Shown: positions 1-64,000 of the stretch, one piece after another
Layout of the letters: each line of letters opens with the position of its first letter
Numbering within the stretch: the stretch's first letter is position 1
From: Daejeonella sp. H1SJ63
GTDB taxonomy: Bacteria; Bacteroidota; Bacteroidia; Sphingobacteriales; Sphingobacteriaceae
Assembly: GCF_029360775.1 (NCBI RefSeq)
Contig: NZ_JARKMZ010000032.1
Span: forward strand, 1 to 64,000
DNA: 64,000 nt
Direction of reading: 5' to 3'
The notes under the pieces: generated by a model
Database searches by the model: none
The model's input: only the letters and a program-made list of their open reading frames with translations
Told to the model about the DNA's origin: nothing
Made by a program: the position numbers and the translations under genes

Positions 1-124
1 TCCATGGTATTTTTTCAGCTAAGATGCGTGTTTATTCTCATTATATTTGTGTATACAGGGTAGCTACCGGCAGGCAGAAATGACGCATTCACTCTCATTT
101 GCTCAATAAATCCTCTAAGTCTGA

Positions 125-2356
125 TTACATATTCCACCAGTATGTCATTTTCAATACCAGAAACCTGTTCTTTACAGCAAATGGTGAAGGAAGATAATTA
201 TCGGTATACACCAGGAAAATATCTGAAGCCGGTTTGTACCGCCATTGCAGACGGGTATTTACATTAATATTATCGCTCTGTTCATTGTATTGTACAAAGC
301 CTGTAAAGAAGAGTTTATTGGTCATGGTCACATCCAGTCGCGGGCCAACCAGCCAGAATTGCCTGTTATTCCACGGATGCGGAAGTTTGATATCATTATA
401 ACTCGAACTCAACGCGAAACTTACATAAGGCTGGAAGCGGTATCCGAACTCAGTGGTTATATTCAGTCGTGTTCCGTTAGAATAATATCCGCCATAACGG
501 CTTGAAAATGAGAAAGTGTACAGGCTCTGTGGTCTTGAAACAAATTCGGTTCCGAACGACTTCCAGCTATGTTCACTTCCGGTAGGCAGGGTTGCAATCC
601 CTGCATTGGTAGGATCGAATGGACGCAATAGTTTTACATAATCGCTGGCTCCCCATACCGAAAATGTAGCCCTGCTTCTGAAGTTCATATTATAGGCCAG
701 ATAATTGGTGTTATCGGTTCGTTTGAACGATTCGTCAAAATAGTTGGTTGTAAAAAACTTGGGTCCGTGACTTACCAGTTTGCCCGATTTCGGGAAGAAA
801 AGATAAGATGCCTGCGGGCTCAGATTGATATAACCTCTTCTGGGTACATAGCCAACTTCGGCGTTATAATTACGTCCCACATATTCATGCTGCCAGTTAA
901 GATCCCAGTTTCCTGTCCAGTAACGCAGGTTTCCGGCCTGCATCAGGTCATGACCTTTTTTGTCCGGGCTAAAGGATTTCATCGTTACTGCTTTCCCTGT
1001 CCATACATTGTTTGCTGATGCCAGATTATACTCTAATCCTGCAACCCTGTTGTATTTTGAAACGCCGGCTGCCGCATTATCTGCATCGAAATTCAGGGAT
1101 TGTTTATTGATTACAATTGCACCTATATTGGATCGGGCAAAGACCCTTCTCTGAAGAGCAAAAACCCCGAAATTTTGTGCAGGTTCACTGGCACTTGTAT
1201 TTTCGGTCTGCATATTCATAATGCTGATTCTCAGGTCTTTGTTAAGCTTTCCGCTCAGCCTGGCACCATATTGTATCGGAACTCCCAGGCCAATGCGTCT
1301 GGAGAAGAAAGGCCTGATATTCTGATATCCGAAGTTTGCAAACAAGTCGCCGTTTTCAAGAAAATATTGCCTCCGCTCAGGAAAGAAAAGTTCAAAACGG
1401 TCGAGATTAGGTACCTGTCTGTCGACTTCTACCTGCGAATAATCAGGGTTGACGGTCAGGTCGAGGTTCAGAGAAGAATTGATGGCAACTTTTACGTCTC
1501 CGCCAATTTCACCACGATGATCACGGAGGATTGGAGAAACCAGGTGGTTATTGGAGATACCGCCTAAAGTGTAAGGGATAACTGAAATATTCTGCCCCGG
1601 TACCGGAGGTGGCTGATCCCATACGAGCGATCCGGTATAGGCCAGTGATGCGGTTGCAAATTGCCTCGGAACGGGAGCCCAGCTTGATTTTTCTGTTGAT
1701 TTCAGATCCATACGGCTGAAGTTGATTCCCCATCGTGTAATTCCAGGCTTATATCGAATGGATTTAAATGGAATTGCCGCTTCAAATACCCATCGGTCTG
1801 AATAGTTTTTAACTACCGATACCCATTTGTTGTCCCAGCTTAAGTCAACTTTGCTGCCATCATACATTATTCCATCCCATTGGGCTCCGGCAGCATTCGA
1901 TCCGAATGAAAATCCATTGGTCAGATCATTGAACGGATCCATGAACAGAAGAAAGTTATCATTCTTGCCAAAGGCAAAATCTCTGCGGAGGGATTCTACA
2001 AAATATGGGCCCGGTTCATGATAGCATACAGCAATGATGTATAAATTATCCTTATCATAAGCCATTTTTACATCAGTTCTCACTTTTGCAAAGCTGGTAT
2101 CCATAGGCTGAACCATAAAGAAATTGCTTGCCAGGTCAGCATCATTCCATGCCGGATCATTCATGACACCGTCAATTTTAATTTCGGATGTTGCCGGTTT
2201 GAGTTTTAGCTCATAAGATTCATTCTTCTTCTGGGCTGATACCTCAGAATTCGGGCAAATAAAGAAGATTATGAAGAAATATAAAAAACAGGATGAAAAA
2301 GCTGTATAAGTCCGGATAATTAAGTCTGAGTTTCCGGATTTTATAGGTTGAAGCAT
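125..2356 (-). CDS. DUF5916 protein with N-terminal CBM9-like domain, exported
   Basis: A 743-residue protein. The N-terminus has a hydrophobic stretch (about residues 20-41) ending near VSAQ, read as a signal peptide. Residues about 50-240 resemble the carbohydrate-binding family 9-like domain that opens these proteins (IDGVMNDPAWNDAD motif). The remaining 500 residues match my memory of DUF5916: many short alternating aromatic strands and an RRQYFLENGDLF stretch, consistent with an outer-membrane barrel. The role is unknown in the family; an outer-membrane link to glycan or peptide handling is only inference. It is transcribed toward the left window edge and stands alone, divergent from trxB. 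The ATG at 2356 is the only good start, although it gives a rather long n-region. Confidence 0.85.
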   Translation of the reverse strand: MLQPIKSGNSDLIIRTYTAFSSCFLYFFIIFFICPNSEVSAQKKNESYELKLKPATSEIKIDGVMNDPAWNDADLASNFFMVQPMDTSFAKVRTDVKMAYDKDNLYIIAVCYHEPGPYFVESLRRDFAFGKNDNFLLFMDPFNDLTNGFSFGSNAAGAQWDGIMYDGSKVDLSWDNKWVSVVKNYSDRWVFEAAIPFKSIRYKPGITRWGINFSRMDLKSTEKSSWAPVPRQFATASLAYTGSLVWDQPPPVPGQNISVIPYTLGGISNNHLVSPILRDHRGEIGGDVKVAINSSLNLDLTVNPDYSQVEVDRQVPNLDRFELFFPERRQYFLENGDLFANFGYQNIRPFFSRRIGLGVPIQYGARLSGKLNKDLRISIMNMQTENTSASEPAQNFGVFALQRRVFARSNIGAIVINKQSLNFDADNAAAGVSKYNRVAGLEYNLASANNVWTGKAVTMKSFSPDKKGHDLMQAGNLRYWTGNWDLNWQHEYVGRNYNAEVGYVPRRGYINLSPQASYLFFPKSGKLVSHGPKFFTTNYFDESFKRTDNTNYLAYNMNFRSRATFSVWGASDYVKLLRPFDPTNAGIATLPTGSEHSWKSFGTEFVSRPQSLYTFSFSSRYGGYYSNGTRLNITTEFGYRFQPYVSFALSSSYNDIKLPHPWNNRQFWLVGPRLDVTMTNKLFFTGFVQYNEQSDNINVNTRLQWRYKPASDIFLVYTDNYLPSPFAVKNRFLVLKMTYWWNM

Positions 2357-2479
2357 AGGAACGCGGATAAAATATTTTGTTTATGGCGTAATAATAGGAA
2401 CAATGCCTGAATTTTTGGAAGAAAATTCGTAATTCGTAATTGTTATCAGGCACAAAAGAATAATCCTGACATTTCCATG

Positions 2480-2510
2480 TTGCCCATACGCATGCAATGT
2501 TTTAGATTTG
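2480..2510 (+). promoter_or_regulatory. Bacteroidetes-type promoter of trxB
   Basis: TTG at 2480-2482, 20 bases, then TAGATTTG at 2503-2510, matching the TAnnTTTG -7 element. It lies 15 bases before the trxB ATG, so the leader would be very short. Confidence 0.6.
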
Positions 2511-2525
2511 TTAAAAAAAATTAAG

Positions 2526-3473
2526 ATGTCTGAAGAAATTGAACATGTACACTGTCTGATCATAGGATCAGGTCCTGCAGGTTATACTGCCGCTATTTAT
2601 GCAGCCAGAGCTGATCTTAAACCTGTGATGTATACAGGGATGGTTCCGGGCGGACAATTGACGCAAACCACCGATGTGGAGAATTTCCCGGGTTATCCTG
2701 AGGGAATTATGGGGCCGGAAATGATGGAAGATTTCAGAAAGCAGGCCGAGCGCTTTGGCACAGATATACGCTTCGGGTATGCAAGCAGTGTTGATTTCTC
2801 AGGTACCCCTCACAAGGTTATCATAGATGAAAGTAAAACCATAACTGCTGATACTGTGATTATTGCTACCGGAGCTTCAGCTAAGTGGCTCGGACTGGAA
2901 AGTGAGCAGAAGTATAATGGTTTCGGTGTTTCGGCATGTGCGGTTTGTGACGGATTCTTTTTCAAAGGACAGGATGTAGCGATTGTTGGGGCGGGAGATA
3001 CTGCTGCAGAGGAAGCAACTTATCTTGCTAAACTTTGTAATAAGGTACACATGCTGGTGCGCAGAGATGAGTTCAGAGCTTCAAAAGCAATGCAGAACCG
3101 TGTTTTGAATACCCCTAACATCGAAATTCATTACAATACAGATACCAAAGAAATTATCGGTGACGGAAGAAATGTAACCGGTATCAAAGTTTCAAATAAT
3201 AAAACGGGAGAGGAGAAAGTAATTGATGTTACTGGTTTTTTTGTTGCCATAGGCCATAATCCGAATACAGAAATATTCAAAGGCTGGCTGGATATGGATG
3301 AAACCGGCTATCTGATTACTCAGCCTGATAGTACAAAAACCAATATAGAAGGTGTATTTGCCTGCGGGGATGCTCAGGATAAATTATGGCGTCAGGCTGT
3401 CACGGCCGCCGGAACAGGATGTATGGCAGCTCTTGAGGCTGAACGTTATCTTGCTGCAAAGGAACATGCCTGA
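2526..3473 (+). CDS. trxB: Thioredoxin-disulfide reductase
   Basis: FAD- and NADPH-dependent reductase that keeps thioredoxin reduced in the cytoplasm. The 315-residue length is normal for the low-Mr class. Visible motifs are the FAD-binding GSGPAG (residues 14-19), the redox pair CAVC (138-141) followed by DG, the NADPH-binding GAGDTAAEEA, and the C-terminal FAD motif ACGDAQD. I chose the ATG at 2526 (MSEEIEHVHC) over an in-frame TTG at 2508, because the TTG forms part of the -7 promoter element. A terminator follows closely, so the gene appears to be transcribed alone. Confidence 0.97.
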   Translation: MSEEIEHVHCLIIGSGPAGYTAAIYAARADLKPVMYTGMVPGGQLTQTTDVENFPGYPEGIMGPEMMEDFRKQAERFGTDIRFGYASSVDFSGTPHKVIIDESKTITADTVIIATGASAKWLGLESEQKYNGFGVSACAVCDGFFFKGQDVAIVGAGDTAAEEATYLAKLCNKVHMLVRRDEFRASKAMQNRVLNTPNIEIHYNTDTKEIIGDGRNVTGIKVSNNKTGEEKVIDVTGFFVAIGHNPNTEIFKGWLDMDETGYLITQPDSTKTNIEGVFACGDAQDKLWRQAVTAAGTGCMAALEAERYLAAKEHA

Positions 3474-3498
3474 AACATATATTAAGATTTAATGCCAG

Positions 3499-3532
3499 AA
3501 ATGCCTTCCTGAAATGGGAGGCATTTTTTTTT
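3499..3532 (+). terminator. Intrinsic terminator after trxB
   Basis: Arms 3499-3509 and about 3516-3526 pair over 11 positions with one G-U wobble, followed by a run of T (3524-3532). Confidence 0.85.
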
Positions 3533-3603
3533 GAATAAGCACCGGAGAATGGCAGATTAATCACTTACACTGTTTTTCATTATTTAAAGGATCAATAAAT
3601 TAC

Positions 3604-3611
3604 TAAATTTG
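3604..3611 (+). promoter_or_regulatory. Possible -7 promoter element of the lipoprotein gene
   Basis: TAAATTTG fits TAnnTTTG and sits about 45 bases before the next ATG, but no clear TTTG is found 19-21 bases upstream, so the call is weak. Confidence 0.35.
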
Positions 3612-3656
3612 AGAATAAGGGTTTAAACATCGGTTTTAATCTTATATCTTGATCGT

Positions 3657-4289
3657 ATGAAATTTATCAAACTGTTTTCCGGATTGTTTTTTGCTTCAGT
3701 CCTTATATCCTGTTCATCAGATGAACCGCAAAAAGCGGTATTCAGTACCCCAAAGGAGGCTAAGATTATGGAACCTTTTCGTTTTCATAAGGCTATAGAA
3801 GTGAAGCCGGGATTAACACTGGATGTGCTTAGCTGGGGGCGCGGGACTGATTCTATTGGCGGGTATTTGATTTTAAGATCAGACTCTACACATTATAGTT
3901 ATCGGTCTGTTACCGGTGAGCTTAAGGGCAAAATTGTTGATTCCTGGGGTATGGATCTGGATACAGATGGTAATCCGGAATTATTTATTCAGGCAGTAAG
4001 CGCTGAAAATAAGGGAGATCTGAATATGTATGTTTACGAATACAATGAAAGTGGTACAGGTCAGCAGATCCGTTTTCCCGAGCTGAGTTCTTCAACAAAA
4101 GAAGGTTATCTGGGTGCAGACTCACTTTATATTAAAGATGGGAAACTGATGAGGGAGTTTCAGTTTAGTGCCAAAGATGATACTGCAAAAACTCCTGCCA
4201 AAATTATCAGGAAACTTGAATACAGTTTACGAAATAATTCTTTTCAGGTTAAAGAGATAAAAGAGGAAGATCAGGAGAAGAAAAAATAG
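3657..4289 (+). CDS. Hypothetical lipoprotein
   Basis: A 210-residue protein with a clear lipoprotein signal: positively charged start, hydrophobic core, and lipobox LISC with the cysteine at about residue 19, followed by a Ser-Ser-Asp sequence. The mature part is mixed alpha/beta with no family I recognise; the DLDTDGNPELFIQA stretch resembles the calcium-loop-like repeats of VCBS/FG-GAP-type modules, which is suggestive only. The C-terminus is strongly charged (ending EEDQEKKK). It is convergent with the sigma/anti-sigma pair, 5 bases away. The location is inferred to be the periplasmic face of a membrane. Confidence 0.8.
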   Translation: MKFIKLFSGLFFASVLISCSSDEPQKAVFSTPKEAKIMEPFRFHKAIEVKPGLTLDVLSWGRGTDSIGGYLILRSDSTHYSYRSVTGELKGKIVDSWGMDLDTDGNPELFIQAVSAENKGDLNMYVYEYNESGTGQQIRFPELSSSTKEGYLGADSLYIKDGKLMREFQFSAKDDTAKTPAKIIRKLEYSLRNNSFQVKEIKEEDQEKKK

Positions 4290-4294
4290 ACCGA

Positions 4295-4897
4295 TCAAAA
4301 TTCATTATCTTCAAATTGTTTGTGAAGTCGTTCCAGATTACTGATCATATCCTCAAGCTTAGCTTCTTCTTTTCTGATATAGATTCTCATTAAAACGAAA
4401 TAGCAGAATCCTATCCAGAGAAAAGTGAAGATAAACCCGATAAGGGTAGTTATGAATGAAGCCATGTAGGAGATTTCTATAAAGTAAAGCAGAAATCCGG
4501 CTGTAAAAAACAGGGAATAGATACGGTATTTTCGGGTGTTGAAAATATAGCGCTCTTGTTTGTACCTTTTGAGATGTATGATATAATCCTCAGGCTTATC
4601 GAGCAGATGATTACTGTTCAGACTGCGGTAATTTCCGATCACTGAAATGATATAATAGAAACAGCAAAGGATAATAATGATCATTGCCAGATGGGTAGTC
4701 CACATTTTAAAAGGGCTCTCAATCCAGACCCATGTAATTATACCAGCAAGAATACTCATCCCTGTTATTTCGATCAATAATCTGCTTGTAAGACCATTCC
4801 TGGTCTTTCGTACCTTTTTCAATACATCATCGTGACTGACTTTCGGCAGCGCTATCTGGTCTTGCCAGATATTCTTCAGTGCTTCAAAATCTTTCAT
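4295..4897 (-). CDS. Membrane protein, candidate partner of the adjacent ECF sigma factor
   Basis: A 200-residue protein with an N-terminal soluble stretch (about 1-38, containing ALKNIWQDQ), then four hydrophobic segments in two pairs (about 40-60, 66-86, 125-145, 148-170), and a charged helical C-terminus. It overlaps the upstream sigma-factor gene by 14 bases, so the two are translationally linked. In this phylum ECF genes are commonly followed by small membrane proteins that act as anti-sigma factors; that role here is inference from position. No zinc anti-sigma HxxxCxxC motif is visible, which makes it atypical. Confidence 0.75.
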   Translation of the reverse strand: MKDFEALKNIWQDQIALPKVSHDDVLKKVRKTRNGLTSRLLIEITGMSILAGIITWVWIESPFKMWTTHLAMIIIILCCFYYIISVIGNYRSLNSNHLLDKPEDYIIHLKRYKQERYIFNTRKYRIYSLFFTAGFLLYFIEISYMASFITTLIGFIFTFLWIGFCYFVLMRIYIRKEEAKLEDMISNLERLHKQFEDNEF

Positions 4898-5378
4898 GTC
4901 TGTTATATAATTCAGTCAGTTTTTGTTTAATACGATGAATTTTTACTCTCAGATTACCCTCAGAAATCCCTGCAATTTCGGCGATTTCGGTATATGGTAA
5001 TTCATCTAAAACCATGGTAATGATAATACGCTCATTCTCTTCCAGCTGAGCAATACATTTGTAAAGCGTTGAAACCTGCTCATTCTTCTCTGAGACCTCT
5101 TCTCCCCGGGTTTCAATAATATTGTCGGTAAGTTCGTCTTTAGCTTGTCGTTTTTCTACCCGAAGATGAGACAGACAGGTATTTACAGCAATACGATAGA
5201 TCCAGGTTGATATGAGCGCCTGATTTCTGAATTTTTCCAGATTCTGCCAAACTTTCATAAAAGTCTCCTGCATCAGGTCATTGGCTGTTTCATCGTCGCC
5301 GGTATAACCATAGCATAAATGGTAGATCTTTTTGGAGTTAGCCTGAAAAATTTCTTTAAAAAGCGCTTCTTTATCCAA
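4884..5378 (-). CDS. ECF-family RNA polymerase sigma factor
   Basis: A 164-residue group 4 sigma factor. Region 2 (residues about 10-75) carries DLMQETFMKVWQNL and FRNQALISTWIYRIAVN, and region 4 (about 110-155) carries YTEIAEIAGISEGNLRVKI, the helix-turn-helix that reads the -35 element. It should direct transcription of a small stress or envelope regulon, normally restrained by a partner; the overlapping downstream membrane-protein gene is the obvious candidate. The start is a TTG (5378); I see no in-frame ATG or GTG nearby upstream. A weak start codon could keep its level low. Confidence 0.93.
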   Translation of the reverse strand: MDKEALFKEIFQANSKKIYHLCYGYTGDDETANDLMQETFMKVWQNLEKFRNQALISTWIYRIAVNTCLSHLRVEKRQAKDELTDNIIETRGEEVSEKNEQVSTLYKCIAQLEENERIIITMVLDELPYTEIAEIAGISEGNLRVKIHRIKQKLTELYNRHERF

Positions 5379-5420
5379 ACCTTTTGTTTTTACTATTTGG
5401 ATAAAAGTACTTAAGAATTG

Positions 5421-5939
5421 TTACATAAAATGTCTTTTATTAATCCATCTGGTTTCCTTTTCTGCTCTGTTCAGAATTATCTCAAATTCTTGCCGGTAAT
5501 CAAACTGAAGGTCTTCATGTAGTTTTGGAATGAGTTTGGCAGCTTTCTCAAATTGGCGGGTCAATAGTCCCTGCAAAGGTTTATGACTGGTTCTCAGATC
5601 TGCAAAAATCAGGTAGTTTGAGCAAAACCACATACAAAGTTCAGTTTCTACCTGCTTTGATCCGGTATATTTGGCATATCTGTTGATCAGGCGAATAATC
5701 TTTCTTAAACTCTTTGTACTATAAAAATAGTGCTTCTGCATGCTTTTAAAATCATCAATCAGGAAATTCTTTACCTGCTCTGCATATTCCATCGGTTCGG
5801 TCGCATCAAAAAGCAGGTAGCTGAGCAGTTCTTTATTTTCCTTTTTGTATTTGGCAAGTCTCAGACATATTTCTGTCAGTTCATGCACATTATGATTTAA
5901 AAGCTCTTTTTTCAGATCACTTAACTTCTCTGGCTTCAT
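5421..5939 (-). CDS. Conserved-looking hypothetical protein, all-helical
   Basis: A 172-residue cytoplasmic protein predicted by eye to be almost entirely alpha-helical and basic, with no membrane segment or signal peptide. Phrases such as LHEDLQFDYRQEFEIILNR and KSLRKIIRLINRYAKYTG suggest a helical bundle, but I recognise no family. It lies upstream of, and on the same strand as, the ECF sigma gene with a 42-base gap, and is divergent from the symporter at 6002. Good codon use and the ATG start make it a credible gene; no function can be assigned. Confidence 0.75.
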   Translation of the reverse strand: MKPEKLSDLKKELLNHNVHELTEICLRLAKYKKENKELLSYLLFDATEPMEYAEQVKNFLIDDFKSMQKHYFYSTKSLRKIIRLINRYAKYTGSKQVETELCMWFCSNYLIFADLRTSHKPLQGLLTRQFEKAAKLIPKLHEDLQFDYRQEFEIILNRAEKETRWINKRHFM

Positions 5940-5951
5940 CTGGTGCTTTCA

Positions 5952-5982
5952 TTTGTCGGGTAAATCTAATTAATTACTTTTG
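5952..5982 (+). promoter_or_regulatory. Bacteroidetes-type promoter of the symporter gene
   Basis: TTTG at 5952-5955, exactly 19 bases, then TACTTTTG at 5975-5982: both elements match the consensus. It is 19 bases before the ATG at 6002. Confidence 0.75.
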
Positions 5983-6001
5983 TCGGATATGCTAACCACT
6001 T

Positions 6002-7420
6002 ATGATGAAATTTAAAAATTTGGGAATTGTTGCAATGATTGCAATATTATTTTCCTCAATAATGGCTTTCATGGATCATTATTTAATTATAGAGATTCCT
6101 GATACTGTCCTGATGTTTTCCAGATGGCTGGCGATAGCCGGATTATTCCTCTATGGCTTTCAGAAGAAATCGCTCACTACCTGGATTCTGATATCGATGG
6201 TTGTAGGTGCTGAGATTGGTCATGATTTCCCGGAAATAGGTATGAAGTTACAGGTGCTGAGTAAGGTCTTCCTGAAAATGATCAAGACCATTATTGCACC
6301 ATTATTATTCGCAACCCTTGTATATGGTATTGCCGGCCATTCAGACCTGAAACAGGTTGGCCGCATGGGATGGAAGTCGATTTTGTATTTTGAAGCAGTA
6401 ACAACAATTGCCTTATTTATCGGATTGGCAGCCATTAATATCTCTAAGGCAGGTATGGGAATTAAAGTGCCTGTTGGGGTGCATGAAGAGCTTGAGAAAG
6501 TGGCTCCTCAAACCCTTAATGATATTATCCTGCATATCTTTCCTGAGAATATTGCCAAATCAATTGCTGAAGGTCAGGTATTGCAGATTGTCATTTTCAG
6601 TATAGTATTTGGTATTGCACTGGCCATGGTCAGGGAGGACAAGCGTCAGCCTTTGCTGAAAGCAGCAGAAAGCCTTTCTGAAGTGATGTTTAAGTTTACC
6701 AATCTTGTGATGTATTTTGCACCTATTGGGGTAGGAGCTGCCATTGCATATACCGTAGGACATATGGGTCTGGGTATATTGATTAATCTGTTTCAGCTAT
6801 TAATGACTCTTTATGTGGCTTTGTTTGCGTTTCTGCTGGGGGTATTATTGCCAATTGCCCTGATTATCGGGGTTCCGGTTAAGAAATTTCTGCAGGCTAT
6901 TGCCGGACCCGTCTCAATTGCTTTTGCCACTACAAGCTCAGAAGCGGCATTGCCAAGAGCCATGGAGGCAATGGAGCGCATAGGTGTGCCAAGAAAGATT
7001 GTGGCATTTGTTATGCCAACAGGTTATAGTTTTAACCTTGACGGAACCACCCTCTATTTATCGCTTGCTGCAATATTTGTTGCACAGGCTGCAGGAATGC
7101 AAATGACTTTCGGACAGCAATTACTGATTGTCTTTACCTTAATGCTTACCAGCAAGGGGGTAGCAGGGGTGCCGAGAGCCTCACTTGTTATTTTATTAGG
7201 AACAGCGGCTTCTTTCGGTATGCCGGTTTGGCCTATCTTTATTATCCTGGGTATCGATGAGCTGATGGATATGGCAAGAACGTCAGTAAATGTAATCGGA
7301 AACTGTCTTGCAACAGTAGTTATAGCTAAGTGGGAGGGCGAATTTAATCCGCCTGCAGAGCTTGAAGCTCCGGATGAAAAAAGGATACATGCAATTGAAA
7401 ATCAATCAGATAAACATTAA
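6002..7420 (+). CDS. Dicarboxylate/amino acid:cation symporter (DAACS family)
   Basis: A 472-residue inner-membrane transporter of the GltP/DctA family, which imports glutamate, aspartate or C4-dicarboxylates with Na+ or H+. The serine-rich re-entrant hairpin ATTSSEAALPRAME, the substrate-binding GYSFNLDGTTLYLS and the cation-site DMARTSVNVIGNCLA in the last core helix are all clear. An extra hydrophobic segment pair precedes the usual first helix (residues 1-50), making it about 50 longer than GltP at the N-terminus. The exact substrate cannot be read from sequence. It is followed 11 bases later by a small membrane-anchored protein and is probably co-transcribed with it. Confidence 0.93.
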   Translation: MMKFKNLGIVAMIAILFSSIMAFMDHYLIIEIPDTVLMFSRWLAIAGLFLYGFQKKSLTTWILISMVVGAEIGHDFPEIGMKLQVLSKVFLKMIKTIIAPLLFATLVYGIAGHSDLKQVGRMGWKSILYFEAVTTIALFIGLAAINISKAGMGIKVPVGVHEELEKVAPQTLNDIILHIFPENIAKSIAEGQVLQIVIFSIVFGIALAMVREDKRQPLLKAAESLSEVMFKFTNLVMYFAPIGVGAAIAYTVGHMGLGILINLFQLLMTLYVALFAFLLGVLLPIALIIGVPVKKFLQAIAGPVSIAFATTSSEAALPRAMEAMERIGVPRKIVAFVMPTGYSFNLDGTTLYLSLAAIFVAQAAGMQMTFGQQLLIVFTLMLTSKGVAGVPRASLVILLGTAASFGMPVWPIFIILGIDELMDMARTSVNVIGNCLATVVIAKWEGEFNPPAELEAPDEKRIHAIENQSDKH

Positions 7421-7431
7421 TAAATCAATCA

Positions 7432-7938
7432 ATGAGCGACAGAGCAAAAAAAATATTTTTAGCAATTTGTATAATTACTCCATTTGTATTGTACACCGTG
7501 TATTACTATTCAATCATGGTGAAAAATGCTCCTTACAGATTTGCTGATTTTGAGTCGATTACCCTTAATTACGGATTGGGTGACAGCCTGATTAACAGAT
7601 TCAATTCTAAAACAGGAGAGTATCAGTTTGTAAATACAAGAGACTCATTGATTAAAACTAATGTTAAACTTAAGAAAGACGATCTCCTGTATCTTCACAG
7701 AAAAGCAGCTGAATTAGGTTTCTGGAATTTTCCTGAAGAAATTACTGCCGATAACAAGTCTGAAGGAAGTGTTAATTCTCCTCATTATTATCTGGAGTAT
7801 AAATACAAAGAGAAGACCAAGCATATTCTTTTTGATGCAGAATATAATGAAGATCCTAAGCTGAGAGATGCCGCGAAGCAATTAATTACAGAAGTTAGTA
7901 ATATGATCAGTGAAGCCAGAGAGAGGCAGATGGATTGA
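7432..7938 (+). CDS. Hypothetical protein with one N-terminal membrane anchor
   Basis: A 168-residue protein with one hydrophobic segment (about residues 8-28) after a short basic start, then a soluble domain presumably outside the inner membrane. The soluble part mixes strand-like segments (YRFADFESITLNYG, HYYLEYKYKEKTKHILFD) with a helical C-terminus. I recognise no family. It follows the symporter by 11 bases, suggesting one operon, and precedes the rplU promoter. Function unknown. Confidence 0.75.
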   Translation: MSDRAKKIFLAICIITPFVLYTVYYYSIMVKNAPYRFADFESITLNYGLGDSLINRFNSKTGEYQFVNTRDSLIKTNVKLKKDDLLYLHRKAAELGFWNFPEEITADNKSEGSVNSPHYYLEYKYKEKTKHILFDAEYNEDPKLRDAAKQLITEVSNMISEARERQMD

Positions 7939-7993
7939 TTTCCTGTATTTTAACTCTTAATGAAATAAGTTTTTCTTTCAAAGAATAATTATC

Positions 7994-8001
7994 TATATTT
8001 G
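7994..8001 (+). promoter_or_regulatory. -7 promoter element of rplU-rpmA
   Basis: TATATTTG, a perfect TAnnTTTG, followed by GC as often seen in this phylum, 27 bases before the rplU ATG. The upstream -33 region is only T-rich (GTTTTT near 7969-7974), so the -33 match is weak. Confidence 0.6.
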
Positions 8002-8028
8002 CACCTCATTTAAAAAAATATATTAATA

Positions 8029-8340
8029 ATGTACGCAATAGTAAATATAGCCGGACAGCAATTCAAAGTTGCAAAAGACCAATATCTTTTTGTACACCGT
8101 TTACAGGGAGAAGAAGGCGCTAGTATTGAATTTGACAATGTATTATTAGCTGAAAACAATGGTAAATTCTCTGTTGGTGCCGATGCATTAAAGGGAGCTA
8201 AAGTAACTGCTAAAATATTGTCACATTTAAAAGGTGATAAAGTGATCGTTTTCAAGAAGAAACGTCGTAAAGGCTACAAGAAGAAAAACGGACACCGTCA
8301 GCAGTTCACTAAGATCGAGATCACTGGTATTTCGATTTAA
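8029..8340 (+). CDS. rplU: 50S ribosomal protein L21
   Basis: A 103-residue protein of normal L21 length, recognised by the start [14 protein letters not shown], the central [23 protein letters not shown] and the basic [16 protein letters not shown] block that contacts 23S rRNA. It stands directly before rpmA in the order usual for bacteria. The 95-base gap to rpmA carries a repeat described separately, but no terminator, so one transcript is likely. Confidence 0.98.
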
Positions 8341-8342
8341 GT

Positions 8343-8393
8343 TATACGATTAAGTTGTACGTTGTAAGTTAAACGTAGTAAGTTTTAAGTTTA
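8343..8393 (+). repeat. Short-word repeat between rplU and rpmA
   Basis: The gap holds degenerate reiterations of a word like GTACGTTGTAAGTT / AACGTAGTAAGTTTTAAGTT. It looks like a decayed intergenic repeat rather than a regulator; no stable hairpin is visible. Confidence 0.45.
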
Positions 8394-8435
8394 AAATCCG
8401 GAATTGTTTATCAATTCTTTAAATAAAAAAATAAA

Positions 8436-8837
8436 ATGGCACATAAAAAAGGAGCCGGTAGTTCCAGAAACGGTCGTGAATCGCATAGCAAACGCTTAGG
8501 TATCAAGATTTTCGGTGGTCAGGCTGCAAATGCAGGTAATATCATCGTACGTCAGCGTGGTACTCAGCATCATCCTGACAAAAATGTAGGAATTGGTAAA
8601 GATCATACACTTTTTGCTCTTATTGACGGTACTGTGATCTTCAGAAAGAAAAATGATGACAAATCATATGTTTCTATTCTTCCAAGAGAAGCAGCTGTAG
8701 TAGTAGAAGATGCTGCTCCAAAAGCAAAGAAAGCTGCAGCACCAAAGGCTGAGGCAGTTGCTGAAGAGCCTGCAGCAAAGAAACCTGCGGCAAAAAAAGC
8801 AGCTAAAAAGGATGATTCAGCAGAAGCTGAAGCATAA
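8436..8837 (+). CDS. rpmA: 50S ribosomal protein L27 with a long Ala/Lys-rich tail
   Basis: L27 lies at the peptidyl transferase centre. Residues 1-87 are a standard L27: [18 protein letters not shown] start, [18 protein letters not shown], and [21 protein letters not shown]. The protein begins directly with AHKKG and lacks the extra cleaved N-terminal leader of Firmicutes L27. About 45 more residues follow, almost only Ala, Lys, Pro and Glu (repeated [13 protein letters not shown] units), giving 133 residues instead of the usual 85-95. The tail looks disordered and is probably at the ribosome surface. A strong terminator follows. Confidence 0.97.
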
Positions 8838-8865
8838 TCTTAAAATTCAAGAAATTTTAAATAGG

Positions 8866-8896
8866 AAAGCCCTGATTTTCATCAGGGCTTTTTTTT
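8866..8896 (+). terminator. Terminator between rpmA and the convergent polyprenyl synthase gene
   Basis: A 10-base perfect stem (8866-8875 with 8882-8891), short loop and a run of T. It overlaps the stop codon of the minus-strand gene, and its A-rich left side may let it act in both directions. Confidence 0.9.
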
Positions 8897-9869
8897 ATTG
8901 TTCCCGGATAAGCAATTGTTTTGCAAATGCGCTGAGTAGCTCTTTATTTGAGCTGGGTGCATTGATTTTATCCAAAGCTGTTAAAGCTTTCTCAGCATAA
9001 CGCATCATTTCAGTTTCAGCTAGTACTTTTACCTTCAGTTTATTATAAATGAGGCTTACGGTGCTTACTTTAGCTTCTGCATCAAAACTATCAAGATTAA
9101 TCCAATAGTTTAATTCCTCTGCAATCTCTCCTTTGGCAAGCTCCAGGGCTTTGATCAGCATAAAGGTCTTTTTGTTTGAGATGATATCACCTCCAACCTG
9201 CTTCCCGAATTTTTCAGGATCACCGTAAACATCCAGTATATCATCCTGAAGCTGGAAGGCTAAACCCAGATTTTCGCCAAAGGTATACAGTAGTTCAGAC
9301 TGTTCTTTTCCCGCTCCTCCGATCAATGCACCAATCTGCATACTGCCTGCCAGTAAAACAGCAGTTTTCTTACGGATCATCTCAATATATTCGCTAATGC
9401 TTACATCACCCCTCTGTTCAAAATTCATATCTTCCTGCTGCCCCTGACATACTCCGGATGCAGTATCGCTGAAAATATCCAGTACTTTGCGGAGAATACT
9501 GTCGTCGACCCTGATCATGAGCTTATAAGCCTCAACAAACATAACGTCGCCGGATAAAATTGCTGCACTTTCATTCCATTTGGCATGTACTGTTGGTTTT
9601 CCTCTTCTCAGAGGTGCTTTATCCATAATGTCGTCATGCATCAGCGTGAAATTATGGAAGAGCTCAATACCGATAGCAGCATCAATAGCCTTGTTTATGT
9701 CGCCATCAAATAATTCAGTTGCCACAAGTACCAGAACCGGACGCATTCTTTTTCCTCCCAACTGCATCAGATAGGATATAGGTTCGTAAAGCTCTGCAGG
9801 TTGTTCGGTATATTTTGTATCGGCTATTGCCTTGTTAATGATAGTTTGAAGTTGATTTATCGAATGCAT
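8895..9869 (-). CDS. Polyprenyl (E-type) diphosphate synthase
   Basis: A 324-residue trans-prenyltransferase that extends allylic diphosphates with isopentenyl diphosphate, for quinone side chains or other isoprenoids. Motifs in order: GGKRMRPVLVL, the first Asp-rich motif LMHDDIMDKAPLRRGKPT, GQQEDMNFE, a Lys-Thr pair (RKKTAVL), and the second Asp-rich motif FQLQDDILDVYGD with GKQVGGDI. Chain length is not certain from sequence; small residues before the first Asp motif and the size fit a long-chain (octaprenyl/menaquinone-type) or geranylgeranyl enzyme. Convergent with rpmA. Confidence 0.93.
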   Translation of the reverse strand: MHSINQLQTIINKAIADTKYTEQPAELYEPISYLMQLGGKRMRPVLVLVATELFDGDINKAIDAAIGIELFHNFTLMHDDIMDKAPLRRGKPTVHAKWNESAAILSGDVMFVEAYKLMIRVDDSILRKVLDIFSDTASGVCQGQQEDMNFEQRGDVSISEYIEMIRKKTAVLLAGSMQIGALIGGAGKEQSELLYTFGENLGLAFQLQDDILDVYGDPEKFGKQVGGDIISNKKTFMLIKALELAKGEIAEELNYWINLDSFDAEAKVSTVSLIYNKLKVKVLAETEMMRYAEKALTALDKINAPSSNKELLSAFAKQLLIREQ

Positions 9870-9995
9870 TTTTATAAAGCTAAAGCCCGGGTAAAATTAA
9901 CAAAACTTCGCTTATTGAATCAGGCAATTAATGTCAGTTTAATACCTTTATTTTGATTGTTTTAATCTTATGAACAGGTAATTCTGACAGAAGTA

Positions 9996-11210
9996 TTAAA
10001 GATAACCCAACCACCAATGTTTATGGTTTTTTTTGTACTCACTGTACCATTTGCACAGGGGATAAAGGCAAATAATGACAAAAATCCATACCAGATATAC
10101 CACTTCTAATGAATAACCCTCGCCGCTGATAATGAAATTTGGAAGGATCTGATTTCCTTGATGAATGCCTTCTTCCAACCGGTGTCCGCGGGTTAGAAAG
10201 AATATCATGCTTAATGCATGAATGAGATAGAAGTGCAGTATATAATAAAAGAATGGCACCTTTCCATAAACGGTAATGATCTGGCTTATTCTGTTTCTTA
10301 CACTGCCGAATCTGACCAGAAATAAGATTGCAGGTCCGATGGTCATACTCATATACAATAGTGACGGGGGATATTTTTGCGTATCAATAAAATTAAATAT
10401 GCTAAGCAAGAGGCTTTTTTGCTGCGACCATTTATCCGGATCTCCATAAATATTGCTGGCCCTTAAAATAATGAAGAATAGAATTGCACTAATGCCTGAT
10501 CTGATTAAAATTTTGTTTCTGTTCTTTCCTTGATAGTCTGTAAACAATCTGCCGAAACAATATCCGGCAATCATCAGTCCGGCCCATGGAAGCACCGGAT
10601 AAATAATGAAAATATTAAGCTTATCTCCAATAGTGTAGAAACCCTGATGATGCAGAATTGAATAGAGGAGCGAATAGGTTCCGGTATGGGAGGCTTCGTA
10701 AAAATCAAGCGAATTGTGCCCGAATATAATTGCTATTGCAATTGCTAGAATGTACTTGAATGGTAGCCATATGATGAAGCCAAGAAGTATCATACTTATA
10801 CCGATAGACCATATTGTCTGCAGGCCGATAATCTGGAAGCCTGGATCAAAAGAGAATGCAAAATTAATAACTAAAACTTCAATCAGAATCAGCCAAAGCC
10901 CTCTTTTGATCAGAAAGGAACTAAGTTCCTTTTTAGTTTTTATCTGACTCTGGAACCAGGCTGAAGTACCTGCCAGAAATACAAAAACAGGTGCGCAGAA
11001 ATGAGTAATCCAACGGGTAAGGAACAGGGCAGGAGTTGTAGTTTCAAGATTTAATGGATCATCTCTCCATGCATCAATATGGAAAAAGTCGCGTGTATGG
11101 TCTAAGGCCATTATGATCATCACCAATCCCCTTAAAAGATCGATTGATTCAATCCTGATATTCTTTCCGCTTTGTTTTGCCTCTTTCTGATTGAGCATTC
11201 CTGTTTCCAT
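9996..11210 (-). CDS. DUF1624/HGSNAT-like multi-pass membrane acyltransferase homologue
   Basis: A 404-residue integral membrane protein with about ten hydrophobic segments. The N-terminal SIDLLRGLVMIIMALDHTRDFFH motif region (about 20-43) and THFCAPVFVFLAGTSAWF identify the DUF1624 family, related to heparan-alpha-glucosaminide N-acetyltransferase; the Asp-His in ALDHTRD is the conserved catalytic-type histidine region. Family members are thought to move acyl groups across the membrane onto sugars; the substrate here is unknown. It lies alone on the minus strand, separated from rnr by a terminator. Confidence 0.88.
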   Translation of the reverse strand: METGMLNQKEAKQSGKNIRIESIDLLRGLVMIIMALDHTRDFFHIDAWRDDPLNLETTTPALFLTRWITHFCAPVFVFLAGTSAWFQSQIKTKKELSSFLIKRGLWLILIEVLVINFAFSFDPGFQIIGLQTIWSIGISMILLGFIIWLPFKYILAIAIAIIFGHNSLDFYEASHTGTYSLLYSILHHQGFYTIGDKLNIFIIYPVLPWAGLMIAGYCFGRLFTDYQGKNRNKILIRSGISAILFFIILRASNIYGDPDKWSQQKSLLLSIFNFIDTQKYPPSLLYMSMTIGPAILFLVRFGSVRNRISQIITVYGKVPFFYYILHFYLIHALSMIFFLTRGHRLEEGIHQGNQILPNFIISGEGYSLEVVYLVWIFVIICLYPLCKWYSEYKKNHKHWWLGYL

Positions 11211-11312
11211 AATTGAATAATTTAATGGTTCAATGCATGCAGACGGTAAGTTTGCCTGTTTCTTTATAATTTAGAGCTTACTATGCTAAATGTACTCATT
11301 TACAGCTATATA

Positions 11313-11343
11313 ATAAAAAAAGGGTACCGAACAGATACCCTTT
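11313..11343 (-). terminator. Terminator of rnr (minus strand)
   Basis: Arms AAAGGGTA (11319-11326) and TACCCTTT (11336-11343). On the minus strand the hairpin is followed by a T run (complement of 11314-11321). It lies 31 bases after the rnr stop codon. Confidence 0.85.
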
Positions 11344-11373
11344 GTATTATATGTTAAGAAACAGTTTGATCGA

Positions 11374-13503
11374 TTACCTGACCAGGGTAAAATCTATTTG
11401 TCTTTTACCCAGATCCACTTTTTTTACCATAATCTTCACCTCATCGCCAAGCTGGTATTTCTTTTTACGTCTCTGTCCGATGATGCAGTAATTTTTTTCA
11501 TCCAGCACATAAAAATCATCATTCAGATCACGTAAACGGATCATTCCCTCACATTTGTTTTCAATAATTTCCACATACATACCCCATTCAGTTAGTCCGG
11601 AAATAATCCCGTTAAATTCTTCTCCTATATTGTTCTGAAGGTATTCGGCCTGTTTGTATTTAACAGAAGCACGTTCAGCATCTGCTGCTTTTTTCTCCAT
11701 CTGAGAAGCATGCATCGATAGTTTTTCGTATTCATCCTCATTTACAGATTTCCCTCCGGCCAGATAAAGATCAAGCAGTCTGTGAACCATTACATCAGGA
11801 TAACGGCGGATAGGAGAGGTAAAGTGAGTGTAATAATCGAAAGCCAAACCGTAATGGCTGTGTTTTTTAGTGGTATAAATAGCCTTAGCCATTGATCTGA
11901 TAGCAAGCTGGGTCAATACATTCTGTTCTTTTTTACCTTCTACATCTGCCATCAAGAAATTTAATGATTTAGCGGTTTCCCGTCCCGAACTCATATCTAT
12001 CTTATATCCGAATTTAGATGCAAACTGCGAGAAACTCAATAAAGAATCTTCCTTGGGAGAGTCATGTGTACGGTATACAAAAGTGAGTTTTTGCTTCCCT
12101 TTGCCCTTTTTTGCGATGAATTCAGCAACTTTCTTATTGGCAAGGAGCATGAAATCCTCGATCAGTTTATGTGCATCCTTACGTTCCTTAACATAAACAC
12201 CTGTTGGTTTTCCCTGCTCATCCAGACGGAATTTGATTTCCACACTTTCAAAGCTAATTGCACCATGTTTGAATTTCCGGTCGCGGAGTTTATATGCTAA
12301 TTCATTGAGCTTCAGTAGTTCATCGCTGTGTTTTCCGGCTTTGTTTTCTAGTATTTCCTGAGCGTCTTCGTAGCTGAACCGGGTATTTGAATGGATGATT
12401 GTACGCCCAAACCATTGTTCAATTACATTTGCCTGATCATCGAGCTCAAATACTGCCGAATAGCAGAGTTTATCTTCGTTGGGGCGCAGTGAACACAGAC
12501 CGTTTGAAAGTCGTTCAGGAAGCATTGGAATAACCCTGTCAACCAGATAAACTGAAGTTCCTCTCTCAAATGCTTCTTTATCCAAAGCTGAGCCTTTTTC
12601 CACATAATGCGATACATCAGCAATATGAATTCCAACTTCTACATTCCCGTTTTTTAGATTTCTGAAAGAGATTGCATCGTCAAAATCTTTGGCATCAGCC
12701 GGATCAATGGTAAAGGTCAATACCTCCCTGAAATCTTTTCTCTTCTTTATTTCCTCTGCACTGATTGCTTCTGCAATTGCTTCTGCTTCTTTTTCAACGG
12801 ATTCGGGAAATGCTAATGGGAAACCATAATCCGCCAGAATGGCGTTCATTTCTGCATTATTATCTCCCTGCTTACCCAGAACATAGGTAATCTCACCAAT
12901 TGGGTTTTTAGCGTCTTCGGGCCAGTCAACGATCTTTGCAATGGCCTTGTATCCATCTTTAGCACCATTCAGACCATCCAGCGGAATGAAAATATCATGC
13001 AGCATTTTCCGGTCGTCGGGAATAAAGAATGCAAAACGGTCGGATAATTTGACAATACCGGTAAAGTCCATTTTTGCACGCTCGATGATTTCGACCACCT
13101 CGCCGTCCTTTTTCCGTCCTTTACTCTTGGCATAGACATAAACTTTAACGATATCACCATGTAATGCATTGCGGAGTTTACGGGGAGCAACGAATATATC
13201 TTCTTCGAACTCATCTTCACTCACGATATAAGCAGAACCATCCGAAGTCATATCAACCTTACCGGTTACATAAGTCTTTTGCTGCTTGAGTATGAATTTA
13301 CCTTTTTCAGGTTCCTTAAGGATTCCTTTTCTTGTTTCCTCCTGAAGTATATCCAGAATCAATGCTCTGGATTCATCATCATGAAGGTTAAGTTTGGAGG
13401 CAACTTGTTTATAATTTAAAGCTTTATTTCCTGATTTTTCAAATGCATCAGTGATGAGTTTGGTCAATACCAGATTAAAGCTGTTTGATTTCTTTTTTGA
13501 CAT
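11374..13503 (-). CDS. rnr: Ribonuclease R
   Basis: A 709-residue 3'-to-5' exoribonuclease of the RNB family that degrades structured RNA. Order of domains: N-terminal winged-helix region (about 1-75), cold-shock domains (about 80-235), the RNB catalytic domain (about 255-580) with DPADAKDFDDAISF holding the metal-binding aspartates and TSPIRRYPDVMVHRLL at its end, and a C-terminal S1 domain (about 625-708, EEFNGIISGLTEWGMYVEI). The lysine-rich tail found in Escherichia coli RNase R is absent. ATG start at 13503; transcription ends at a clear hairpin terminator. Confidence 0.96.
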   Translation of the reverse strand: MSKKKSNSFNLVLTKLITDAFEKSGNKALNYKQVASKLNLHDDESRALILDILQEETRKGILKEPEKGKFILKQQKTYVTGKVDMTSDGSAYIVSEDEFEEDIFVAPRKLRNALHGDIVKVYVYAKSKGRKKDGEVVEIIERAKMDFTGIVKLSDRFAFFIPDDRKMLHDIFIPLDGLNGAKDGYKAIAKIVDWPEDAKNPIGEITYVLGKQGDNNAEMNAILADYGFPLAFPESVEKEAEAIAEAISAEEIKKRKDFREVLTFTIDPADAKDFDDAISFRNLKNGNVEVGIHIADVSHYVEKGSALDKEAFERGTSVYLVDRVIPMLPERLSNGLCSLRPNEDKLCYSAVFELDDQANVIEQWFGRTIIHSNTRFSYEDAQEILENKAGKHSDELLKLNELAYKLRDRKFKHGAISFESVEIKFRLDEQGKPTGVYVKERKDAHKLIEDFMLLANKKVAEFIAKKGKGKQKLTFVYRTHDSPKEDSLLSFSQFASKFGYKIDMSSGRETAKSLNFLMADVEGKKEQNVLTQLAIRSMAKAIYTTKKHSHYGLAFDYYTHFTSPIRRYPDVMVHRLLDLYLAGGKSVNEDEYEKLSMHASQMEKKAADAERASVKYKQAEYLQNNIGEEFNGIISGLTEWGMYVEIIENKCEGMIRLRDLNDDFYVLDEKNYCIIGQRRKKKYQLGDEVKIMVKKVDLGKRQIDFTLVR

Positions 13504-13601
13504 TTTTTAATATTTGCTTAAAGGTAAGGCTAATACTGCGAATAAATACCTTATTAGCAATAAGATAACATTCATGTGTTATAAACCTTTTGTTTGTTGA
13601 T

Positions 13602-14315
13602 TCAATTAACGATTGTGATGTAATCGTCCTGCAGAGGGGCCAAGGCTTTAAATCTCAGTAATATTCTGGCGGTTGTGATTACATCTTTCTCGCAATAGTT
13701 TTTTATTCTTTCGGAGTCTTTATCTTCCCAGTAAACACTGCAGACCATGCTTCCGTCTATGTCATCTTTCGGACTCGGAATATTCAGCACGGCAGCAAGC
13801 AGATTTAATGAAGTATAGTTTTTATAATCCCCAAATTTCCAGAGGTCCATGGTATCAAGATGCATCACCTCCCAGGGTTTTTTGCCATGAATTCGGAGCT
13901 GTGAGGGTATATCCATATTGTTTATCAGCAGCCTGCGGCAGATATATGGGAAATCAAATTCCTTTCCATTGTGAGCACATAAAACCAGAGTGTCGGGCTG
14001 CTTGCTCAGAAGACCTGTAAATTCTTTTAAAATTTCTTTTTCATCATCGCCGTAAAAGGATTTTACACGAAAGGATATATTATTGGTTTTATGGGAAAAT
14101 ATTCCTGCTGAGATGCAGATGATTTTTCCAAATTCAGACAATATTCCGGCCCTTACATAGAATTCGGCCGGACTTTCCCCGTCTTTTCGCTGAAATCTGG
14201 TCTTTTGTTCCCATAATTGCTGCATTTCAGCAGGTAAATCGCTGAATGATGGATATTGGGGCACTGTTTCAATATCAATCACCAAAACCTGATGTATGTC
14301 TATGTTTTCAAGCAT
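13602..14315 (-). CDS. DEDD-family 3'-5' exonuclease (PolB exonuclease-like)
   Basis: A 237-residue stand-alone ribonuclease H-fold exonuclease resembling the exonuclease domain of family B DNA polymerases. Catalytic residues are visible as VIDIETVP (Asp-x-Glu, about residues 14-16), AHNGKEFDFPYICRR (Asp, Exo II), and YCEKDVITTARI (Tyr-x3-Asp, Exo III). It should hydrolyse single-stranded DNA or RNA ends in repair; the exact substrate is unknown. It lies between rnr and the yceH-like gene on the same strand. Confidence 0.88.
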   Translation of the reverse strand: MLENIDIHQVLVIDIETVPQYPSFSDLPAEMQQLWEQKTRFQRKDGESPAEFYVRAGILSEFGKIICISAGIFSHKTNNISFRVKSFYGDDEKEILKEFTGLLSKQPDTLVLCAHNGKEFDFPYICRRLLINNMDIPSQLRIHGKKPWEVMHLDTMDLWKFGDYKNYTSLNLLAAVLNIPSPKDDIDGSMVCSVYWEDKDSERIKNYCEKDVITTARILLRFKALAPLQDDYITIVN

Positions 14316-14383
14316 AAGCAGAATGAGATCAGTTCATTAAATTACAATATTCGCTTATTGGATAAAATTAATTGAGCAAACGG

Positions 14384-15034
14384 TCAGCTTAATTCAGCCA
14401 TCAGCTTATTGAATGCATCTTTTAGCTCTGTCAGTTCTTTTTCCAGAGTCTGAATACGTAATTCGAGCGCGGCTCCGGATGTATGTTCTTCCATGTTTAT
14501 GCTTATATCTCCGGCATCTTCCTGATAATCGCCGAGTAAGTGAACATAGCGTACTTCTTTTTGACCGGGTCTGCGACCTAACGCTTTTACAAATGCAAAT
14601 TCAGGATCAACGAGCTTTTGAAGAGTATTGTTTACCTCATCCAGACTCTCAAACTCGTATAACCTGCCCGAATTATTGTTAAGTTCTCCGGGAGTTAATG
14701 CACCTCTGAGCAATAATAAGCATATGATTGAAAGCTCTGAAGGTACCAGCGGATAAACAATAGCGAGATTATGCTTGTATTTTATCACCCTGCCTGTTCC
14801 TCCGGTTACGGTGGATATCAGTCCCTTTTTCTTTAGCGAATCAAGGGTCTGAATGATTGTCTCTTCAGAGTATTGTACTATCGGTGATCTCGAACTTTTC
14901 TGATTACAGGCAGACTGAAGTCCGTTTAAGGACATCGGGTAATAATCGGGTGTTGTCCTGCTTTTTTCTATTAAAGAACCGAGTACGCGTTGTTCTTCCT
15001 GACTTAAAACCGGTAAGGTTTGTGCTGAATCCAT
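14384..15034 (-). CDS. YceH-family protein (DUF480)
   Basis: A 216-residue protein with two winged-helix-like halves. It is recognised by VLGSLIEKSRTTPDYYPMSL, ACNQKSSRSP and LLRGALTPGEL, typical of the DUF480/YceH family. A C-terminal coiled coil (about residues 180-215, LRIQTLEKELTELKDAFNKL) follows. The family has no settled function. I start it at the ATG at 15034; an upstream in-frame TTG (15040) would add two residues. Confidence 0.9.
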   Translation of the reverse strand: MDSAQTLPVLSQEEQRVLGSLIEKSRTTPDYYPMSLNGLQSACNQKSSRSPIVQYSEETIIQTLDSLKKKGLISTVTGGTGRVIKYKHNLAIVYPLVPSELSIICLLLLRGALTPGELNNNSGRLYEFESLDEVNNTLQKLVDPEFAFVKALGRRPGQKEVRYVHLLGDYQEDAGDISINMEEHTSGAALELRIQTLEKELTELKDAFNKLMAELS

Positions 15035-15082
15035 ACTCAAATATAGGATTCTGATGGGTTTTATTAACTAATTGATGTAAGA

Positions 15083-15487
15083 TCAGCCAATCATTACTCC
15101 CGGCTTATTCAGGAGGGGAATCCGGATCAGATTAGTATCAACTATGCTTTCAGGTACAAAAATGAACTTCTTATCATAAATGTTTCCGTTCAGATAATAA
15201 CTGAGCCAGTATTCATTCGTCAGTCCAAAGACCTGCTCGTCAATTAGTTCTATCGCAGCATAGGATTGTGCCTGAATATCACCTAAAGAATGGCGAAGTA
15301 TTGACGTTTTAACCTGCTCACCATCTTTTTCTCCGTATCCTTTTGAACTGATCAGGACAGTCTCAAGCTTCACGTTTTTAAGGTTTAAGAGGTAAACTTT
15401 CCATGTTTTGGTCTCAGGTCCGGAAGATTCCAGAACTACAGCAATGGAAATATTTTCCACGGTGTTTTCAGGCAGATCTTTTTTCAT
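15083..15487 (-). CDS. Hypothetical protein downstream of topA
   Basis: A 134-residue soluble protein rich in beta strands (ISIAVVLESSG, WKVYLLNLKNVKLETVLIS, EYWLSYYLNGNIYDKKFIFVP). No signal peptide or membrane segment. It starts 29 bases after the topA stop on the same strand, so it is probably co-transcribed with topA. I do not recognise the family and assign no function. Confidence 0.78.
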   Translation of the reverse strand: MKKDLPENTVENISIAVVLESSGPETKTWKVYLLNLKNVKLETVLISSKGYGEKDGEQVKTSILRHSLGDIQAQSYAAIELIDEQVFGLTNEYWLSYYLNGNIYDKKFIFVPESIVDTNLIRIPLLNKPGVMIG

Positions 15488-15516
15488 ACTAAATTTTCAC
15501 GGAATGATTGTTGATA

Positions 15517-18099
15517 CTATTTTTTTGCAGCAGCTTTCCCCGGACTTTTTCTGGCCGGAGCTTTTTTAACAGTTTTTTTCGCTTTGGCTGCAAATGCATC
15601 AGGAACCTGTTCTGTGATCAGTTTTTTGACAGATTCCAATGAGATCTCAGTAAGTTCTTCGGCGGTATATTTGTCCTTGCTTTCAGGGTTTTTACCCAGT
15701 TTCAGCATTTGTTTGCCAAAACGGATGAATGGGCCCCATCTGCCGTTTTCGATAGCGATTTTCTCTTCAGGCCATTGCTGAATAAAACGATTGGACTCTT
15801 TTTCTATCTTTTTGCTGATCAGATCTTCGATATCTGCCTGACTAAGTTTGTCGAAATTATATCGAACCGGAACATTGATAAACAGGCTGTTCCATTTAAT
15901 AAATGGACCGAATCGGCCTTTACCTTTAGTTACCGGCAGGCCCTGATACTGTGCTACAGGTGCTTCAGCAATATTCTTCTCATTAATCAATTCAATTGCA
16001 CGCTCCAGGTTTACTGAAAGCGGATCTTCACCCTTCGGCAATGAAATGAAGCTGTCGCCCCATTTGATGTACGGACCGAAACGTCCAATGCCGACACTAA
16101 GCTCTTTACCTTCATAATCCTCCAGCTGGAATGGAAGTTTAAAGAGATCTAATGCCTCAGCCAGAGTGATGCTTTCAATCATCTGTCCTGAGCGTAAGCT
16201 TGCATACCTCGGCTTTTCATCCTCTTCATTTTCAGCAGATTCTCCAATCTGAACGAAAGGACCATACCGGCCGATACGAACTGATATTTTCTTTCCGCTT
16301 TCAGGGTCAGTTCCAAGTTCTCGTTCGCCACTGGCACGGTTTGCGTTTTGAAGGGTTGTTTCAACTTCGGTATGGAAAGGATTATAGAAAGAACGGAGCA
16401 TCTCTGTCCAGTTCTTCAGTCCCTGTGCGATCTCGTCAAATTCCTTTTCAACTTTAGCCGTAAAATGAAAGTCTACAATTCCCTTAAAATGTTCAACAAG
16501 GAAATCATTCACTACTGCACCAATGTCTGTAGGGAATAATTTATTCTTTTCGGCACCGGTATTTTCAACTTTGATGCTTTTGTTAATCTTTGAGTCTTTA
16601 AGGCTGATAACATGGATGTTACGCTTTTTGCCTTCGCGTTCCTCTTTAACTACATAGCCTCTGTTCTGGATTGTTGAGATAGTTGGCGCATAGGTTGAAG
16701 GCCTTCCAATACCTAATTCCTCGAGTTTTTTTACCAGACTGGCTTCTGTATATCTTGCCGGTGGACGGGAATAGCGCTCGGTGGCATTCATTTCCCTAAG
16801 GTTCAGTTGCTGTCCCTGACTAAGCGGAGGGAGGATTGAGTTTTCATTCTCCTCATCCAGATTTATTTCAGCCTCTTCATCAGTTGATTCCATATATACT
16901 TTCAGGAATCCATCAAACTTCATTACTTCTCCGTTGGCAACAAATAGTTCATTACGGGTCGATATGCTGATTTTAGCAGTTGTCTTTTCAAAATTAGCCT
17001 CAGCCATTTGCGAAGCAATAGAGCGCTTCCATATCAGTTCATATAATCTTCTTTCTGACGCATCACCGTTGATTGTATGCTGATCAAAATAAGTCGGTCT
17101 GATAGCCTCGTGCGCTTCCTGTGCGCCGGCTGACTTGGTTTTGAATGTCCTTCTTTCGTGATATTCCGGACCGTATGCAGATCTGATTTCGTCTGCTGCA
17201 GCCTTTAAAGCGGTATCTGACAGATTTACCGAATCAGTTCGCATGTAGGTAATCTTACCACTTTCGTACAATTTCTGAGCCACAGACATTGTTCTTGCTA
17301 CCGGAAAACCCAGCTTACGGCTGGCTTCCTGCTGCAGGGTTGAAGTAGTAAATGGAGGTGCAGGATTTCTTTTTGTAGGTCTGGTTTCCAGACTTTTTAC
17401 TTTATAAACCGCACTAATACAGTCGTTTAAGAATTTTTCAGCTTCTTCAGCTTTTTCAAAACGTTCTGGTAGCTCAGCCCTGAAAATTTCTCTTTGTTTA
17501 TCAGTTGAGAAGATCGCAACAACTTTAAAAGCAGCCTCGGAAACGAATTTATTGATTTCCCGCTCGCGGTCAACAATCAGACGTACAGCCACTGATTGAA
17601 CACGGCCGGCGGATAATGATGGTTTAACCTTTTTCCACAGAACAGGAGAGAGCTCAAAACCTACCAGGCGGTCGAGAACACGGCGTGCCTGCTGTGCATA
17701 AACAAGATTGTAATCTATCTTTCTTGGGGTTTCAATTGCCTTCAGGATGGCGTTTTTGGTGATTTCATGAAAAACTATCCTTTTAGTCTTGTCTTCCCTG
17801 AGACCCAAAGTTTCAAACAAATGCCATGATATTGCTTCTCCCTCACGGTCCTCATCGGATGCGAGCCATACCATTTCTGCTCCTTTAGCTAATTTCTTTA
17901 ATTCATTGACTACTGCCTTTTTATCGGAGGGTACTTCATAGCGTTGTTCAAAATTATTGCTGACATTAATCGCATCGTCGGTCTTGATCAGGTCGCGAAT
18001 ATGGCCATAACTTGATTTGACAAGAAAGTCTTTTCCAAGATATCCTTCGATGGTTTTGGCTTTCGCCGGTGACTCAACAATAAGTAGATTTTTAGCCAT
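15517..18099 (-). CDS. topA: DNA topoisomerase I (type IA)
   Basis: An 860-residue enzyme that relaxes negatively supercoiled DNA by single-strand breakage. The N-terminal Toprim domain begins LLIVESPAKAKTIEGYLG and contains ASDEDREGEAI; the catalytic tyrosine is in SGKITYMRTDS (near residue 300). From about 590 onward the zinc-finger region of Escherichia coli TopA is replaced by repeated TopA-C units (IGRYGPFVQIGES, IGRFGPYIKWGDS, KGRFGPFIKWNS, NGRWGPFIRFG) and a Lys/Ala-rich tail (last 25 residues). ATG at 18099 is preferred over a TTG at 18108. Confidence 0.97.
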   Translation of the reverse strand: MAKNLLIVESPAKAKTIEGYLGKDFLVKSSYGHIRDLIKTDDAINVSNNFEQRYEVPSDKKAVVNELKKLAKGAEMVWLASDEDREGEAISWHLFETLGLREDKTKRIVFHEITKNAILKAIETPRKIDYNLVYAQQARRVLDRLVGFELSPVLWKKVKPSLSAGRVQSVAVRLIVDREREINKFVSEAAFKVVAIFSTDKQREIFRAELPERFEKAEEAEKFLNDCISAVYKVKSLETRPTKRNPAPPFTTSTLQQEASRKLGFPVARTMSVAQKLYESGKITYMRTDSVNLSDTALKAAADEIRSAYGPEYHERRTFKTKSAGAQEAHEAIRPTYFDQHTINGDASERRLYELIWKRSIASQMAEANFEKTTAKISISTRNELFVANGEVMKFDGFLKVYMESTDEEAEINLDEENENSILPPLSQGQQLNLREMNATERYSRPPARYTEASLVKKLEELGIGRPSTYAPTISTIQNRGYVVKEEREGKKRNIHVISLKDSKINKSIKVENTGAEKNKLFPTDIGAVVNDFLVEHFKGIVDFHFTAKVEKEFDEIAQGLKNWTEMLRSFYNPFHTEVETTLQNANRASGERELGTDPESGKKISVRIGRYGPFVQIGESAENEEDEKPRYASLRSGQMIESITLAEALDLFKLPFQLEDYEGKELSVGIGRFGPYIKWGDSFISLPKGEDPLSVNLERAIELINEKNIAEAPVAQYQGLPVTKGKGRFGPFIKWNSLFINVPVRYNFDKLSQADIEDLISKKIEKESNRFIQQWPEEKIAIENGRWGPFIRFGKQMLKLGKNPESKDKYTAEELTEISLESVKKLITEQVPDAFAAKAKKTVKKAPARKSPGKAAAKK

Positions 18100-18118
18100 T
18101 AAATTCAATGATATTCTG

Positions 18119-18150
18119 CAAATAAAGGCAATAATAAAGGGAATGACAAA
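18119..18150 (-). promoter_or_regulatory. Probable promoter of topA (minus strand)
   Basis: On the minus strand: TTTG (18147-18150), 20 bases, then TTTATTTG (18119-18126), which differs from TAnnTTTG only at the second base. It lies about 20 bases upstream of the topA ATG. Confidence 0.5.
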
Positions 18151-18240
18151 TTCACAGTTTACAGAATTGCATATTTTTTGTTTAAAATAGGCTGTAATTC
18201 AGATAAAACGGAATCTGTTTCAGGCTCCTGCTGAGGATGG

Positions 18241-19329
18241 TTAAACCAGAAACCCTCCACCAATAAGGTCGTTCCCTTCATAGAATACTGCCGATTGTCC
18301 GGGAGCAATTCCTGATACAGTATGGTGAAAATTGACTTTTATACGGTCGCCTTCCTGAGAAAGGGTACTTAAGGCTCCTGAATCTTTGTAGCGAATTTTG
18401 GTCACTGCCTCAAGTGGTTCAGTAATACTTTCATATTTAACCAGATTGATATTGCGTACCAATGCTTCCGATTTTTCAAGTTCATCGGCTGTTCCAAGCA
18501 TAACGGTATTACTTTCAGGAAGAATGCGGGTAACAAACATCGGGTGCCCGAAAGCTACTCCAAGTCCCTTGCGCTGCCCGATAGTATAAAAAGGGTATCC
18601 CTGATGTTTACCTGCGATAGTGCCATCACTAAGCATGAAATTTCCGGGACCGATACGTTCATCAAGATCCTGAACTTTATTTCTCAGAAATGCACGGTAA
18701 TCATTGTCAGGAACAAAGCAGATTTCATAACTCTCAGATTTATTGGCAAGTTCAAGCTGTCCCATGTCTTTAGCCATTTGTCTGATTTCAGACTTAGCGA
18801 AACTTCCCAGAGGGAAACGTGTGCGGGCAAGGTTTTCCTGAGAAACTCCCCAAAGAACATAAGACTGATCCTTATGCTCATCTTTTCCCTTGGATATTAC
18901 GTATCGTCCGTTATCCTGCAGGCGGATATTGGCATAATGTCCGGTAGCAATAAACTCACAATCAAGTTTATCAGCACGTTTTAAAAGAGCTTCCCATTTG
19001 ATATGGGTATTACAGAGTACACATGGGTTCGGGGTCCTTCCTGAAAGGTATTCATCTACGAAATTATCGATCACGAAATCTCCGAATTCCTCTCTGATGT
19101 CAAGAATATAATGGGGGAAACCATAAGCTACAGCCAAAGCACGTGCATCATTAATGCTGTCAAGACTACAGCAGCCTGTTTCTTTGGAAGAACCACCGGA
19201 TGAGGCATAATCCCATGTCTTCATGGTTAGTCCGATCACTTCATACCCCTGCTCATGCAGCATAACTGCAGCAACCGAACTGTCGACACCGCCACTCATG
19301 GCTACTAAAACTCTTCCTTTTTTACTCAT
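18241..19329 (-). CDS. mnmA: tRNA-specific 2-thiouridylase MnmA
   Basis: A 362-residue enzyme that installs the 2-thio group on U34 of Glu, Gln and Lys tRNAs. The PP-loop SGGVDSSVAAVML (near residue 10), the catalytic cysteines in NPCVLCN (near 100) and SYEICFVPDND (near 200), and IGQRKGLGVA are all present. The C-terminal beta-barrel region ends with SGIAPGQSAVFYEGN. The sulfur delivery proteins are not in this window. It stands 132 bases or more from both neighbours. Confidence 0.97.
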   Translation of the reverse strand: MSKKGRVLVAMSGGVDSSVAAVMLHEQGYEVIGLTMKTWDYASSGGSSKETGCCSLDSINDARALAVAYGFPHYILDIREEFGDFVIDNFVDEYLSGRTPNPCVLCNTHIKWEALLKRADKLDCEFIATGHYANIRLQDNGRYVISKGKDEHKDQSYVLWGVSQENLARTRFPLGSFAKSEIRQMAKDMGQLELANKSESYEICFVPDNDYRAFLRNKVQDLDERIGPGNFMLSDGTIAGKHQGYPFYTIGQRKGLGVAFGHPMFVTRILPESNTVMLGTADELEKSEALVRNINLVKYESITEPLEAVTKIRYKDSGALSTLSQEGDRIKVNFHHTVSGIAPGQSAVFYEGNDLIGGGFLV

Positions 19330-19504
19330 TGATTCTCAACACAGATATGACATCAGATTTTTTGCAAAGATAAGGCTTTAAAAATTAAGAGCACAGCCGA
19401 GTCAGTCAGATCAGAGTAAATAATGAACCATAAGAATATGATCTTAATAGTTAATTGAATTACATAATCAATTATTTATTAGATACTTATATTTTATTTA
19501 GTTA

Positions 19505-20872
19505 TTATTTAATATAGACAGTTTTGGTATTCACAAATTCTCTGATACCATAGAGCCCGAGTTCCCGGCCGTAACCGGATTCTTTAATTCCTCCGAATGG
19601 TAACCGGGCGTCAGATCTGACAAATGAATTCACAAAACATGAACCTGCTTCCAGATGTTTTGAGGCGATTTCTTCACCTTTAGAAAGGTTTTGAGTATAC
19701 ACTGTTGCACCAAGTCCGTAAATGGTATCATTAGCAATTCGTATGGCATCCTCTTCATTATCTGCAGTAATGATGGCTGCAACGGGTCCGAAAAGCTCTT
19801 CATCGTAAGCCGGCATTCCTTTTTTAACATTGGTAAGGATTGTAGGCGGGTAATAGGCATGTCCTGCTTCAGGAATTATTCCTCCAAGGATGCATTCTGC
19901 ACCTGATGCTATGCTTTTTTCTACCTGCCGATGAAGCTCATCCCTTAAGTCGGCACGTGCCTGCGGACCAATATCGCTTTTAGGGTCCAGTGGATCTCCC
20001 ATAATTTTAGCACTCATTTTTTGTTTGAATAGCTCTGTAAATTCTTTTTCAATTGATTTTACAACAATAAAGCGTTTTGAAGAGATGCAGCTTTGTCCGC
20101 TGTTTACCAGACGGCTGTTGACACAATTTTCTGCCGCGAGTTCAAGATCTGCATCCTCCAGAATCAGACTCGGATCGCTGCCTCCAAGCTCCAGCACAGC
20201 CTTTTTTAACAGAGATGCAGCTTTTGCCGCTACTTTTTTGCCTGCAGCAGTACTTCCGGTCAGGCTTACTGCTTTAATATTGGGGTTTTCAATTACGACA
20301 TTCACTTGATCACTTGAAATCAACAATGTTCTGAAAGTATTCTCCGGGAATCCGGCATCCCTGAAAATATTTTCTATTTCAATGGCACATCCGAAAACGT
20401 TGGAGGCATGCTTTAATACTGCGGTGTTTCCGGCCATCAGAGTTGGAGCCAGAAAACGGAAGACCTGCCAGAAAGGGAAATTCCAGGGCATAACGGCCAG
20501 TATCACACCCAGTGGTTGAAAGTTTACATAACTCTTTCCGGCATCCGTTTCAATTATTTCGTCTTTCAGGAAACCCTCAGCATGATTTGCATAGTATTCG
20601 CATACATGGGCACATTTCTCAATTTCTGCAAGGCCTCCCTGAATGGGTTTGCCCATCTCCAGCGCCATGAGTTCAGCAAGTTGATCCTTTCTGCTGCGTA
20701 AGAGAGCGGCAGCTGAAATAAAGTATTTACTGCGCTCTGAAAAAGAGATGTTTTTCCATTCTTTAAATGCTTTGTGGGTCTGATCAAGGATTTTGCCGAC
20801 CTCCTCCTTATCATGTGTTTGCCAGGTGTTCAGAACATCTCCATTTGCCGGATTGATAGATTGTATTAACAT
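19505..20872 (-). CDS. NAD(P)-dependent succinate-semialdehyde-type aldehyde dehydrogenase
   Basis: A 455-residue aldehyde dehydrogenase. Catalytic glutamate in LELGGSDPSL and catalytic cysteine in NSGQSCISSKRF; NAD(P) binding around SLTGSTAAGKKVA and MPWNFPFWQVFR. The short length (455 rather than about 480-500) and the early LIQSINPANGD start fit the Sad/YneI group that oxidises succinate semialdehyde, but substrate assignment is inference. It is divergent from the arsenosugar-type cassette with a 219-base gap. Confidence 0.9.
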   Translation of the reverse strand: MLIQSINPANGDVLNTWQTHDKEEVGKILDQTHKAFKEWKNISFSERSKYFISAAALLRSRKDQLAELMALEMGKPIQGGLAEIEKCAHVCEYYANHAEGFLKDEIIETDAGKSYVNFQPLGVILAVMPWNFPFWQVFRFLAPTLMAGNTAVLKHASNVFGCAIEIENIFRDAGFPENTFRTLLISSDQVNVVIENPNIKAVSLTGSTAAGKKVAAKAASLLKKAVLELGGSDPSLILEDADLELAAENCVNSRLVNSGQSCISSKRFIVVKSIEKEFTELFKQKMSAKIMGDPLDPKSDIGPQARADLRDELHRQVEKSIASGAECILGGIIPEAGHAYYPPTILTNVKKGMPAYDEELFGPVAAIITADNEEDAIRIANDTIYGLGATVYTQNLSKGEEIASKHLEAGSCFVNSFVRSDARLPFGGIKESGYGRELGLYGIREFVNTKTVYIK

Positions 20873-21091
20873 GGATTAAAGTTACGAAATCGTTCAATGA
20901 GAATTTATTATTCAAAATATTTGTGCTTTTGATCATATTTCCGGGACAGGGAGCATACAGAAATATATTTACAACAATTCTTTGACATCCTGAATACATT
21001 TATACGATTTCTTATTTTGAACTTTGAGCAATAAGGGAGATGTTTGGACTAAGGAGATGATGTTCCCGTTTAATGTATGTAATTAAGTCAT

Positions 21092-21427
21092 ATGAGTAAT
21101 CACTATTATAACGCAGAAGACCTTGCAAAATTTGGTAATGTAGCCGAATATCAGAAGGAGATGGCCGATAAATTTTTCTCCTATTACGGAGAAGTATTTA
21201 AGGAAGGGCATTTAACAGCCAAGGAAAAATCATTGATTGCCCTTGCAGTAGCCCATGCCGTTCAATGTCCGTATTGTATAGATGCCTACAGCAGCGATGC
21301 ATTTGAAAAGGGTTACAGCGAATCCCAGATGATGGAAGCGGTGCATGTAGCTTCGGCAATTAAAGGCGGAGCTGTTTTGGTTCATGGGGTTCAGATGATG
21401 AATAAGGTTAAAGAAATTGGCATGTAA
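21092..21427 (+). CDS. Arsenosugar-associated AhpD/carboxymuconolactone decarboxylase-like protein
   Basis: A 111-residue all-helical protein of the AhpD-like (CMD) fold with a CPYC redox pair (QCPYCIDAYSSDA, about residues 52-64) and the GYSESQMMEAVHVASAIKGGA helix. This subgroup is known to me as the arsenosugar biosynthesis-associated peroxidase-like protein and occurs next to radical SAM ArsS, as here (7-base gap). Its chemical role is not established; a thiol redox step is plausible. It is the first gene of a three- or four-gene operon. Confidence 0.88.
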   Translation: MSNHYYNAEDLAKFGNVAEYQKEMADKFFSYYGEVFKEGHLTAKEKSLIALAVAHAVQCPYCIDAYSSDAFEKGYSESQMMEAVHVASAIKGGAVLVHGVQMMNKVKEIGM

Positions 21428-21434
21428 GGACTTT

Positions 21435-22478
21435 ATGATTAAATCACTCAAAGTTTTACATCATCCGCTTGCTGAGCCGCTTAATCAGCTTGAAATTCTT
21501 GAAGCTCATTCAAAAGATACTTCATTCAGGGAAAAGCTTGGATTGTATGGAATGTTTCCCTTAAGATCCTCGGGTATTGATATTCTGCAGATCAATGTGG
21601 GTAAAATGTGTAATCAGACCTGCAAACACTGTCATGTGGATGCAGGGCCTGACCGTAAGGAGATTATGAGCAGGCAGACTATGGAACAGTGCCTTGAAGT
21701 ATTGAAGAATTCAGACATTGGTACAGTTGATCTGACCGGCGGAGCACCTGAGCTAAACCCCGATTTCAGATGGTTTGTTGAAGAGATTAAAAAGCTGGGG
21801 AAGCATGTCATTGTGCGTTGTAATCTTACTATTATTCTCGCGAATAAACGTTTTCATGATCTTCCTGGTTTCTTTAAGGAAAATAAAGTGGAAGTAGTTT
21901 CTTCACTTCCGGGCTTTACCCGCGATCGTACCGACAGACAGCGTGGAGACGGAGTTTTTGAGGACTCGATCAAAGCTCTGCAAATGTTAAATCAGGTGGG
22001 ATACGGAGCCGAGGGGAGCGGACTGGTCTTGAATCTCGTTTATAATCCTGCAGGTGCATTTTTGCCACCTGCTCAGCTTGCATTGGAAAAAGAATACAAA
22101 GCTGAGCTTTTATCACGCTACAATATCATTTTTAACAGCCTTTATGCAATAACCAATATGCCTGTAAGCAGATATCTTGATTATCTGCTCAGTTCCGGTA
22201 ATTATGAGAGGTATATGGATAAATTGATTTCAGCATTCAATCCGGCAGCAGTTTCAAATCTGATGTGCAGAAATACCATCTCTGTTGGCTGGGATGGCTA
22301 TCTGTATGATTGCGATTTTAATCAAATGCTTGAATTGCAGGTTTCAACTGAAAAGTCCCGACATATTTCAGAATTTGATCTTCAGGCTCTCAGCAACAGA
22401 AGTATTGTATTGAAACAGCATTGCTTTGGATGCACTGCCGGAGCAGGATCAAGCTGTGGAGGAAGTATAGCCGATTAA
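21435..22478 (+). CDS. arsS: Arsenosugar biosynthesis radical SAM protein ArsS-like
   Basis: A 347-residue radical SAM enzyme. The [4Fe-4S]-SAM cysteines are CNQTCKHC, followed by HVDAGPDR and TGGAPELNPDF; the C-terminal part has further cysteines in MCRNTISVGWDGYLYDCDFNQ and HCFGCTAGAGSSCGG. In the ArsS family the enzyme is proposed to join the adenosyl/ribosyl part of SAM to methylated arsenic during arsenosugar synthesis; the function here is by homology and context. I start at the ATG at 21435 rather than a TTG at 21417 inside the preceding gene. The glycosyltransferase follows after 2 bases. Confidence 0.88.
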   Translation: MIKSLKVLHHPLAEPLNQLEILEAHSKDTSFREKLGLYGMFPLRSSGIDILQINVGKMCNQTCKHCHVDAGPDRKEIMSRQTMEQCLEVLKNSDIGTVDLTGGAPELNPDFRWFVEEIKKLGKHVIVRCNLTIILANKRFHDLPGFFKENKVEVVSSLPGFTRDRTDRQRGDGVFEDSIKALQMLNQVGYGAEGSGLVLNLVYNPAGAFLPPAQLALEKEYKAELLSRYNIIFNSLYAITNMPVSRYLDYLLSSGNYERYMDKLISAFNPAAVSNLMCRNTISVGWDGYLYDCDFNQMLELQVSTEKSRHISEFDLQALSNRSIVLKQHCFGCTAGAGSSCGGSIAD

Positions 22479-22480
22479 TC

Positions 22481-23095
22481 ATGACAGAACTCGAATCAGT
22501 TGCCCTTATCTTATTTGTTAAAGATCCTGTCCCGGGACAGGTTAAAACCCGGCTCGCTAAAGCTATAGGTGATCAAAAGGCTAGTGAGGTTTATCGTATT
22601 CTGCTGAAGAACACTTTAGATATCAGCCTTCCACTGGCTTGTCCTAAATTTGTTTATTATGCAGAAGCTGTAAATGAAGATGATCAGTGGAATGTTCCGG
22701 GATATATCAAGAAATTGCAGGAGGGGGAAGATCTCGGTGAGAGAATGTATAATGCCTTTAAGGATCTGTTCTATCTGGGATTTGAAAAGGTTTTAATTAT
22801 AGGCAGCGACTGCTATGATCTGAAAACCGAAATTATTCAGGAGGGTTTCAGGCAATTGAATACGAAAAAGGTGGTTATTGGTCCGGCATTGGATGGAGGT
22901 TATTATTTACTCGGAATGAATGCCCTTATTCCTGAACTGTTTTTTGATAAAGCCTGGAGCACTGATCAGCTGAAAGATCAGACCGTCAATGAGCTTCGCA
23001 GAATGGATATTTCCTATAGTTTACTTCCTGAACTCAGAGATATAGATGATCTTGATGATTTCCTTGCAAGTGGAATTGTTATTTCTGAGACCTAA
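22481..23095 (+). CDS. TIGR04282-type (arsenosugar-associated) glycosyltransferase
   Basis: A 204-residue GT-A-fold nucleotidyl/glycosyltransferase of the family annotated as arsenosugar biosynthesis glycosyltransferase. Visible features are the N-terminal ALILFVKDPVPGQVKTRLAK, the metal-binding-type IIGSDCYDL, and IGPALDGGYYLLGM. It begins 2 bases after arsS and is almost certainly co-translated. The donor and acceptor sugars are unknown. The ATG at 22481 gives the usual family N-terminus; a longer reading frame into arsS is spurious. Confidence 0.88.
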   Translation: MTELESVALILFVKDPVPGQVKTRLAKAIGDQKASEVYRILLKNTLDISLPLACPKFVYYAEAVNEDDQWNVPGYIKKLQEGEDLGERMYNAFKDLFYLGFEKVLIIGSDCYDLKTEIIQEGFRQLNTKKVVIGPALDGGYYLLGMNALIPELFFDKAWSTDQLKDQTVNELRRMDISYSLLPELRDIDDLDDFLASGIVISET

Positions 23096-23127
23096 TTAAG
23101 CAGATACCAAACCTACTATTTCGAATT

Positions 23128-24033
23128 ATGGATCAGCCTTCGTCAATCTCAAAGCATGAACTTCACCCGCGCAATAAGCACCGGGGGGCTTATGATTTTC
23201 CTAAGCTGATTGAAGGTACTCCTGAACTTGCTGATCATGTGTTTATGAATCAGTTTCATCATCTTACTCTTGATTTTGCTGACTCTGTTGCGGTAAAGGC
23301 TTTGAACAAGGCTTTGTTACGTCATTTTTACAGGATTGAATTATGGGACATTCCGGATGGATATCTCTGTCCACCAATCCCCGGCAGAGCAGACTATATT
23401 CATTATGCTGCTGATTTAATGGCAGATAAGAATGGAAATATTCCCCGGGGCAAAAATGTCAGGGTTCTGGATATTGGTGTGGGAGCGAATTGTATTTATC
23501 CTTTAATTGGTCATCAGGAGTATGGCTGGACTTTCGTGGGTTCTGAAATTGATCAGCTGGCCATTCGTTCAGCAAGAAACATCATTGAAGCAAACGGACT
23601 GGCGAAGTTCATCAGTATCCGAAAGCAAAATTCGGCAAAATCTATTTTTAAGGATATCATTCATCGCGATGAAAAGTTTGATCTGACCATCTGTAATCCT
23701 CCCTTTCATTCTTCAATGAAAGATGCGGCAGCCGGAACAGAACGTAAATGGAAAAATCTCGGAAAGGATAAAAAAGGTTCAGAATTATTGAATTTCGGAG
23801 GTAAGAATGCAGAACTCTGGTGTGAAGGAGGAGAACAGGCTTTTCTTCTTCAGATGATCTCAGAGAGTGCAGAATATGCCGGCTCTGTGAAATGGTTTAC
23901 TTCACTGGTTTCTAAAAAGGAAAGTCTTCCGGCCTGCTACAGGGCTCTCGAAAACTTAAAGGTTGCAGAGGTCAGAACAATGGTGATGAAACAGGGACAG
24001 AAGGAGAGCAGGATACTTGCCTGGAGACTGTAA
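23128..24033 (+). CDS. rlmF: 23S rRNA (adenine(1618)-N(6))-methyltransferase RlmF
   Basis: A 301-residue SAM-dependent methyltransferase that modifies A1618 of 23S rRNA. Start HPRNKHRGAYDFPKLI, SAM motif VLDIGVGANCIYPLIG, and catalytic NPPFHSS (motif IV, CNPPFH) are diagnostic of RlmF (formerly YbiN). It follows the glycosyltransferase by 32 bases; its link to the arsenosugar-type genes looks positional only. The minus-strand terminator just downstream belongs to the convergent gene. Confidence 0.95.
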   Translation: MDQPSSISKHELHPRNKHRGAYDFPKLIEGTPELADHVFMNQFHHLTLDFADSVAVKALNKALLRHFYRIELWDIPDGYLCPPIPGRADYIHYAADLMADKNGNIPRGKNVRVLDIGVGANCIYPLIGHQEYGWTFVGSEIDQLAIRSARNIIEANGLAKFISIRKQNSAKSIFKDIIHRDEKFDLTICNPPFHSSMKDAAAGTERKWKNLGKDKKGSELLNFGGKNAELWCEGGEQAFLLQMISESAEYAGSVKWFTSLVSKKESLPACYRALENLKVAEVRTMVMKQGQKESRILAWRL

Positions 24034-24050
24034 ATAGATTGCTCGAAGCT

Positions 24051-24088
24051 ATAAAAAAAAGCTGACCCGAATGAACGGAATCAGCTTT
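24051..24088 (-). terminator. Terminator of the dehydrogenase-cytochrome operon (minus strand)
   Basis: On the minus strand an 8-base stem (AAAGCTGA with TCAGCTTT) with an inner CCG/CGG pairing, followed by a run of T (complement of 24053-24060). It lies 20 bases past the stop codon of the gene ending at 24108. Confidence 0.85.
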
Positions 24089-24107
24089 CTAAGCTGTTGA
24101 ACAGGAT

Positions 24108-25901
24108 TTATTTTTTACCTGATTGCCTTACTGCAGCTACTTCTTCTTTGGAAATTGCATCAGAATTATTTCCCCAGCTTTTTCGGATGTAAGTCAGTAC
24201 TTCAGCAACCTGAGCATCATTGAGGAAGCTTCCGTGAGCCGGCATAGTTTCGCTGTATGGTAATCCTTTAACAGTTATTGGTCCGGATAATCCATTTAAA
24301 ACTACATTGATTAATCTAGTTCTGTCGCCGTTAACCCATTCTGATCCTTCAAGAGGAGGGAAACGGCCTCCGTCACCTTTCCCATCGCGCTGATGACAGG
24401 CACCGCAGTACATGGTATAAACTGCAGAAGCAACAACAGGCTTCCCACGGTCAAGATCATCTTTTATTGGATCAGGATCCTTTATATTGCTTGCAGTTTT
24501 CTTTCTGATCACCATTTTAGCAAGTTGTGCCGGACCGAATTTGGTTTTGTCGCCTTTGAACATTACACGCCATATTTTACCTTTTTCAGTTTCACTGATG
24601 TATAAAGAACCATCCGGTCCTTCGGTAATACCCATCGGACGGTAACCTGCAGTATTGGCTGTCAGCACAGGATCGGTTTGAATAAATCCATCTGCGAACA
24701 CTTCCCATGGTCCGGTAGTTTTACCATTTTCCATAGGTACGAAAGCCACAAAATAACCTCCCTGTGGGTAAGGCTGACGGATAGTAGAACCATGCAGAAC
24801 CACAAAAGCACCTTTTTTATAACGTGCAGGTAGTTGATTTCCCTTGTAAAAGAGGATATCATTCGGAGCAAAGTGCCCGGGGAAACCCATCACAGGTTTA
24901 GTCAGTTTTGCACCATTACCTTCTTTAATTTTATCACCTCCATATTCGGGATTGAGCAATTTCTTTCCTTTCATATGATCATAATAATAGTAAGGCCATC
25001 CGCCATCAATTCCCTGATGAACTTTGAAAAGCTCTTCTGAAGGCAATACCGCACTTTCCCATGGAGAATATAATCCAGGCCATAGCATTCTGAAATTATC
25101 TCTTCCGTGTACTACTGCATAAAGAGAATTACTGCTTTTATCCCAGTCCATGCCAACAATACTTCTCATACCGGTAGCATATCGTAATCCCTGTTCCTGT
25201 CTCTGATTCAGCTTGTTCTCATCAAATTTCCAGATGCCGCCATGGTCAATTAACTGCGGACATTCTTCGCCAGGAATAACAGCATCCGGTTTTCCTGCAC
25301 CCATCGAACCTGGACGGCCATTGGTACATACATCAGAACCTGCTCCCCATCCCACATACATATAGCCTTTACCATCAAATGCCAGAGGTTTAGTCTGATG
25401 TGAATGACTTGGAGGATTATCGATTACAATCGTGTCTACCTTACTGTCGGGAACCAGCTGCCCCGGTTTAAGCTTCTGTCGGTAAACAATCAGATTGGAA
25501 CTGTAATAAAGGTATCCGTTATGGATCTTCATGGCGGTTCCGTATTGTCCGCTTTCATATTTGCCGAAATGAGTAATGATGTCGGCTTTACCATCATTGT
25601 CAGTATCCCTTAATGCTACGTTTCCATATCCGTCAGTTCGGGCATGCAGACGGGTTTTAACATAGATATCACCATTACTGTTCACTGCAAGGTGACGCGC
25701 AAAGCCTTTCAGACTGTCTACAACAGCCAGGGCTTCAAAGCCATCAGGTAGTACAAGTCCGGCATTGTTCTTATCTCCCGGAGGTAGTTTAGGGTTCTGA
25801 TTATGGGTAAACCCATAAATTGCAGCAAATATGGCCAGCGATCCGCCAATCAATAATTTTGACCTGCCGCGATTGATTAATGTTTTGAAATTAAAATTCA
25901 T
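24108..25901 (-). CDS. Exported glucose/sorbosone-type dehydrogenase fused to cytochrome c (copy B)
   Basis: A 597-residue protein. An N-terminal hydrophobic segment (about 17-33) acts as signal or anchor. Residues about 45-460 form a beta-propeller of the PQQ-dependent glucose/sorbosone dehydrogenase type (GFARHLAVNSNGDIYV, GYMYVGWGAGSDVC, RYATGMRSIVGMDWD, MGITEGPDGSLYISET). Residues about 490-580 are a class I cytochrome c with haem motif CGACH and axial methionine in TMPAHGSFLND. The electrons from sugar or alcohol oxidation would pass from PQQ to the fused haem in the periplasm. It is the downstream member of a tandem duplicated pair. Confidence 0.88.
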   Translation of the reverse strand: MNFNFKTLINRGRSKLLIGGSLAIFAAIYGFTHNQNPKLPPGDKNNAGLVLPDGFEALAVVDSLKGFARHLAVNSNGDIYVKTRLHARTDGYGNVALRDTDNDGKADIITHFGKYESGQYGTAMKIHNGYLYYSSNLIVYRQKLKPGQLVPDSKVDTIVIDNPPSHSHQTKPLAFDGKGYMYVGWGAGSDVCTNGRPGSMGAGKPDAVIPGEECPQLIDHGGIWKFDENKLNQRQEQGLRYATGMRSIVGMDWDKSSNSLYAVVHGRDNFRMLWPGLYSPWESAVLPSEELFKVHQGIDGGWPYYYYDHMKGKKLLNPEYGGDKIKEGNGAKLTKPVMGFPGHFAPNDILFYKGNQLPARYKKGAFVVLHGSTIRQPYPQGGYFVAFVPMENGKTTGPWEVFADGFIQTDPVLTANTAGYRPMGITEGPDGSLYISETEKGKIWRVMFKGDKTKFGPAQLAKMVIRKKTASNIKDPDPIKDDLDRGKPVVASAVYTMYCGACHQRDGKGDGGRFPPLEGSEWVNGDRTRLINVVLNGLSGPITVKGLPYSETMPAHGSFLNDAQVAEVLTYIRKSWGNNSDAISKEEVAAVRQSGKK

Positions 25902-25933
25902 TTTGAGGTATTTGAGATGTTATATATGCTATT

Positions 25934-27688
25934 TTATTTACTTCCTGATTTTCTGACGGCAGCAACTTCTTCTTTACTTACTGCATCTGCTTTATTACCC
26001 CAGCTATTGCGTACGTAACTCAGCACTTCAGCAATCTGATCGTCATTCAGGAAGCTTCCATGTGCAGGCATATTCTCGCTGTATGGAGTCCCCTTAACAG
26101 TGATTGATCCTGAAAGACCATTCAGAACAACTTTAATTAGTCTTGTTTTATCACCTGTAACCCATTCAGAACCCTCAAGAGGAGGGAAGCGGGCTCCGTC
26201 GCCCTTACCGTCGCTTTGGTGGCAGGTTCCGCAATAGGTGCTGTAAACTGCTGATGCAACAAGGGGCTTTCCTAAGTTCAGATTATCTTTTACCGGATCA
26301 GGAGTTTTGATATTACTTGCAGTTTTCTTTCTTAGTGCCATTTTTGCAAGCTGGGCCGAATCGAATTTAGTTTTATCGCCCTTATACATTATACGCCAGA
26401 TTTTTCCCTTTTCGGTTTCACTGATATATAATGAGCCATCCGGACCTTCTGTAATACCCATAGGACGATATCCTGCAGCATTAGCAGTCAGGACCGGGTC
26501 TGTTTGAATGAATCCGTCAGCGAATACTTCCCATGGACCCGTTGCTTTTCCATTTTCCATCGGAACGAAAGCTACAAAATATCCGCCCTGCGGGTAAGGC
26601 TGTCTGATTGTTGAACCATGCAATACCACAAAAGCACCCTTTTTATATCGTTCAGGAAACTGATTCCCTTTATAAAACAGCAGGTCATTGGGTGCAAAGT
26701 GCCCCGGAAAACCAACTATAGGCTGAGCAAGTTTAGCGCCATCTCCCTGTTTGATCTTATCACCGCCGTATTCCGGATTTAAGAGTTTTTTACCCTGTAT
26801 CTGGTCATAATAGTAATAGGGCCAGCCACCGTCAATTCCTTTGTCCACTTTAAATAATTCATCTGCAGGCAATACTGCACTTTCCCATGGTGAAAAAAGG
26901 TTTGGCCATAGCATGTGCAGGTAATCTCTTCCGTGGACTACAGCATATAAGGAGTTAGTTGTTTTATCCCAGTCCATTCCGATAATGCTTCGCATACCGG
27001 TTGCATAACGCAGTCCCTGTGCCTGAACCTGATTTTTTTTGTTCTCGTCGAACTTAAAGATCCCGCCATGATCAATTAAATGCGGACAGCCCTCTCCGGG
27101 AATAACAGCATCAGGCTTTCCTACTCCTTTGGAGCCAGGTTTTCCATCTGAGCAAACATCAGAACCTGCTCCCCAGCCCACATACATATAACCCTTTCCG
27201 TCAAATGCAATTGATTTTCCCTGATGAATATGTGCCGGTGGATAGTCGATTACCAAAGTGTCAATAGCGCTTTCCGGAAGGAGTTCACCCTTTCTAAGCT
27301 TTTGACGGAAAACCATCAGGTTAGAGCTGAAATACAGGTAGCCGTTATGAATCTTCATTGCGGTACCGAATGGGCCGCTTTCGTAAACAGAAAAGTGCTT
27401 AATGATATCGGCTTTACCATCCTGATTAGTATCTCTGAGCGCTACGTTTCCAAAGCCTCCGCTGCGGGCATGAAAGCGGGTTTTGACATAGATGTCGCCA
27501 TTATAATTAACAGCGAGATGCCTTGCGGCACCTTTCAGACTGTCCACTACGGCTAAAGCCTCAAATCCATCCGGAAGGTAGAGTCCGGCATTGTTTTTAT
27601 CAGCTAAAGGTAATTTGGGATTCTGATAAATACTGAAGCCAAATGTGATGAAGAGAAGAAGGAATGGAATGATGTATAATTTTTTCAT
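25934..27688 (-). CDS. Exported glucose/sorbosone-type dehydrogenase fused to cytochrome c (copy A)
   Basis: A 584-residue paralogue of the next gene downstream, closely similar along the full length by eye; most differences are conservative and the N-terminal signal regions differ. A Sec signal peptide (about 1-20) replaces the longer anchor of copy B. The propeller motifs are the same (GAARHLAVNYNGDIYV, GYMYVGWGAGSDVC, RYATGMRSIIGMDWD); the haem motif is CGTCH with NMPAHGSFLND supplying the axial methionine. The 32-base gap to copy B indicates one transcript. Copies may differ in substrate or redox potential; this is inference. Confidence 0.88.
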   Translation of the reverse strand: MKKLYIIPFLLLFITFGFSIYQNPKLPLADKNNAGLYLPDGFEALAVVDSLKGAARHLAVNYNGDIYVKTRFHARSGGFGNVALRDTNQDGKADIIKHFSVYESGPFGTAMKIHNGYLYFSSNLMVFRQKLRKGELLPESAIDTLVIDYPPAHIHQGKSIAFDGKGYMYVGWGAGSDVCSDGKPGSKGVGKPDAVIPGEGCPHLIDHGGIFKFDENKKNQVQAQGLRYATGMRSIIGMDWDKTTNSLYAVVHGRDYLHMLWPNLFSPWESAVLPADELFKVDKGIDGGWPYYYYDQIQGKKLLNPEYGGDKIKQGDGAKLAQPIVGFPGHFAPNDLLFYKGNQFPERYKKGAFVVLHGSTIRQPYPQGGYFVAFVPMENGKATGPWEVFADGFIQTDPVLTANAAGYRPMGITEGPDGSLYISETEKGKIWRIMYKGDKTKFDSAQLAKMALRKKTASNIKTPDPVKDNLNLGKPLVASAVYSTYCGTCHQSDGKGDGARFPPLEGSEWVTGDKTRLIKVVLNGLSGSITVKGTPYSENMPAHGSFLNDDQIAEVLSYVRNSWGNKADAVSKEEVAAVRKSGSK

Positions 27689-27744
27689 AAGTATTAATTG
27701 TATTTAGCCGGCAGTTTTTCGTTTTTCAGGTTCTTCCCTTTGTT

Positions 27745-28893
27745 TTATTTAATGAAATTATTAAATAAAATATTAACTCCATCTCTAAGCACATTGTTCA
27801 TGCCACCGCTTGATGTTGGATTACAGCCATTGGTAATTACCACAATACCGAATTTTTCTTCAGGCTGGAAGAACATGGCACTATAGAGTCCGTAGGCTGA
27901 ACCGGTATGGCCTTTCATCAGCTTGCCCGGAATCAGATCACCTCTGTTGGTGATTGCCAGTCCGTAACCTTCTTCTTCAGCAACTTTGGTCTGCATAAGT
28001 TTCGCACTTTTCTTGGATATGATCCTTTTACCATTGTATTTGCCCATATTCATGTGCATGCTCATGTATTTTGCCAGATCAGTAGCCGAAATTTTCATTC
28101 CTCCGGTGGGTGAAAAGACGGGGGTAGAATAACCCATTACATAATTCCTGATCTCTTCACGACGTGGGTTATAGGCCAGGGGGGAAGTACTGAATGTTTT
28201 ACTTGAAGCATTATATTCGTGCAGTGTGGCGAACCGGCCGTTATCCAGTGAGTCAACATTGTATCCTCCATATAATCCAAGCGGATTCAGGATATGAGAT
28301 TTAACGTAATTGTCAAAACGTTCACCTGAATATTTTTCAATTACTGTTCCGATCATATTATAGTTCAGGTTGCAATACTGATAACCGGCCCCCGGTGCAT
28401 AATCATTATAACATTTCTCCCAATCCTTGTTCTTTGAAGGATTGATCGCATCCAGTGTGAAATATCCCTGTGAATCGTTGATACTTGAGGTATGCGAAAG
28501 CATCATTTTTAGGGTAATCACCTGATCGGGAAATTTCGGATTTCTGACTTTGAAACCAACCAAATCACTGATATCATTATCCAACGAAAGTTTTCCCGCT
28601 TCAATTAATTGCATAATTGATGTGGCAGAGAAAGATTTGGAAATGGAGGCAATTCTGAAAATATCAGAATCAGAAAGGGGAGCTTTTGTATTGATATCCT
28701 TTAGCCCAAAAGAATGGGTATAAACGATTTTTCCCTTTTTAACAACGGCAACAGAAAGCCCAACAACCTCATGCTTTCTCATCATTTCCTGTATTTCAGC
28801 TTCTGCTTTTTCATTTTGAGCAAAAGCGCACAGTGAAAACAGAGATAGGATTAAACCATAGAGTATTCCGGTCTTTAATAGTTGTCTGATCAT
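27745..28893 (-). CDS. Serine hydrolase of the class C beta-lactamase/penicillin-binding family, exported
   Basis: A 382-residue protein with a Sec signal peptide (about residues 1-25, ending AFAQ). The SxxK motif is SISKS (near residue 85), the YxN motif is YCNLNYN (near 170), and HTGSAYG replaces the KTG box (near 335). Such enzymes act as D-Ala-D-Ala peptidases, esterases or beta-lactamases; this one cannot be placed further. It is upstream of the two dehydrogenase-cytochrome genes with a 56-base gap on the same strand, so it may head their operon. Confidence 0.9.
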   Translation of the reverse strand: MIRQLLKTGILYGLILSLFSLCAFAQNEKAEAEIQEMMRKHEVVGLSVAVVKKGKIVYTHSFGLKDINTKAPLSDSDIFRIASISKSFSATSIMQLIEAGKLSLDNDISDLVGFKVRNPKFPDQVITLKMMLSHTSSINDSQGYFTLDAINPSKNKDWEKCYNDYAPGAGYQYCNLNYNMIGTVIEKYSGERFDNYVKSHILNPLGLYGGYNVDSLDNGRFATLHEYNASSKTFSTSPLAYNPRREEIRNYVMGYSTPVFSPTGGMKISATDLAKYMSMHMNMGKYNGKRIISKKSAKLMQTKVAEEEGYGLAITNRGDLIPGKLMKGHTGSAYGLYSAMFFQPEEKFGIVVITNGCNPTSSGGMNNVLRDGVNILFNNFIK

Positions 28894-28947
28894 TATGAAT
28901 TGTTTTGATGATAAATCTAATGAAATTTCTTTTTGAAGCAGGTTGAT

Positions 28948-29061
28948 TTAGTCAAATCCATCGTCGTAAACATCTTTTTTGAATTTGATCCACCATTTCC
29001 CGGATGAACGTTTTGATACTTCGAGTACGAATCTAGATTTAGAAGTGGATTTTAAATACAT
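28948..29061 (-). pseudogene. Short coding-like remnant (37 codons)
   Basis: An ATG at 29061 opens 37 codons ending at TAA 28948-28950. The product is basic then acidic, contains a GKWWIKFKKDVYDDG stretch, and looks like the end of a real protein, but I recognise no family. The preceding in-frame codons also read sensibly (LPVGGR) back to a stop, and those codons lie in the left arm of the inverted repeat. I list it as a probable remnant; it could also be a small intact gene. Confidence 0.35.
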
Positions 29062-29469
29062 GCGACCGCCTACGGGCAATGTTATTATTTAAGAGTTCAG
29101 GTATGGGTTTTTGATTTAAAATTACTGTATAGAGTTTTGTGGGATTCATTGATTCGAATTTGTGTACGGGATGTTACAGGAGGTTTCCGCTTTCGGAAAT
29201 GACATACTTTGTTGGGGATCTGCTTCTGATTATATTATTTTTATAGGCTATTCTTGAGGCTCTCCGATCCTGACGAAAGTCAGGATCTCCTCAATTAATA
29301 AATAATTATTGTCATCGCTGCGAATGCCGCGACCTCATTTTATTAGGATAAAATGATATTAAACTCGCCTGAACAGATTCCTAATTGCATTCGCAATTGA
29401 CAGATGAATTTTGGAGAATGCCTGAACCTCACGATAATAACAAATTACATTCCCTGCAGGCGGTCGCAT
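29060..29469. repeat. Inverted repeat pair bounding about 356 bases
   Basis: Left arm 29060-29086, right arm 29443-29469. Twelve bases are perfect (ATGCGACCGCCT and its complement) and 11 of the next 15 also match. The arms could be ends of a decayed miniature mobile element. I see no clear target-site duplication. Confidence 0.6.
29266..29287. repeat. Perfect hairpin with GAAA loop
   Basis: Nine-base stem GATCCTGAC / GTCAGGATC around a GAAA tetraloop. No T run follows, so it is not a standard terminator; it resembles units of palindromic intergenic repeats. Confidence 0.6.
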
Positions 29470-29517
29470 ATTTGTTAAACCTTGGTTTTAAAATTTATCC
29501 CATCCTGTTTACTCTGC

Positions 29518-29560
29518 TTTTTCGGGACTGCTCCCAGTTTTTGGGAACGGTCCCGAAAAA
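29518..29560. repeat. Long two-tier hairpin
   Basis: Outer perfect 11-base stem (29518-29528 with 29550-29560), a small internal loop, then an inner 5-base stem (29532-29536 with 29542-29546). The outer arms are TTTTTCGGGAC and its complement. The T run precedes rather than follows the stem on each strand, so it is not a normal intrinsic terminator. Confidence 0.65.
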
Positions 29561-29687
29561 TTTCAGGCACTTTTCTCTATAAAATTGAAAGTCAGATACC
29601 ATAGCTTAGTGAAACAGAGTAAATTCATAGCAGATTAAATAAAATTTGCTGCTGTTAAAGGCAGGATTTACCATCAAAAGCATTGAA

Positions 29688-31379
29688 ATGATGAACCCCA
29701 ATCCGGATACCATAGTAATATTTGTCTTTTCGGCATTTGTCTTGTGTATCGGTCTTATTTTTTCCCGAACAGGTATTAATCTAAAATCGTTTTTCGCGGG
29801 TGGAGAGTCAGTGCCATGGGTAATTGGAGGTCTTTCATTGTTTATGAGTTTTTTCTCTGCCGGAACATTCGTTGCATGGGGATCAATCGCATATAAATAT
29901 GGCTGGGTGGCGATAACCATTCAGTGGACAATGTGTATTGGTGCTATTGTCAGCGGGATGTATCTGGCACCCTTATGGAAATCTACCGGTAATTTAACTG
30001 CAGCAGAGTTTATCAAGGAGCGCCTTGGTTTGAGGGTTCAGAAGGCCTATATCTATATTTTCATGCTCGTTTCACTTTTTATTAAGGGAACAGTGTTGTA
30101 TCCTGTTGCAAAACTTGTCAGCGGTTCTCTGGGTTATCCGATCATACCTTCCACCATTTTCCTTGGAATTTTTATGATTGCCTACACCGCTGTTGGGGGA
30201 CTATGGGCGGTGATGGTTACAGATATTCTGCAATTTGTTATTCTCACTGCTGCTGTGCTTATCATTCTGCCTCTGGCATTTGATGCAACGGGTGGGTTAG
30301 CTCAGTTTCAGGCAAAGGCTGATGCTCATTTTTTTGATCTGCTGAACGGGGAATTTACCTTCGGATTTATTCTTGCCTTCACCCTCTATCATATATTTTT
30401 TATCGGGGGGAACTGGACTTTTGTGCAGCGCTATACCAGTGTAAAGGATTCTAAATCTGCCAGAAAAGTGGCCTTCCTTTTCGCTGCATTATACCTGATC
30501 AGTCCGGTTTTATGGATGCTTCCGCCAATGATCTACAAGACTATAAATCCTGCTTTAACAGGTCTGGATGCTGAAAATGCCTATCTGATGATCTGTAAAC
30601 TGGTACTGCCTCCGGGATTGCTGGGCTTAATGCTTACCGGAATGTATTTTTCAACTTCAGCATCGGCAAATACAACCCTGAATGTGGTTTCGGCCGTATT
30701 TACAAACGATATTTACAAGGGAAGGATTAATCCCGGAGCCAGCGACCGGAAGCTGATGCAGGTAGCGCGACTTTCTTCCTGGACTATTGGTATAGGCATG
30801 ATCATCATCGCAATACTGGTTCCATATATTGGCGGATTGGTGAATGTTACGATCAGTGTAGGGGCAATTACCGGCGGACCTATACTGGCTCCGCCAATAT
30901 GGGCTCTGTTTTCAAAGCGGCTGAATGGTAAAGCAACCTTAATCATAACCTGTATCAGTTTGGGAATTAATCTGTTCTTTAAAATCCTGCTGCCATTTCT
31001 TACAGACATAAGTCTCAGTCGGGCTGAGGAAATGCTTGTAGGAGTGGGAGTGCCTTTTGTTTTATTGATTGCTAATGAGTTATATGCAAAATCCAGAAAT
31101 TATATAAGTCCGCAGTATCTGGAATTTCAGGAATTAAAGAACACAAGGATTGAAGAGAAAGCTAATCTGAGTATGGAGGAACGCTCTGAATCGCTGAAGC
31201 AAAATAAATTCGGACTGAAGATTACTGCTTTTGCATTGGCCTTTACTGCTTTTCTGCTTGTTGTACTGGCATTGATTACTAATCAGAATATACCCTTACT
31301 TGCATCTATTGCAGGGCTGATATTTTTACTGGCCTTCATACCGTTGATTGCATCAAACAGAATTCAAACAGATTCTTAA
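29688..31379 (+). CDS. Sodium:solute symporter family transporter
   Basis: A 563-residue inner-membrane protein of the SSS family (LeuT fold, about 13-14 helices). Clear features are an FFAGGESVPWVIGGLSLF start, FSAGTFVAWGSIAYKYGW, YTAVGGLWAVMVTDILQF, and GMYFSTSASANTTLNVVSAVFTNDIY, the sodium-site and external-gate regions. It should import a sugar, sugar acid or similar solute with Na+. I prefer the ATG at 29688; an upstream in-frame TTG at 29646 adds an unsupported leader. The FAD oxidoreductase follows after 31 bases, and a LacI regulator is convergent beyond it. Confidence 0.92.
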   Translation: MMNPNPDTIVIFVFSAFVLCIGLIFSRTGINLKSFFAGGESVPWVIGGLSLFMSFFSAGTFVAWGSIAYKYGWVAITIQWTMCIGAIVSGMYLAPLWKSTGNLTAAEFIKERLGLRVQKAYIYIFMLVSLFIKGTVLYPVAKLVSGSLGYPIIPSTIFLGIFMIAYTAVGGLWAVMVTDILQFVILTAAVLIILPLAFDATGGLAQFQAKADAHFFDLLNGEFTFGFILAFTLYHIFFIGGNWTFVQRYTSVKDSKSARKVAFLFAALYLISPVLWMLPPMIYKTINPALTGLDAENAYLMICKLVLPPGLLGLMLTGMYFSTSASANTTLNVVSAVFTNDIYKGRINPGASDRKLMQVARLSSWTIGIGMIIIAILVPYIGGLVNVTISVGAITGGPILAPPIWALFSKRLNGKATLIITCISLGINLFFKILLPFLTDISLSRAEEMLVGVGVPFVLLIANELYAKSRNYISPQYLEFQELKNTRIEEKANLSMEERSESLKQNKFGLKITAFALAFTAFLLVVLALITNQNIPLLASIAGLIFLLAFIPLIASNRIQTDS

Positions 31380-31410
31380 TCGATTTTTATTGTTTTAAAT
31401 TTTTATATCA

Positions 31411-33684
31411 ATGATTAATAGTGAATTTTCCGCTGACGGTCGTTCTGTACAAGAGCTTGCTTTAGAAGCAGACCTGGTTTTTGTTGGGGGAGGAATTGCC
31501 GGAACTTGCGGAGCTATTGCTGCCGCAAGGGAAGGGCTAAAAGTTATTCTTGTTCAGGACAGGCCGGTTCTGGGAGGAAATGCATCGAGTGAGGTCAGGC
31601 TATGGATATTGGGTGCCACTTCAAGTATGGGCAATAATAATCGATGGTCGAGAGAGGGAGGGGTACTGAACGAGATCCTTGTTGAAAATATGTACCGTAA
31701 TCCGGATGGTAATTCTATCATATTGGATACCATTTTGCTTGAAAAGGTGATCTCTGAGTCGAATATTACATTATTGCTGAATACTTCAGTGTATGATCTT
31801 GTTAAGTCTGCTCCGGATGCGATCAGTAAAGTGATCGCATTTTGCAGTCAGAATTCAACCCGTTACGTACTTTCTGCACCTTATTTCTGTGATTCGTCGG
31901 GAGATGGAATTATGGCTTTTCAGGCAGGTGCTGCCTTCAGAATGGGAGCAGAGGCCAAGGAGGAGTTTGATGAGGGCTTTGCACCGGATAAGGAATATGG
32001 CGAATTGCTGGGGCATTCCATTTATTTCATGACCAAGGATATGGGCAGACCGATCACGTTTACAGCGCCTTCCTATGCTTTGAAGGACGTCAGCCAGATT
32101 ATTAAGTTCAGATCTTACGAACTGGGTGATCATGGCTGTAAATTATGGTGGCTTGAATATGGCGGTCGTTTGGATACTGTGCATCAGACCGAGGAAATAA
32201 AATGGGAATTATGGAAGGTAATATACGGCATCTGGGATCATGTAAAAAATTCAGGTAATTATCCTGAAGCTGAAAATCTGACATTGGAATGGGTAGGACA
32301 TATACCGGGTAAGCGTGAAAGCAGACGTTTTGAGGGCGACTATATGCTTTCGCAAAAAGATTTGGTAGAACAGCGACAACATGCTGATGCGGTATCGTAT
32401 GGAGGCTGGTCGCTGGATCTTCATCCTGCCGATGCAGTATTCAGTGAAAGACCCGGCTGTAATCAATGGCATGCTAAAGGAGTGTATCAAATTCCTTTGC
32501 GCTGCATGTATAGTAGAAATATTAAGAATCTATGGCTTGCCGGCCGACTGATCAGTGCGACACATGTAGCCTTTGGCTCCTGCAGGGTGATGGCTACAGT
32601 AGCTTATTCAGCGCAGGTACTTGGACTGGCAACAAGGTATTGTTTGAGCGAAGGACTGAGTCCATCTGAACTGGCTAATTCAGCACTGGTTGAAGATCTG
32701 CGTCAGGAGTTACTCAGTAAAGGTCATTTTATACCGGGTGCTGAACCAAAAACAAAGAATCTTGCGCATCATGCTGAAATAAAGGCCAGCACTGAGTTTA
32801 AGATTGCTGAAATTGAAGCAAGCGGCGACTGGCAAAAGCTTGAATATTCTACAGCACAGTTATTGCCCGTTAAGCAGGGCGATAAATTCAAAGTATCGCT
32901 GACTGTATTGGCAGAAGAAGATACTGTGCTTTCCATACAGCTCAGGGCAAGCGAAAAACAGATCAATTATACTCCAGAATTAATTTTAGAGAACAAGGAT
33001 TTTGAACTGGAAGAGGGACTGAATGAGATTGAAATAGAGTTTAATACCATTATTGATCAGGATCGCTATGCTTTTGTTTGTTTTCTGAAGAATGAGCTTC
33101 TCAGTTTAAAAACAAGTAAAATGTTCCTCAGCGGGACCATGATGCTGATGAACCGTTATAACAAAGCAGTAGCAACCAGTGGAGTGCAGCTTCCTCCGGA
33201 TGGAATTGGAATAGATTCATTTGAATTCTGGCTTCCATCCAGACGGCCATCAGATCAGAATCTGGCTCTGAAGATCAGTCCGGCATTGGATCCATACCCT
33301 TCTTCAAATATCGTCAATGGTTTTTGCCGTCCAACTCACCGGGCCAATGCCTGGGTAGCCGATTTAAATGATGAACATCCGCATATTACACTATCCTGGA
33401 AAGAGCCTGTAGATATAAAGAAGCTGGTTTTATTCTTTGATTCAGATTTTGATCATCCGCTTGAATCAACATTAAGAGTACACCCGGAGAGGCTGGTTCC
33501 GCATACGATAAGAAACTACCAGATTGCAGATGGTTCAGGCCGGCTGATCTATGAGAAAGAAGGTAATTATCAAACGATAAATGAAATAGAATTTAAAAAT
33601 CTGCATACCAATTCCATCAGAATTTATGTGGAACATCCGTCTTCGAATGTGCCGGCAGCACTATTTGAAGTTCAGGTATTTTAA
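31411..33684 (+). CDS. FAD-dependent oxidoreductase with C-terminal beta-rich (discoidin-like) region
   Basis: A 757-residue protein. Residues about 20-440 fit the FAD_oxidored family: dinucleotide-binding FVGGGIAGTCGAIAAAREG, VLGGNASSEVRLWILG, DSSGDGIMAFQAGAAFRMG, and a C-terminal FAD-contact region IKNLWLAGRLISATHVAFGS. No signal peptide. The last ~150 residues (HITLSWKEPVDIKKLVLFF and onward) look like a galactose-binding/F5-8 type C fold, an unusual addition. The substrate is unknown; pairing with a Na+ symporter suggests intracellular oxidation of the imported compound. Confidence 0.88.
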   Translation: MINSEFSADGRSVQELALEADLVFVGGGIAGTCGAIAAAREGLKVILVQDRPVLGGNASSEVRLWILGATSSMGNNNRWSREGGVLNEILVENMYRNPDGNSIILDTILLEKVISESNITLLLNTSVYDLVKSAPDAISKVIAFCSQNSTRYVLSAPYFCDSSGDGIMAFQAGAAFRMGAEAKEEFDEGFAPDKEYGELLGHSIYFMTKDMGRPITFTAPSYALKDVSQIIKFRSYELGDHGCKLWWLEYGGRLDTVHQTEEIKWELWKVIYGIWDHVKNSGNYPEAENLTLEWVGHIPGKRESRRFEGDYMLSQKDLVEQRQHADAVSYGGWSLDLHPADAVFSERPGCNQWHAKGVYQIPLRCMYSRNIKNLWLAGRLISATHVAFGSCRVMATVAYSAQVLGLATRYCLSEGLSPSELANSALVEDLRQELLSKGHFIPGAEPKTKNLAHHAEIKASTEFKIAEIEASGDWQKLEYSTAQLLPVKQGDKFKVSLTVLAEEDTVLSIQLRASEKQINYTPELILENKDFELEEGLNEIEIEFNTIIDQDRYAFVCFLKNELLSLKTSKMFLSGTMMLMNRYNKAVATSGVQLPPDGIGIDSFEFWLPSRRPSDQNLALKISPALDPYPSSNIVNGFCRPTHRANAWVADLNDEHPHITLSWKEPVDIKKLVLFFDSDFDHPLESTLRVHPERLVPHTIRNYQIADGSGRLIYEKEGNYQTINEIEFKNLHTNSIRIYVEHPSSNVPAALFEVQVF

Positions 33685-33696
33685 GTGTCCATGGGA

Positions 33697-34731
33697 TCAG
33701 GAAGCATTGTCGGGAATAAAACTTGAATTCCTGATAATAAGGCTGGAATCAAGAGTTTTCGTAACGGCTTTCCATTGCGAAACTTCTTTATCCATCAGGT
33801 CGAGTAATAATTGCAAGGCGGTACTGCCAATAAGCTGTATAGGTTGGGCAACGGTTGTTAAACTGGGTTCGATCAGGTCAGAACCGTAATCATTGCTAAA
33901 CCCGACAATGCCAATGTCCCGGGGTATACTTAACCCCATTTTTTTAATGGTTTGAATAGCCTCAATAGCTGCAGGATCATTGATGGCAAATAGTCCGTCA
34001 GGCGGATTCTCCAGTTCCATCAAATGATGTACATAGATCTTCACTTTCCCCAGAGTAAGGTCGTAGGGGATGATGATGGATTCATCCACAGGTAAATGGT
34101 GTTTTTTCAGGGCATCCAGATAACCCTGCATGCGTTTCCGGCTTGTAATTAAGGAATCCGGTCCGGCCAGATGAGCAATCCTTTTCTTGCCCGTAAGTAT
34201 CAGATGTTCCACCGCACCGAATGCAGCTTCATAATCATTGATCACCACTTTAGGTACTATCATTTCATCGCATACCCGGTTAAACATCACAATAGGGATA
34301 CCTTTACGCTGAAATATTTTAAGATGCTCAAAGCTCCTGGTCTCCTTCGTGATGGAAACCAGAATACCGTCTACCTGACTGGCAAGCATCACTTTAGTAT
34401 TTTCTACTTCGGTTTCAAATTTCTCGTTCGACTGACTGACGATAATATTATAACCATGCTTTTGCGCCATGGCCTGTGCTCCGATAATTACCTGCGGAAA
34501 ATAGGAGGTATCAAACTCAGGTACCACAATGCCAATCAGGTTGCTTTTCCTCGAAATCAGATTAATGGAAAGCATATTTCGCTGATAATCCAGTTTCCCG
34601 GCCAGCTCAAGTACTGCCTTACGGGTTTCAGCCTTAACCTGAGGATGCCCTGTCAATGCCCGCGAAACCGTTGATTTGGATATATTCAGCTCACGGGCGA
34701 TATCGTAAATGGTGGTCTGGTGGACTTTCAT
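33697..34731 (-). CDS. LacI-family transcriptional regulator
   Basis: A 344-residue repressor-type regulator. The N-terminal helix-turn-helix TIYDIARELNISKSTVSRAL and hinge helix GKLDYQRNMLSINL precede a periplasmic-binding-protein-like domain (about 60-335; NLIGIVVPEFDTSYFPQVI, VVINDYEAAFGAVEHLI, IGIVGFSNDYGSDLIEPSL). It lies tail-to-tail with the FAD oxidoreductase (12-base gap), and is the likely regulator of the symporter-oxidoreductase pair. No operator could be identified with confidence. Confidence 0.93.
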   Translation of the reverse strand: MKVHQTTIYDIARELNISKSTVSRALTGHPQVKAETRKAVLELAGKLDYQRNMLSINLISRKSNLIGIVVPEFDTSYFPQVIIGAQAMAQKHGYNIIVSQSNEKFETEVENTKVMLASQVDGILVSITKETRSFEHLKIFQRKGIPIVMFNRVCDEMIVPKVVINDYEAAFGAVEHLILTGKKRIAHLAGPDSLITSRKRMQGYLDALKKHHLPVDESIIIPYDLTLGKVKIYVHHLMELENPPDGLFAINDPAAIEAIQTIKKMGLSIPRDIGIVGFSNDYGSDLIEPSLTTVAQPIQLIGSTALQLLLDLMDKEVSQWKAVTKTLDSSLIIRNSSFIPDNAS

Positions 34732-34794
34732 TGTGCAGGTTTGAAGGGTAAAAATAAAATATTTGATTCGTAATTGAATTCAGGGGTAGAATTT

Positions 34795-34822
34795 AGTATT
34801 GCGTAATGAGTATTGCGTATTG
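34795..34822. repeat. Two-unit 14-base tandem repeat
   Basis: AGTATTGCGTAATG followed directly by AGTATTGCGTATTG, one mismatch, in the gene-poor stretch 34732-35287 upstream of the LacI gene. Apart from this and the small gene at 35024-35143 I see nothing else in that stretch before the tRNA terminator. Confidence 0.7.
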
Positions 34823-35023
34823 AGATGAAGGGTGCTGAACTTGAAATGTGCAGCCTAAATTCAGTTAACAGTTAGCAGACATTACATCAATAAAAGAGAA
34901 GAACTTTTATAGAGATTTGGTCTTTAAAACAATTGACAAACTTTGTAAGATGAATAAGAGTTTTAAAAATTCACCGGGCAGACATTTAAATACAGAGTGA
35001 AATTAGTCTTATACAACGCTCTG

Positions 35024-35143
35024 TTAGTAGAGTAGTTTCCTTTTATGATAATTCTCTTTGATTTCCTCCAGAAGAGACTCATAGGTTTTCAAAGGGATTA
35101 GTTCCCACTTCTGAATAGGGAGCTCAGGTAATTTTTCTCCCAT
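35024..35143 (-). CDS. Possible 39-residue small protein
   Basis: ATG at 35143 to TAA at 35024. The product starts MGEKLPELPIQKWELIP, is predicted to form one charged helix (YESLLEEIKENYHKRK), and has natural-looking composition. It lies alone in a gene-poor region between the LacI gene and the tRNA pair, and I see no strong promoter in front (TATATTTA is near). No family recognised. Confidence 0.4.
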   Translation of the reverse strand: MGEKLPELPIQKWELIPLKTYESLLEEIKENYHKRKLLY

Positions 35144-35240
35144 AACTAAATATAAACATATTGATAGTATATATTAATTCATTACTTAGAGATATCTTAA
35201 AACAATAAAATTACAGTACTAATTGTGTATGTTAATTGTA

Positions 35241-35286
35241 TGTAAAAAACAAAAAACCCTCTCTACTTCACGTAAAGAGGGTTTTT
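35241..35286 (-). terminator. Terminator of the tRNA-Gly/tRNA-Leu transcript (minus strand)
   Basis: Perfect 11-base stem (35252-35262 with 35276-35286), and on the minus strand a run of T (complement of 35243-35257). It begins 2 bases after the tRNA-Leu 3' end. Confidence 0.9.
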
Positions 35287-35287
35287 G

Positions 35288-35373
35288 TACTCGGAGCGGG
35301 AATCGAACCCGCACTCGCTTTAGGGCGAACAGGATTTTAAGTCCTGCGTGTCTACCAGTTCCACCATCCGAGC
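35288..35373 (-). tRNA. tRNA-Leu (anticodon UAA)
   Basis: Eighty-six nucleotides with discriminator A; acceptor GCTCGGA pairs with TCCGAGT (first pair G-U). The anticodon loop CTTAAAA between CAGGA and TCCTG gives UAA. A long variable arm typical of Leu tRNAs and the T arm GCGGG-TTCGATT-CCCGC are present. The 3' CCA is not encoded (ACA follows). Second gene of a tRNA pair. Confidence 0.96.
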
Positions 35374-35430
35374 AGATGGTTATTTACTATTTCAAACAAA
35401 AATTCCCTCTGTTAGGAGGGAGTTTCGTAT

Positions 35431-35506
<76 letters not shown>

Positions 35507-35518
35507 GTTTTGGTGAGG

Positions 35519-35548
35519 CAAATATATGGAGAAAAGCTATTTCAACAA
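35519..35548 (-). promoter_or_regulatory. Promoter of the tRNA pair (minus strand)
   Basis: On the minus strand TTG (35546-35548), 19 bases, TATATTTG (35519-35526), then about 12 bases to the tRNA-Gly 5' end. Both elements match the Bacteroidetes consensus. Confidence 0.75.
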
Positions 35549-35576
35549 GTATTTTTTTAAATTTTTATTATAATTA

Positions 35577-36062
35577 TTATAACTTATTGTTAATCAGTAT
35601 ATCAGAGATAAGGTCCTGCTCATATCCCTTACCAGCAGCAAAGCGTGTTAAAAGATATCTGCGCCTGAAGGGATCTTTTTCAGGAACCGAATTTGATTTC
35701 TTTTCAAGAATGTACATTAATTGCTTTAGATAATCCTCCTCATCTATCGCTTTGAGCGCTTTTTGTATCATTTTATCAGGTATACCTTTCAGCTTTAAAC
35801 CTTGTTTGATTTTAATTTTACCCCAGCCCTTGATTCTGAATTTTCCTGATGTATAGGCCATGGCAAATCGTTCTTCATTCAGAAAATTTTCGCCTATAAG
35901 TTCGGTGATGATCTCTTCCACATCTTTCTGATGCAAACCCCATTCATAAAGCTTGTTTCTTATCTCATACTGCGATCGCTCCTGATAGGCACAATAGCTT
36001 TCTGCCTTTACTCTGGCCTGTTCACGGCTAAATACTTTCGGTTTGGATTCTTCGTTTCTCAA
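35577..36062 (-). CDS. recX: RecX family regulatory protein
   Basis: A 161-residue all-helical protein made of three-helix repeats; it binds RecA filaments and modulates recombination. Features are KAESYCAYQERSQYEIRNKL in the first repeat, IITELIGENFLNEERFAMAY, and RIKGWGKIKIKQGLKLKGI, all typical of RecX. The frame opens with TTG at 36062 and no in-frame ATG or GTG lies nearby upstream, so TTG is taken as the start. recA is not in this window. It is divergent from murF-alr. Confidence 0.92.
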   Translation of the reverse strand: MRNEESKPKVFSREQARVKAESYCAYQERSQYEIRNKLYEWGLHQKDVEEIITELIGENFLNEERFAMAYTSGKFRIKGWGKIKIKQGLKLKGIPDKMIQKALKAIDEEDYLKQLMYILEKKSNSVPEKDPFRRRYLLTRFAAGKGYEQDLISDILINNKL

Positions 36063-36121
36063 AGCATCGAAATATCGTAAATATTTGAGTTTAATGACCT
36101 AAATTTATTGAAATTCGCAGT

Positions 36122-38581
36122 ATGAATCATAATCTGTACGGAGTTAAAGAATTAACGGAATTTATGAATGCCCGGGCAATAATCAGGCAGCAGCAGGCAT
36201 TGGTTCGTACATTATTAACAGACAGCAGAAAACTGCATGATCATTCAAAGGGGCTCTTTTTTGCGCTCCGTGCCCGGCGCGATGGGCATAGTTTTATTCG
36301 CGAGGTATATGAATCCGGACTGAGAAGTTTTGTTATATCAGATCCTGATTTTGAAGCTCAGGATTATCCGGAGGCCAATTTTTACCAGGTTAAAGACACG
36401 CTTAAAGCACTTCAGGACCTTGCCGCAAAGCATCGTTCAGAATTTCATTATCCGGTAATCGGTATTACCGGCAGCAATGGCAAAACAATTGTTAAGGAAT
36501 GGTTGTATCATCTGCTTCTTTCAGATTATAACATTATCAGAAGTCCTAAAAGCTATAATTCACAGATCGGAGTGCCGGTTTCTGTATGGGAGATGGGTTC
36601 TGAGCATGATCTTGCAATTTTTGAGGCCGGTGTTTCCAAAGCCGGTGAAATGAATGCGCTTGCTCGGATTATCAATCCTACGATAGGTATTCTTACCAAT
36701 ATTGGAGAGGCTCATAAGGAGGGTTTCAGTTCGGTAAACGAAAAAATAAGCGAGAAGTTGAAACTGTTCAGCCATGCAGGGCTTCTCATTTATTCTGATA
36801 AATATCTTGAAGGATATACGGGCGACATTCCGGGTAAAGACAAATTTAAATGGGGAATGGATGCTTCAGCTGATCTTTTCATTATTTCTGATGAAAAGAC
36901 TTCAGGAAATGGAAGAATAATCTATGCTAAGTTCAGGGGAAAAGATATACAGGCCAGAATTCCTTTCAGTGATCAGGCTTCAATTGAAAACTGTATTATT
37001 TGCTGGGCTACCATGCTTGCATTGGGCTATGAACCTGATGAAGCTGCCCTAAGGCTCGGGAAGCTTATTCCGATCAGCATGCGTCTGGAAATGAAGAACG
37101 GTATTAATAACTGCTCAGTGATTGATGATTCCTATAGTCTTGATCTTTCATCACTCGCTATAGCCCTCGATTTTTTAAAACAGCAAAATCAGCACCGGCA
37201 TCGCACCCTGATTCTTTCTGATATACCGGGACCTGACTCTGAGGCTGTTTACGAACAGGTCAGACATTTGCTTGAAACTAAATCGGTTAGCCGTTTGATC
37301 GCCATCGGGCCGAAAATCGGGAAATATGTAGGGAACTTTAATTGCGAGGTAGAACTTTTCGGATCAACGGCTGATTTTTTGAACCGCTTTTCAACGCTCA
37401 GATTTCAAAATGAAACGATTCTGCTGAAAGGAGCCCGTGCTTTTGAGTTTGAGAATATAAGCAGACTCTTAACTCAGAAGGTTCATGAAACGGTTCTGGA
37501 AATTAATCTGAATGCCCTGGAAAATAATCTGAACTACTATAAATCTTTGCTGGGGACAGAAACCAGGATAATGGCTATGGTTAAAGCATTTTCCTATGGT
37601 AGCGGTAGTTTTGAAATTGCCAATCTTCTGGAATTCAATAAGGTAGATTATCTGGCAGTGGCCTATGCAGATGAGGGGGTTTCATTAAGAAATGCTGGTT
37701 GTACTTTGCCGATAATGGTGATGAGTCCGGATGCCTTGGCCTTTGAAACGATCATTCAGCATAAGCTTGAGCCTGAGATTTATTCTGTTCGTATTTTGAA
37801 TGAATTTGAAGAACTTTTAAACCGTAAGAATCTTGAACATTATCCTGTACATATCAAACTGGATACAGGAATGCACCGGCTGGGCTTTATGGAGGATGAA
37901 ATGGATGAACTTCTTTCATTTCTGAGAGAAAGTCGCTCAATGAGAGTACAGACGGTGTTTTCGCACCTTGTAGCCAGTGAGGATGAAGCACATGACTCTT
38001 TCACATTGCAGCAAATAGATCTTTTTGAAAGAATGTCTGATCGGCTGTCTGCCGGACTTTCCTATTCCTTTCTTCGTCATCTGGCAAATACTTCTGGAAT
38101 AAGTCGCTGGCCGGAGGCCCGTTTTGATATGGTCAGACTGGGAATTGGTTTGTATGGTATTGATTCGGCCTTTAAAGAGAATTCTCCTTTACAAACCGTA
38201 ACTTCGCTGAAAACAAGTATTTCACAGATCAAACAGATTCCTGCCGGAGATACCATTGGATACGGACGTGCCGGTAAGATGCCTGATGGCGGAACCATTG
38301 CAACCGTGAAAATTGGTTATGCCGATGGTTATAGCAGGGCCCTGGGTAATGGCAATGGAAAGATGATTGTAGGAGGGAAAGTGGTTCCGACAATCGGGAA
38401 GATCTGTATGGATATGTGTATGCTGGATATCACTGGTATTCAGGCTGCCGAGGGGGATGAGGTAATTGTATTTAATGATGTGATTAAAGTGGAGGATATT
38501 GCATTTCAACTCCATACCATTCCTTACGAGGTGCTGACAGGAATCTCACAGCGTGTAAAACGAATTTATTATTATGAATAG
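36122..38581 (+). CDS. Bifunctional MurF ligase-alanine racemase
   Basis: An 819-residue fusion. Residues 1 to about 455 are UDP-N-acetylmuramoyl-tripeptide:D-Ala-D-Ala ligase (MurF), with the ATP loop GITGSNGKTIVKEW and EAGVSKAGEM. Residues about 460-819 are a PLP-dependent alanine racemase: AMVKAFSYGSG carries the PLP lysine and IGYADGYSRALG the catalytic-tyrosine region. One polypeptide can thus supply D-alanine and use the D-Ala dipeptide in peptidoglycan synthesis; Ddl is not seen here. This fusion is known from Bacteroidetes. It overlaps the DUF502 gene by 8 bases. Confidence 0.95.
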   Translation: MNHNLYGVKELTEFMNARAIIRQQQALVRTLLTDSRKLHDHSKGLFFALRARRDGHSFIREVYESGLRSFVISDPDFEAQDYPEANFYQVKDTLKALQDLAAKHRSEFHYPVIGITGSNGKTIVKEWLYHLLLSDYNIIRSPKSYNSQIGVPVSVWEMGSEHDLAIFEAGVSKAGEMNALARIINPTIGILTNIGEAHKEGFSSVNEKISEKLKLFSHAGLLIYSDKYLEGYTGDIPGKDKFKWGMDASADLFIISDEKTSGNGRIIYAKFRGKDIQARIPFSDQASIENCIICWATMLALGYEPDEAALRLGKLIPISMRLEMKNGINNCSVIDDSYSLDLSSLAIALDFLKQQNQHRHRTLILSDIPGPDSEAVYEQVRHLLETKSVSRLIAIGPKIGKYVGNFNCEVELFGSTADFLNRFSTLRFQNETILLKGARAFEFENISRLLTQKVHETVLEINLNALENNLNYYKSLLGTETRIMAMVKAFSYGSGSFEIANLLEFNKVDYLAVAYADEGVSLRNAGCTLPIMVMSPDALAFETIIQHKLEPEIYSVRILNEFEELLNRKNLEHYPVHIKLDTGMHRLGFMEDEMDELLSFLRESRSMRVQTVFSHLVASEDEAHDSFTLQQIDLFERMSDRLSAGLSYSFLRHLANTSGISRWPEARFDMVRLGIGLYGIDSAFKENSPLQTVTSLKTSISQIKQIPAGDTIGYGRAGKMPDGGTIATVKIGYADGYSRALGNGNGKMIVGGKVVPTIGKICMDMCMLDITGIQAAEGDEVIVFNDVIKVEDIAFQLHTIPYEVLTGISQRVKRIYYYE

Positions 38582-39164
38582 GATAGTAAGAGCTTTATTT
38601 AATTATCTGGTAAGAGGTGCCCTGGTAGTTTTTCCGATTGCAGCGGCATTGTTTTTTATCTATTGGATTTTTACAAAGGTTGATTCTGCCCTTAATTTAA
38701 GCAATATGATCTGGGTTGATCAAACGGGTAAGCCGATCTATATTCCCGGATTAGGTATACTTTCTGTAATCATTATACTGATTGTAGTGGGTATTGTAGT
38801 GACAAATTTTGTGACCGATCCGATCAAGAAGTGGTTTAGCCGCTGGTTTAAGCGCCTGCCGATTTTTAATGTGATCTATACTTCATTTAAAGATCTGACT
38901 GAAGCGTTTGTTGGAGACGATAAGAAGTTCAGCGAGCCCGTAATGGTAGAAATAAATGAGACTGGTCTGAAGCAAATTGGTTTTTTAACGCAAAAAGACC
39001 TCTCGAAAATCGGATATCCTGGTGAAGTGGCGGTATATTTTCCTCTTTCTTATTCTTTTGCCGGTCAGGTTTGTATTGTGAAATCAGAGCGTGTCAAAGC
39101 TTTGAAAATGAGTGCCAGCGAAGCAATGAAATTTATTGTTTCGGGAGGGGTAAGTACTATTTAA
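38574..39164 (+). CDS. DUF502 membrane protein
   Basis: A 196-residue protein with two membrane segments (about 10-30 and 58-80) and a conserved FNVIYTSFKDLTEAFVGDDKKF stretch followed by LSKIGYPGEVAVYFPLSYSFAG, typical of DUF502. Function unknown; the family is often near cell-envelope genes. Its ATG overlaps the end of the murF-alr gene, implying translational coupling. A terminator follows at 39196-39236. Confidence 0.92.
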   Translation: MNRIVRALFNYLVRGALVVFPIAAALFFIYWIFTKVDSALNLSNMIWVDQTGKPIYIPGLGILSVIIILIVVGIVVTNFVTDPIKKWFSRWFKRLPIFNVIYTSFKDLTEAFVGDDKKFSEPVMVEINETGLKQIGFLTQKDLSKIGYPGEVAVYFPLSYSFAGQVCIVKSERVKALKMSASEAMKFIVSGGVSTI

Positions 39165-39195
39165 TGTCTCTTTTTTAATTAAACACAATTTTTAG

Positions 39196-39236
39196 AAAAA
39201 AGCGATCAGATGAATATGCACCTGACCGCTTTTTTT
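39196..39236. terminator. Bidirectional terminator between DUF502 and OPT transporter genes
   Basis: Arms 39196-39209 and 39222-39235 pair with one A-C mismatch; the stem is flanked by A on the left and T on the right, so it can end transcription from both convergent genes. Confidence 0.85.
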
Positions 39237-39244
39237 AAATCAAT

Positions 39245-41296
39245 CTATTTTTCTTTAGCGGTAGCTATTCTGTACAATGACCATCCCATAAACAGGAAGA
39301 ACAGGAAGCCCAGTACCTGATAGCCTCCGCTACCCAGAGTTTTTGTTAAATGTTCTTCCATATTCAGGCGTCCAACAGGGCTACCGGTTGATTCAAATGC
39401 CATCAGGAATGCATAGATAACTCCCATCAAAGCTCCGCCTGCAACAAGTCCGGTGGCAAATAAATTACCTTTCCCAAGTTCATCATCTTCGGCTGCCTTG
39501 TCTTTTTTCTTATTTTTCATATCAACCAAACCCTTTAATGCACCTCCCGCAAAGATGGGAAGGGTGGTTGAAAGAGGTAAATATGCTCCAACAGCAAACG
39601 AAAGTGATTTTACTCCGCATAACTCAATGGTTACTGCCAGAAAGACTCCTACAAGAACAAATTGCCAGTCGAGGTTGAATGAAAGTAAACCTTTGATCAG
39701 AGTTGCCATTAATGTTCCCTGCGGAGCGGGATAAGTTTCAGTACCGATGGCATGTTTGATTCCCTGTGAAGCCATTTCTGCTGTTGGCCTGTCTAAGATG
39801 GAGAGGGTAGCTCCGATTACTACTGCAGAAACTATTGCACCAACAAATAATGCCATTTGCTGATATTTAGGTGTAGCACCTACAATGTATCCGGTTTTAA
39901 GATCCTGAGAGGTAGCACCTGCATTTGCAGCCGCAATACAGATCATACTTCCAACAACAAGTGCCATTGGCTCATATAATTGTCCGGTCCAGCCAATACT
40001 GATAAAAATCAGACAGGTTCCCATCAGTGTGGCAATGGTCATTCCGGATACCGGATTGGAAGATGTTCCGATCAGGCCCACAATACGGCTTGATACTGTA
40101 ACAAAGAAAAATCCGAAAACGATTACAAGCACTCCGATAAGTAATTTATTCAGTATGGTATCGCCCGGTATTTGCGGAAGGACAGCCATAAGAAGGACAA
40201 GAGCCAGGCTGCCAAAAATCACTATCCTGAATGAAAGGTCATTGTCTGTGCGCCTGGTAAGCTGTTTTTCTGCAGAGTTTTTGTTGATAGAGGCAAGGCT
40301 CGACTTAAATGAAGAAACAATGGTTGGTATGGTTTTTAGCAAGGTGATGAAACCTCCGGCAGCTACTGCTCCGGCACCAATTTGTTTAACATAGGCCTGA
40401 TAAACGGCAGTTGCAGTATTTGTAAATACCATATTCAATGGATCCCAGGTACCCGGACCGCCCGAAGTATACACATCTTTCAGGTATCCCAGTTTAACAA
40501 GCTGGTAGGCAATGGTTTCGGCAGGGACAAGCGTTGCCAGAAGCGGTATCAGACCCAGCCATGCTAAAACACCCCCCGCAACAAGTACACCAGCAATTTT
40601 AGGTCCGATGATATAACCTACACCCAGGTATTCAGGAGTAATTTCGCCATTAACAGTAGCTGAAGGGAAGAACCTGTTGGTTTGAGCGGTTGCCCATGCC
40701 GGTGCTTCAGCTATCAGGTGAAATACCTTTTGTAAAATTGCATAGGCAAAAGCAAATGCGAGTCCGTAATAGGCTGTTTTAGCAAAATCACCTCCCTTTT
40801 CTCCGGCAATTAATACCGAAGCGCATGCTGTACCTTCAGGATAAGGGAGGCTGCCATGTTCATCAACGATCAGCGATTTACGCAGCGGGATCATCATCAG
40901 GGTGCCCAGAATGCCTCCTAATGCGGCTAAAAGAAAGATTGGCCAGTAGGAAAAGAATGATTCACTGTTACTTCCTGCCGAAAGGAAAAGAAATCCCGGA
41001 AGTGTGAAAACAACGCCGGCCGCAATGGATTCACCTGCAGAACCGGTTGTCTGGATGATATTGTTTTCAAGTATGGTTGTTTTAAAAAATTTCCTGCCAA
41101 TAGAAATGGCCAGCACCGCAATTGGAATAGAAGCAGATACGGTTAAACCGGCCTTTAATGCAAGATAAACAGTTGCGGCCCCGAAAATAACTCCAAAAAT
41201 TGCGCCCAGTAAAATAGACTTAACCGTAAACTCTGCTACAGTACTGCTTGCCGGGATATAAGGCTTAAATTCTTTGTTTGTATTTGTTTCTGTCAT
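39245..41296 (-). CDS. OPT family oligopeptide transporter
   Basis: A 683-residue protein with about 14-16 hydrophobic segments. Start region YIPASSTVAEFTVKSILLGA, SAGESIAAGVVFTLPGF, SLPYPEGTACASVLIAGEKGG, and NPVSGMTIATLMG are characteristic of prokaryotic OPT proteins, which import oligopeptides or metal chelates by proton symport. The substrate is not predictable. Only 8 bases separate its stop from the shared terminator. Divergent from the HAD phosphatase gene. Confidence 0.94.
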   Translation of the reverse strand: MTETNTNKEFKPYIPASSTVAEFTVKSILLGAIFGVIFGAATVYLALKAGLTVSASIPIAVLAISIGRKFFKTTILENNIIQTTGSAGESIAAGVVFTLPGFLFLSAGSNSESFFSYWPIFLLAALGGILGTLMMIPLRKSLIVDEHGSLPYPEGTACASVLIAGEKGGDFAKTAYYGLAFAFAYAILQKVFHLIAEAPAWATAQTNRFFPSATVNGEITPEYLGVGYIIGPKIAGVLVAGGVLAWLGLIPLLATLVPAETIAYQLVKLGYLKDVYTSGGPGTWDPLNMVFTNTATAVYQAYVKQIGAGAVAAGGFITLLKTIPTIVSSFKSSLASINKNSAEKQLTRRTDNDLSFRIVIFGSLALVLLMAVLPQIPGDTILNKLLIGVLVIVFGFFFVTVSSRIVGLIGTSSNPVSGMTIATLMGTCLIFISIGWTGQLYEPMALVVGSMICIAAANAGATSQDLKTGYIVGATPKYQQMALFVGAIVSAVVIGATLSILDRPTAEMASQGIKHAIGTETYPAPQGTLMATLIKGLLSFNLDWQFVLVGVFLAVTIELCGVKSLSFAVGAYLPLSTTLPIFAGGALKGLVDMKNKKKDKAAEDDELGKGNLFATGLVAGGALMGVIYAFLMAFESTGSPVGRLNMEEHLTKTLGSGGYQVLGFLFFLFMGWSLYRIATAKEK

Positions 41297-41383
41297 ATTG
41301 GTTAAAATTGGTTTTTTCTAAATTAAAGATAATCTTTTATCGATATTTGAAAGACATAGTTATTTGAAAGCAATAATAATACG

Positions 41384-41869
41384 ATGAAAAAAGCTGTTTT
41401 TCTTGACAGGGATGGAGTTTTAAATAAAGAATTGGGCGATTACGTATGCCGGTTTGAAGATTTTAAGGTTCTTGAACATAATTTTCCGGCACTGAAAGAA
41501 TTACAGGACAGGGGCTATTTATTGATTGTAATTACCAATCAGGGCGGTTTGGCAAAAGGGTGGTATTCAGTTGAAATACTTAATCAAATGCACGTTCATT
41601 TGAAACAGAGCTATGCAGAGCAGGGCATTACACTCACAGAGGTGTATTATTGCAATCATCATCCTGAATATAATGGCAAATGTCTTTGTCGTAAGCCGGG
41701 TTCCTTACTTCTCGAAAAAGCAGTAGCCCGTTTTGGTATAGATGCCTCTTCTTCCTATTTTATCGGTGACCGGGAAAGGGATGTGATTGCAGGCGAAGCG
41801 GCAGGAGTGAAGGGAATACTGATAGACAGTGATCAGCCGATTGGGGAGATTTTGAACTTAATTAATTGA
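41384..41869 (+). CDS. HAD-IIIA phosphatase, GmhB/HisB-N type
   Basis: A 161-residue phosphatase. Nucleophile motif FLDRDGVLN (residues 6-14), second motif VITNQGG, zinc-binding cluster CNHHPEYNGKCLC, a lysine in the following RKPG, and FIGDRERDV as motif III. These fit D-glycero-D-manno-heptose 1,7-bisphosphate 7-phosphatase; related members act on histidinol phosphate, so the substrate is not certain. No other heptose genes are nearby. The stop codon lies at the edge of a repeat. Confidence 0.88.
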   Translation: MKKAVFLDRDGVLNKELGDYVCRFEDFKVLEHNFPALKELQDRGYLLIVITNQGGLAKGWYSVEILNQMHVHLKQSYAEQGITLTEVYYCNHHPEYNGKCLCRKPGSLLLEKAVARFGIDASSSYFIGDRERDVIAGEAAGVKGILIDSDQPIGEILNLIN

Positions 41870-42096
41870 TAATTGATAGTTGACAATTGACAACGAAGTA
41901 TTGGTAGTTAAGAATAATTGTTTGGGAATAGGAATTTAATTTGCAGAGACAGAGAATTACAAGAACTAAAAAAATAGTTAAAATTCCTTTTTAAGATGCT
42001 TTTGTGCCCTTAGCGAATGGAAAGAGAATATTGTGAAATGGAGTAGAAACTTTCCAATGCAGCACAATTACAAATTGTCAACTTTCAATTGTCAAC
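41866..42096. repeat. Inverted TTGACAATTGA-type repeats around the HAD/YpdA gap
   Basis: Near 41866-41893 the plus strand reads ATTGATAGTTGACAATTGACAAC; near 42071-42096 the minus strand carries the same word (GTTGACAATTGAAAGTTGAC). The first starts at the HAD stop codon, the second contains the last codons of the ypdA-like gene. The stretch between has no gene. Confidence 0.6.
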
Positions 42097-43046
42097 TGAT
42101 TAATTATCTTTTCCGCATGAACCCTTGAGTTTTCAATAAACCAAAGGTGTGTATTCATACCTCCGCAAACTACGCCGGCCAGATAAATTCCCTTTATATT
42201 ACTCTCCATAGTTTCGGGATTATGCTCAGGTACCTGTTTCTGATCTTCAGAGATACGAATTCCCAGCTTTTTCAGGAAGCTGAAATCAGGTTTGTAGCCT
42301 GTCATGGCCAGAACGAAGTCGTTAGACAGAGTGATTCTACCTTCAGTTCCCTGAATGTCCACTTCATTCTCTCTTATTGAAGTCAGGCTTGAATTAAAAT
42401 AAGCTTTGATGCTTCCTTCCTGAATCCGGTTAACGATATCCGGTCTGACCCAGTATTTAACCCGTTCTCCGATCTGAGATTCTCTGATAACCATCGTTAC
42501 TTCAGCTCCTTTTCTGTAGGTTTCCAGAGCGGCATCAACGGCAGAATTATTTGCTCCTACAACAATTACTTTCTGCCGGGCATAATAGTGCGGGTCTTTA
42601 TAATAATGTTTAACCTTTGGAAGATCTTCGCCCGGAATATTCATTTGATTGGGCATGTCATAAAATCCGGTGGCAACAATAATATTAGCGGCTCTGTAAG
42701 TTGATTTAGAAGTTTTGATGATGTAATTGCCTTCGTCATCCCGAACATCTTCAACCTTTTCAAATAAGCGGATGTTCAGTTTAAATTGATCTGAAACTCT
42801 CCTGTAATATTCAAGAGCTTCATTCCGGTTTGGCTTTACCGATATACTCATGAATGGAACATTCCCGATTTCCAGTTTCTCTGAAGTGGAGAAGAAGGTC
42901 ATGTTTGATGGATAATTGTATAGCGAATTAACCAGACAGCCCTTTTCGAGGATGATATAGGAGAGGCCGGCTTTCTGTGCCTCTATGCCACATGCAAGTC
43001 CGATCGGACCACCTCCGATAATAAGTATATCGTATTGTTCAGCCAT
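42078..43046 (-). CDS. YpdA-type bacillithiol disulfide reductase
   Basis: A 322-residue FAD/NAD(P)-binding oxidoreductase, related to thioredoxin reductase but without its CxxC pair. FAD motif IIGGGPIGLACGIEAQKAG, NAD(P) motif VVGANNSAVDAALE, MTGYKPDFSFL and a characteristic VVCGGMNTHLWFIENSR end. In the YpdA/Bdr family the enzyme reduces oxidised bacillithiol; that this organism makes bacillithiol is inferred. The final residues (QLTIES) are encoded within the TTGACAATTGA repeat. Confidence 0.9.
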   Translation of the reverse strand: MAEQYDILIIGGGPIGLACGIEAQKAGLSYIILEKGCLVNSLYNYPSNMTFFSTSEKLEIGNVPFMSISVKPNRNEALEYYRRVSDQFKLNIRLFEKVEDVRDDEGNYIIKTSKSTYRAANIIVATGFYDMPNQMNIPGEDLPKVKHYYKDPHYYARQKVIVVGANNSAVDAALETYRKGAEVTMVIRESQIGERVKYWVRPDIVNRIQEGSIKAYFNSSLTSIRENEVDIQGTEGRITLSNDFVLAMTGYKPDFSFLKKLGIRISEDQKQVPEHNPETMESNIKGIYLAGVVCGGMNTHLWFIENSRVHAEKIINQLTIES

Positions 43047-43070
43047 TGCTCAAATGATGATAAAGGTATT

Positions 43071-43101
43071 TAAAACAAAACAGGCCCACCATGTGAGCCT
43101 G
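43071..43101 (-). terminator. Hairpin terminator after the transaldolase-like gene (minus strand)
   Basis: Stem 43081-43089 with 43093-43101 (one wobble), and on the minus strand a T-rich run (complement of 43071-43080). It separates this gene from the ypdA-like gene. Confidence 0.7.
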
Positions 43102-43121
43102 CTTTTATAGTTTAATCATGA

Positions 43122-43781
43122 TTATTTTCCGGCAGCTTTGGCATGGTCGGCAAGGAACTGAGCCAATCCATTATCGGTTAATGGATGTTTCATTAATGCC
43201 GACATGGCCGAGAGTGGTCCGGTAATTACATCAGCCCCGATTTTAGCACAGTCAATAATATGCATAGGGTGGCGAACAGATGCTGCCAGAATTTGAGTCT
43301 CAAATCCATAATTATCATAAATTAACCTGATGTCTTCAATTAGTGTTAAGCCATCAGTTGATATATCATCCAGACGGCCGATAAACGGAGAAACATAAGT
43401 AGCTCCAACTTTAGCAGCAAGCAAAGCCTGTCCCGCAGAAAATACCAGCGTACAATTGGTTTTGATCCCTTTTGAACTGAAATATTTAATGGCTTTAATG
43501 CCCTCAGCGATCATTGGAACCTTAACTACGATTTTAGGATCAAGAGCAGCCAGAATTTCACCTTCTTTAACCATGTTTTCAAAGTCGGTAGCAATTACTT
43601 CAGCACTGACATCGCCATCAACAAGGGCACAAATTGCTTTGTAGTGATTGATTACATTTTCATCTCCTGTGATGCCTTCTTTTGCCATCAGGCTTGGATT
43701 GGTGGTTACCCCATCTAAAATTCCCAATGCCTGGGCTTCTTTGATCTGGGCGAGGTTTGCGGTGTCTATAAAGAACTTCAT
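43122..43781 (-). CDS. fsa: Fructose-6-phosphate aldolase / small transaldolase family
   Basis: A 219-residue class I aldolase. FFIDTANLAQIKEA start, GVTTNPSLMAKEG, the Schiff-base lysine in IVVKVPM, and SPFIGRLDDI are typical of the FSA/TalC group. The enzymes cleave fructose 6-phosphate or act as transaldolases in the pentose phosphate pathway; distinguishing these needs a phylogeny. A terminator follows its stop. The 43-base gap to the S23-like gene is filled by a repeat. Confidence 0.93.
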   Translation of the reverse strand: MKFFIDTANLAQIKEAQALGILDGVTTNPSLMAKEGITGDENVINHYKAICALVDGDVSAEVIATDFENMVKEGEILAALDPKIVVKVPMIAEGIKAIKYFSSKGIKTNCTLVFSAGQALLAAKVGATYVSPFIGRLDDISTDGLTLIEDIRLIYDNYGFETQILAASVRHPMHIIDCAKIGADVITGPLSAMSALMKHPLTDNGLAQFLADHAKAAGK

Positions 43782-43789
43782 TTTCTTTT

Positions 43790-44230
43790 AAATTAGCAAA
43801 TTAGTGAATGAGCAAATTAGCAAATTATGCTTTCTTACTCGTTGAGATTATTTTATTTATGATTTTTTGTATTTCAGTTAACTGTTCGTTCAAGCTGTTA
43901 AGTTCCTCATGATCATATAATTCTTTACATAACGCGAGCCAATACTCGGTTTCGTCTACTTCCTTGACCGCAATTTTGAATTTATGAATAAAATCAGCTT
44001 TGCTTTCAGCATTTTGAGCTTCTCTTACGTTTGCACCTATAGAGGTTGAGCTCTTGAAAAGTTGATTTGCCAGCGGAAAATTTTTACTTGTTTGAAGAAT
44101 CTGACAATATTTGGCAGCACTGACAGCGAAAGCAAATGTCTTTAAAACGATTGGGTTTTCATCAGCCTTAAGCCTGCTCATGGGTGGAAGCAATTTTCTA
44201 ATTAGCTCATTTGCTAATTAGCTCAATTTA
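43790..44230. repeat. Inverted repeats flanking the S23-like gene
   Basis: Left arm about 43790-43827 and right arm about 44198-44230 share, in inverted orientation, a word like ATTAGCAAATGAGCTAATTAG with few mismatches. The left arm includes the stop codon of the enclosed gene. The pair brackets exactly one gene. Confidence 0.65.
43825..44181 (-). CDS. Four-helix-bundle protein (S23/23S rRNA-intervening-sequence type)
   Basis: A 118-residue all-helical protein. The conserved ANQLFKSSTSIGANVREAQNAES and ADFIHKFKIAVKEVDETEYWL segments identify the four-helix-bundle family first seen in rRNA intervening sequences and related to Avd of diversity-generating retroelements. Function unknown. I start at the ATG at 44181; an upstream TTG (44193) adds four residues. 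It is bracketed by inverted repeats and lies next to the SRP RNA, suggesting a small inserted unit. Confidence 0.88.
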   Translation of the reverse strand: MSRLKADENPIVLKTFAFAVSAAKYCQILQTSKNFPLANQLFKSSTSIGANVREAQNAESKADFIHKFKIAVKEVDETEYWLALCKELYDHEELNSLNEQLTEIQKIINKIISTSKKA

Positions 44231-44240
44231 GAAAAAAAAT

Positions 44241-44337
44241 GGGCAAGCACCTTTTATCGCACCGCTACAACCTTCTACCCTTGCTGTGTTCCCACCCTGG
44301 GGGAGTTCAAAGGGAGCTGGTCGTAAAAGACTTGCCC
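44241..44337 (-). ncRNA. ffs: Signal recognition particle RNA (small bacterial type)
   Basis: About 97 nucleotides. The terminal stem is GGGCAAG at the 5' end (complement of 44331-44337) with CTTGCCC at the 3' end. The apical domain shows the conserved Ffh-binding pattern CCAGGGTGGGAACACAGCAAGGG (quoted in part: CAGG, GGAAC, AGCA), and the 5' and 3' halves pair through the middle. A run of T on the minus strand (complement of 44232-44239) ends it. It forms one rod without an Alu domain. Confidence 0.9.
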
Positions 44338-44440
44338 GGCACAAAAGTAAGAAAAAAATGGAATTACAGGCTATATGACAATAAATTGATAATTAAAATA
44401 CTAAATTGACAACAATTAGTGAGTTTAATTATTAATTTTT

Positions 44441-44448
44441 TAATTTTG
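44441..44448 (+). promoter_or_regulatory. Possible -7 element upstream of gltB
   Basis: TAATTTTG fits TAnnTTTG, but there is no TTTG at the right distance and it is over 100 bases from the ATG. The rest of the 44338-44555 gap is AT-rich without other signals. Confidence 0.3.
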
Positions 44449-44555
44449 TAATCGAAAAATGAGATTTTTTGATTGAATCGTAAAAACAATTATCAATTAA
44501 GTAAAAGAGCTGCATTTTTATTAATTTTAGGCCGTTTATAAATTTTAGATTGTTG

Positions 44556-47500
44556 ATGACAAATACTGACAGCCAAACACAAGGTTTATACAACTCTTCG
44601 ATGGAGCACGATGCCTGTGGAGTTGGTTTTATTGCAAATATTAAGGGCCGGAAGTCGCACCAGATTGTAAGTGATGCCCTTACTATTTTAGAAAATATGG
44701 AGCACCGCGGAGCTTGCGGATGCGATCCTGATTCGGGTGATGGTGCGGGAATATTAATACAGTTGCCTCATGAGTTTCTTAAACAGGAAGCACTGAAGCT
44801 GAATATCCATCTGGATAAACCTGGTTCTTATGGTGTCGGAATGATCTTCCTTCCTAAAAAAGCAACGGTAAAAGAGGCTTGCAGAAGAGCTATATCTAAA
44901 GCTGCAGATAAACTTGGCTTACAAATTCTGGGTTACAGAAAGGTGCCAATCAATACAGGAATAATAGGAGAGGCTGCATTTTCAGCTGAACCGGATATTG
45001 AACAGGTGTTTGTTGCCAAACCTGCCAATATTCACACTCCTGAAGATTTTGAAAGAAAACTTTATGTTCTCAAAAATTATGTAACTAAGCTGGTAAGGGA
45101 AACAGTTGCAGAAGCTGAAAGCCAGTTTTATATTTGTTCTCTCTCTCAGAACATCATTATATATAAAGGAGAGTTTACCAGCAGTCAGGTCAGGATTTAT
45201 TTTCAGGATCTGAGCAATGAGGCTCTAACCTCAGGTTTTGGTATGATTCACTCCCGTTTTTCTACCAATACTTTTCCTTCATGGCGCCTGGCGCAGCCAT
45301 TCAGATTTATAGCACATAATGGCGAGATCAATACATTGAAAGGAAACCTGAACTGGTTTTATTCAGGTATTCGCTCTTTTGCTTCTCCATACTTCAGCAA
45401 GGATGAAATGGATATGCTTTTGCCGGTAATTGATAATAATCAGTCGGATTCTGCATGTCTGGATAACGTAGTTGAATTATTGTTCCATTGCGGAAGGTCA
45501 CTTCCTCATGTTATGATGATGCTTATCCCCGAAGCATGGGATGGCAATGAGCAGATGGATCCGGCTACCAAGGCCTTCTACGAGTATCATGCCACTCTGA
45601 TCGAGCCATGGGATGGTCCTGCAGCAATTGCTTTCACTGACGGGCATATGATTGGAGCAACACTGGATCGTAACGGACTTCGTCCTCAGCGTTTCGTGGT
45701 AACCAGCGATGACCGTATCATTGTGGCGTCTGAAGCAGGTGTATTGCCTCTGGATGAATCACTTGTAGTTAAGAAAGGACGTTTACAGCCGGGTAAAATG
45801 CTGGTTGTAGATACTGTGAAAGGGATAATTATAGAGGATCAGGAAATTAAGAAAGAAATAACCACACAGGCACCTTACGCCGAGTGGCTTGAAGCTTATA
45901 AAATAAAACTGGAGGATCTGGATGAGCCGCGTGTAGCATTTACTCAGTTATCTAATGAATCGACCTTCAAGTATCAGCAGGTATTTGGTTATTCACGCGA
46001 AGATATCGAGACCCTGATCAAGCCGATGGCCCTGACAGGTAAGGAAGCGGTTGGATCAATGGGTACAGATACTCCGCTGGCAGTATTCTCTGACCGTCCG
46101 CAGCATCTTGCCAATTATTTCAAGCAGCTGTTTGCACAGGTAACCAATCCGCCAATCGATCCGATTCGTGAGCGTCTTGTGATGAGTCTTGCCGGATTTA
46201 TGGGTAATAACGGTAATATTCTTGACGAGGATAAAATGCATTGCCATTGCGTGGCATTACCTCATCCGGTACTGAGCAATACTGAACTTGAAAAGATCAG
46301 AAGTATTGATACCGGGTCTTTTCAGGCAAAAACATTACAAACTTATTTTAAAGCTGATGGTCAGCCGGGCTCTTTGCAAAGAGGGCTCGACCGCTTGTGC
46401 CGGTATGCAGAAGATGCGGTTCATGATGGTTTTGAAGTATTGATACTTTCAGACCGTGCCATTGATTCTGAACACGCTCCGATTCCTTCTTTGCTGGCGG
46501 TTTCAGCTGTTCATCATCACCTGATCAAAAAAGGATTGCGTGGTGCTGTTGGTATCATGCTTGAGGCAGGGGATGTTTGGGAAGTCCATCATTTTGCATG
46601 CCTTATTGCTTTTGGTGCAACTGCAGTAAACCCTTACCTGGCTCTGGCAACAATACGTAAACTAAAAACTGACGAAAAGTTAGATACTAATCTGGATCTT
46701 AAGGCTTTATATAAGAACTATACTAAGTCAATCAATGATGGATTGCTGAAGATTTTCTCTAAAATGGGAATCTCTACACTGCAGTCATACCATGGTGCAC
46801 AGATTTTTGAGATCATTGGTCTGAATCAGGAAGTGATTGATAATTACTTCACCGGTGCAGTTTCCAGAATCGGTGGAATGGGATTGGATGATCTGGCAGA
46901 AGAAGCTTTACGCAAGCATTATTCAGGGTTCAGACGTACAGGAATTGAGCTAAGGCTGCTGCCTGAAGGTGGTGTTTATCAGTGGAAGAGAAAGGGTGAG
47001 GCACACCTGTTTAACCCTGAAACTGTTCACTTACTGCAACATGCAACCCGCTCTAATAATTACGAGGTTTATAAGAAATATGCCCAGCATATCAACAACC
47101 AGACAGATACATTGTATACCATCCGTGGTTTGCTTGGTTTTGCTCATCACCGTCAGCCGGTTCCTTTGAGTGAGGTTGAGCCGGTTGAGGATATCCTGAA
47201 GCGTTTTGCAACAGGAGCGATGTCATTCGGATCTATCTCTCATGAAGCACATAGTACCCTGGCAATAGCCATGAACCGTATTGGTGCAAAGAGTAATACC
47301 GGAGAAGGTGGAGAAGATGAAATAAGATACGAACCTCTGGCAGATGGAGGCTCAATGCGCTCAGCAATTAAGCAGATCGCTTCCGGTCGATTTGGTGTAA
47401 CCGCTAATTATCTGACCAATGCCGATGAGTTACAGATTAAAATGGCACAGGGTGCCAAGCCGGGTGAAGGTGGTCAGCTTCCGGGTGATAAGGTAGATGA

Positions 47501-49082
47501 TTGGATCGCAAAGGTTCGTCATGCAACTCCCGGAGTAGGATTGATCTCTCCGCCGCCGCACCATGATATTTATTCAATTGAGGATCTTGCACAGCTGATT
47601 TTCGACTTGAAAAATGCTAACCGGGCAGCAAGAATCAGTGTGAAACTTGTTTCTAAAGCAGGTGTGGGTACTATCGCGGCAGGTGTTGCCAAAGCACATG
47701 CCGATGTGATCCTGATTGCAGGGTATGACGGTGGAACCGGAGCTTCTCCGCTTACTTCGATCAAACATGCCGGTTTACCATGGGAGCTTGGCCTTGCTGA
47801 AGCCCAGCAAACTCTGGTTAAGAATAAATTAAGAAGCCGTGTTGTTCTTCAGGCCGATGGTCAGTTGAAAACCGGAAAAGATATCGCCATAGCAACCTTA
47901 CTGGGTGCTGAAGAATGGGGTGTAGCTACCGCTGCGCTTGTGGCAGGCGGATGTATTATGATGCGTAAGTGTCATTTGAATACTTGCCCTGTAGGTGTTG
48001 CAACCCAGGATCCTGAATTAAGAAAGTTATTCTCAGGTAAGCCTGAGCATATCGTTAACCTATTCAGATTCATCGCTGAGGAATTACGTGAGATCATGGC
48101 TGAACTTGGTTTCAGGACCATCAATGACATGGTTGGACGTGTTCAGTTCCTTAAAATGCGCGATGATGTGGATCACTGGAAAGTTAAGAATATCGATCTT
48201 TCGGGTATTTTATATTCAATGGATAACCCATCTGGTATGACTCTCTACAATAGTGAGAAACAGGATCATAACCTTAATCTGGTTATCGACTGGCAGTTAC
48301 TTGAGAAGGCTAAGCCGGCAATTGAAGATAAGACACCTGTGTTTGCATCTTTTGATATTAAGAATACAGATCGTACCACCGGTACAATTCTGTCAAATGA
48401 AATTACCAAGAAGTATCAGTCGGCGGGATTGCCTCAGAACACGGTTAATTTTAAGTTTACAGGTTCTGCGGGACAAAGTTTCGGGGCTTTCTGTACCAAG
48501 GGAATTTCATTTGAACTGAGTGGTGAAGCCAATGATTATGTAGGTAAGGGATTGTCAGGAGCACAGTTGGTTATTTATCCATCAGAGAAAAGTAAGGTTC
48601 TGTCTCAGGAGAATATCATCATCGGAAACGTGGCGCTTTATGGGGCAACTTCAGGCGAGCTATTCGTCAGAGGGCAGGCCGGAGAGCGTTTTGCAGTGAG
48701 GAACTCTGGTGCGATAGCCGTAGTTGAAGGAGTTGGAGACCATGGCTGCGAATACATGACAGGTGGAAGAGCATTGATTCTGGGTAAGACCGGAAGGAAT
48801 TTTGCTGCCGGAATGAGTGGTGGTATTGCATGGGTTTATGATGCGGATAGTTCTTTTGCTGAAAACTGTAATGCTGAGATGGTCGATCTTGATCCGCTTT
48901 CTCCTCAGGATGAAGTTGAGATCAAAGCCCTTCTTAACAAGCATGTCCAGTTAACAAATAGTCAGGTAGCCAAATACATTCTCGACGATTGGGATCAGGC
49001 ATCTGAATCATTTATCAAAGTATTCCCTAAAGAGTACAAAAAAGTATTACATCAACAACAATTTCAACAGTCAGCGGGATAA
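44556..49082 (+). CDS. gltB: Glutamate synthase large (alpha) subunit
   Basis: A 1508-residue enzyme that converts glutamine and 2-oxoglutarate to two glutamates. The N-terminal Ntn glutaminase domain begins after a 20-residue propeptide: EHDACGVGFIA, with Cys21 as mature nucleophile. The central domain and FMN-binding synthase domain (about 800-1200; SHEAHSTLAIAMNRIGAKSNTGEGGED) follow, with CHLNTCPVGVATQ providing iron-sulfur cysteines. The C-terminal GXGXG beta-helix domain ends the protein. ATG at 44556 is used rather than TTG at 44550. Last base overlaps the gltD start. Confidence 0.98.
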   Translation: MTNTDSQTQGLYNSSMEHDACGVGFIANIKGRKSHQIVSDALTILENMEHRGACGCDPDSGDGAGILIQLPHEFLKQEALKLNIHLDKPGSYGVGMIFLPKKATVKEACRRAISKAADKLGLQILGYRKVPINTGIIGEAAFSAEPDIEQVFVAKPANIHTPEDFERKLYVLKNYVTKLVRETVAEAESQFYICSLSQNIIIYKGEFTSSQVRIYFQDLSNEALTSGFGMIHSRFSTNTFPSWRLAQPFRFIAHNGEINTLKGNLNWFYSGIRSFASPYFSKDEMDMLLPVIDNNQSDSACLDNVVELLFHCGRSLPHVMMMLIPEAWDGNEQMDPATKAFYEYHATLIEPWDGPAAIAFTDGHMIGATLDRNGLRPQRFVVTSDDRIIVASEAGVLPLDESLVVKKGRLQPGKMLVVDTVKGIIIEDQEIKKEITTQAPYAEWLEAYKIKLEDLDEPRVAFTQLSNESTFKYQQVFGYSREDIETLIKPMALTGKEAVGSMGTDTPLAVFSDRPQHLANYFKQLFAQVTNPPIDPIRERLVMSLAGFMGNNGNILDEDKMHCHCVALPHPVLSNTELEKIRSIDTGSFQAKTLQTYFKADGQPGSLQRGLDRLCRYAEDAVHDGFEVLILSDRAIDSEHAPIPSLLAVSAVHHHLIKKGLRGAVGIMLEAGDVWEVHHFACLIAFGATAVNPYLALATIRKLKTDEKLDTNLDLKALYKNYTKSINDGLLKIFSKMGISTLQSYHGAQIFEIIGLNQEVIDNYFTGAVSRIGGMGLDDLAEEALRKHYSGFRRTGIELRLLPEGGVYQWKRKGEAHLFNPETVHLLQHATRSNNYEVYKKYAQHINNQTDTLYTIRGLLGFAHHRQPVPLSEVEPVEDILKRFATGAMSFGSISHEAHSTLAIAMNRIGAKSNTGEGGEDEIRYEPLADGGSMRSAIKQIASGRFGVTANYLTNADELQIKMAQGAKPGEGGQLPGDKVDDWIAKVRHATPGVGLISPPPHHDIYSIEDLAQLIFDLKNANRAARISVKLVSKAGVGTIAAGVAKAHADVILIAGYDGGTGASPLTSIKHAGLPWELGLAEAQQTLVKNKLRSRVVLQADGQLKTGKDIAIATLLGAEEWGVATAALVAGGCIMMRKCHLNTCPVGVATQDPELRKLFSGKPEHIVNLFRFIAEELREIMAELGFRTINDMVGRVQFLKMRDDVDHWKVKNIDLSGILYSMDNPSGMTLYNSEKQDHNLNLVIDWQLLEKAKPAIEDKTPVFASFDIKNTDRTTGTILSNEITKKYQSAGLPQNTVNFKFTGSAGQSFGAFCTKGISFELSGEANDYVGKGLSGAQLVIYPSEKSKVLSQENIIIGNVALYGATSGELFVRGQAGERFAVRNSGAIAVVEGVGDHGCEYMTGGRALILGKTGRNFAAGMSGGIAWVYDADSSFAENCNAEMVDLDPLSPQDEVEIKALLNKHVQLTNSQVAKYILDDWDQASESFIKVFPKEYKKVLHQQQFQQSAG

Positions 49083-50554
49083 TGGGAAAAGTAACAGGAT
49101 TTAAAGAGTTTGACAGGGAGCTTCCTAAGAAAATTGCCCCTGCAGAACGATTAGAAAATTATGATGAGTTTGTTCAGGAATACACACCTGAGAAGTTAAA
49201 TGAGCAGGCAGCGAGATGCATGAACTGCGGAGTTCCGTTTTGTCATTCAGGTTGTCCGCTTGGAAATGTTATCCCTGAATTTAATGATGCAGTTTACCAG
49301 GGGAAATGGGAAGATGCGTATCTGATATTAAATTCAACCAATAATTTCCCTGAGTTTACCGGTAGGATTTGTCCTGCACCCTGCGAATCGGCATGTGTTT
49401 TAGGGATCAATAAACCACCGGTTGCTATTGAGGAAATTGAAAGACATATTATTGAGATCGCCTATTCTAAAGGTTATGTAAAACCTAACAGACCAATTAG
49501 CCGTACAGGTAAAAATGTTGCTGTTGTGGGTTCGGGGCCGGCAGGGTTAGCGGCAGCAGCTCAGTTAAATAAGGCAGGTCATACGGTAACTGTTTATGAG
49601 CGTGATGATCGTCCGGGTGGTTTATTACGTTATGGTATTCCTGATTTTAAGCTTGAAAAAGAGGTAATCGATCGTCGTATCGGTATTATGGAGCAGGAAG
49701 GTATTAAGTTTATCTGCAATGTTGAGGTTGGGGTGAAGAATGATATGAAAGCCTTTATCGATGAACATGATGCAGTGATTGTAGCCGGAGGATCAACTAT
49801 TCCGCGTAATCTGAACATTCCGGGACGCGACCTTAATGGAATTCATTTCGCAATGGATTTCCTGAAGCAACAGAATAAAGTAGTTAGTGATATTTCATTT
49901 ACAGGTGAGCGTATCAGTGCTACCGGTAAAGATGTAGTGGTGATTGGTGGCGGTGATACCGGTTCTGATTGCGTTGGAACGTCAAACAGACAGGATGCCA
50001 AATCAGTTAAGCAGTTTGAATTAATGGTTCAGCCTCCTGTTCAGCGTACTGAGAATATGCCATGGCCTACTTATCCAATGCTTCTTAAAACCACAAGTTC
50101 TCATGAAGAGGGTTGTGAGCGTTTCTGGAGTATCAATACCAAGGAATTTTTAGGCGATGCCAATGGCGATTTGAGAGCAATCCGCGTATCGGATGTAAGC
50201 TGGGAAATGGATGCACTTGGTCGTCCGGTTAAGTTTACAGAGCTTGAAGGCTCTGAAAGGGAAATTCCTTGTCAGCTGATTCTTCTGGCCATGGGATTCC
50301 TGCATCCGCAGCATCAGGGACTGGTACATAATGCCGGTCTGGAGCTTGATGCAAGAGGAAATGTTAAAGCTGATGAAAAACAGTATCAAACCAATATCAG
50401 TAAAGTTTTTGCTGCCGGTGATATGCGCCGTGGTCAGTCGCTTGTGGTATGGGCAATCTCTGAAGGAAGGGAAGCTGCACGTAAGGCAGATGAATTCCTG
50501 ATGGGACGCAGCAATTTACCAAGCAAAGACAGAATCAATGAATATGTGAGCTGA
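49082..50554 (+). CDS. gltD: Glutamate synthase small (beta) subunit
   Basis: A 490-residue flavoprotein that supplies electrons from NAD(P)H to GltB. The N-terminal cysteines CMNCGVPFCHSGCPLGN and CPAPCESACVLG bind [4Fe-4S] clusters; FAD motif VVGSGPAGLAAAAQL and NAD(P) motif VIGGGDTGSDCVG are clear, and the C-terminus has FAAGDMRRGQSLVVWAI. It starts at the last base of gltB (TAATG), giving tight coupling and equimolar synthesis. A strong terminator follows. Confidence 0.98.
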   Translation: MGKVTGFKEFDRELPKKIAPAERLENYDEFVQEYTPEKLNEQAARCMNCGVPFCHSGCPLGNVIPEFNDAVYQGKWEDAYLILNSTNNFPEFTGRICPAPCESACVLGINKPPVAIEEIERHIIEIAYSKGYVKPNRPISRTGKNVAVVGSGPAGLAAAAQLNKAGHTVTVYERDDRPGGLLRYGIPDFKLEKEVIDRRIGIMEQEGIKFICNVEVGVKNDMKAFIDEHDAVIVAGGSTIPRNLNIPGRDLNGIHFAMDFLKQQNKVVSDISFTGERISATGKDVVVIGGGDTGSDCVGTSNRQDAKSVKQFELMVQPPVQRTENMPWPTYPMLLKTTSSHEEGCERFWSINTKEFLGDANGDLRAIRVSDVSWEMDALGRPVKFTELEGSEREIPCQLILLAMGFLHPQHQGLVHNAGLELDARGNVKADEKQYQTNISKVFAAGDMRRGQSLVVWAISEGREAARKADEFLMGRSNLPSKDRINEYVS

Positions 50555-50579
50555 TTCTTCTTGCCGATTAAATAATTTT

Positions 50580-50615
50580 ATACCCTGAATAGCTTACTGT
50601 TCAGGGTATTTTTTT
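50580..50615 (+). terminator. Terminator of gltBD
   Basis: Perfect 10-base stem (50580-50589 with 50600-50609), 10-base loop, and a run of T to 50615. It touches the stop codon of the convergent GNAT gene. Confidence 0.9.
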
Positions 50616-51414
50616 ATCCTAATCCTCCGCTGATTCTGTTGTAATTAAATTCTCCGTTCCACTCTCTTGTGGGGCCGAGAATCATTTTCCTTGAAGTTCT
50701 TATTTGCTGATAAGCATTTTGAATGAGGAAATCCATTCCGTCTTTATTGCTGATGGGGAATCTGAACTTGTTTTTTACTCTCATCCGTAACTTCATCAGC
50801 TCTGTACCGGCTTCAGCATCATTTGCCATGATGGCATTTTCAAAAAAATTCGGAAAATAAACTCCGGCAAGTTGATTTTCTTTTAAATACATCAGCGAGC
50901 CATTTAAACGATCATTTAAGATGCGTTCTCTGTTTTCGCCCGAAGTGTTTTTATCCAGTTTCAGGATGTCTTCACGATATTTTTCCTGAAAAGGAATCAC
51001 CGCAGCAGGATTATTCAGATTCTGATTAATCAGTTCGCCATCCAGATGAACGTATTCGATTTCTGTTTCAAAACCAAGCTTTTTGTATACCGGAAACCCC
51101 ATATCAGTTGCATCCAGATATACAGTTCTGATCTTTTTTGCATGTGCGCGGTCCACAAGTTCTGAAGTCAGTTTTTGCCCGAGACCCTGATTTCTGAAAT
51201 CCGGATGTACAATTACATGTGCAAGCCAGGCAGTATCCGGATGCCGGATCGTGGTTCCAACTGCAGCGATCTGTTTGCCATCACAAATCTTTATCGTATC
51301 ACAGCAGGGGGAAGAGATATAATAATAAAAATAGGGACGTATATCTTCCCATCCCGCGGGTTGTAATTGATTTAAGATGTCGATATCTGCGCTTTGTATA
51401 TTGAGAATCTTCAT
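50614..51414 (-). CDS. GNAT N-acetyltransferase with second C-terminal domain
   Basis: A 266-residue protein. Residues about 1-130 are a GNAT domain with the acetyl-CoA loop HPDFRNQGLGQKL (motif A) and the GFPVYKKLGFETEIEY motif B. Residues about 140-266 form a second region resembling the Acetyltransf_18 part of YitH-like proteins. The acceptor is unknown. It starts 1 base after the stop of the upstream YdeI-like gene, in a three-gene operon with the TrmH-type methyltransferase. Confidence 0.88.
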   Translation of the reverse strand: MKILNIQSADIDILNQLQPAGWEDIRPYFYYYISSPCCDTIKICDGKQIAAVGTTIRHPDTAWLAHVIVHPDFRNQGLGQKLTSELVDRAHAKKIRTVYLDATDMGFPVYKKLGFETEIEYVHLDGELINQNLNNPAAVIPFQEKYREDILKLDKNTSGENRERILNDRLNGSLMYLKENQLAGVYFPNFFENAIMANDAEAGTELMKLRMRVKNKFRFPISNKDGMDFLIQNAYQQIRTSRKMILGPTREWNGEFNYNRISGGLG

Positions 51415-51415
51415 T

Positions 51416-52075
51416 TTATTTTTCTGTTGGGTTCTTTCTGCCGGTACTTAATTTTTCTTCCATTTTGAGGATACGTTCATTTCTGGTCTTTTCCTGTTTT
51501 GCAGTTAAAATCCAGACAGCATATTCTTTTTTGTTTGTATACGACAGTGTATTGAAAAAATCTAATGCCTTTGTGCTAAGAACTTTAAGCAGATAATCAG
51601 GCAGAGTGATTGTGCGTTTATCTGTATTGATACACTCACTCAGATCATTCTTCCTGATTGCTGATTTACTTATGCTGCTTCTTTTTACAAGCTCTTTTGG
51701 TTTAAGCCTGATGGCTGTCCATGTTTCATCAATAGCTGCAGAAGCTACCGGACTAAGATTGAATTCAGCAAGTTCAGACCATATATTGTTCATGCTGAGG
51801 TCTGAAGTAATTTTCGATGACTTTTTAGGGTACATCACCCACAGTATTGTATCCGGTTTGAAAAAAGGACTCAGTCTTTTTAATTCCGACTTCAGGGATG
51901 ATTTATCCAAAACGAAAAGGTGGATGGAGTTGAAGCTTCCGTTTGCTTCATTACTGAATTCTATTTCTCTGGCAAGAGGATCGGTTAATGAAATATAGTT
52001 TGCCGGATTATTGATCAGCAAAACCCTGCTTCCGGCTTTCAGTAATAATTTTTTTGAAAGGATACTACCGGCCAT
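51416..52075 (-). CDS. DUF3052-like plus YdeI/OmpD-associated protein
   Basis: A 219-residue protein. The C-terminal 70 residues carry the YdeI/OmpD-associated signature (LPDYLLKVLSTKALDFFNTL, KKEYAVWILTAKQEKTRNER). The N-terminal ~130 residues resemble DUF3052-like domains (ILSKKLLLKAGSRVLLINNP, DTILWVMYPKKSSKI). YdeI-like proteins have been linked to resistance to cationic peptides, but mechanism is not established, and I do not assign it. It lies in an operon between trmH-type and GNAT genes, 9 bases and 1 base away. Confidence 0.82.
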   Translation of the reverse strand: MAGSILSKKLLLKAGSRVLLINNPANYISLTDPLAREIEFSNEANGSFNSIHLFVLDKSSLKSELKRLSPFFKPDTILWVMYPKKSSKITSDLSMNNIWSELAEFNLSPVASAAIDETWTAIRLKPKELVKRSSISKSAIRKNDLSECINTDKRTITLPDYLLKVLSTKALDFFNTLSYTNKKEYAVWILTAKQEKTRNERILKMEEKLSTGRKNPTEK

Positions 52076-52084
52076 CTCAGAAAT

Positions 52085-52615
52085 TTAAAATTTTAGTTTC
52101 GCAAAAAAGTCCCATAATACGATCCCTGCCGAAACAACGATATTGAATGAATGTTTGGTGCCAAACTGAGGGATCTCAATACACAGATCGATCATTTTCA
52201 TGGCTTCATCACTAACTCCGTTTACTTCATTTCCAAAGATCATGGCATATTTTCCGGCCCTGTCGGGCATGAAATCATTGAGCATAGTACTATTTTCTGC
52301 CTGTTCAATGGCAATTATTGTATATCCTGATTCTTTCAGATCCCTGATTGCTGCACAGGTGTCTTCATAATAGAGCCATTCAATAGAATTTGTTGCTCCA
52401 AGCGCAGTCTTTTCGATCTCACGATGTGGTGGCTGTGCAGTAATTCCGCATAAACAGATCTTTTCAATGGCAAATCCATCTGAAGTACGAAAAATGGAGC
52501 CGATATTATGCATGCTCCTGACATTGTCGAGTATCACTACAATAGGTAATTTTTCCTGTTTTTTGAACTCTTCAATTCCTACTCGTCCCAGTTCCTCAGT
52601 TTTTAATTTTCGCAT
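52085..52615 (-). CDS. TrmH/SpoU-family RNA 2'-O-methyltransferase
   Basis: A 176-residue SPOUT methyltransferase. Motif 1 LDNVRSMHNIGSIFRTSDGF, motif 2 MIFGNEVNGVSDEAMKM and motif 3 CIEIPQFGTKHSFNIVVSAGI (quoted in part) form the trefoil-knot SAM site. Substrate could be tRNA or rRNA; the short form without an RNA-binding extension is common in Bacteroidetes. ATG at 52615 chosen over a TTG at 52621. First gene of a three-gene operon. Confidence 0.9.
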   Translation of the reverse strand: MRKLKTEELGRVGIEEFKKQEKLPIVVILDNVRSMHNIGSIFRTSDGFAIEKICLCGITAQPPHREIEKTALGATNSIEWLYYEDTCAAIRDLKESGYTIIAIEQAENSTMLNDFMPDRAGKYAMIFGNEVNGVSDEAMKMIDLCIEIPQFGTKHSFNIVVSAGIVLWDFFAKLKF

Positions 52616-52654
52616 TTTCAAAAATAGCTTCTTCAGGCTTAAGACTTTTTATTT

Positions 52655-52687
52655 TTTGGATTTTATTAAAGAATTTAACTAATTTTC
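52655..52687 (+). promoter_or_regulatory. Probable promoter of the aldose epimerase gene
   Basis: TTTG at 52655-52658, 21 bases, TAATTTTC at 52680-52687 (last base differs from TAnnTTTG). It lies 34 bases before the ATG at 52722. Confidence 0.5.
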
Positions 52688-52721
52688 GCTCCCCCAGTTA
52701 TACATCAATTCAATTTTCACG

Positions 52722-53753
52722 ATGGACAATTTTAAATCAGAAGTATTATTTCAGCATAATGCTCAGGATGTTTATCTCTACACACTGAGAAATATCTGGG
52801 GCGTTGAAGTTACTGTCAGTAATCTTGGGGCAATTGTTCGCTCTTTTAATGTGCCTGACAGGGATGGCATTCCAACAGATATTGTGTTGGGCTATGACAA
52901 AATGGAGACCTATCTGAATGGAAATCCGGCTTACCTCGGTGCTATGGTAGGGCGATTTGCCAATCGTATAGGGAATGCTTCGTTTGAGATTGACGGCGAG
53001 TCTTATCAGGTTTCTTCCAATTTGCCGCCTCACCAGCTTCATGGGGGTTTTGAGGGTTTTGACAAAAAGGTATGGAGTCCGGTTTCTGAAGAGAATGTTC
53101 CTTTCAAAAGGGTTCAGATGTCATACCTGAGTCCTGATGGTGAGGAAGGTTTTCCGGGAAATCTGACTGTTAATGTTTGTTTTGAATTGAATGACAGGAA
53201 TGTGCTTACAATTTATACGGAGGCCAGTTCTGATAAAGCTACCCCATTTAATCTTACACATCACGATTATTTTAATCTCAATGGAGGTGCTTCAATAATA
53301 GATCATAGGGTAGAGATATTCTCAGATTTTTATCTGGGTCAGGATGCAGATTATGTAGCAAACGGTGAACTCCTGCCTGTTGAAGGAACTCAATATGATT
53401 TCAGGAAGTCAAAAAAGATCAGTGCAGATCAGGGCCCCTCAGAAGGGTATGATCAGTCTTTTCTTATCAATAAAGATTATGCTACCTGGGGAAAGGCAGC
53501 GACTGCAATCTCAGATCAGAACGGAATAATGCTGGAGGTTTTTACCGATGAGCCTACTGTTCATTTTTATACCGGGAAATACCTTAATGTTAAGGGCGCA
53601 AAATACGGTCAGGAGTATTCAGCCTTCACCGGATTTTGTTTTGAAACCCAGCATCATGCCAATGCTGTAAATATTCCGGGCTTCCCATCTACTATTCTTC
53701 GCCCCGGAGAGCTTTACAGACATAAAACATCTTATCAGATCAGTGCGGTTTAA
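52722..53753 (+). CDS. galM: Aldose 1-epimerase
   Basis: A 343-residue mutarotase that interconverts alpha and beta anomers of hexoses. Features: VTVSNLGAIVRSFNVPDRDG, YLGAMVGRFANRI, HQLHGGFEGFDKKVW (histidine), NLTHHDYFNL (second histidine), and a C-terminal glutamate in FCFETQHHANAVN, all typical of GalM. No signal peptide, so it acts in the cytoplasm. Its stop overlaps the convergent MFS gene by 3 bases. Confidence 0.94.
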   Translation: MDNFKSEVLFQHNAQDVYLYTLRNIWGVEVTVSNLGAIVRSFNVPDRDGIPTDIVLGYDKMETYLNGNPAYLGAMVGRFANRIGNASFEIDGESYQVSSNLPPHQLHGGFEGFDKKVWSPVSEENVPFKRVQMSYLSPDGEEGFPGNLTVNVCFELNDRNVLTIYTEASSDKATPFNLTHHDYFNLNGGASIIDHRVEIFSDFYLGQDADYVANGELLPVEGTQYDFRKSKKISADQGPSEGYDQSFLINKDYATWGKAATAISDQNGIMLEVFTDEPTVHFYTGKYLNVKGAKYGQEYSAFTGFCFETQHHANAVNIPGFPSTILRPGELYRHKTSYQISAV

Positions 53754-54988
53754 GAGGCGGAGGCGTATTGATTTTTGCGCCATTCCCTGATCCGGTTCAG
53801 ATTATTGATGATGAAAAATCCTGCAGAAGTTAAGATACAAATTCCGGTCATAACCCACCAGAACAGAGAATAACCTCCGTAATCGATCAGGAAGGCTCCG
53901 TATATCGGGCCGATGATCTGGGCTACAGACCATGCGATTGTATATAAACCTGCATATTCTCCTCTGTTATTTTCTTCAGACCGGCTGATCCAGAACGTGT
54001 TCATGAAAGGCATAGACAGCATTTCTCCAATCGTGATTAAAATGATGGATATCAGGGCTACCCATGCCGCCGCAGGCATCAGGTTAAGAAATGCATAGCT
54101 GACTGCAGCAATAATTACTCCGGTACCGATAAGGAATAAAGGAGGCTTACGGCCTTCAAGATTGCTGACGATGATCATTTCAGTACCCACAATGATTAAT
54201 CCATTCATCGCCATTAATCCTCCGATGAATTGTTCGGATAAATGCCATTCAGATTTGAAGAAAACGGTCTGCAATGTGAAAAACTGGAAGAAACAGGAAG
54301 CAAACAAAGTGGTAAGCAGGATAAAGACAAGATAAAGTTTATCACGATATGCAGAGCGGATAACAGGTTTTTCATCTTCATGTTTTTCTGTCTTTTGCTT
54401 TTTTACTGCTGGTAACAGTTTAATAAGCAATAAAGCTGAAAGTATATTCGTGCTGCCATCCAGAATAAATAGTAAATGATAATCAAAGGAGGCTATAAAG
54501 CCGCCTAAAGCACCTCCGAATGACCACCCCAGGTTTACTGCGAGCCTGTTTAAAGAATAGGATCTTGTACGCGTATTCTCATTGCTGTAATAGGCCACTG
54601 CCGTTGAGTTTGCTGGTCTGAAAGATTCATTACACATGCTTAGTATGAATGTTCCCAAAGCCAAACTCAGAAATGATTCCAGAAATCCGATCAGTATGAA
54701 CATGAGGCCACCGCTTAGCAAGGCTCCAACCTGGAGGTAATAAAAGCCAATTTTATCGGTGATCTTTCCCCCGATAAATGCTCCAAATACTGATCCAAGG
54801 CCGAATACCGACATGATCATCCCGGCCTGAACAATGCTGAAATTTAGTTTTTGTGTGCAATAAATTGTTAGAAAGGGTACTACCATGGTACCGCTCCGGT
54901 TTAAAAGCATTACCAGCGACAGATACCAGTTTTCTTTACTTAGTCCTGAATAGGCCTTTCTATAAATATTGACAGAACTTGCAAACAC
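53750..54988 (-). CDS. Major facilitator superfamily transporter
   Basis: A 412-residue transporter with 12 predicted membrane helices. The loop 2-3 motif appears as GGKITDKIG (variant of GxxxDRxGRR), and the N-terminal VVPFLTIYCTQKLNF and GMIMSVFGLGSVFGAFIGG are MFS-like; it resembles drug/sugar exporters of the YfcJ/EmrD type only in general form. Substrate unknown. The frame opens with GTG (54988), with no ATG before residue 28, so GTG is taken as start. Convergent with galM. Confidence 0.87.
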   Translation of the reverse strand: MFASSVNIYRKAYSGLSKENWYLSLVMLLNRSGTMVVPFLTIYCTQKLNFSIVQAGMIMSVFGLGSVFGAFIGGKITDKIGFYYLQVGALLSGGLMFILIGFLESFLSLALGTFILSMCNESFRPANSTAVAYYSNENTRTRSYSLNRLAVNLGWSFGGALGGFIASFDYHLLFILDGSTNILSALLLIKLLPAVKKQKTEKHEDEKPVIRSAYRDKLYLVFILLTTLFASCFFQFFTLQTVFFKSEWHLSEQFIGGLMAMNGLIIVGTEMIIVSNLEGRKPPLFLIGTGVIIAAVSYAFLNLMPAAAWVALISIILITIGEMLSMPFMNTFWISRSEENNRGEYAGLYTIAWSVAQIIGPIYGAFLIDYGGYSLFWWVMTGICILTSAGFFIINNLNRIREWRKNQYASAS

Positions 54989-55173
54989 GAAGCAAAGATA
55001 GATTTAACTTTATATTGATTGATATTCCGGATTTTAGACGACAGGAAACAGGTATAATTACACTTCGGTAAAAGATAAAATACTTCTGACTTTTCCAACA
55101 TTAGTCAGTTTTCCACAAATCTTCTAATAACTAAGCAATCCATTAACTTTATCCCTTTATTAATTGAGCTAAC

Positions 55174-57786
55174 TTGTCGAAGAAGAACGAACAGAAGGAA
55201 ACACCTTTAATGCAGCAGTACAACGCCATTAAGGCGAAATACCCAGGGGCATTGTTATTATTTCGCGTAGGTGACTTTTATGAGACCTTCGGACAGGATG
55301 CGGTGAAAGCCGCAGGGATTTTGGGAATTGTACTTACAAAACGGGGAAGTAGCTCGGGTACGAATACAGAACTCGCCGGATTTCCTCACCATTCTCTTGA
55401 AACTTATTTGCCTAAATTGGTTAGAGCAGGTCAGAGGGTTGCTATTTGTGATCAGCTGGAGGACCCTAAAGCAACCAAGACGATCGTAAAAAGGGGGGTT
55501 ACCGAGCTTATAACTCCCGGTGTTTCCTATAGTGATAACATCATTCAGCAGAATACCAATAATTATCTGGCATCCCTTTATTTTGAAAAGAATTCAATTG
55601 GGGTGGCATTTCTGGATATCTCAACAGGTGAGTTTCTGGTTGCGCAGGGGAATTCCGATTACATTGATAAATTATTGCAGAGCTTTAAGCCAAGCGAAGT
55701 AATTTTTCAGAAAAGCAGAAACCGCGATTTTACAGAAACCTTCGGCGACAGGTTTTATACTTATCAGCTCGATGAGTGGATATACAGCGGTGATTATGCT
55801 GCTGAGTTTATGCTTAAGCATTTTGATGTTAAATCGTTAAAAGGTTTTGGTATTGATAAACTGTCCCTGGCGGTAACTGCCGCAGGTGTTGCTCTGCACT
55901 ATCTGAATGAAACAGAACATCGTAATTTGCAGCATATATCTTCAGTATCGAGAATTGAAGAAGATCGCTATATGTGGCTCGACCGCTTCACGATCCGCAA
56001 CCTTGAGCTGATAGGTTCTGCAAATGAGAATGCGGTGAGTCTGGTTGACGTTCTTGATAAAACCTGTTCTCCGATGGGTGCACGTTTGCTTCGCAGGTGG
56101 ATCATTATGCCATTGAAGGAACTGAAACCGATCAAAGAACGTCTTGACGTGGTTGAATTTCTGGTCAATCAGGAAGAACTGCGTGAAAAATTACTTCATG
56201 AACTCAGGCAAATCGGAGATCTGGAAAGACTGATCTCCAAGATCGGCCTGCAGAAGGCCAATCCCCGTGAAGTTATCCAGCTTAAGCGAGCTTTATATGC
56301 CATTTCCAATTTGAAGGAGTTGTGCCGAAATTCAGAAAATTATGCGTTGCAGGCCATTTCAGAACAGCTTAATCCCTGTCTGCTGATCAGGGAAAAGATT
56401 GAAAGGGAATTAAACCCGGATCCTCCGGTGATGATTATTAAGGGTGGAGTAATTGCTGATGGTGTTGATGAAGAGCTCGACCGTTTAAGAAAAATTGCAT
56501 TCGGCGGCAAGGGTTACCTGCTTGAAATTCAAAAGCGTGAGGCTGAGATAACTGGTATTCCATCACTTAAAGTAGCGTTTAACAATGTATTCGGGTATTA
56601 TCTGGAGGTTACCCACACACATAAAGATAAAGTTCCTGCCGAATGGCTCCGCAAACAGACATTGGTAAATGCCGAGCGTTATATTACACCTGAACTGAAA
56701 GAATATGAGGAGCAGATTCTGGGCGCTGAAGAAAAGATTCAGGTGCTTGAGTCGCGCTTGTATAATGAGCTGACTTTTGCACTTTCTGAATTCATTAAAC
56801 CTATACAGCTCAATGCTCAAATGGTTGCACAGCTTGATGTTTTACTGAATTTTGCCAACCTTGCAATAAAGAATTACTATGTCAAACCATTGATTGATGA
56901 TAGCAGCATCATTGATATAAAAGGTGGCAGACATCCTGTTATTGAAAAAAACCTTCCTCCCGGAGAAGAGTACATCACAAATGATGTTTTTCTGGATAGC
57001 GACAGCCAGCAGATCATTATTATAACTGGTCCGAATATGTCGGGAAAATCGGCATTATTGCGGCAAACAGGATTGATCGTGCTGATGGCTCAGATGGGTT
57101 GTTTTGTCCCGGCTAAAGAGGCTCAGATCGGACTGGTAGATAAGATATTTACCCGTGTAGGAGCCTCAGATAACCTTACTTCAGGCGAATCAACCTTTAT
57201 GGTTGAGATGAACGAAACAGCCAGTATTCTGAATAATTTATCTGCCAGAAGCCTGATATTGATGGATGAGATTGGAAGAGGTACCAGTACTTATGACGGT
57301 ATTTCTATTGCCTGGTCTATTGCTGAATATCTTCATAATCATCCGGCGGCCAGAGCAAAAACCCTGTTTGCAACCCATTATCATGAATTGAATGAACTTA
57401 CTAATTCATTCAACAGGATCAGAAATTATAACGTTTCAGTTAAGGAAGTTGGAAATAAGGTGATCTTCCTGCGAAAACTGGTACCCGGAGGGAGCGAGCA
57501 TAGTTTCGGTATCCATGTCGCCAAGATGGCCGGGATGCCTTCAAAGCTTATTGGGCGTGCCAATGAGATCCTGAAGCGCCTGGAGCAGGAGCGTACCGGT
57601 GGCGAGGATATTAAAGACAGTCTGAAAAAAGTTCAGAAACAGGCTTATCAGCTTCAGATGTTCTCTATTGACGACCCTGTTCTGGTTAAGATCAGGGATA
57701 TGCTGAATAATCTGGATGTAAATACCTTAACGCCTGTTGAAGCCCTGATGAAGCTCGATGAGATTCAGCGTGTGATCAAAACCTAG
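55174..57786 (+). CDS. mutS: DNA mismatch repair protein MutS
   Basis: An 870-residue mismatch-recognition ATPase. The mismatch-binding Phe-x-Glu is F35-Y-E37 in RVGDFYETF, and the connector, lever and clamp domains follow. Walker A is [13 protein letters not shown] and Walker [16 protein letters not shown], with [10 protein letters not shown] at the switch histidine. The TTG start at 55174 is supported by the family N-terminus [17 protein letters not shown], which would be lost with the first ATG at 55209. No mutL is in the window. The next gene on the plus strand is 216 bases away. Confidence 0.97.
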
Positions 57787-57790
57787 ATTT

Positions 57791-57988
57791 TTACTGATTT
57801 ATTTCTTGTTCAGGATCTGTAATTTGATCTGGCTTTTGCCAAATCTGATCAGAACCGGTTTTCTTTTGCATTATCCCTTTTTTATCATTTTGTTCCTGCA
57901 TTTTAATTGATAAATTAGATATCATGTTAAATGAATCCTGGAGAACTGTTATTGCATAATTGGTGGTAATAATTTCCTTTTCTATCAT
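57791..57988 (-). CDS. Possible 65-residue small protein
   Basis: ATG at 57988 to stop at 57791, between mutS and the RraA-like gene. The product is helical and polar (VLQDSFNMISNLSIKMQEQNDK in part) with a plausible composition, but no promoter or family is recognised. If not a gene, the 216-base stretch is noncoding. Confidence 0.38.
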   Translation of the reverse strand: MIEKEIITTNYAITVLQDSFNMISNLSIKMQEQNDKKGIMQKKTGSDQIWQKPDQITDPEQEINQ

Positions 57989-58002
57989 TTGAATTCAGAA
58001 TT

Positions 58003-58932
58003 ATGTACAAAAAAACGTTGTTTATTCTTTTATTTCTTGCAAGCGGGCTCTGTGTAAATGCTCAGCGATTAGGCTCATCTCCCGAATATATTAGAGAAAT
58101 GACCTCCCTGTGGAAGGGCGAACGTTTTGCAGATGGCCGGCCCAAAGTGCCCGATTTTCTTCTGGAGCGATTGGAGTACAATACTCTTGAACAGATTTGG
58201 GGTTATCTGTACGGTAAAGGCTACCGGAATCAGGTAGAGAAGAACTGGGTAATTCTTAAACCCGGACAGACTATGGTTGGACGTGTTCTGACTGCGCAGT
58301 TTATGCCTTCGAGGCCTGATCTGGATACATTAGTGAAAGCACAGGGAAGAAGGGAGGGACGTTCTCAGCGGGGTGGAAATAATATCTGGCCGATTGATAT
58401 CCTGACCAAAGGTGATGTATATGTTGCCGACGGATTTGGTAAAGTTAAAGACGGAACACTGATCGGATCGAGTTTGGGCAACTCAATTTATGCCAAAACA
58501 GGTAAGGGGGTTATTTTTTATGGGTCAATCAGGGATATGCAGGAACTTAAAGATACTCAGGGATTTAATGCCTGGGTAAAGGGGCACGATCCTTCCTACA
58601 TTAAAGACATGACCCCTACATCCATAAATGCACCGGTACGCATAGGGGAAGTGACAGTATTTCCGGGTGATGTGGCATTTGCCAATGAATACGGGGTAGT
58701 ATTTATTCCGGCGCACCTTGTTGAGGATTTAGTCAGGGCCAATGAATTAACCGGTTTACGCGATGAATTTGAGAGGGTTTTGCTCAAACAGGGTAAATAT
58801 CCTTCAGGAGAAATTCATGGCGACTGGGCAGATGTTATTAAAAATGAGTTCAGGGCATGGCTGGCAAAATATCCAAAGAAAACCATGTATACTCCTGAAC
58901 AACTGGATAAATATCTGGGGCAGAAACATTGA
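58003..58932 (+). CDS. Exported RraA-family (HMG aldolase-fold) protein
   Basis: A 309-residue protein with a Sec signal peptide (about 1-20, ending VNAQ). The mature part has the RraA/HMG aldolase fold: MVGRVLTAQF, DVYVADGFGKVKDGTLIGSSL, GVIFYGSIRDMQEL with the conserved arginine-aspartate (RD), and VFPGDVAFANEYGVVFIP. Cytoplasmic RraA regulates RNase E or acts as 4-hydroxy-4-methyl-2-oxoglutarate aldolase; an exported version suggests a lyase acting on an extracellular keto acid. It is 24 bases before a Tat-exported enolase-superfamily gene. Confidence 0.87.
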   Translation: MYKKTLFILLFLASGLCVNAQRLGSSPEYIREMTSLWKGERFADGRPKVPDFLLERLEYNTLEQIWGYLYGKGYRNQVEKNWVILKPGQTMVGRVLTAQFMPSRPDLDTLVKAQGRREGRSQRGGNNIWPIDILTKGDVYVADGFGKVKDGTLIGSSLGNSIYAKTGKGVIFYGSIRDMQELKDTQGFNAWVKGHDPSYIKDMTPTSINAPVRIGEVTVFPGDVAFANEYGVVFIPAHLVEDLVRANELTGLRDEFERVLLKQGKYPSGEIHGDWADVIKNEFRAWLAKYPKKTMYTPEQLDKYLGQKH

Positions 58933-58956
58933 TTTTAAAATTCAGACATCAATTAT

Positions 58957-60456
58957 ATGAAAAGTACTTTAAAACAATTAGTTGAAAAAAGCCGGGAAGA
59001 AGAAAAGGCCTATTCTGCTGCAAGACAGGCTGAAATCGATAGTCCGGAGACCGGAACAAACCGGAGAGATTTTCTGAAGAAGACAGCTCTGGGAGGAATC
59101 GCCCTGGGTGGACTGATGAGTCTGTCAGTTGAAGATACCATTGCTCAAACTACGCAGAATGTAAGACGTTCTTCCAATCCATCAGATTTGAAGATTACAG
59201 ATATGAGGTACTGCCTGACCAATGTAATGGGAGGTACGGCAATCATTAAGATTGATACTAATCAGGGTATTTATGGCCTTGGAGAGGTTAGGGATGCTGC
59301 AGATGCGCGTTATGCTTTGATGCTTAAAAGCCGTATTCTGGGAAGAAATCCATGTAATGTGGAAATGATCTTCAAGATCATTAAGCAGTTTGGCGGTCCT
59401 GCCCGTCAGGCCGGAGGTGTTTGTGCAGTTGAAATGGCATTATGGGATCTTTGCGGTAAGGCTTATGGCGTGCCTGCCTGGCAATTACTTGGAGGAAGAT
59501 ACCGGGATAAGGTAAGGTTATATGCTGATACTCCCGAAGCAGGAACACCTGCAGAACAGGAAAAGCTGATCAGATACCGTATTCAGGAGCAAGGTTATAC
59601 CTGGTTGAAAATGGATATTTCCATCAATGAATTAAAGGGAAAGCCGGGAACCACAGTGAATTCAAAGTTCTGGCAAAATCCTGCCGGAGATCTTGCGCAA
59701 TGGGGAGATATGACCAATCCGATGTCGTATGCAAATACAGCACATCCCTTTACGCAGGTTCAGATCACTGAAAAAGGCCTCGAAGAATTAAGCCAGATCG
59801 TTGATAATGTGCGGAATATGGTGGGTTATGACACTCCGATATCTACAGATCATTACGGACATTTTGATTTAAATAATAGTATTCGTTTGGGTAAAGCTTT
59901 AGATAAGTACAGACTGGCCTGGTTTGAAGATATGGTGCCATGGACTTACACCGAGCAATGGAAAACAATTTCGGATGCTCTGGAAACGCCTACCACCACA
60001 GGGGAGGATATGTATCTTCTGAAAGATTTCAAACCTCTGATTCATGCAAGAGCCGTTGATATTATTCATCCTGATCTTGCTTCATCGGGTGGTTTACTGG
60101 AAACTAAACGAATTGGAGATTATGCTGAAGAATATGGTATTGCTATGGCTATGCACCAGGCCGGAACACCGGTCTCTTTCATGGCAAGTGTGCATTGTGC
60201 TGCCGCCACGCAGAATTTCCTGGCTCTTGAGCATCATTCTGTAGATATTCCATGGTGGGAAGACCTGGTAAAAACAACAGATGGTAAGAAAATGATCGAA
60301 AAGGGTTTTGCCATTGTGCCGCTTAATTCTCCGGGATTAGGTATTGAATTGAATGAAGATGTGCTGAAACAGCACCTGAAATCAACTGATAAGAGCTATT
60401 TCGCGCCAACCAATGAGTGGAATGAAATACGCTCTCATGATAGGACTTACAGTTGA
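58957..60456 (+). CDS. Tat-exported mandelate racemase/muconate lactonizing-type enolase-superfamily enzyme
   Basis: A 499-residue protein. A twin-arginine leader TNRRDFLKKTALGGIALGG lies at about residues 27-45. The enolase-superfamily domain shows a KxD-type lysine (TWLKMDIS), metal ligands in PISTDHYGHFD (Asp), AWFEDMVPW (Glu) and TTTGEDMYLL (Glu/Asp), and a catalytic-type histidine in MAMHQAGTPVS. These enzymes dehydrate or isomerise sugar acids; export folded via Tat fits a metal-dependent enzyme. Substrate unknown. Its terminator is at 60481-60521. Confidence 0.88.
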   Translation: MKSTLKQLVEKSREEEKAYSAARQAEIDSPETGTNRRDFLKKTALGGIALGGLMSLSVEDTIAQTTQNVRRSSNPSDLKITDMRYCLTNVMGGTAIIKIDTNQGIYGLGEVRDAADARYALMLKSRILGRNPCNVEMIFKIIKQFGGPARQAGGVCAVEMALWDLCGKAYGVPAWQLLGGRYRDKVRLYADTPEAGTPAEQEKLIRYRIQEQGYTWLKMDISINELKGKPGTTVNSKFWQNPAGDLAQWGDMTNPMSYANTAHPFTQVQITEKGLEELSQIVDNVRNMVGYDTPISTDHYGHFDLNNSIRLGKALDKYRLAWFEDMVPWTYTEQWKTISDALETPTTTGEDMYLLKDFKPLIHARAVDIIHPDLASSGGLLETKRIGDYAEEYGIAMAMHQAGTPVSFMASVHCAAATQNFLALEHHSVDIPWWEDLVKTTDGKKMIEKGFAIVPLNSPGLGIELNEDVLKQHLKSTDKSYFAPTNEWNEIRSHDRTYS

Positions 60457-60480
60457 TAATCTTTTTTATATAAGCTTTGC

Positions 60481-60521
60481 AGGGATAAATGGAGGTATAA
60501 AACCAATATTTATCCCTTTTT
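60481..60521 (+). terminator. Terminator after the enolase-superfamily gene
   Basis: Perfect 10-base stem AGGGATAAAT / ATTTATCCCT (60481-60490 with 60508-60517), with an inner GGT/ACC pair and five T. Confidence 0.85.
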
Positions 60522-60588
60522 GATATCAGGTTCAAATGTCCTGCAGGTTGAATAAGTTTAACTAATTTGTTTCAAATCTTAAGATTTA

Positions 60589-60891
60589 ATGATAAGATAC
60601 ATTCGTTTAACATTTACTTTTTACAATACCTACAGTATCTCAAGTATTGTCATTTCTTTACTTTCTGCAGGCATTTTGAGGATAGGTGGAATGTCTTTTT
60701 TGGTTATTGTTTTCTGGTTTAAACTTATTTCGATGGGATTTATCAGAATATTCATAAATAGTTACAGGGAAAATGAATATTTCTACTACCAAAACCTTGG
60801 TTTATCAAAGACTGCTTTATGGACCGGCAGCTTTGTATTTGATTTTGTTTTATTTCTGACTTTAATTTGGGGCGCCTATCATCTGAGATGA
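60589..60891 (+). CDS. Small membrane protein coupled to an ABC ATPase
   Basis: A 100-residue hydrophobic protein with about three membrane segments (about 17-33, 36-56, 75-97). A short polar loop with a conserved-looking YRENEYFYYQNLGLSK lies between segments 2 and 3. It ends with an ATGA overlap to the ABC ATP-binding gene, so the two are coupled. I recognise no family; it could be a minimal membrane subunit. It follows the enolase terminator by 67 bases and starts a new transcript. Confidence 0.8.
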   Translation: MIRYIRLTFTFYNTYSISSIVISLLSAGILRIGGMSFLVIVFWFKLISMGFIRIFINSYRENEYFYYQNLGLSKTALWTGSFVFDFVLFLTLIWGAYHLR

Positions 60892-61544
60892 AACATTTAC
60901 TGGAAGTTGATAGTGTTAGTTTGAATTTTTCAGGAAGGGTGATTCTCTCTGATATCTATTTAAAGGCTGAAACTGGAAAGATTGTTGGTCTTTTAGGTAG
61001 AAACGGACAAGGGAAATCCTGTCTGATGAAAATCATTTCCGGTACTTTAAAAGCAGAAAGCAAATCTGTTCGGTTTGACGGAAAAACTGTTTTTAAACTG
61101 ACCGGACGATCAGATCTTTTAGTATACCTGCCACAGTTTAATTTTATTCCTTCATTCCTTACATTATTGAGAGTTTTTAAAGATTTCTGTTTAAAGATTT
61201 CTGAGTTTGAAACGTATTTTCCTGAATTTATTTCAAAATCTAAATTGAAAATTTCAGAATTCTCTGGAGGAGAAAGACGTCTGATTGAGCTTTATGTTAT
61301 TATTAAATCAAAATCCCAATTTGCCCTGCTTGATGAGCCTTTTACCCATATCAGTCCCATGCAGATTGAAAGAATTAAAAAGTTGCTTATTCAGGAAAAA
61401 GAAAATAAGGGCTTTATTGTCTCTGATCATATGTTCAGAGATATTACTGAGATAGCTGATAGAATTTACATATTGAATGATAGAAAACTACATTTAACAA
61501 ATTCTGTAACAGATCTGGAAAAATTTGGATATGCCAGATTTTGA
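60888..61544 (+). CDS. ABC transporter ATP-binding protein
   Basis: A 218-residue ATPase. Walker A GRNGQGKSCL (near residue 39), Q-loop LPQFN, signature EFSGGERRL, Walker B FALLDEP, and H-loop IVSDHMFRD are all present, so it should be active. The start is ATG 60888, which overlaps the TGA of the small membrane-protein gene; an upstream TTG (60867) is inside that gene. No conventional large membrane subunit is adjacent. The transported substrate is unknown. Confidence 0.93.
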   Translation: MKHLLEVDSVSLNFSGRVILSDIYLKAETGKIVGLLGRNGQGKSCLMKIISGTLKAESKSVRFDGKTVFKLTGRSDLLVYLPQFNFIPSFLTLLRVFKDFCLKISEFETYFPEFISKSKLKISEFSGGERRLIELYVIIKSKSQFALLDEPFTHISPMQIERIKKLLIQEKENKGFIVSDHMFRDITEIADRIYILNDRKLHLTNSVTDLEKFGYARF

Positions 61545-61622
61545 CTTTTTTGGTACTTTATTTATTCACAGCTGTGCAAAATGCCTGCTTTGTTTTTGCT
61601 TTTATAAAGATGAACTTAGATT

Positions 61623-62159
61623 ATGCACAGATCAGGGAATTTGCTAATCGTCTTAGGGCTTCTTTTATGCTTGTACACATCCTGTAAAAGCAAAAAAATA
61701 CTCACTGATGCTTCCAAAGCTAAATCTGTAAGTCAGGGAAGCCTGACAGAGCGTTATGCAGCTTTATTGAATGTAAATGAGAAAGACCTTGTAAATGAGA
61801 AGCTTTATAGTTTTATAGACAGCTGGATGGGGGTTCCGCATCGTTTAGGGGGCATGGATAAAAAAGGAATTGACTGCTCAGGGTTTGCATATTTGCTTGA
61901 AAAGGACGTTTATGGCAGGTCGCTTACCCGAACCGCTAAGTCAATGGCAGAGGAAGTGAAGCGGAAATATGAGCAGGAACTGAAGGAAGGAGATCTGGTA
62001 TTTTTTGATTTTGAGGGACAAAAATACAGTCATGTTGGGGTGTATCTGCATAATAATAAATTTGTTCACGCCTCTACCTCTAAAGGGGTTATAATCAGCG
62101 ACTTAAAAGATCCATGGTATTATAAATATTTTAGCAGGGCAGGAAGTATCAAACCGTAG
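61623..62159 (+). CDS. NlpC/P60 (C40) peptidase lipoprotein
   Basis: A 178-residue lipoprotein with lipobox LYTSC (cysteine near residue 21). The catalytic triad of the NlpC/P60 domain is visible: cysteine in GIDCSGFAYLLEKDV, histidine in YSHVGVYLH, and a third polar residue in FVHAST. Such enzymes cut gamma-D-Glu-diamino acid bonds in peptidoglycan stem peptides. Length is typical of Spr/MepS-like proteins, but its exact role is unknown. Confidence 0.93.
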   Translation: MHRSGNLLIVLGLLLCLYTSCKSKKILTDASKAKSVSQGSLTERYAALLNVNEKDLVNEKLYSFIDSWMGVPHRLGGMDKKGIDCSGFAYLLEKDVYGRSLTRTAKSMAEEVKRKYEQELKEGDLVFFDFEGQKYSHVGVYLHNNKFVHASTSKGVIISDLKDPWYYKYFSRAGSIKP

Positions 62160-62229
62160 CCTCAATTCATTCATGGATTATCTGTTTTAATCAGTAATTT
62201 TAGCCTCATAATTAATCCCGGGGATATTT

Positions 62230-62352
62230 ATGAGCAAGAAAAAAGGCGACTATACATTCTGGATAAAATATAAACGTTTTGCCACTACAGAAATACTGAT
62301 GTATCTGATCATGGTACTGGGTATTATTGCCGGTATAATAATCTTTAGTTAA
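62230..62352 (+). CDS. Small membrane protein, 40 residues
   Basis: ATG 62230 to TAA 62350-62352. Sequence starts MSKKKGDYTFWIKYKRF, followed by one transmembrane helix ending at the C-terminus (about 22-39). The charge pattern (basic N-terminus inside) is that of a small type of inner-membrane protein. It ends 4 bases before the exonuclease ATG, so is likely cotranscribed. No family recognised. Confidence 0.65.
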   Translation: MSKKKGDYTFWIKYKRFATTEILMYLIMVLGIIAGIIIFS

Positions 62353-62356
62353 TCGC

Positions 62357-63301
62357 ATGAAATTAAACCTGAAACGTCCGCTTGCTTTTTTTGATCTTGA
62401 AACAACCGGTGTAAATGTTGCAACCGATCGTATTGTGGAAATCTCTATTCTGAAGGCAATGCCTGATGGTACTGAGCAGATTAAAACCATGCGAATCAAT
62501 CCCGGTATCCCAATCCCGCTAGAGTCATCATTGATTCACGGAATCTATGATGAGGATATCAAACATGCACCAACATTTAAACAGGCAGGAGAGGAACTGG
62601 CCAGATTTCTGGATAATTCTGATCTGGCAGGATATAATTCAAACCGCTTTGATATTCCTGTCTTAATGGAGGAATTTCTCAGAGCCGGTATTGACTTTGA
62701 CATTGATAACCGTCATTTTGTTGATGTTCAGAATATTTTTCATCAGATGGAGCAGCGTACCCTGAAGGCAGCGTATCAGTTCTATTGCGGTAAGGTAATT
62801 GAAAATGCACATTCAGCGGAGGCTGATATTAAAGCAACTTACGAGGTTCTGAAGGCCCAGATAGAAAAGTATGAGGATCAGGAATGGGAAGATAAGAAAG
62901 GTCTGATCAGCAAGCCTGTTCAGAATAATATTGAAGCACTGCATAAGTTTACCAATCTGAATAAACCGGTAGATTTTGCTGCCAGAATGGTTTATGATGA
63001 AAATGGGGTTGAGGTTATCAATTTTGGTAAGCATAAAGGAAGGGCTGTTGAAGATGTATTTCAGTCAGAACCAAGTTATTATAACTGGATGCTGAATGGT
63101 GATTTTCCTCTCTATACCAAGCGCTGTCTTGAAAAAATATGGAACCGTTTTAATGCTAAAAAGGAACAGCTGAGAACAGACAGACAGACTGCACCCTCCG
63201 CCCAAAGACCTGAACAAACTGCTCAAAAAAGCTCTAAAGAAGAAGCTAAACCCATCACAACAGATCATTTGGAGCAGTTAAAGATGAAATTTGGGAAGTA
63301 A
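62357..63301 (+). CDS. DnaQ-type exonuclease with C-terminal DUF3820-like domain
   Basis: A 314-residue protein. The N-terminal DEDDh exonuclease domain (about 1-170) has FFDLETTGVN, GYNSNRFDIPVL, and HSAEADIKATYEV; these fit the proofreading epsilon family. Residues about 215-265 (INFGKHKGRAVEDVF and YYNWMLNGDFPLYTK) resemble the small DUF3820 domain, and a charged linker-like tail rich in Gln/Lys/Arg follows. Whether it proofreads or degrades RNA is unknown. Confidence 0.9.
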   Translation: MKLNLKRPLAFFDLETTGVNVATDRIVEISILKAMPDGTEQIKTMRINPGIPIPLESSLIHGIYDEDIKHAPTFKQAGEELARFLDNSDLAGYNSNRFDIPVLMEEFLRAGIDFDIDNRHFVDVQNIFHQMEQRTLKAAYQFYCGKVIENAHSAEADIKATYEVLKAQIEKYEDQEWEDKKGLISKPVQNNIEALHKFTNLNKPVDFAARMVYDENGVEVINFGKHKGRAVEDVFQSEPSYYNWMLNGDFPLYTKRCLEKIWNRFNAKKEQLRTDRQTAPSAQRPEQTAQKSSKEEAKPITTDHLEQLKMKFGK

Positions 63302-63344
63302 TTGATTTTAAACTGATGAATTTGCCTTTCAGTTTACAATGAAC

Positions 63345-64000
63345 TCATCGTTTATCTAATTCATTCAGATTAGACATATAGGATTCACTTACAGGGATTA
63401 CATAATCCTGTATATGAATCTGGTGCCGTTCGATTTTTTGGATGGCAGGAATGGCTGCCATATAGGAACGGTGGGTTCTTATAAATTTGTCTTTAGGCAG
63501 TATGATCTCAAGTTCTGAAAATGTCATGCGTGAAAGCAGACTTTTATCCTTCAATACAAAATTGACATAGTTTCCAGCCGCTTCAAGGTATAAAATGTCT
63601 GAGAAAAGTACTTTTTCCTGTTCGTAACCGGTTTTAAGAAAGATAAAATCAGTATTTCCGGTCTTATTTCTCAACTGATAGAGTTCGTAAGCTTTATTGC
63701 AGCCTTTAATAAATCTGCTTAACGAAAATGGTTTAAGCAGATAATCGATTGCATCCAGTTCAAAGCTGGTTACGGCATGCTCAGAGTATGCCGTAGTGAA
63801 AATAACCATGGGTTTTTTGTTCAGGCTGTTCATAAAGTCAATCCCTGAAATATCCGGCATTTTGATGTCCAGAAATATCAGATCGACATTCTCTTTCTGA
63901 ATATATTCCATTGCTTTAAAAGCATCTGTAAATTCGGCTTTCAGATTCAGAAATGGAACCTTTGAAGCATGGCTGCGAACTACTTCCAGAGCTAAGGGTT
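63345..64000 (-). CDS. LytTR-family response regulator, cut at the window edge
   Basis: The reading frame continues past 64000, so only the last 218 codons are seen. The upstream part reads ...PLALEVVRSHASKVPFL, an ordinary receiver start, and the phosphoacceptor aspartate is in LIFLDIKMPDISG. A switch threonine (FTTAYSEHAV) and lysine (LLKPFS) are present. The C-terminal LytTR DNA-binding domain (LEAAGNYVNFVLKDKSLLSRM, FIRTHRSYMA) follows. The ATG inside (63911) is not the start. The partner kinase is likely beyond the edge. Confidence 0.93.
   Translation of the reverse strand, partial: PLALEVVRSHASKVPFLNLKAEFTDAFKAMEYIQKENVDLIFLDIKMPDISGIDFMNSLNKKPMVIFTTAYSEHAVTSFELDAIDYLLKPFSLSRFIKGCNKAYELYQLRNKTGNTDFIFLKTGYEQEKVLFSDILYLEAAGNYVNFVLKDKSLLSRMTFSELEIILPKDKFIRTHRSYMAAIPAIQKIERHQIHIQDYVIPVSESYMSNLNELDKR

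Follow-up and report, generated by a model that had tools for sequence, protein, structure and literature searches.

Proteins of the RraA and enolase families usually work inside the cell, and the dehydration, deamination and aldol cleavage of acid sugars are normally cytoplasmic. In the window (the whole 64,000-nucleotide stretch of Daejeonella sp. H1SJ63 analysed here) an RraA-fold protein and an enolase-superfamily enzyme, both with exported-type N-termini, are encoded side by side (Table 1), which raises the question of what such a pair would do outside the cytoplasm. The reading favoured here, with a probability of about 0.5, is that they catalyse successive steps in a route for sugar-acid catabolism outside the cytoplasm, present across Bacteroidota, in which RraA is most likely a pyruvate aldolase. 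Both frames are intact, with the enolase gene downstream and 24 bp between them. The dN/dS is approximately 0.04 for each (pairwise against a close relative, L047, with synonymous sites near saturation), and a decaying locus or pseudogene was rejected on these grounds. A Bacteroidota-type promoter pattern was matched four times in the window (1.3 expected) and not at all just upstream of the pair.

Table 1. Positions of the gene pair and of its signal and active-site features in the window.
Feature	Positions	Strand	Remarks
Exported-type RraA-fold protein, 309 aa	58003..58932	+	PF03737, 67.7 bits; proposed substrate: the 2-keto-3-deoxy acid formed by its neighbour
Sec signal peptide, RraA residues 1-21	58003..58065	+	Sequence and hydropathy; presumed cleavage site
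Arg177-Asp178 of RraA	58531..58536	+	Align with Arg-123/Asp-124 of HMG/CHA aldolase (3noj)
Tat-exported-type enolase-superfamily (MR_MLE) enzyme, 499 aa	58957..60456	+	MR_MLE_N and MR_MLE_C; proposed sugar-acid dehydratase
Twin-arginine motif NRRDFLKK, enolase residues 35-42	59059..59082	+	TIGR01409, 22.0 bits (cut-off 16.7)
Lys218-x-Asp220, second-strand KxD	59608..59616	+	Main clade: Lys 111/111, Asp 110/111
Asp298-His-Tyr-Gly-His302	59848..59862	+	Asp298 (metal ligand) 111/111, His299 110/111, His302 110/111 in the main clade
Metal ligands Glu324 to Glu350 (span)	59926..60006	+	Each 111/111 in the main clade and 54/54 in the rest
Catalytic dyad Asp373/His400 (span)	60073..60156	+	Each 111/111 in the main clade; other 54: Asp 45, His 54

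The RraA protein begins with MYKKTLFILLFLASGLCVNAQ, a charged start followed by a hydrophobic core, and judging from the sequence a type I cleavage is likely near 'NAQ'. In the enolase, a hydrophobic stretch comes after the twin-arginine motif and the N-terminus passes the NCBIfam profile TAT_signal_seq (TIGR01409); TatC is encoded in the same genome (212.3 bits), and export of the enolase is predicted on this basis. The RRxF motif is kept in all 94 enolases of the relatives' loci, and of the 83 distinct RraA partners 81 have a hydrophobic stretch at the N-terminus, the two others being a contig-end fragment and a protein whose N-terminus does not read through (a looser earlier count gave RR in 93/94 and hydrophobic RraA starts in 84/87). 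The signals were called by reading and by a crude shuffle test with author-set thresholds; residue-shuffled N-termini produced Tat-like features in 6 and Sec-like features in 82 out of 200,000 cases. As internal controls, all four RraA-family proteins encoded in the window genome were read as having exported-type N-termini, and three of its five MR_MLE proteins above cut-off carry the RR motif, while two do not. The Sec and twin-arginine signals claimed in the original prediction are thus borne out, and they are present in the closest homologues as well.

The two genes are also conserved together. In a phylum-wide draw of 345 genomes, the enolase was found in 13, each time with RraA beside it, and RraA in 20 (Fisher p 6e-19, or 1e-17 once the window genome is removed; kinship uncorrected). 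In a family draw, RraA was located within 8 kb of the enolase in 17 of 18 enolase genomes. The 92 loci of relatives, which overlap with the family draw (e.g. L113, L114, L115, L132, L149, L173 and L187 versus G104, G149, G114, G068, G144 and G063), contain 94 enolases, 87 of which have RraA in the locus and 78 have it no more than 400 bp away on the same strand. The seven without RraA are L129, L133, L136, L149, L155, L165 and L173, some of them on short or cut contigs. Pairs more than 400 bp apart occur in L132, L164 and L187 and with four second enolase copies (L198-L201), and in L196 and L197 the genes are divergent; L195 does have an enolase but is not among the 94 counted, and the tree carries its RraA under the label 'none'. 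Among the 78 close pairs the order is RraA-enolase in 46 and enolase-RraA in 32, and since both orders occur, the linkage probably formed more than once. RraA subfamilies track their partner on the RraA tree, a quick build from 145 proteins (142 distinct; RraA of 270 aa or less excluded), where the partners of second enolases need 2 label changes compared to 25.1 in shuffles. The labels denote the nearest lyase within 2.5 kb, by which some neighbours were missed (L012), and the placement of long-branch rows (L011, L213, L156 and others) is unsure. A chance pairing was rejected on the co-occurrence and the close linkage.

The enolase-superfamily enzyme exceeds the Pfam cut-off for both MR_MLE domains (154.4 vs 29.4 and 41.2 vs 22). 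Its single-chain model (mean pLDDT 82) is closest to 2qq6, and gluconate and mannonate dehydratases follow lower in the list of structural matches, which includes 3twa, 3tw9 and 4kws. The residues expected of the superfamily (D298, E324, E350, K218, D373 and H400), to which we assign roles on the assumption that knowledge of the MR subgroup applies, are invariant in the 111 main-clade sequences. The enzyme thereby has both domains, the three metal ligands, the strand-2 lysine and the Asp-His dyad in common with the gluconate, galactonate and mannonate dehydratases. It differs from these by its Tat-exported type, by missing the cut-offs of the dehydratase equivalogs (galactonate 183.9 vs 311, gluconate 160.5 vs 750, mannonate 160.3 vs 550) and in the third strand. 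The histidine at +2 of the metal-binding aspartate, presumably the general acid in the galactonate-dehydratase-like subgroup, is replaced by Tyr300, and position 300 is mostly aromatic in the main clade (Y 88, F 11, W 6, T 5 of 111); in the remaining enolases it is His in 39 of 54.

RraA belongs to the RraA-like family PF03737 (cut-off 24.5 bits), and its single-chain model (mean pLDDT 89) aligns to the twelve RraA-fold entries with Z of 14.9 to 24.1 (the VIA rows under this group, Z up to 7.0, were left out). The nearest solved structure, both by Z (24.1) and by sequence (E 4e-20), is RraAS2 of Streptomyces coelicolor (5x15), filed as a member of the RNase ES inhibitor family, and the RraA family owes its name to RNase E regulation. 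Together with the lack of other recognised pathway genes at the window locus, this would fit genuinely exported proteins that are unrelated or regulatory, e.g. RraA as an RNase regulator, and adjacent by chance. Such a reading is highly improbable: the RNase-regulator equivalogs do not fit the window protein (NF006875 40.4 vs 136, TIGR02998 24.8 vs 241.25), an exported RraA would be kept away from RNase E, and the co-occurrence, the two gene orders and the partner-tracking oppose chance. An RNase-regulator role was rejected on the two scores, although the nearest structure comes from that family.

By E-value, the top Foldseek match of RraA is the HMG/CHA aldolase of Pseudomonas putida F1 (3noj, 9.9e-15), an RraA-fold class II pyruvate aldolase with the same fold (Z 22.0 over 208 residues). 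Arg-123 is described in the available passages as an active-site residue and Asp-124 as metal binding (PMC5065237). The Arg-Asp pair is shared by the window protein and, by alignment, conserved in 127 of 128 RraA proteins (those of 250 aa or less excluded). Glu248, found in 127/128 as well, aligns in the region of Glu-199 of 3noj, the second acidic metal ligand (numbering from the sequence alignment). The substrates of HMG/CHA aldolase are 4-hydroxy-2-oxo acids, the class of compounds that the window enolase would make. Compared to this aldolase, the window RraA has approximately 20% identity, is of exported type, has a longer C-terminus and scores below the cut-off of the equivalog TIGR02798 (50.8 vs 304.5).

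Further indications come from the neighbour genes in relatives, and a pathway of two genes only was rejected in view of this larger setting. Neighbour labels are BLAST best matches to representatives rather than curated annotation, and the representatives of the carrier, KDG kinase, PQQ dehydrogenase and DgaE-like protein are below their NCBIfam cut-offs. Among 80 named loci, a BASS-like carrier is present in 47, SusC in 39, SusD in 38, DUF4440 in 31, FecR in 23 and a second RraA-enolase pair in 21. Less frequent are genes for a KDG-kinase-like protein and a PQQ dehydrogenase-like protein (10 each), KDPG aldolase and an MFS protein (7 each), a semialdehyde-dehydrogenase-like protein (5) and UxuA; those UxuA matches of approximately 34% that lie on the opposite strand probably represent the cytoplasmic form. 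A FecR-SusC-SusD head, as known from Bacteroidota polysaccharide utilisation loci, is common to many of the relatives' loci; unlike in these, what comes after SusCD is a set of exported enzymes for acid sugars, with a carrier of the 2-oxo-acid type. The window copy does not qualify as such a locus: no SusC/SusD-like frame was found among the listed ORFs (90 aa or longer) between 54 and 64 kb (by reading), the BASS-like carrier is missing as well, and the grouping in the window genome consists of the two enzymes alone.

The KDG-kinase-like gene directly follows the carrier in 7 of its 10 loci, and the order carrier, KDG kinase, KDPG aldolase is seen in Flavobacteriaceae-type loci (L134, L138, L141, L143, L145 and L148). 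The kinase (10/80) and aldolase (7/80) genes suggest that uncleaved KDG is imported at those loci. RraA might then leave the product uncleaved and be a helper in another step (e.g. in enol-keto conversion, epimerisation by a reversible aldol reaction or lactone handling), with KDG itself entering through the BASS-like or MFS carrier to be phosphorylated within the cell. At some loci an MFS protein does stand in the carrier's place, with the D-galactonate transporter subfamily as best match (under cut-off), and one RraA paralogue of the window genome has lost the Arg-Asp pair and kept its export signal. Nevertheless, a helper function appears unlikely in view of the aldolase-type Arg-Asp pair in nearly all aligned proteins and of the Foldseek match to HMG/CHA aldolase; a precedent for such roles in the RraA fold was not found in the literature passages considered.

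A different reaction is catalysed by FlDet, an RraA-family enzyme from the Bacteroidota member Flavobacterium sp. UMI-01; according to the passages available of its description, it is a KDGR dehydratase/decarboxylase converting 2-keto-3-deoxy-glucarate to alpha-ketoglutaric semialdehyde and is inactive on KDG, KDPG and 4-hydroxy-2-oxoglutarate (PMC8563752). Its substrate is thus a 2-keto-3-deoxy sugar acid, but in the same passages FlDet has 237 aa, no signal peptide, and a semialdehyde dehydrogenase rather than an enolase-superfamily enzyme as partner gene (PMC8563752). If the window RraA were FlDet-like, the enolase would dehydrate an aldarate, and from the resulting 2-keto-3-deoxy-aldarate RraA would form alpha-ketoglutaric semialdehyde, with subsequent oxidation to alpha-ketoglutarate. 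L229, probably orthologous to FlDet (it has a similar N-terminus and 237 aa and adjoins a semialdehyde dehydrogenase), shares 28% identity with the window RraA across 193 residues. Moreover, NF006093 is the best NCBIfam match of the window protein; it is passed by six FlDet-like proteins (L226-L231), and FlDet itself would be a member. The window RraA, however, reaches only 103.7 bits (cut-off 208), and in three of the five loci with a semialdehyde dehydrogenase this gene lies at the locus edge on the opposite strand. The PQQ dehydrogenase-like, UxuA-type and KDG-kinase-like neighbours furthermore point to aldonates rather than aldarates. On the whole, a FlDet-like function is quite improbable.

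For the favoured reading, in which RraA is a pyruvate aldolase, the export signals, the pairing, the locus make-up and the conservation of catalytic residues are computed support, and the substrate, both reactions, the order of steps and the transport would be as follows. Sugars or sugar acids would enter the periplasm via SusC/SusD and, where needed, a PQQ dehydrogenase would oxidise the aldose to the aldonate. The Tat-exported enolase-superfamily enzyme would dehydrate the aldonate to a 2-keto-3-deoxy (4-hydroxy-2-oxo) acid, on which the Sec-exported RraA would act, most probably cleaving it as a metal-dependent pyruvate aldolase into an aldehyde and pyruvate. Import of 2-oxo acids into the cell would fall to a PanS/BASS-like carrier. 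The predicted dehydratase half is well supported, because family, active-site residues and neighbours agree. The predicted aldolase half is only plausible and the weakest step, because in some loci the carrier gene is followed by those for KDG kinase and KDPG aldolase, and because FlDet is a dehydratase/decarboxylase. Also weighing against the favoured reading are the paralogue that lost the Arg-Asp pair, the third-strand His missing from the enolase, the seven enolases with no RraA in their locus, the sub-cut-off scores of several neighbour representatives, and the lack of SusCD and carrier at the window locus. Of the two-step extracytoplasmic breakdown of sugar acids originally proposed, the catabolic setting holds and the dehydratase half is well supported, whereas the aldolase-like activity, favoured by the Arg-Asp pair, is weakened by these two points and by RraAS2 as the nearest structure.

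Sixteen of the 20 phylum genomes with RraA have an enolase-superfamily gene adjoining a copy; in the remaining four, a deacetylase-like amidohydrolase and a DgaE-like PLP protein take its place. The DgaE-like class of PLP enzymes also gives 2-keto-3-deoxy acids, and this distribution of partners speaks for the favoured reading. A related arrangement is the oxidative chitin (ong) pathway, which in the passages available comprises outer-membrane uptake, conversion of an acid sugar to KDG and a KDG kinase (PMC9537276). Its deacetylase, PLP deaminase and RidA parallel sister clusters of the window genome; the acid-sugar enzymes of the ong pathway are predicted to be cytoplasmic, whereas their counterparts here have export-like N-termini, and neither RraA nor an enolase-superfamily enzyme is named in those passages (PMC9537276).

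More tentatively, and on balance doubtful in its full extent, many Bacteroidota might carry out an entire non-phosphorylative acid-sugar catabolism outside the cytoplasm. It would comprise aldose oxidation, either aldonate dehydration (Tat-exported enolase-superfamily enzyme and UxuA) or amino-aldonate deamination (exported DgaE-like lyase, deacetylase and RidA-like protein), and aldol cleavage by exported RraA as the hub, leaving small 2-oxo acids as the sole compounds to pass the inner membrane, via PanS/BASS-like carriers. No description of an exported RraA with an enolase-superfamily enzyme was found in the titles and opening abstract lines from one open-access library, a weak absence with subscription papers and preprints outside its scope. 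If real, a conserved exported version of acid-sugar breakdown, linked with uptake by SusCD and with a carrier of the 2-oxo-acid type, would be a distinct Bacteroidota way to use aldonates and amino-aldonates. Exported 'RraA family' proteins, named in databases after an RNase regulator, would gain a function, and proteins known only by the labels 'mandelate racemase-like', 'SelA-like' or 'DUF4440' would gain testable ones. In the window genome, PanS/BASS-like carriers are found at other RraA loci (L012 and L013).

Both genes of the pair are intact, carry the Pfam domains of their families and lie 24 bp apart on the same strand. The enolase scored 22.0 bits for a twin-arginine signal (NCBIfam cut-off 16.7) and the N-terminus of the RraA-fold protein reads as a plain Sec-type signal, which bears out the original prediction that both proteins are encoded with export signals. 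With feature thresholds of our own, shuffling of the N-terminal residues reproduced the Tat features in 6 and the Sec features in 82 of 200,000 trials. TatC is encoded in the genome. All four RraA-family proteins of this genome have an exported-type N-terminus, as judged by reading, and three of its five MR_MLE proteins above cut-off carry an RR motif, the other two lacking it.

Genes of the RraA-enolase pair in the window
Feature	Position	Strand	Remarks
RraA-fold protein gene	58003-58932	+	complete; Pfam RraA-like, 67.7 bits
Enolase-superfamily protein gene	58957-60456	+	complete; Pfam MR_MLE N and C

The family of the window genome was sampled with 151 genomes, of which 18 encode the enolase (E up to 1e-60) and 31 RraA (E up to 1e-15). 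According to a hand count from the tables, RraA is located within 8 kb of the enolase in 17 of the 18 enolase genomes and within 60 bp in 14; in the exception (G068), the RraA genes are more distant or on different contigs. Among 345 genomes of the phylum (E up to 1e-80 and 1e-40, respectively), 13 encode the enolase and 20 RraA, and all 13 enolase genomes encode both (Fisher 6e-19, or 1e-17 without the window's own genome, kinship being ignored). The window's own genome aside, each of the other 12 enolase genomes has an RraA copy no more than 400 bp away from an enolase copy. Scanning named genomes provided the best 80 loci of a longer list, all Bacteroidota by title and some of them contigs already included in the family draw; from these and 12 phylum-draw loci, our ORF picker retrieved 94 enolases of the window type (main clade). 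The RRxF motif is present in all 94, and a hydrophobic stretch precedes the mature part in 81 of 83 distinct partner RraA proteins, the remaining two being a contig-end fragment (L115) and a protein whose N-terminus does not read through (L190). RraA is encoded in the locus of 87 of the 94 enolases. Both points named for checking, export signals in homologues and joint conservation of the pair, therefore came out in favor of the prediction. The RraA gene is found within 400 bp on the same strand for 78 enolases, in the order RraA-enolase (46) or enolase-RraA (32); since both orders recur, the neighborhood seems to have arisen more than once.

D298, E324, E350, K218, D373 and H400 are invariant in all 111 main-clade enolases compared. 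We take the first three to be the metal-ligand carboxylates, K218 to be located on strand 2 and D373/H400 to be the catalytic pair of the MR subgroup. Where related dehydratases have a third-strand +2 His, main-clade enolases mostly have Tyr or Phe; as Tyr replaces this His and the flanking H299 and H302 are nearly invariant, the sequences hint at an altered acid catalyst. The predicted enolase model (mean pLDDT 82.4) matched best to 2qq6, an entry naming no function, and gluconate and mannonate dehydratases were also among the matches. No equivalog cut-off was exceeded among the NCBIfam matches of the enolase. Nucleotides 59848-59862 of the window encode Asp-His-Tyr-Gly-His, where related dehydratases have Asp-x-His.

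All 128 RraA proteins aligned share Gly155; Glu248 is conserved in 127, and Arg177 and Asp178 likewise in 127. The sole Arg-Asp exception is a paralogue from the window genome itself. This exported-type protein (L011:9693-10610) has Tyr and Leu instead, is clustered with a Tat-type enolase, a DgoK-family kinase (PF05035), a KDPG-aldolase-like protein and an MFS-like carrier, and is possibly non-catalytic or re-purposed. For the predicted model of the window RraA (mean pLDDT 89.1, pTM 0.83), Foldseek ranked the HMG/CHA aldolase structure 3noj first by E-value (9.9e-15), and Z scores to four RraA-fold structures were 22.0-24.1. Yet the highest Z and the best PDB sequence match were obtained with RraAS2 (5x15), an RNase ES inhibitor family member, so that the modeled structure alone would give no preference to an aldolase. 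The fold is shared by 5ir2 (Z 23.0 to the window model), a gut-microbe "cellulase" by title, which may be a misnomer. A separate group of exported-type RraA proteins (approximately 257-279 aa; L248, L249 and L252 to L255) in genomes of the phylum is weakly similar to the window RraA.

Neighbors were counted as best matches in the best 80 named loci, which are unequal in length. A PanS/BASS-like carrier was found in 47, SusC in 39, SusD in 38, DUF4440 (SnoaL-like) in 31 and FecR in 23, followed by FGGY kinase and UxuA (11 each), KDG-kinase-like and PQQ dehydrogenase-like proteins (10 each), KDPG aldolase and MFS (7 each) and a semialdehyde-dehydrogenase-like protein (5). A second RraA-enolase pair is present in 21. 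Representatives of UxuA, the carrier (SBF domain), DUF4440, the PQQ propeller, MFS, SusD, the TonB-dependent receptor and FecR passed their Pfam cut-offs, and KDPG aldolase its NCBIfam cut-off; below their NCBIfam cut-offs were the carrier (PanS, 238.6 vs 400), KDG kinase (217.8 vs 440), PQQ dehydrogenase (455.7 vs 833) and FGGY gluconokinase (432.8 vs 649). The typical order in Flavobacteriaceae is FecR, SusC, SusD, enolase, RraA, DUF4440, BASS, KDG kinase, KDPG aldolase (L134, L138, L145). Loci L148, L158 and L163 encode a PQQ dehydrogenase-like protein and UxuA-type proteins with 61-65% identity to a Tat-signal UxuA-type protein. The window genome has the bare pair only, flanked by mutS and an ABC/NlpC region; in a close relative (L047), mutS and NlpC genes flank the pair on matching sides and an additional enolase paralogue is present. 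The place of this paralogue is occupied in the window by a 100-aa membrane-like ORF and an ABC ATPase (60589-61544), between the pair and the NlpC/P60 gene. In two relatives (L048 in G109, L058 in G114), six enolase-superfamily paralogues, with RR-type starts, form an array adjoining RraA and a UxuA-type protein. The array is headed by SusC and SusD in L058, whereas L048 has a SusD end at its edge; the individual enolases may serve different stereoisomers.

In the most likely combination, with a probability of about 0.5, an aldonate would be dehydrated by the enolase in the periplasm to a 4-hydroxy-2-oxo acid, on which RraA would act there by retro-aldol cleavage, and the 2-oxo acids would be imported by the BASS-like carrier. 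Of the two steps, dehydration has the firmer support. KDG may instead be imported whole, since 7 of the 10 named loci with a KDG-kinase-like gene have it immediately after the carrier and KDPG aldolase is encoded in 7 of 80. Cleavage by RraA is also opposed by FlDet, a Flavobacterium RraA-family enzyme which is a dehydratase/decarboxylase of 2-keto-3-deoxy-glucarate inactive on KDG, KDPG and 4-hydroxy-2-oxoglutarate (PMC8563752). Its likely orthologue (L229; similar N-terminus, 237 aa, adjoining a semialdehyde dehydrogenase) shares 28% identity with the window RraA and reads as lacking a signal peptide. The predicted two-step extracytoplasmic breakdown of sugar acids is thus supported in outline, the dehydration more firmly, while the RraA reaction is called into question by the KDG kinase position, FlDet and the RraAS2 match. 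Neither this pair nor an exported RraA pathway was found described in the open-access library searched; while the type of chemistry is familiar, its compartment, the pairing and the locus type appear to be a new variant.

When 142 distinct RraA proteins were placed on a tree and labeled by nearest lyase, the 27 partners of a second enolase clade required 2 label changes (25.1 expected from shuffles), and all labels 14 (43.1 in shuffles); as shuffles ignore kinship, this shows clustering, not independent events. An enolase-superfamily neighbor adjoins an RraA copy in 16 of the 20 phylum genomes encoding this RraA (13 main clade; 3 second clade, L205, L209 and L210). In the other four (L206, L207, L211, L212), the neighbors are instead a deacetylase-like amidohydrolase, a BASS-like carrier and a DgaE-like PLP protein whose start contains RR. 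RraA and the carrier therefore appear to be the shared core, the lyase varying between dehydratases and an ammonia-lyase-like protein; by analogy with D-glucosaminate chemistry, both types would yield 2-keto-3-deoxy acids. In L207, the amidohydrolase exceeded its cut-off (NF006689, 451.4 vs 371), a RidA-type protein (PF01042) is present and the DgaE-like protein stayed below its cut-off (196.7 vs 385). Similar clusters occur in the window genome (L012, L013). The ong pathway takes the ammonia-lyase type of route, using a deacetylase, a PLP deaminase and a RidA protein together with KDG kinase; its enzymes are predicted to be cytoplasmic (PMC9537276), in contrast to the RR-containing start of the DgaE-like protein here.

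Clusters of the window genome (L011, L012, L013 and L066, on contigs C21 and C24) combine, not all in each, deacetylase-like amidohydrolases, DgaE-like PLP proteins with RR-containing starts, RidA-type proteins, exported-type RraA, BASS-like carriers, glycerate kinase and KDPG/KHG aldolase. They may encode an exported counterpart of the cytoplasmic ong pathway that would act on amino-sugar acids.
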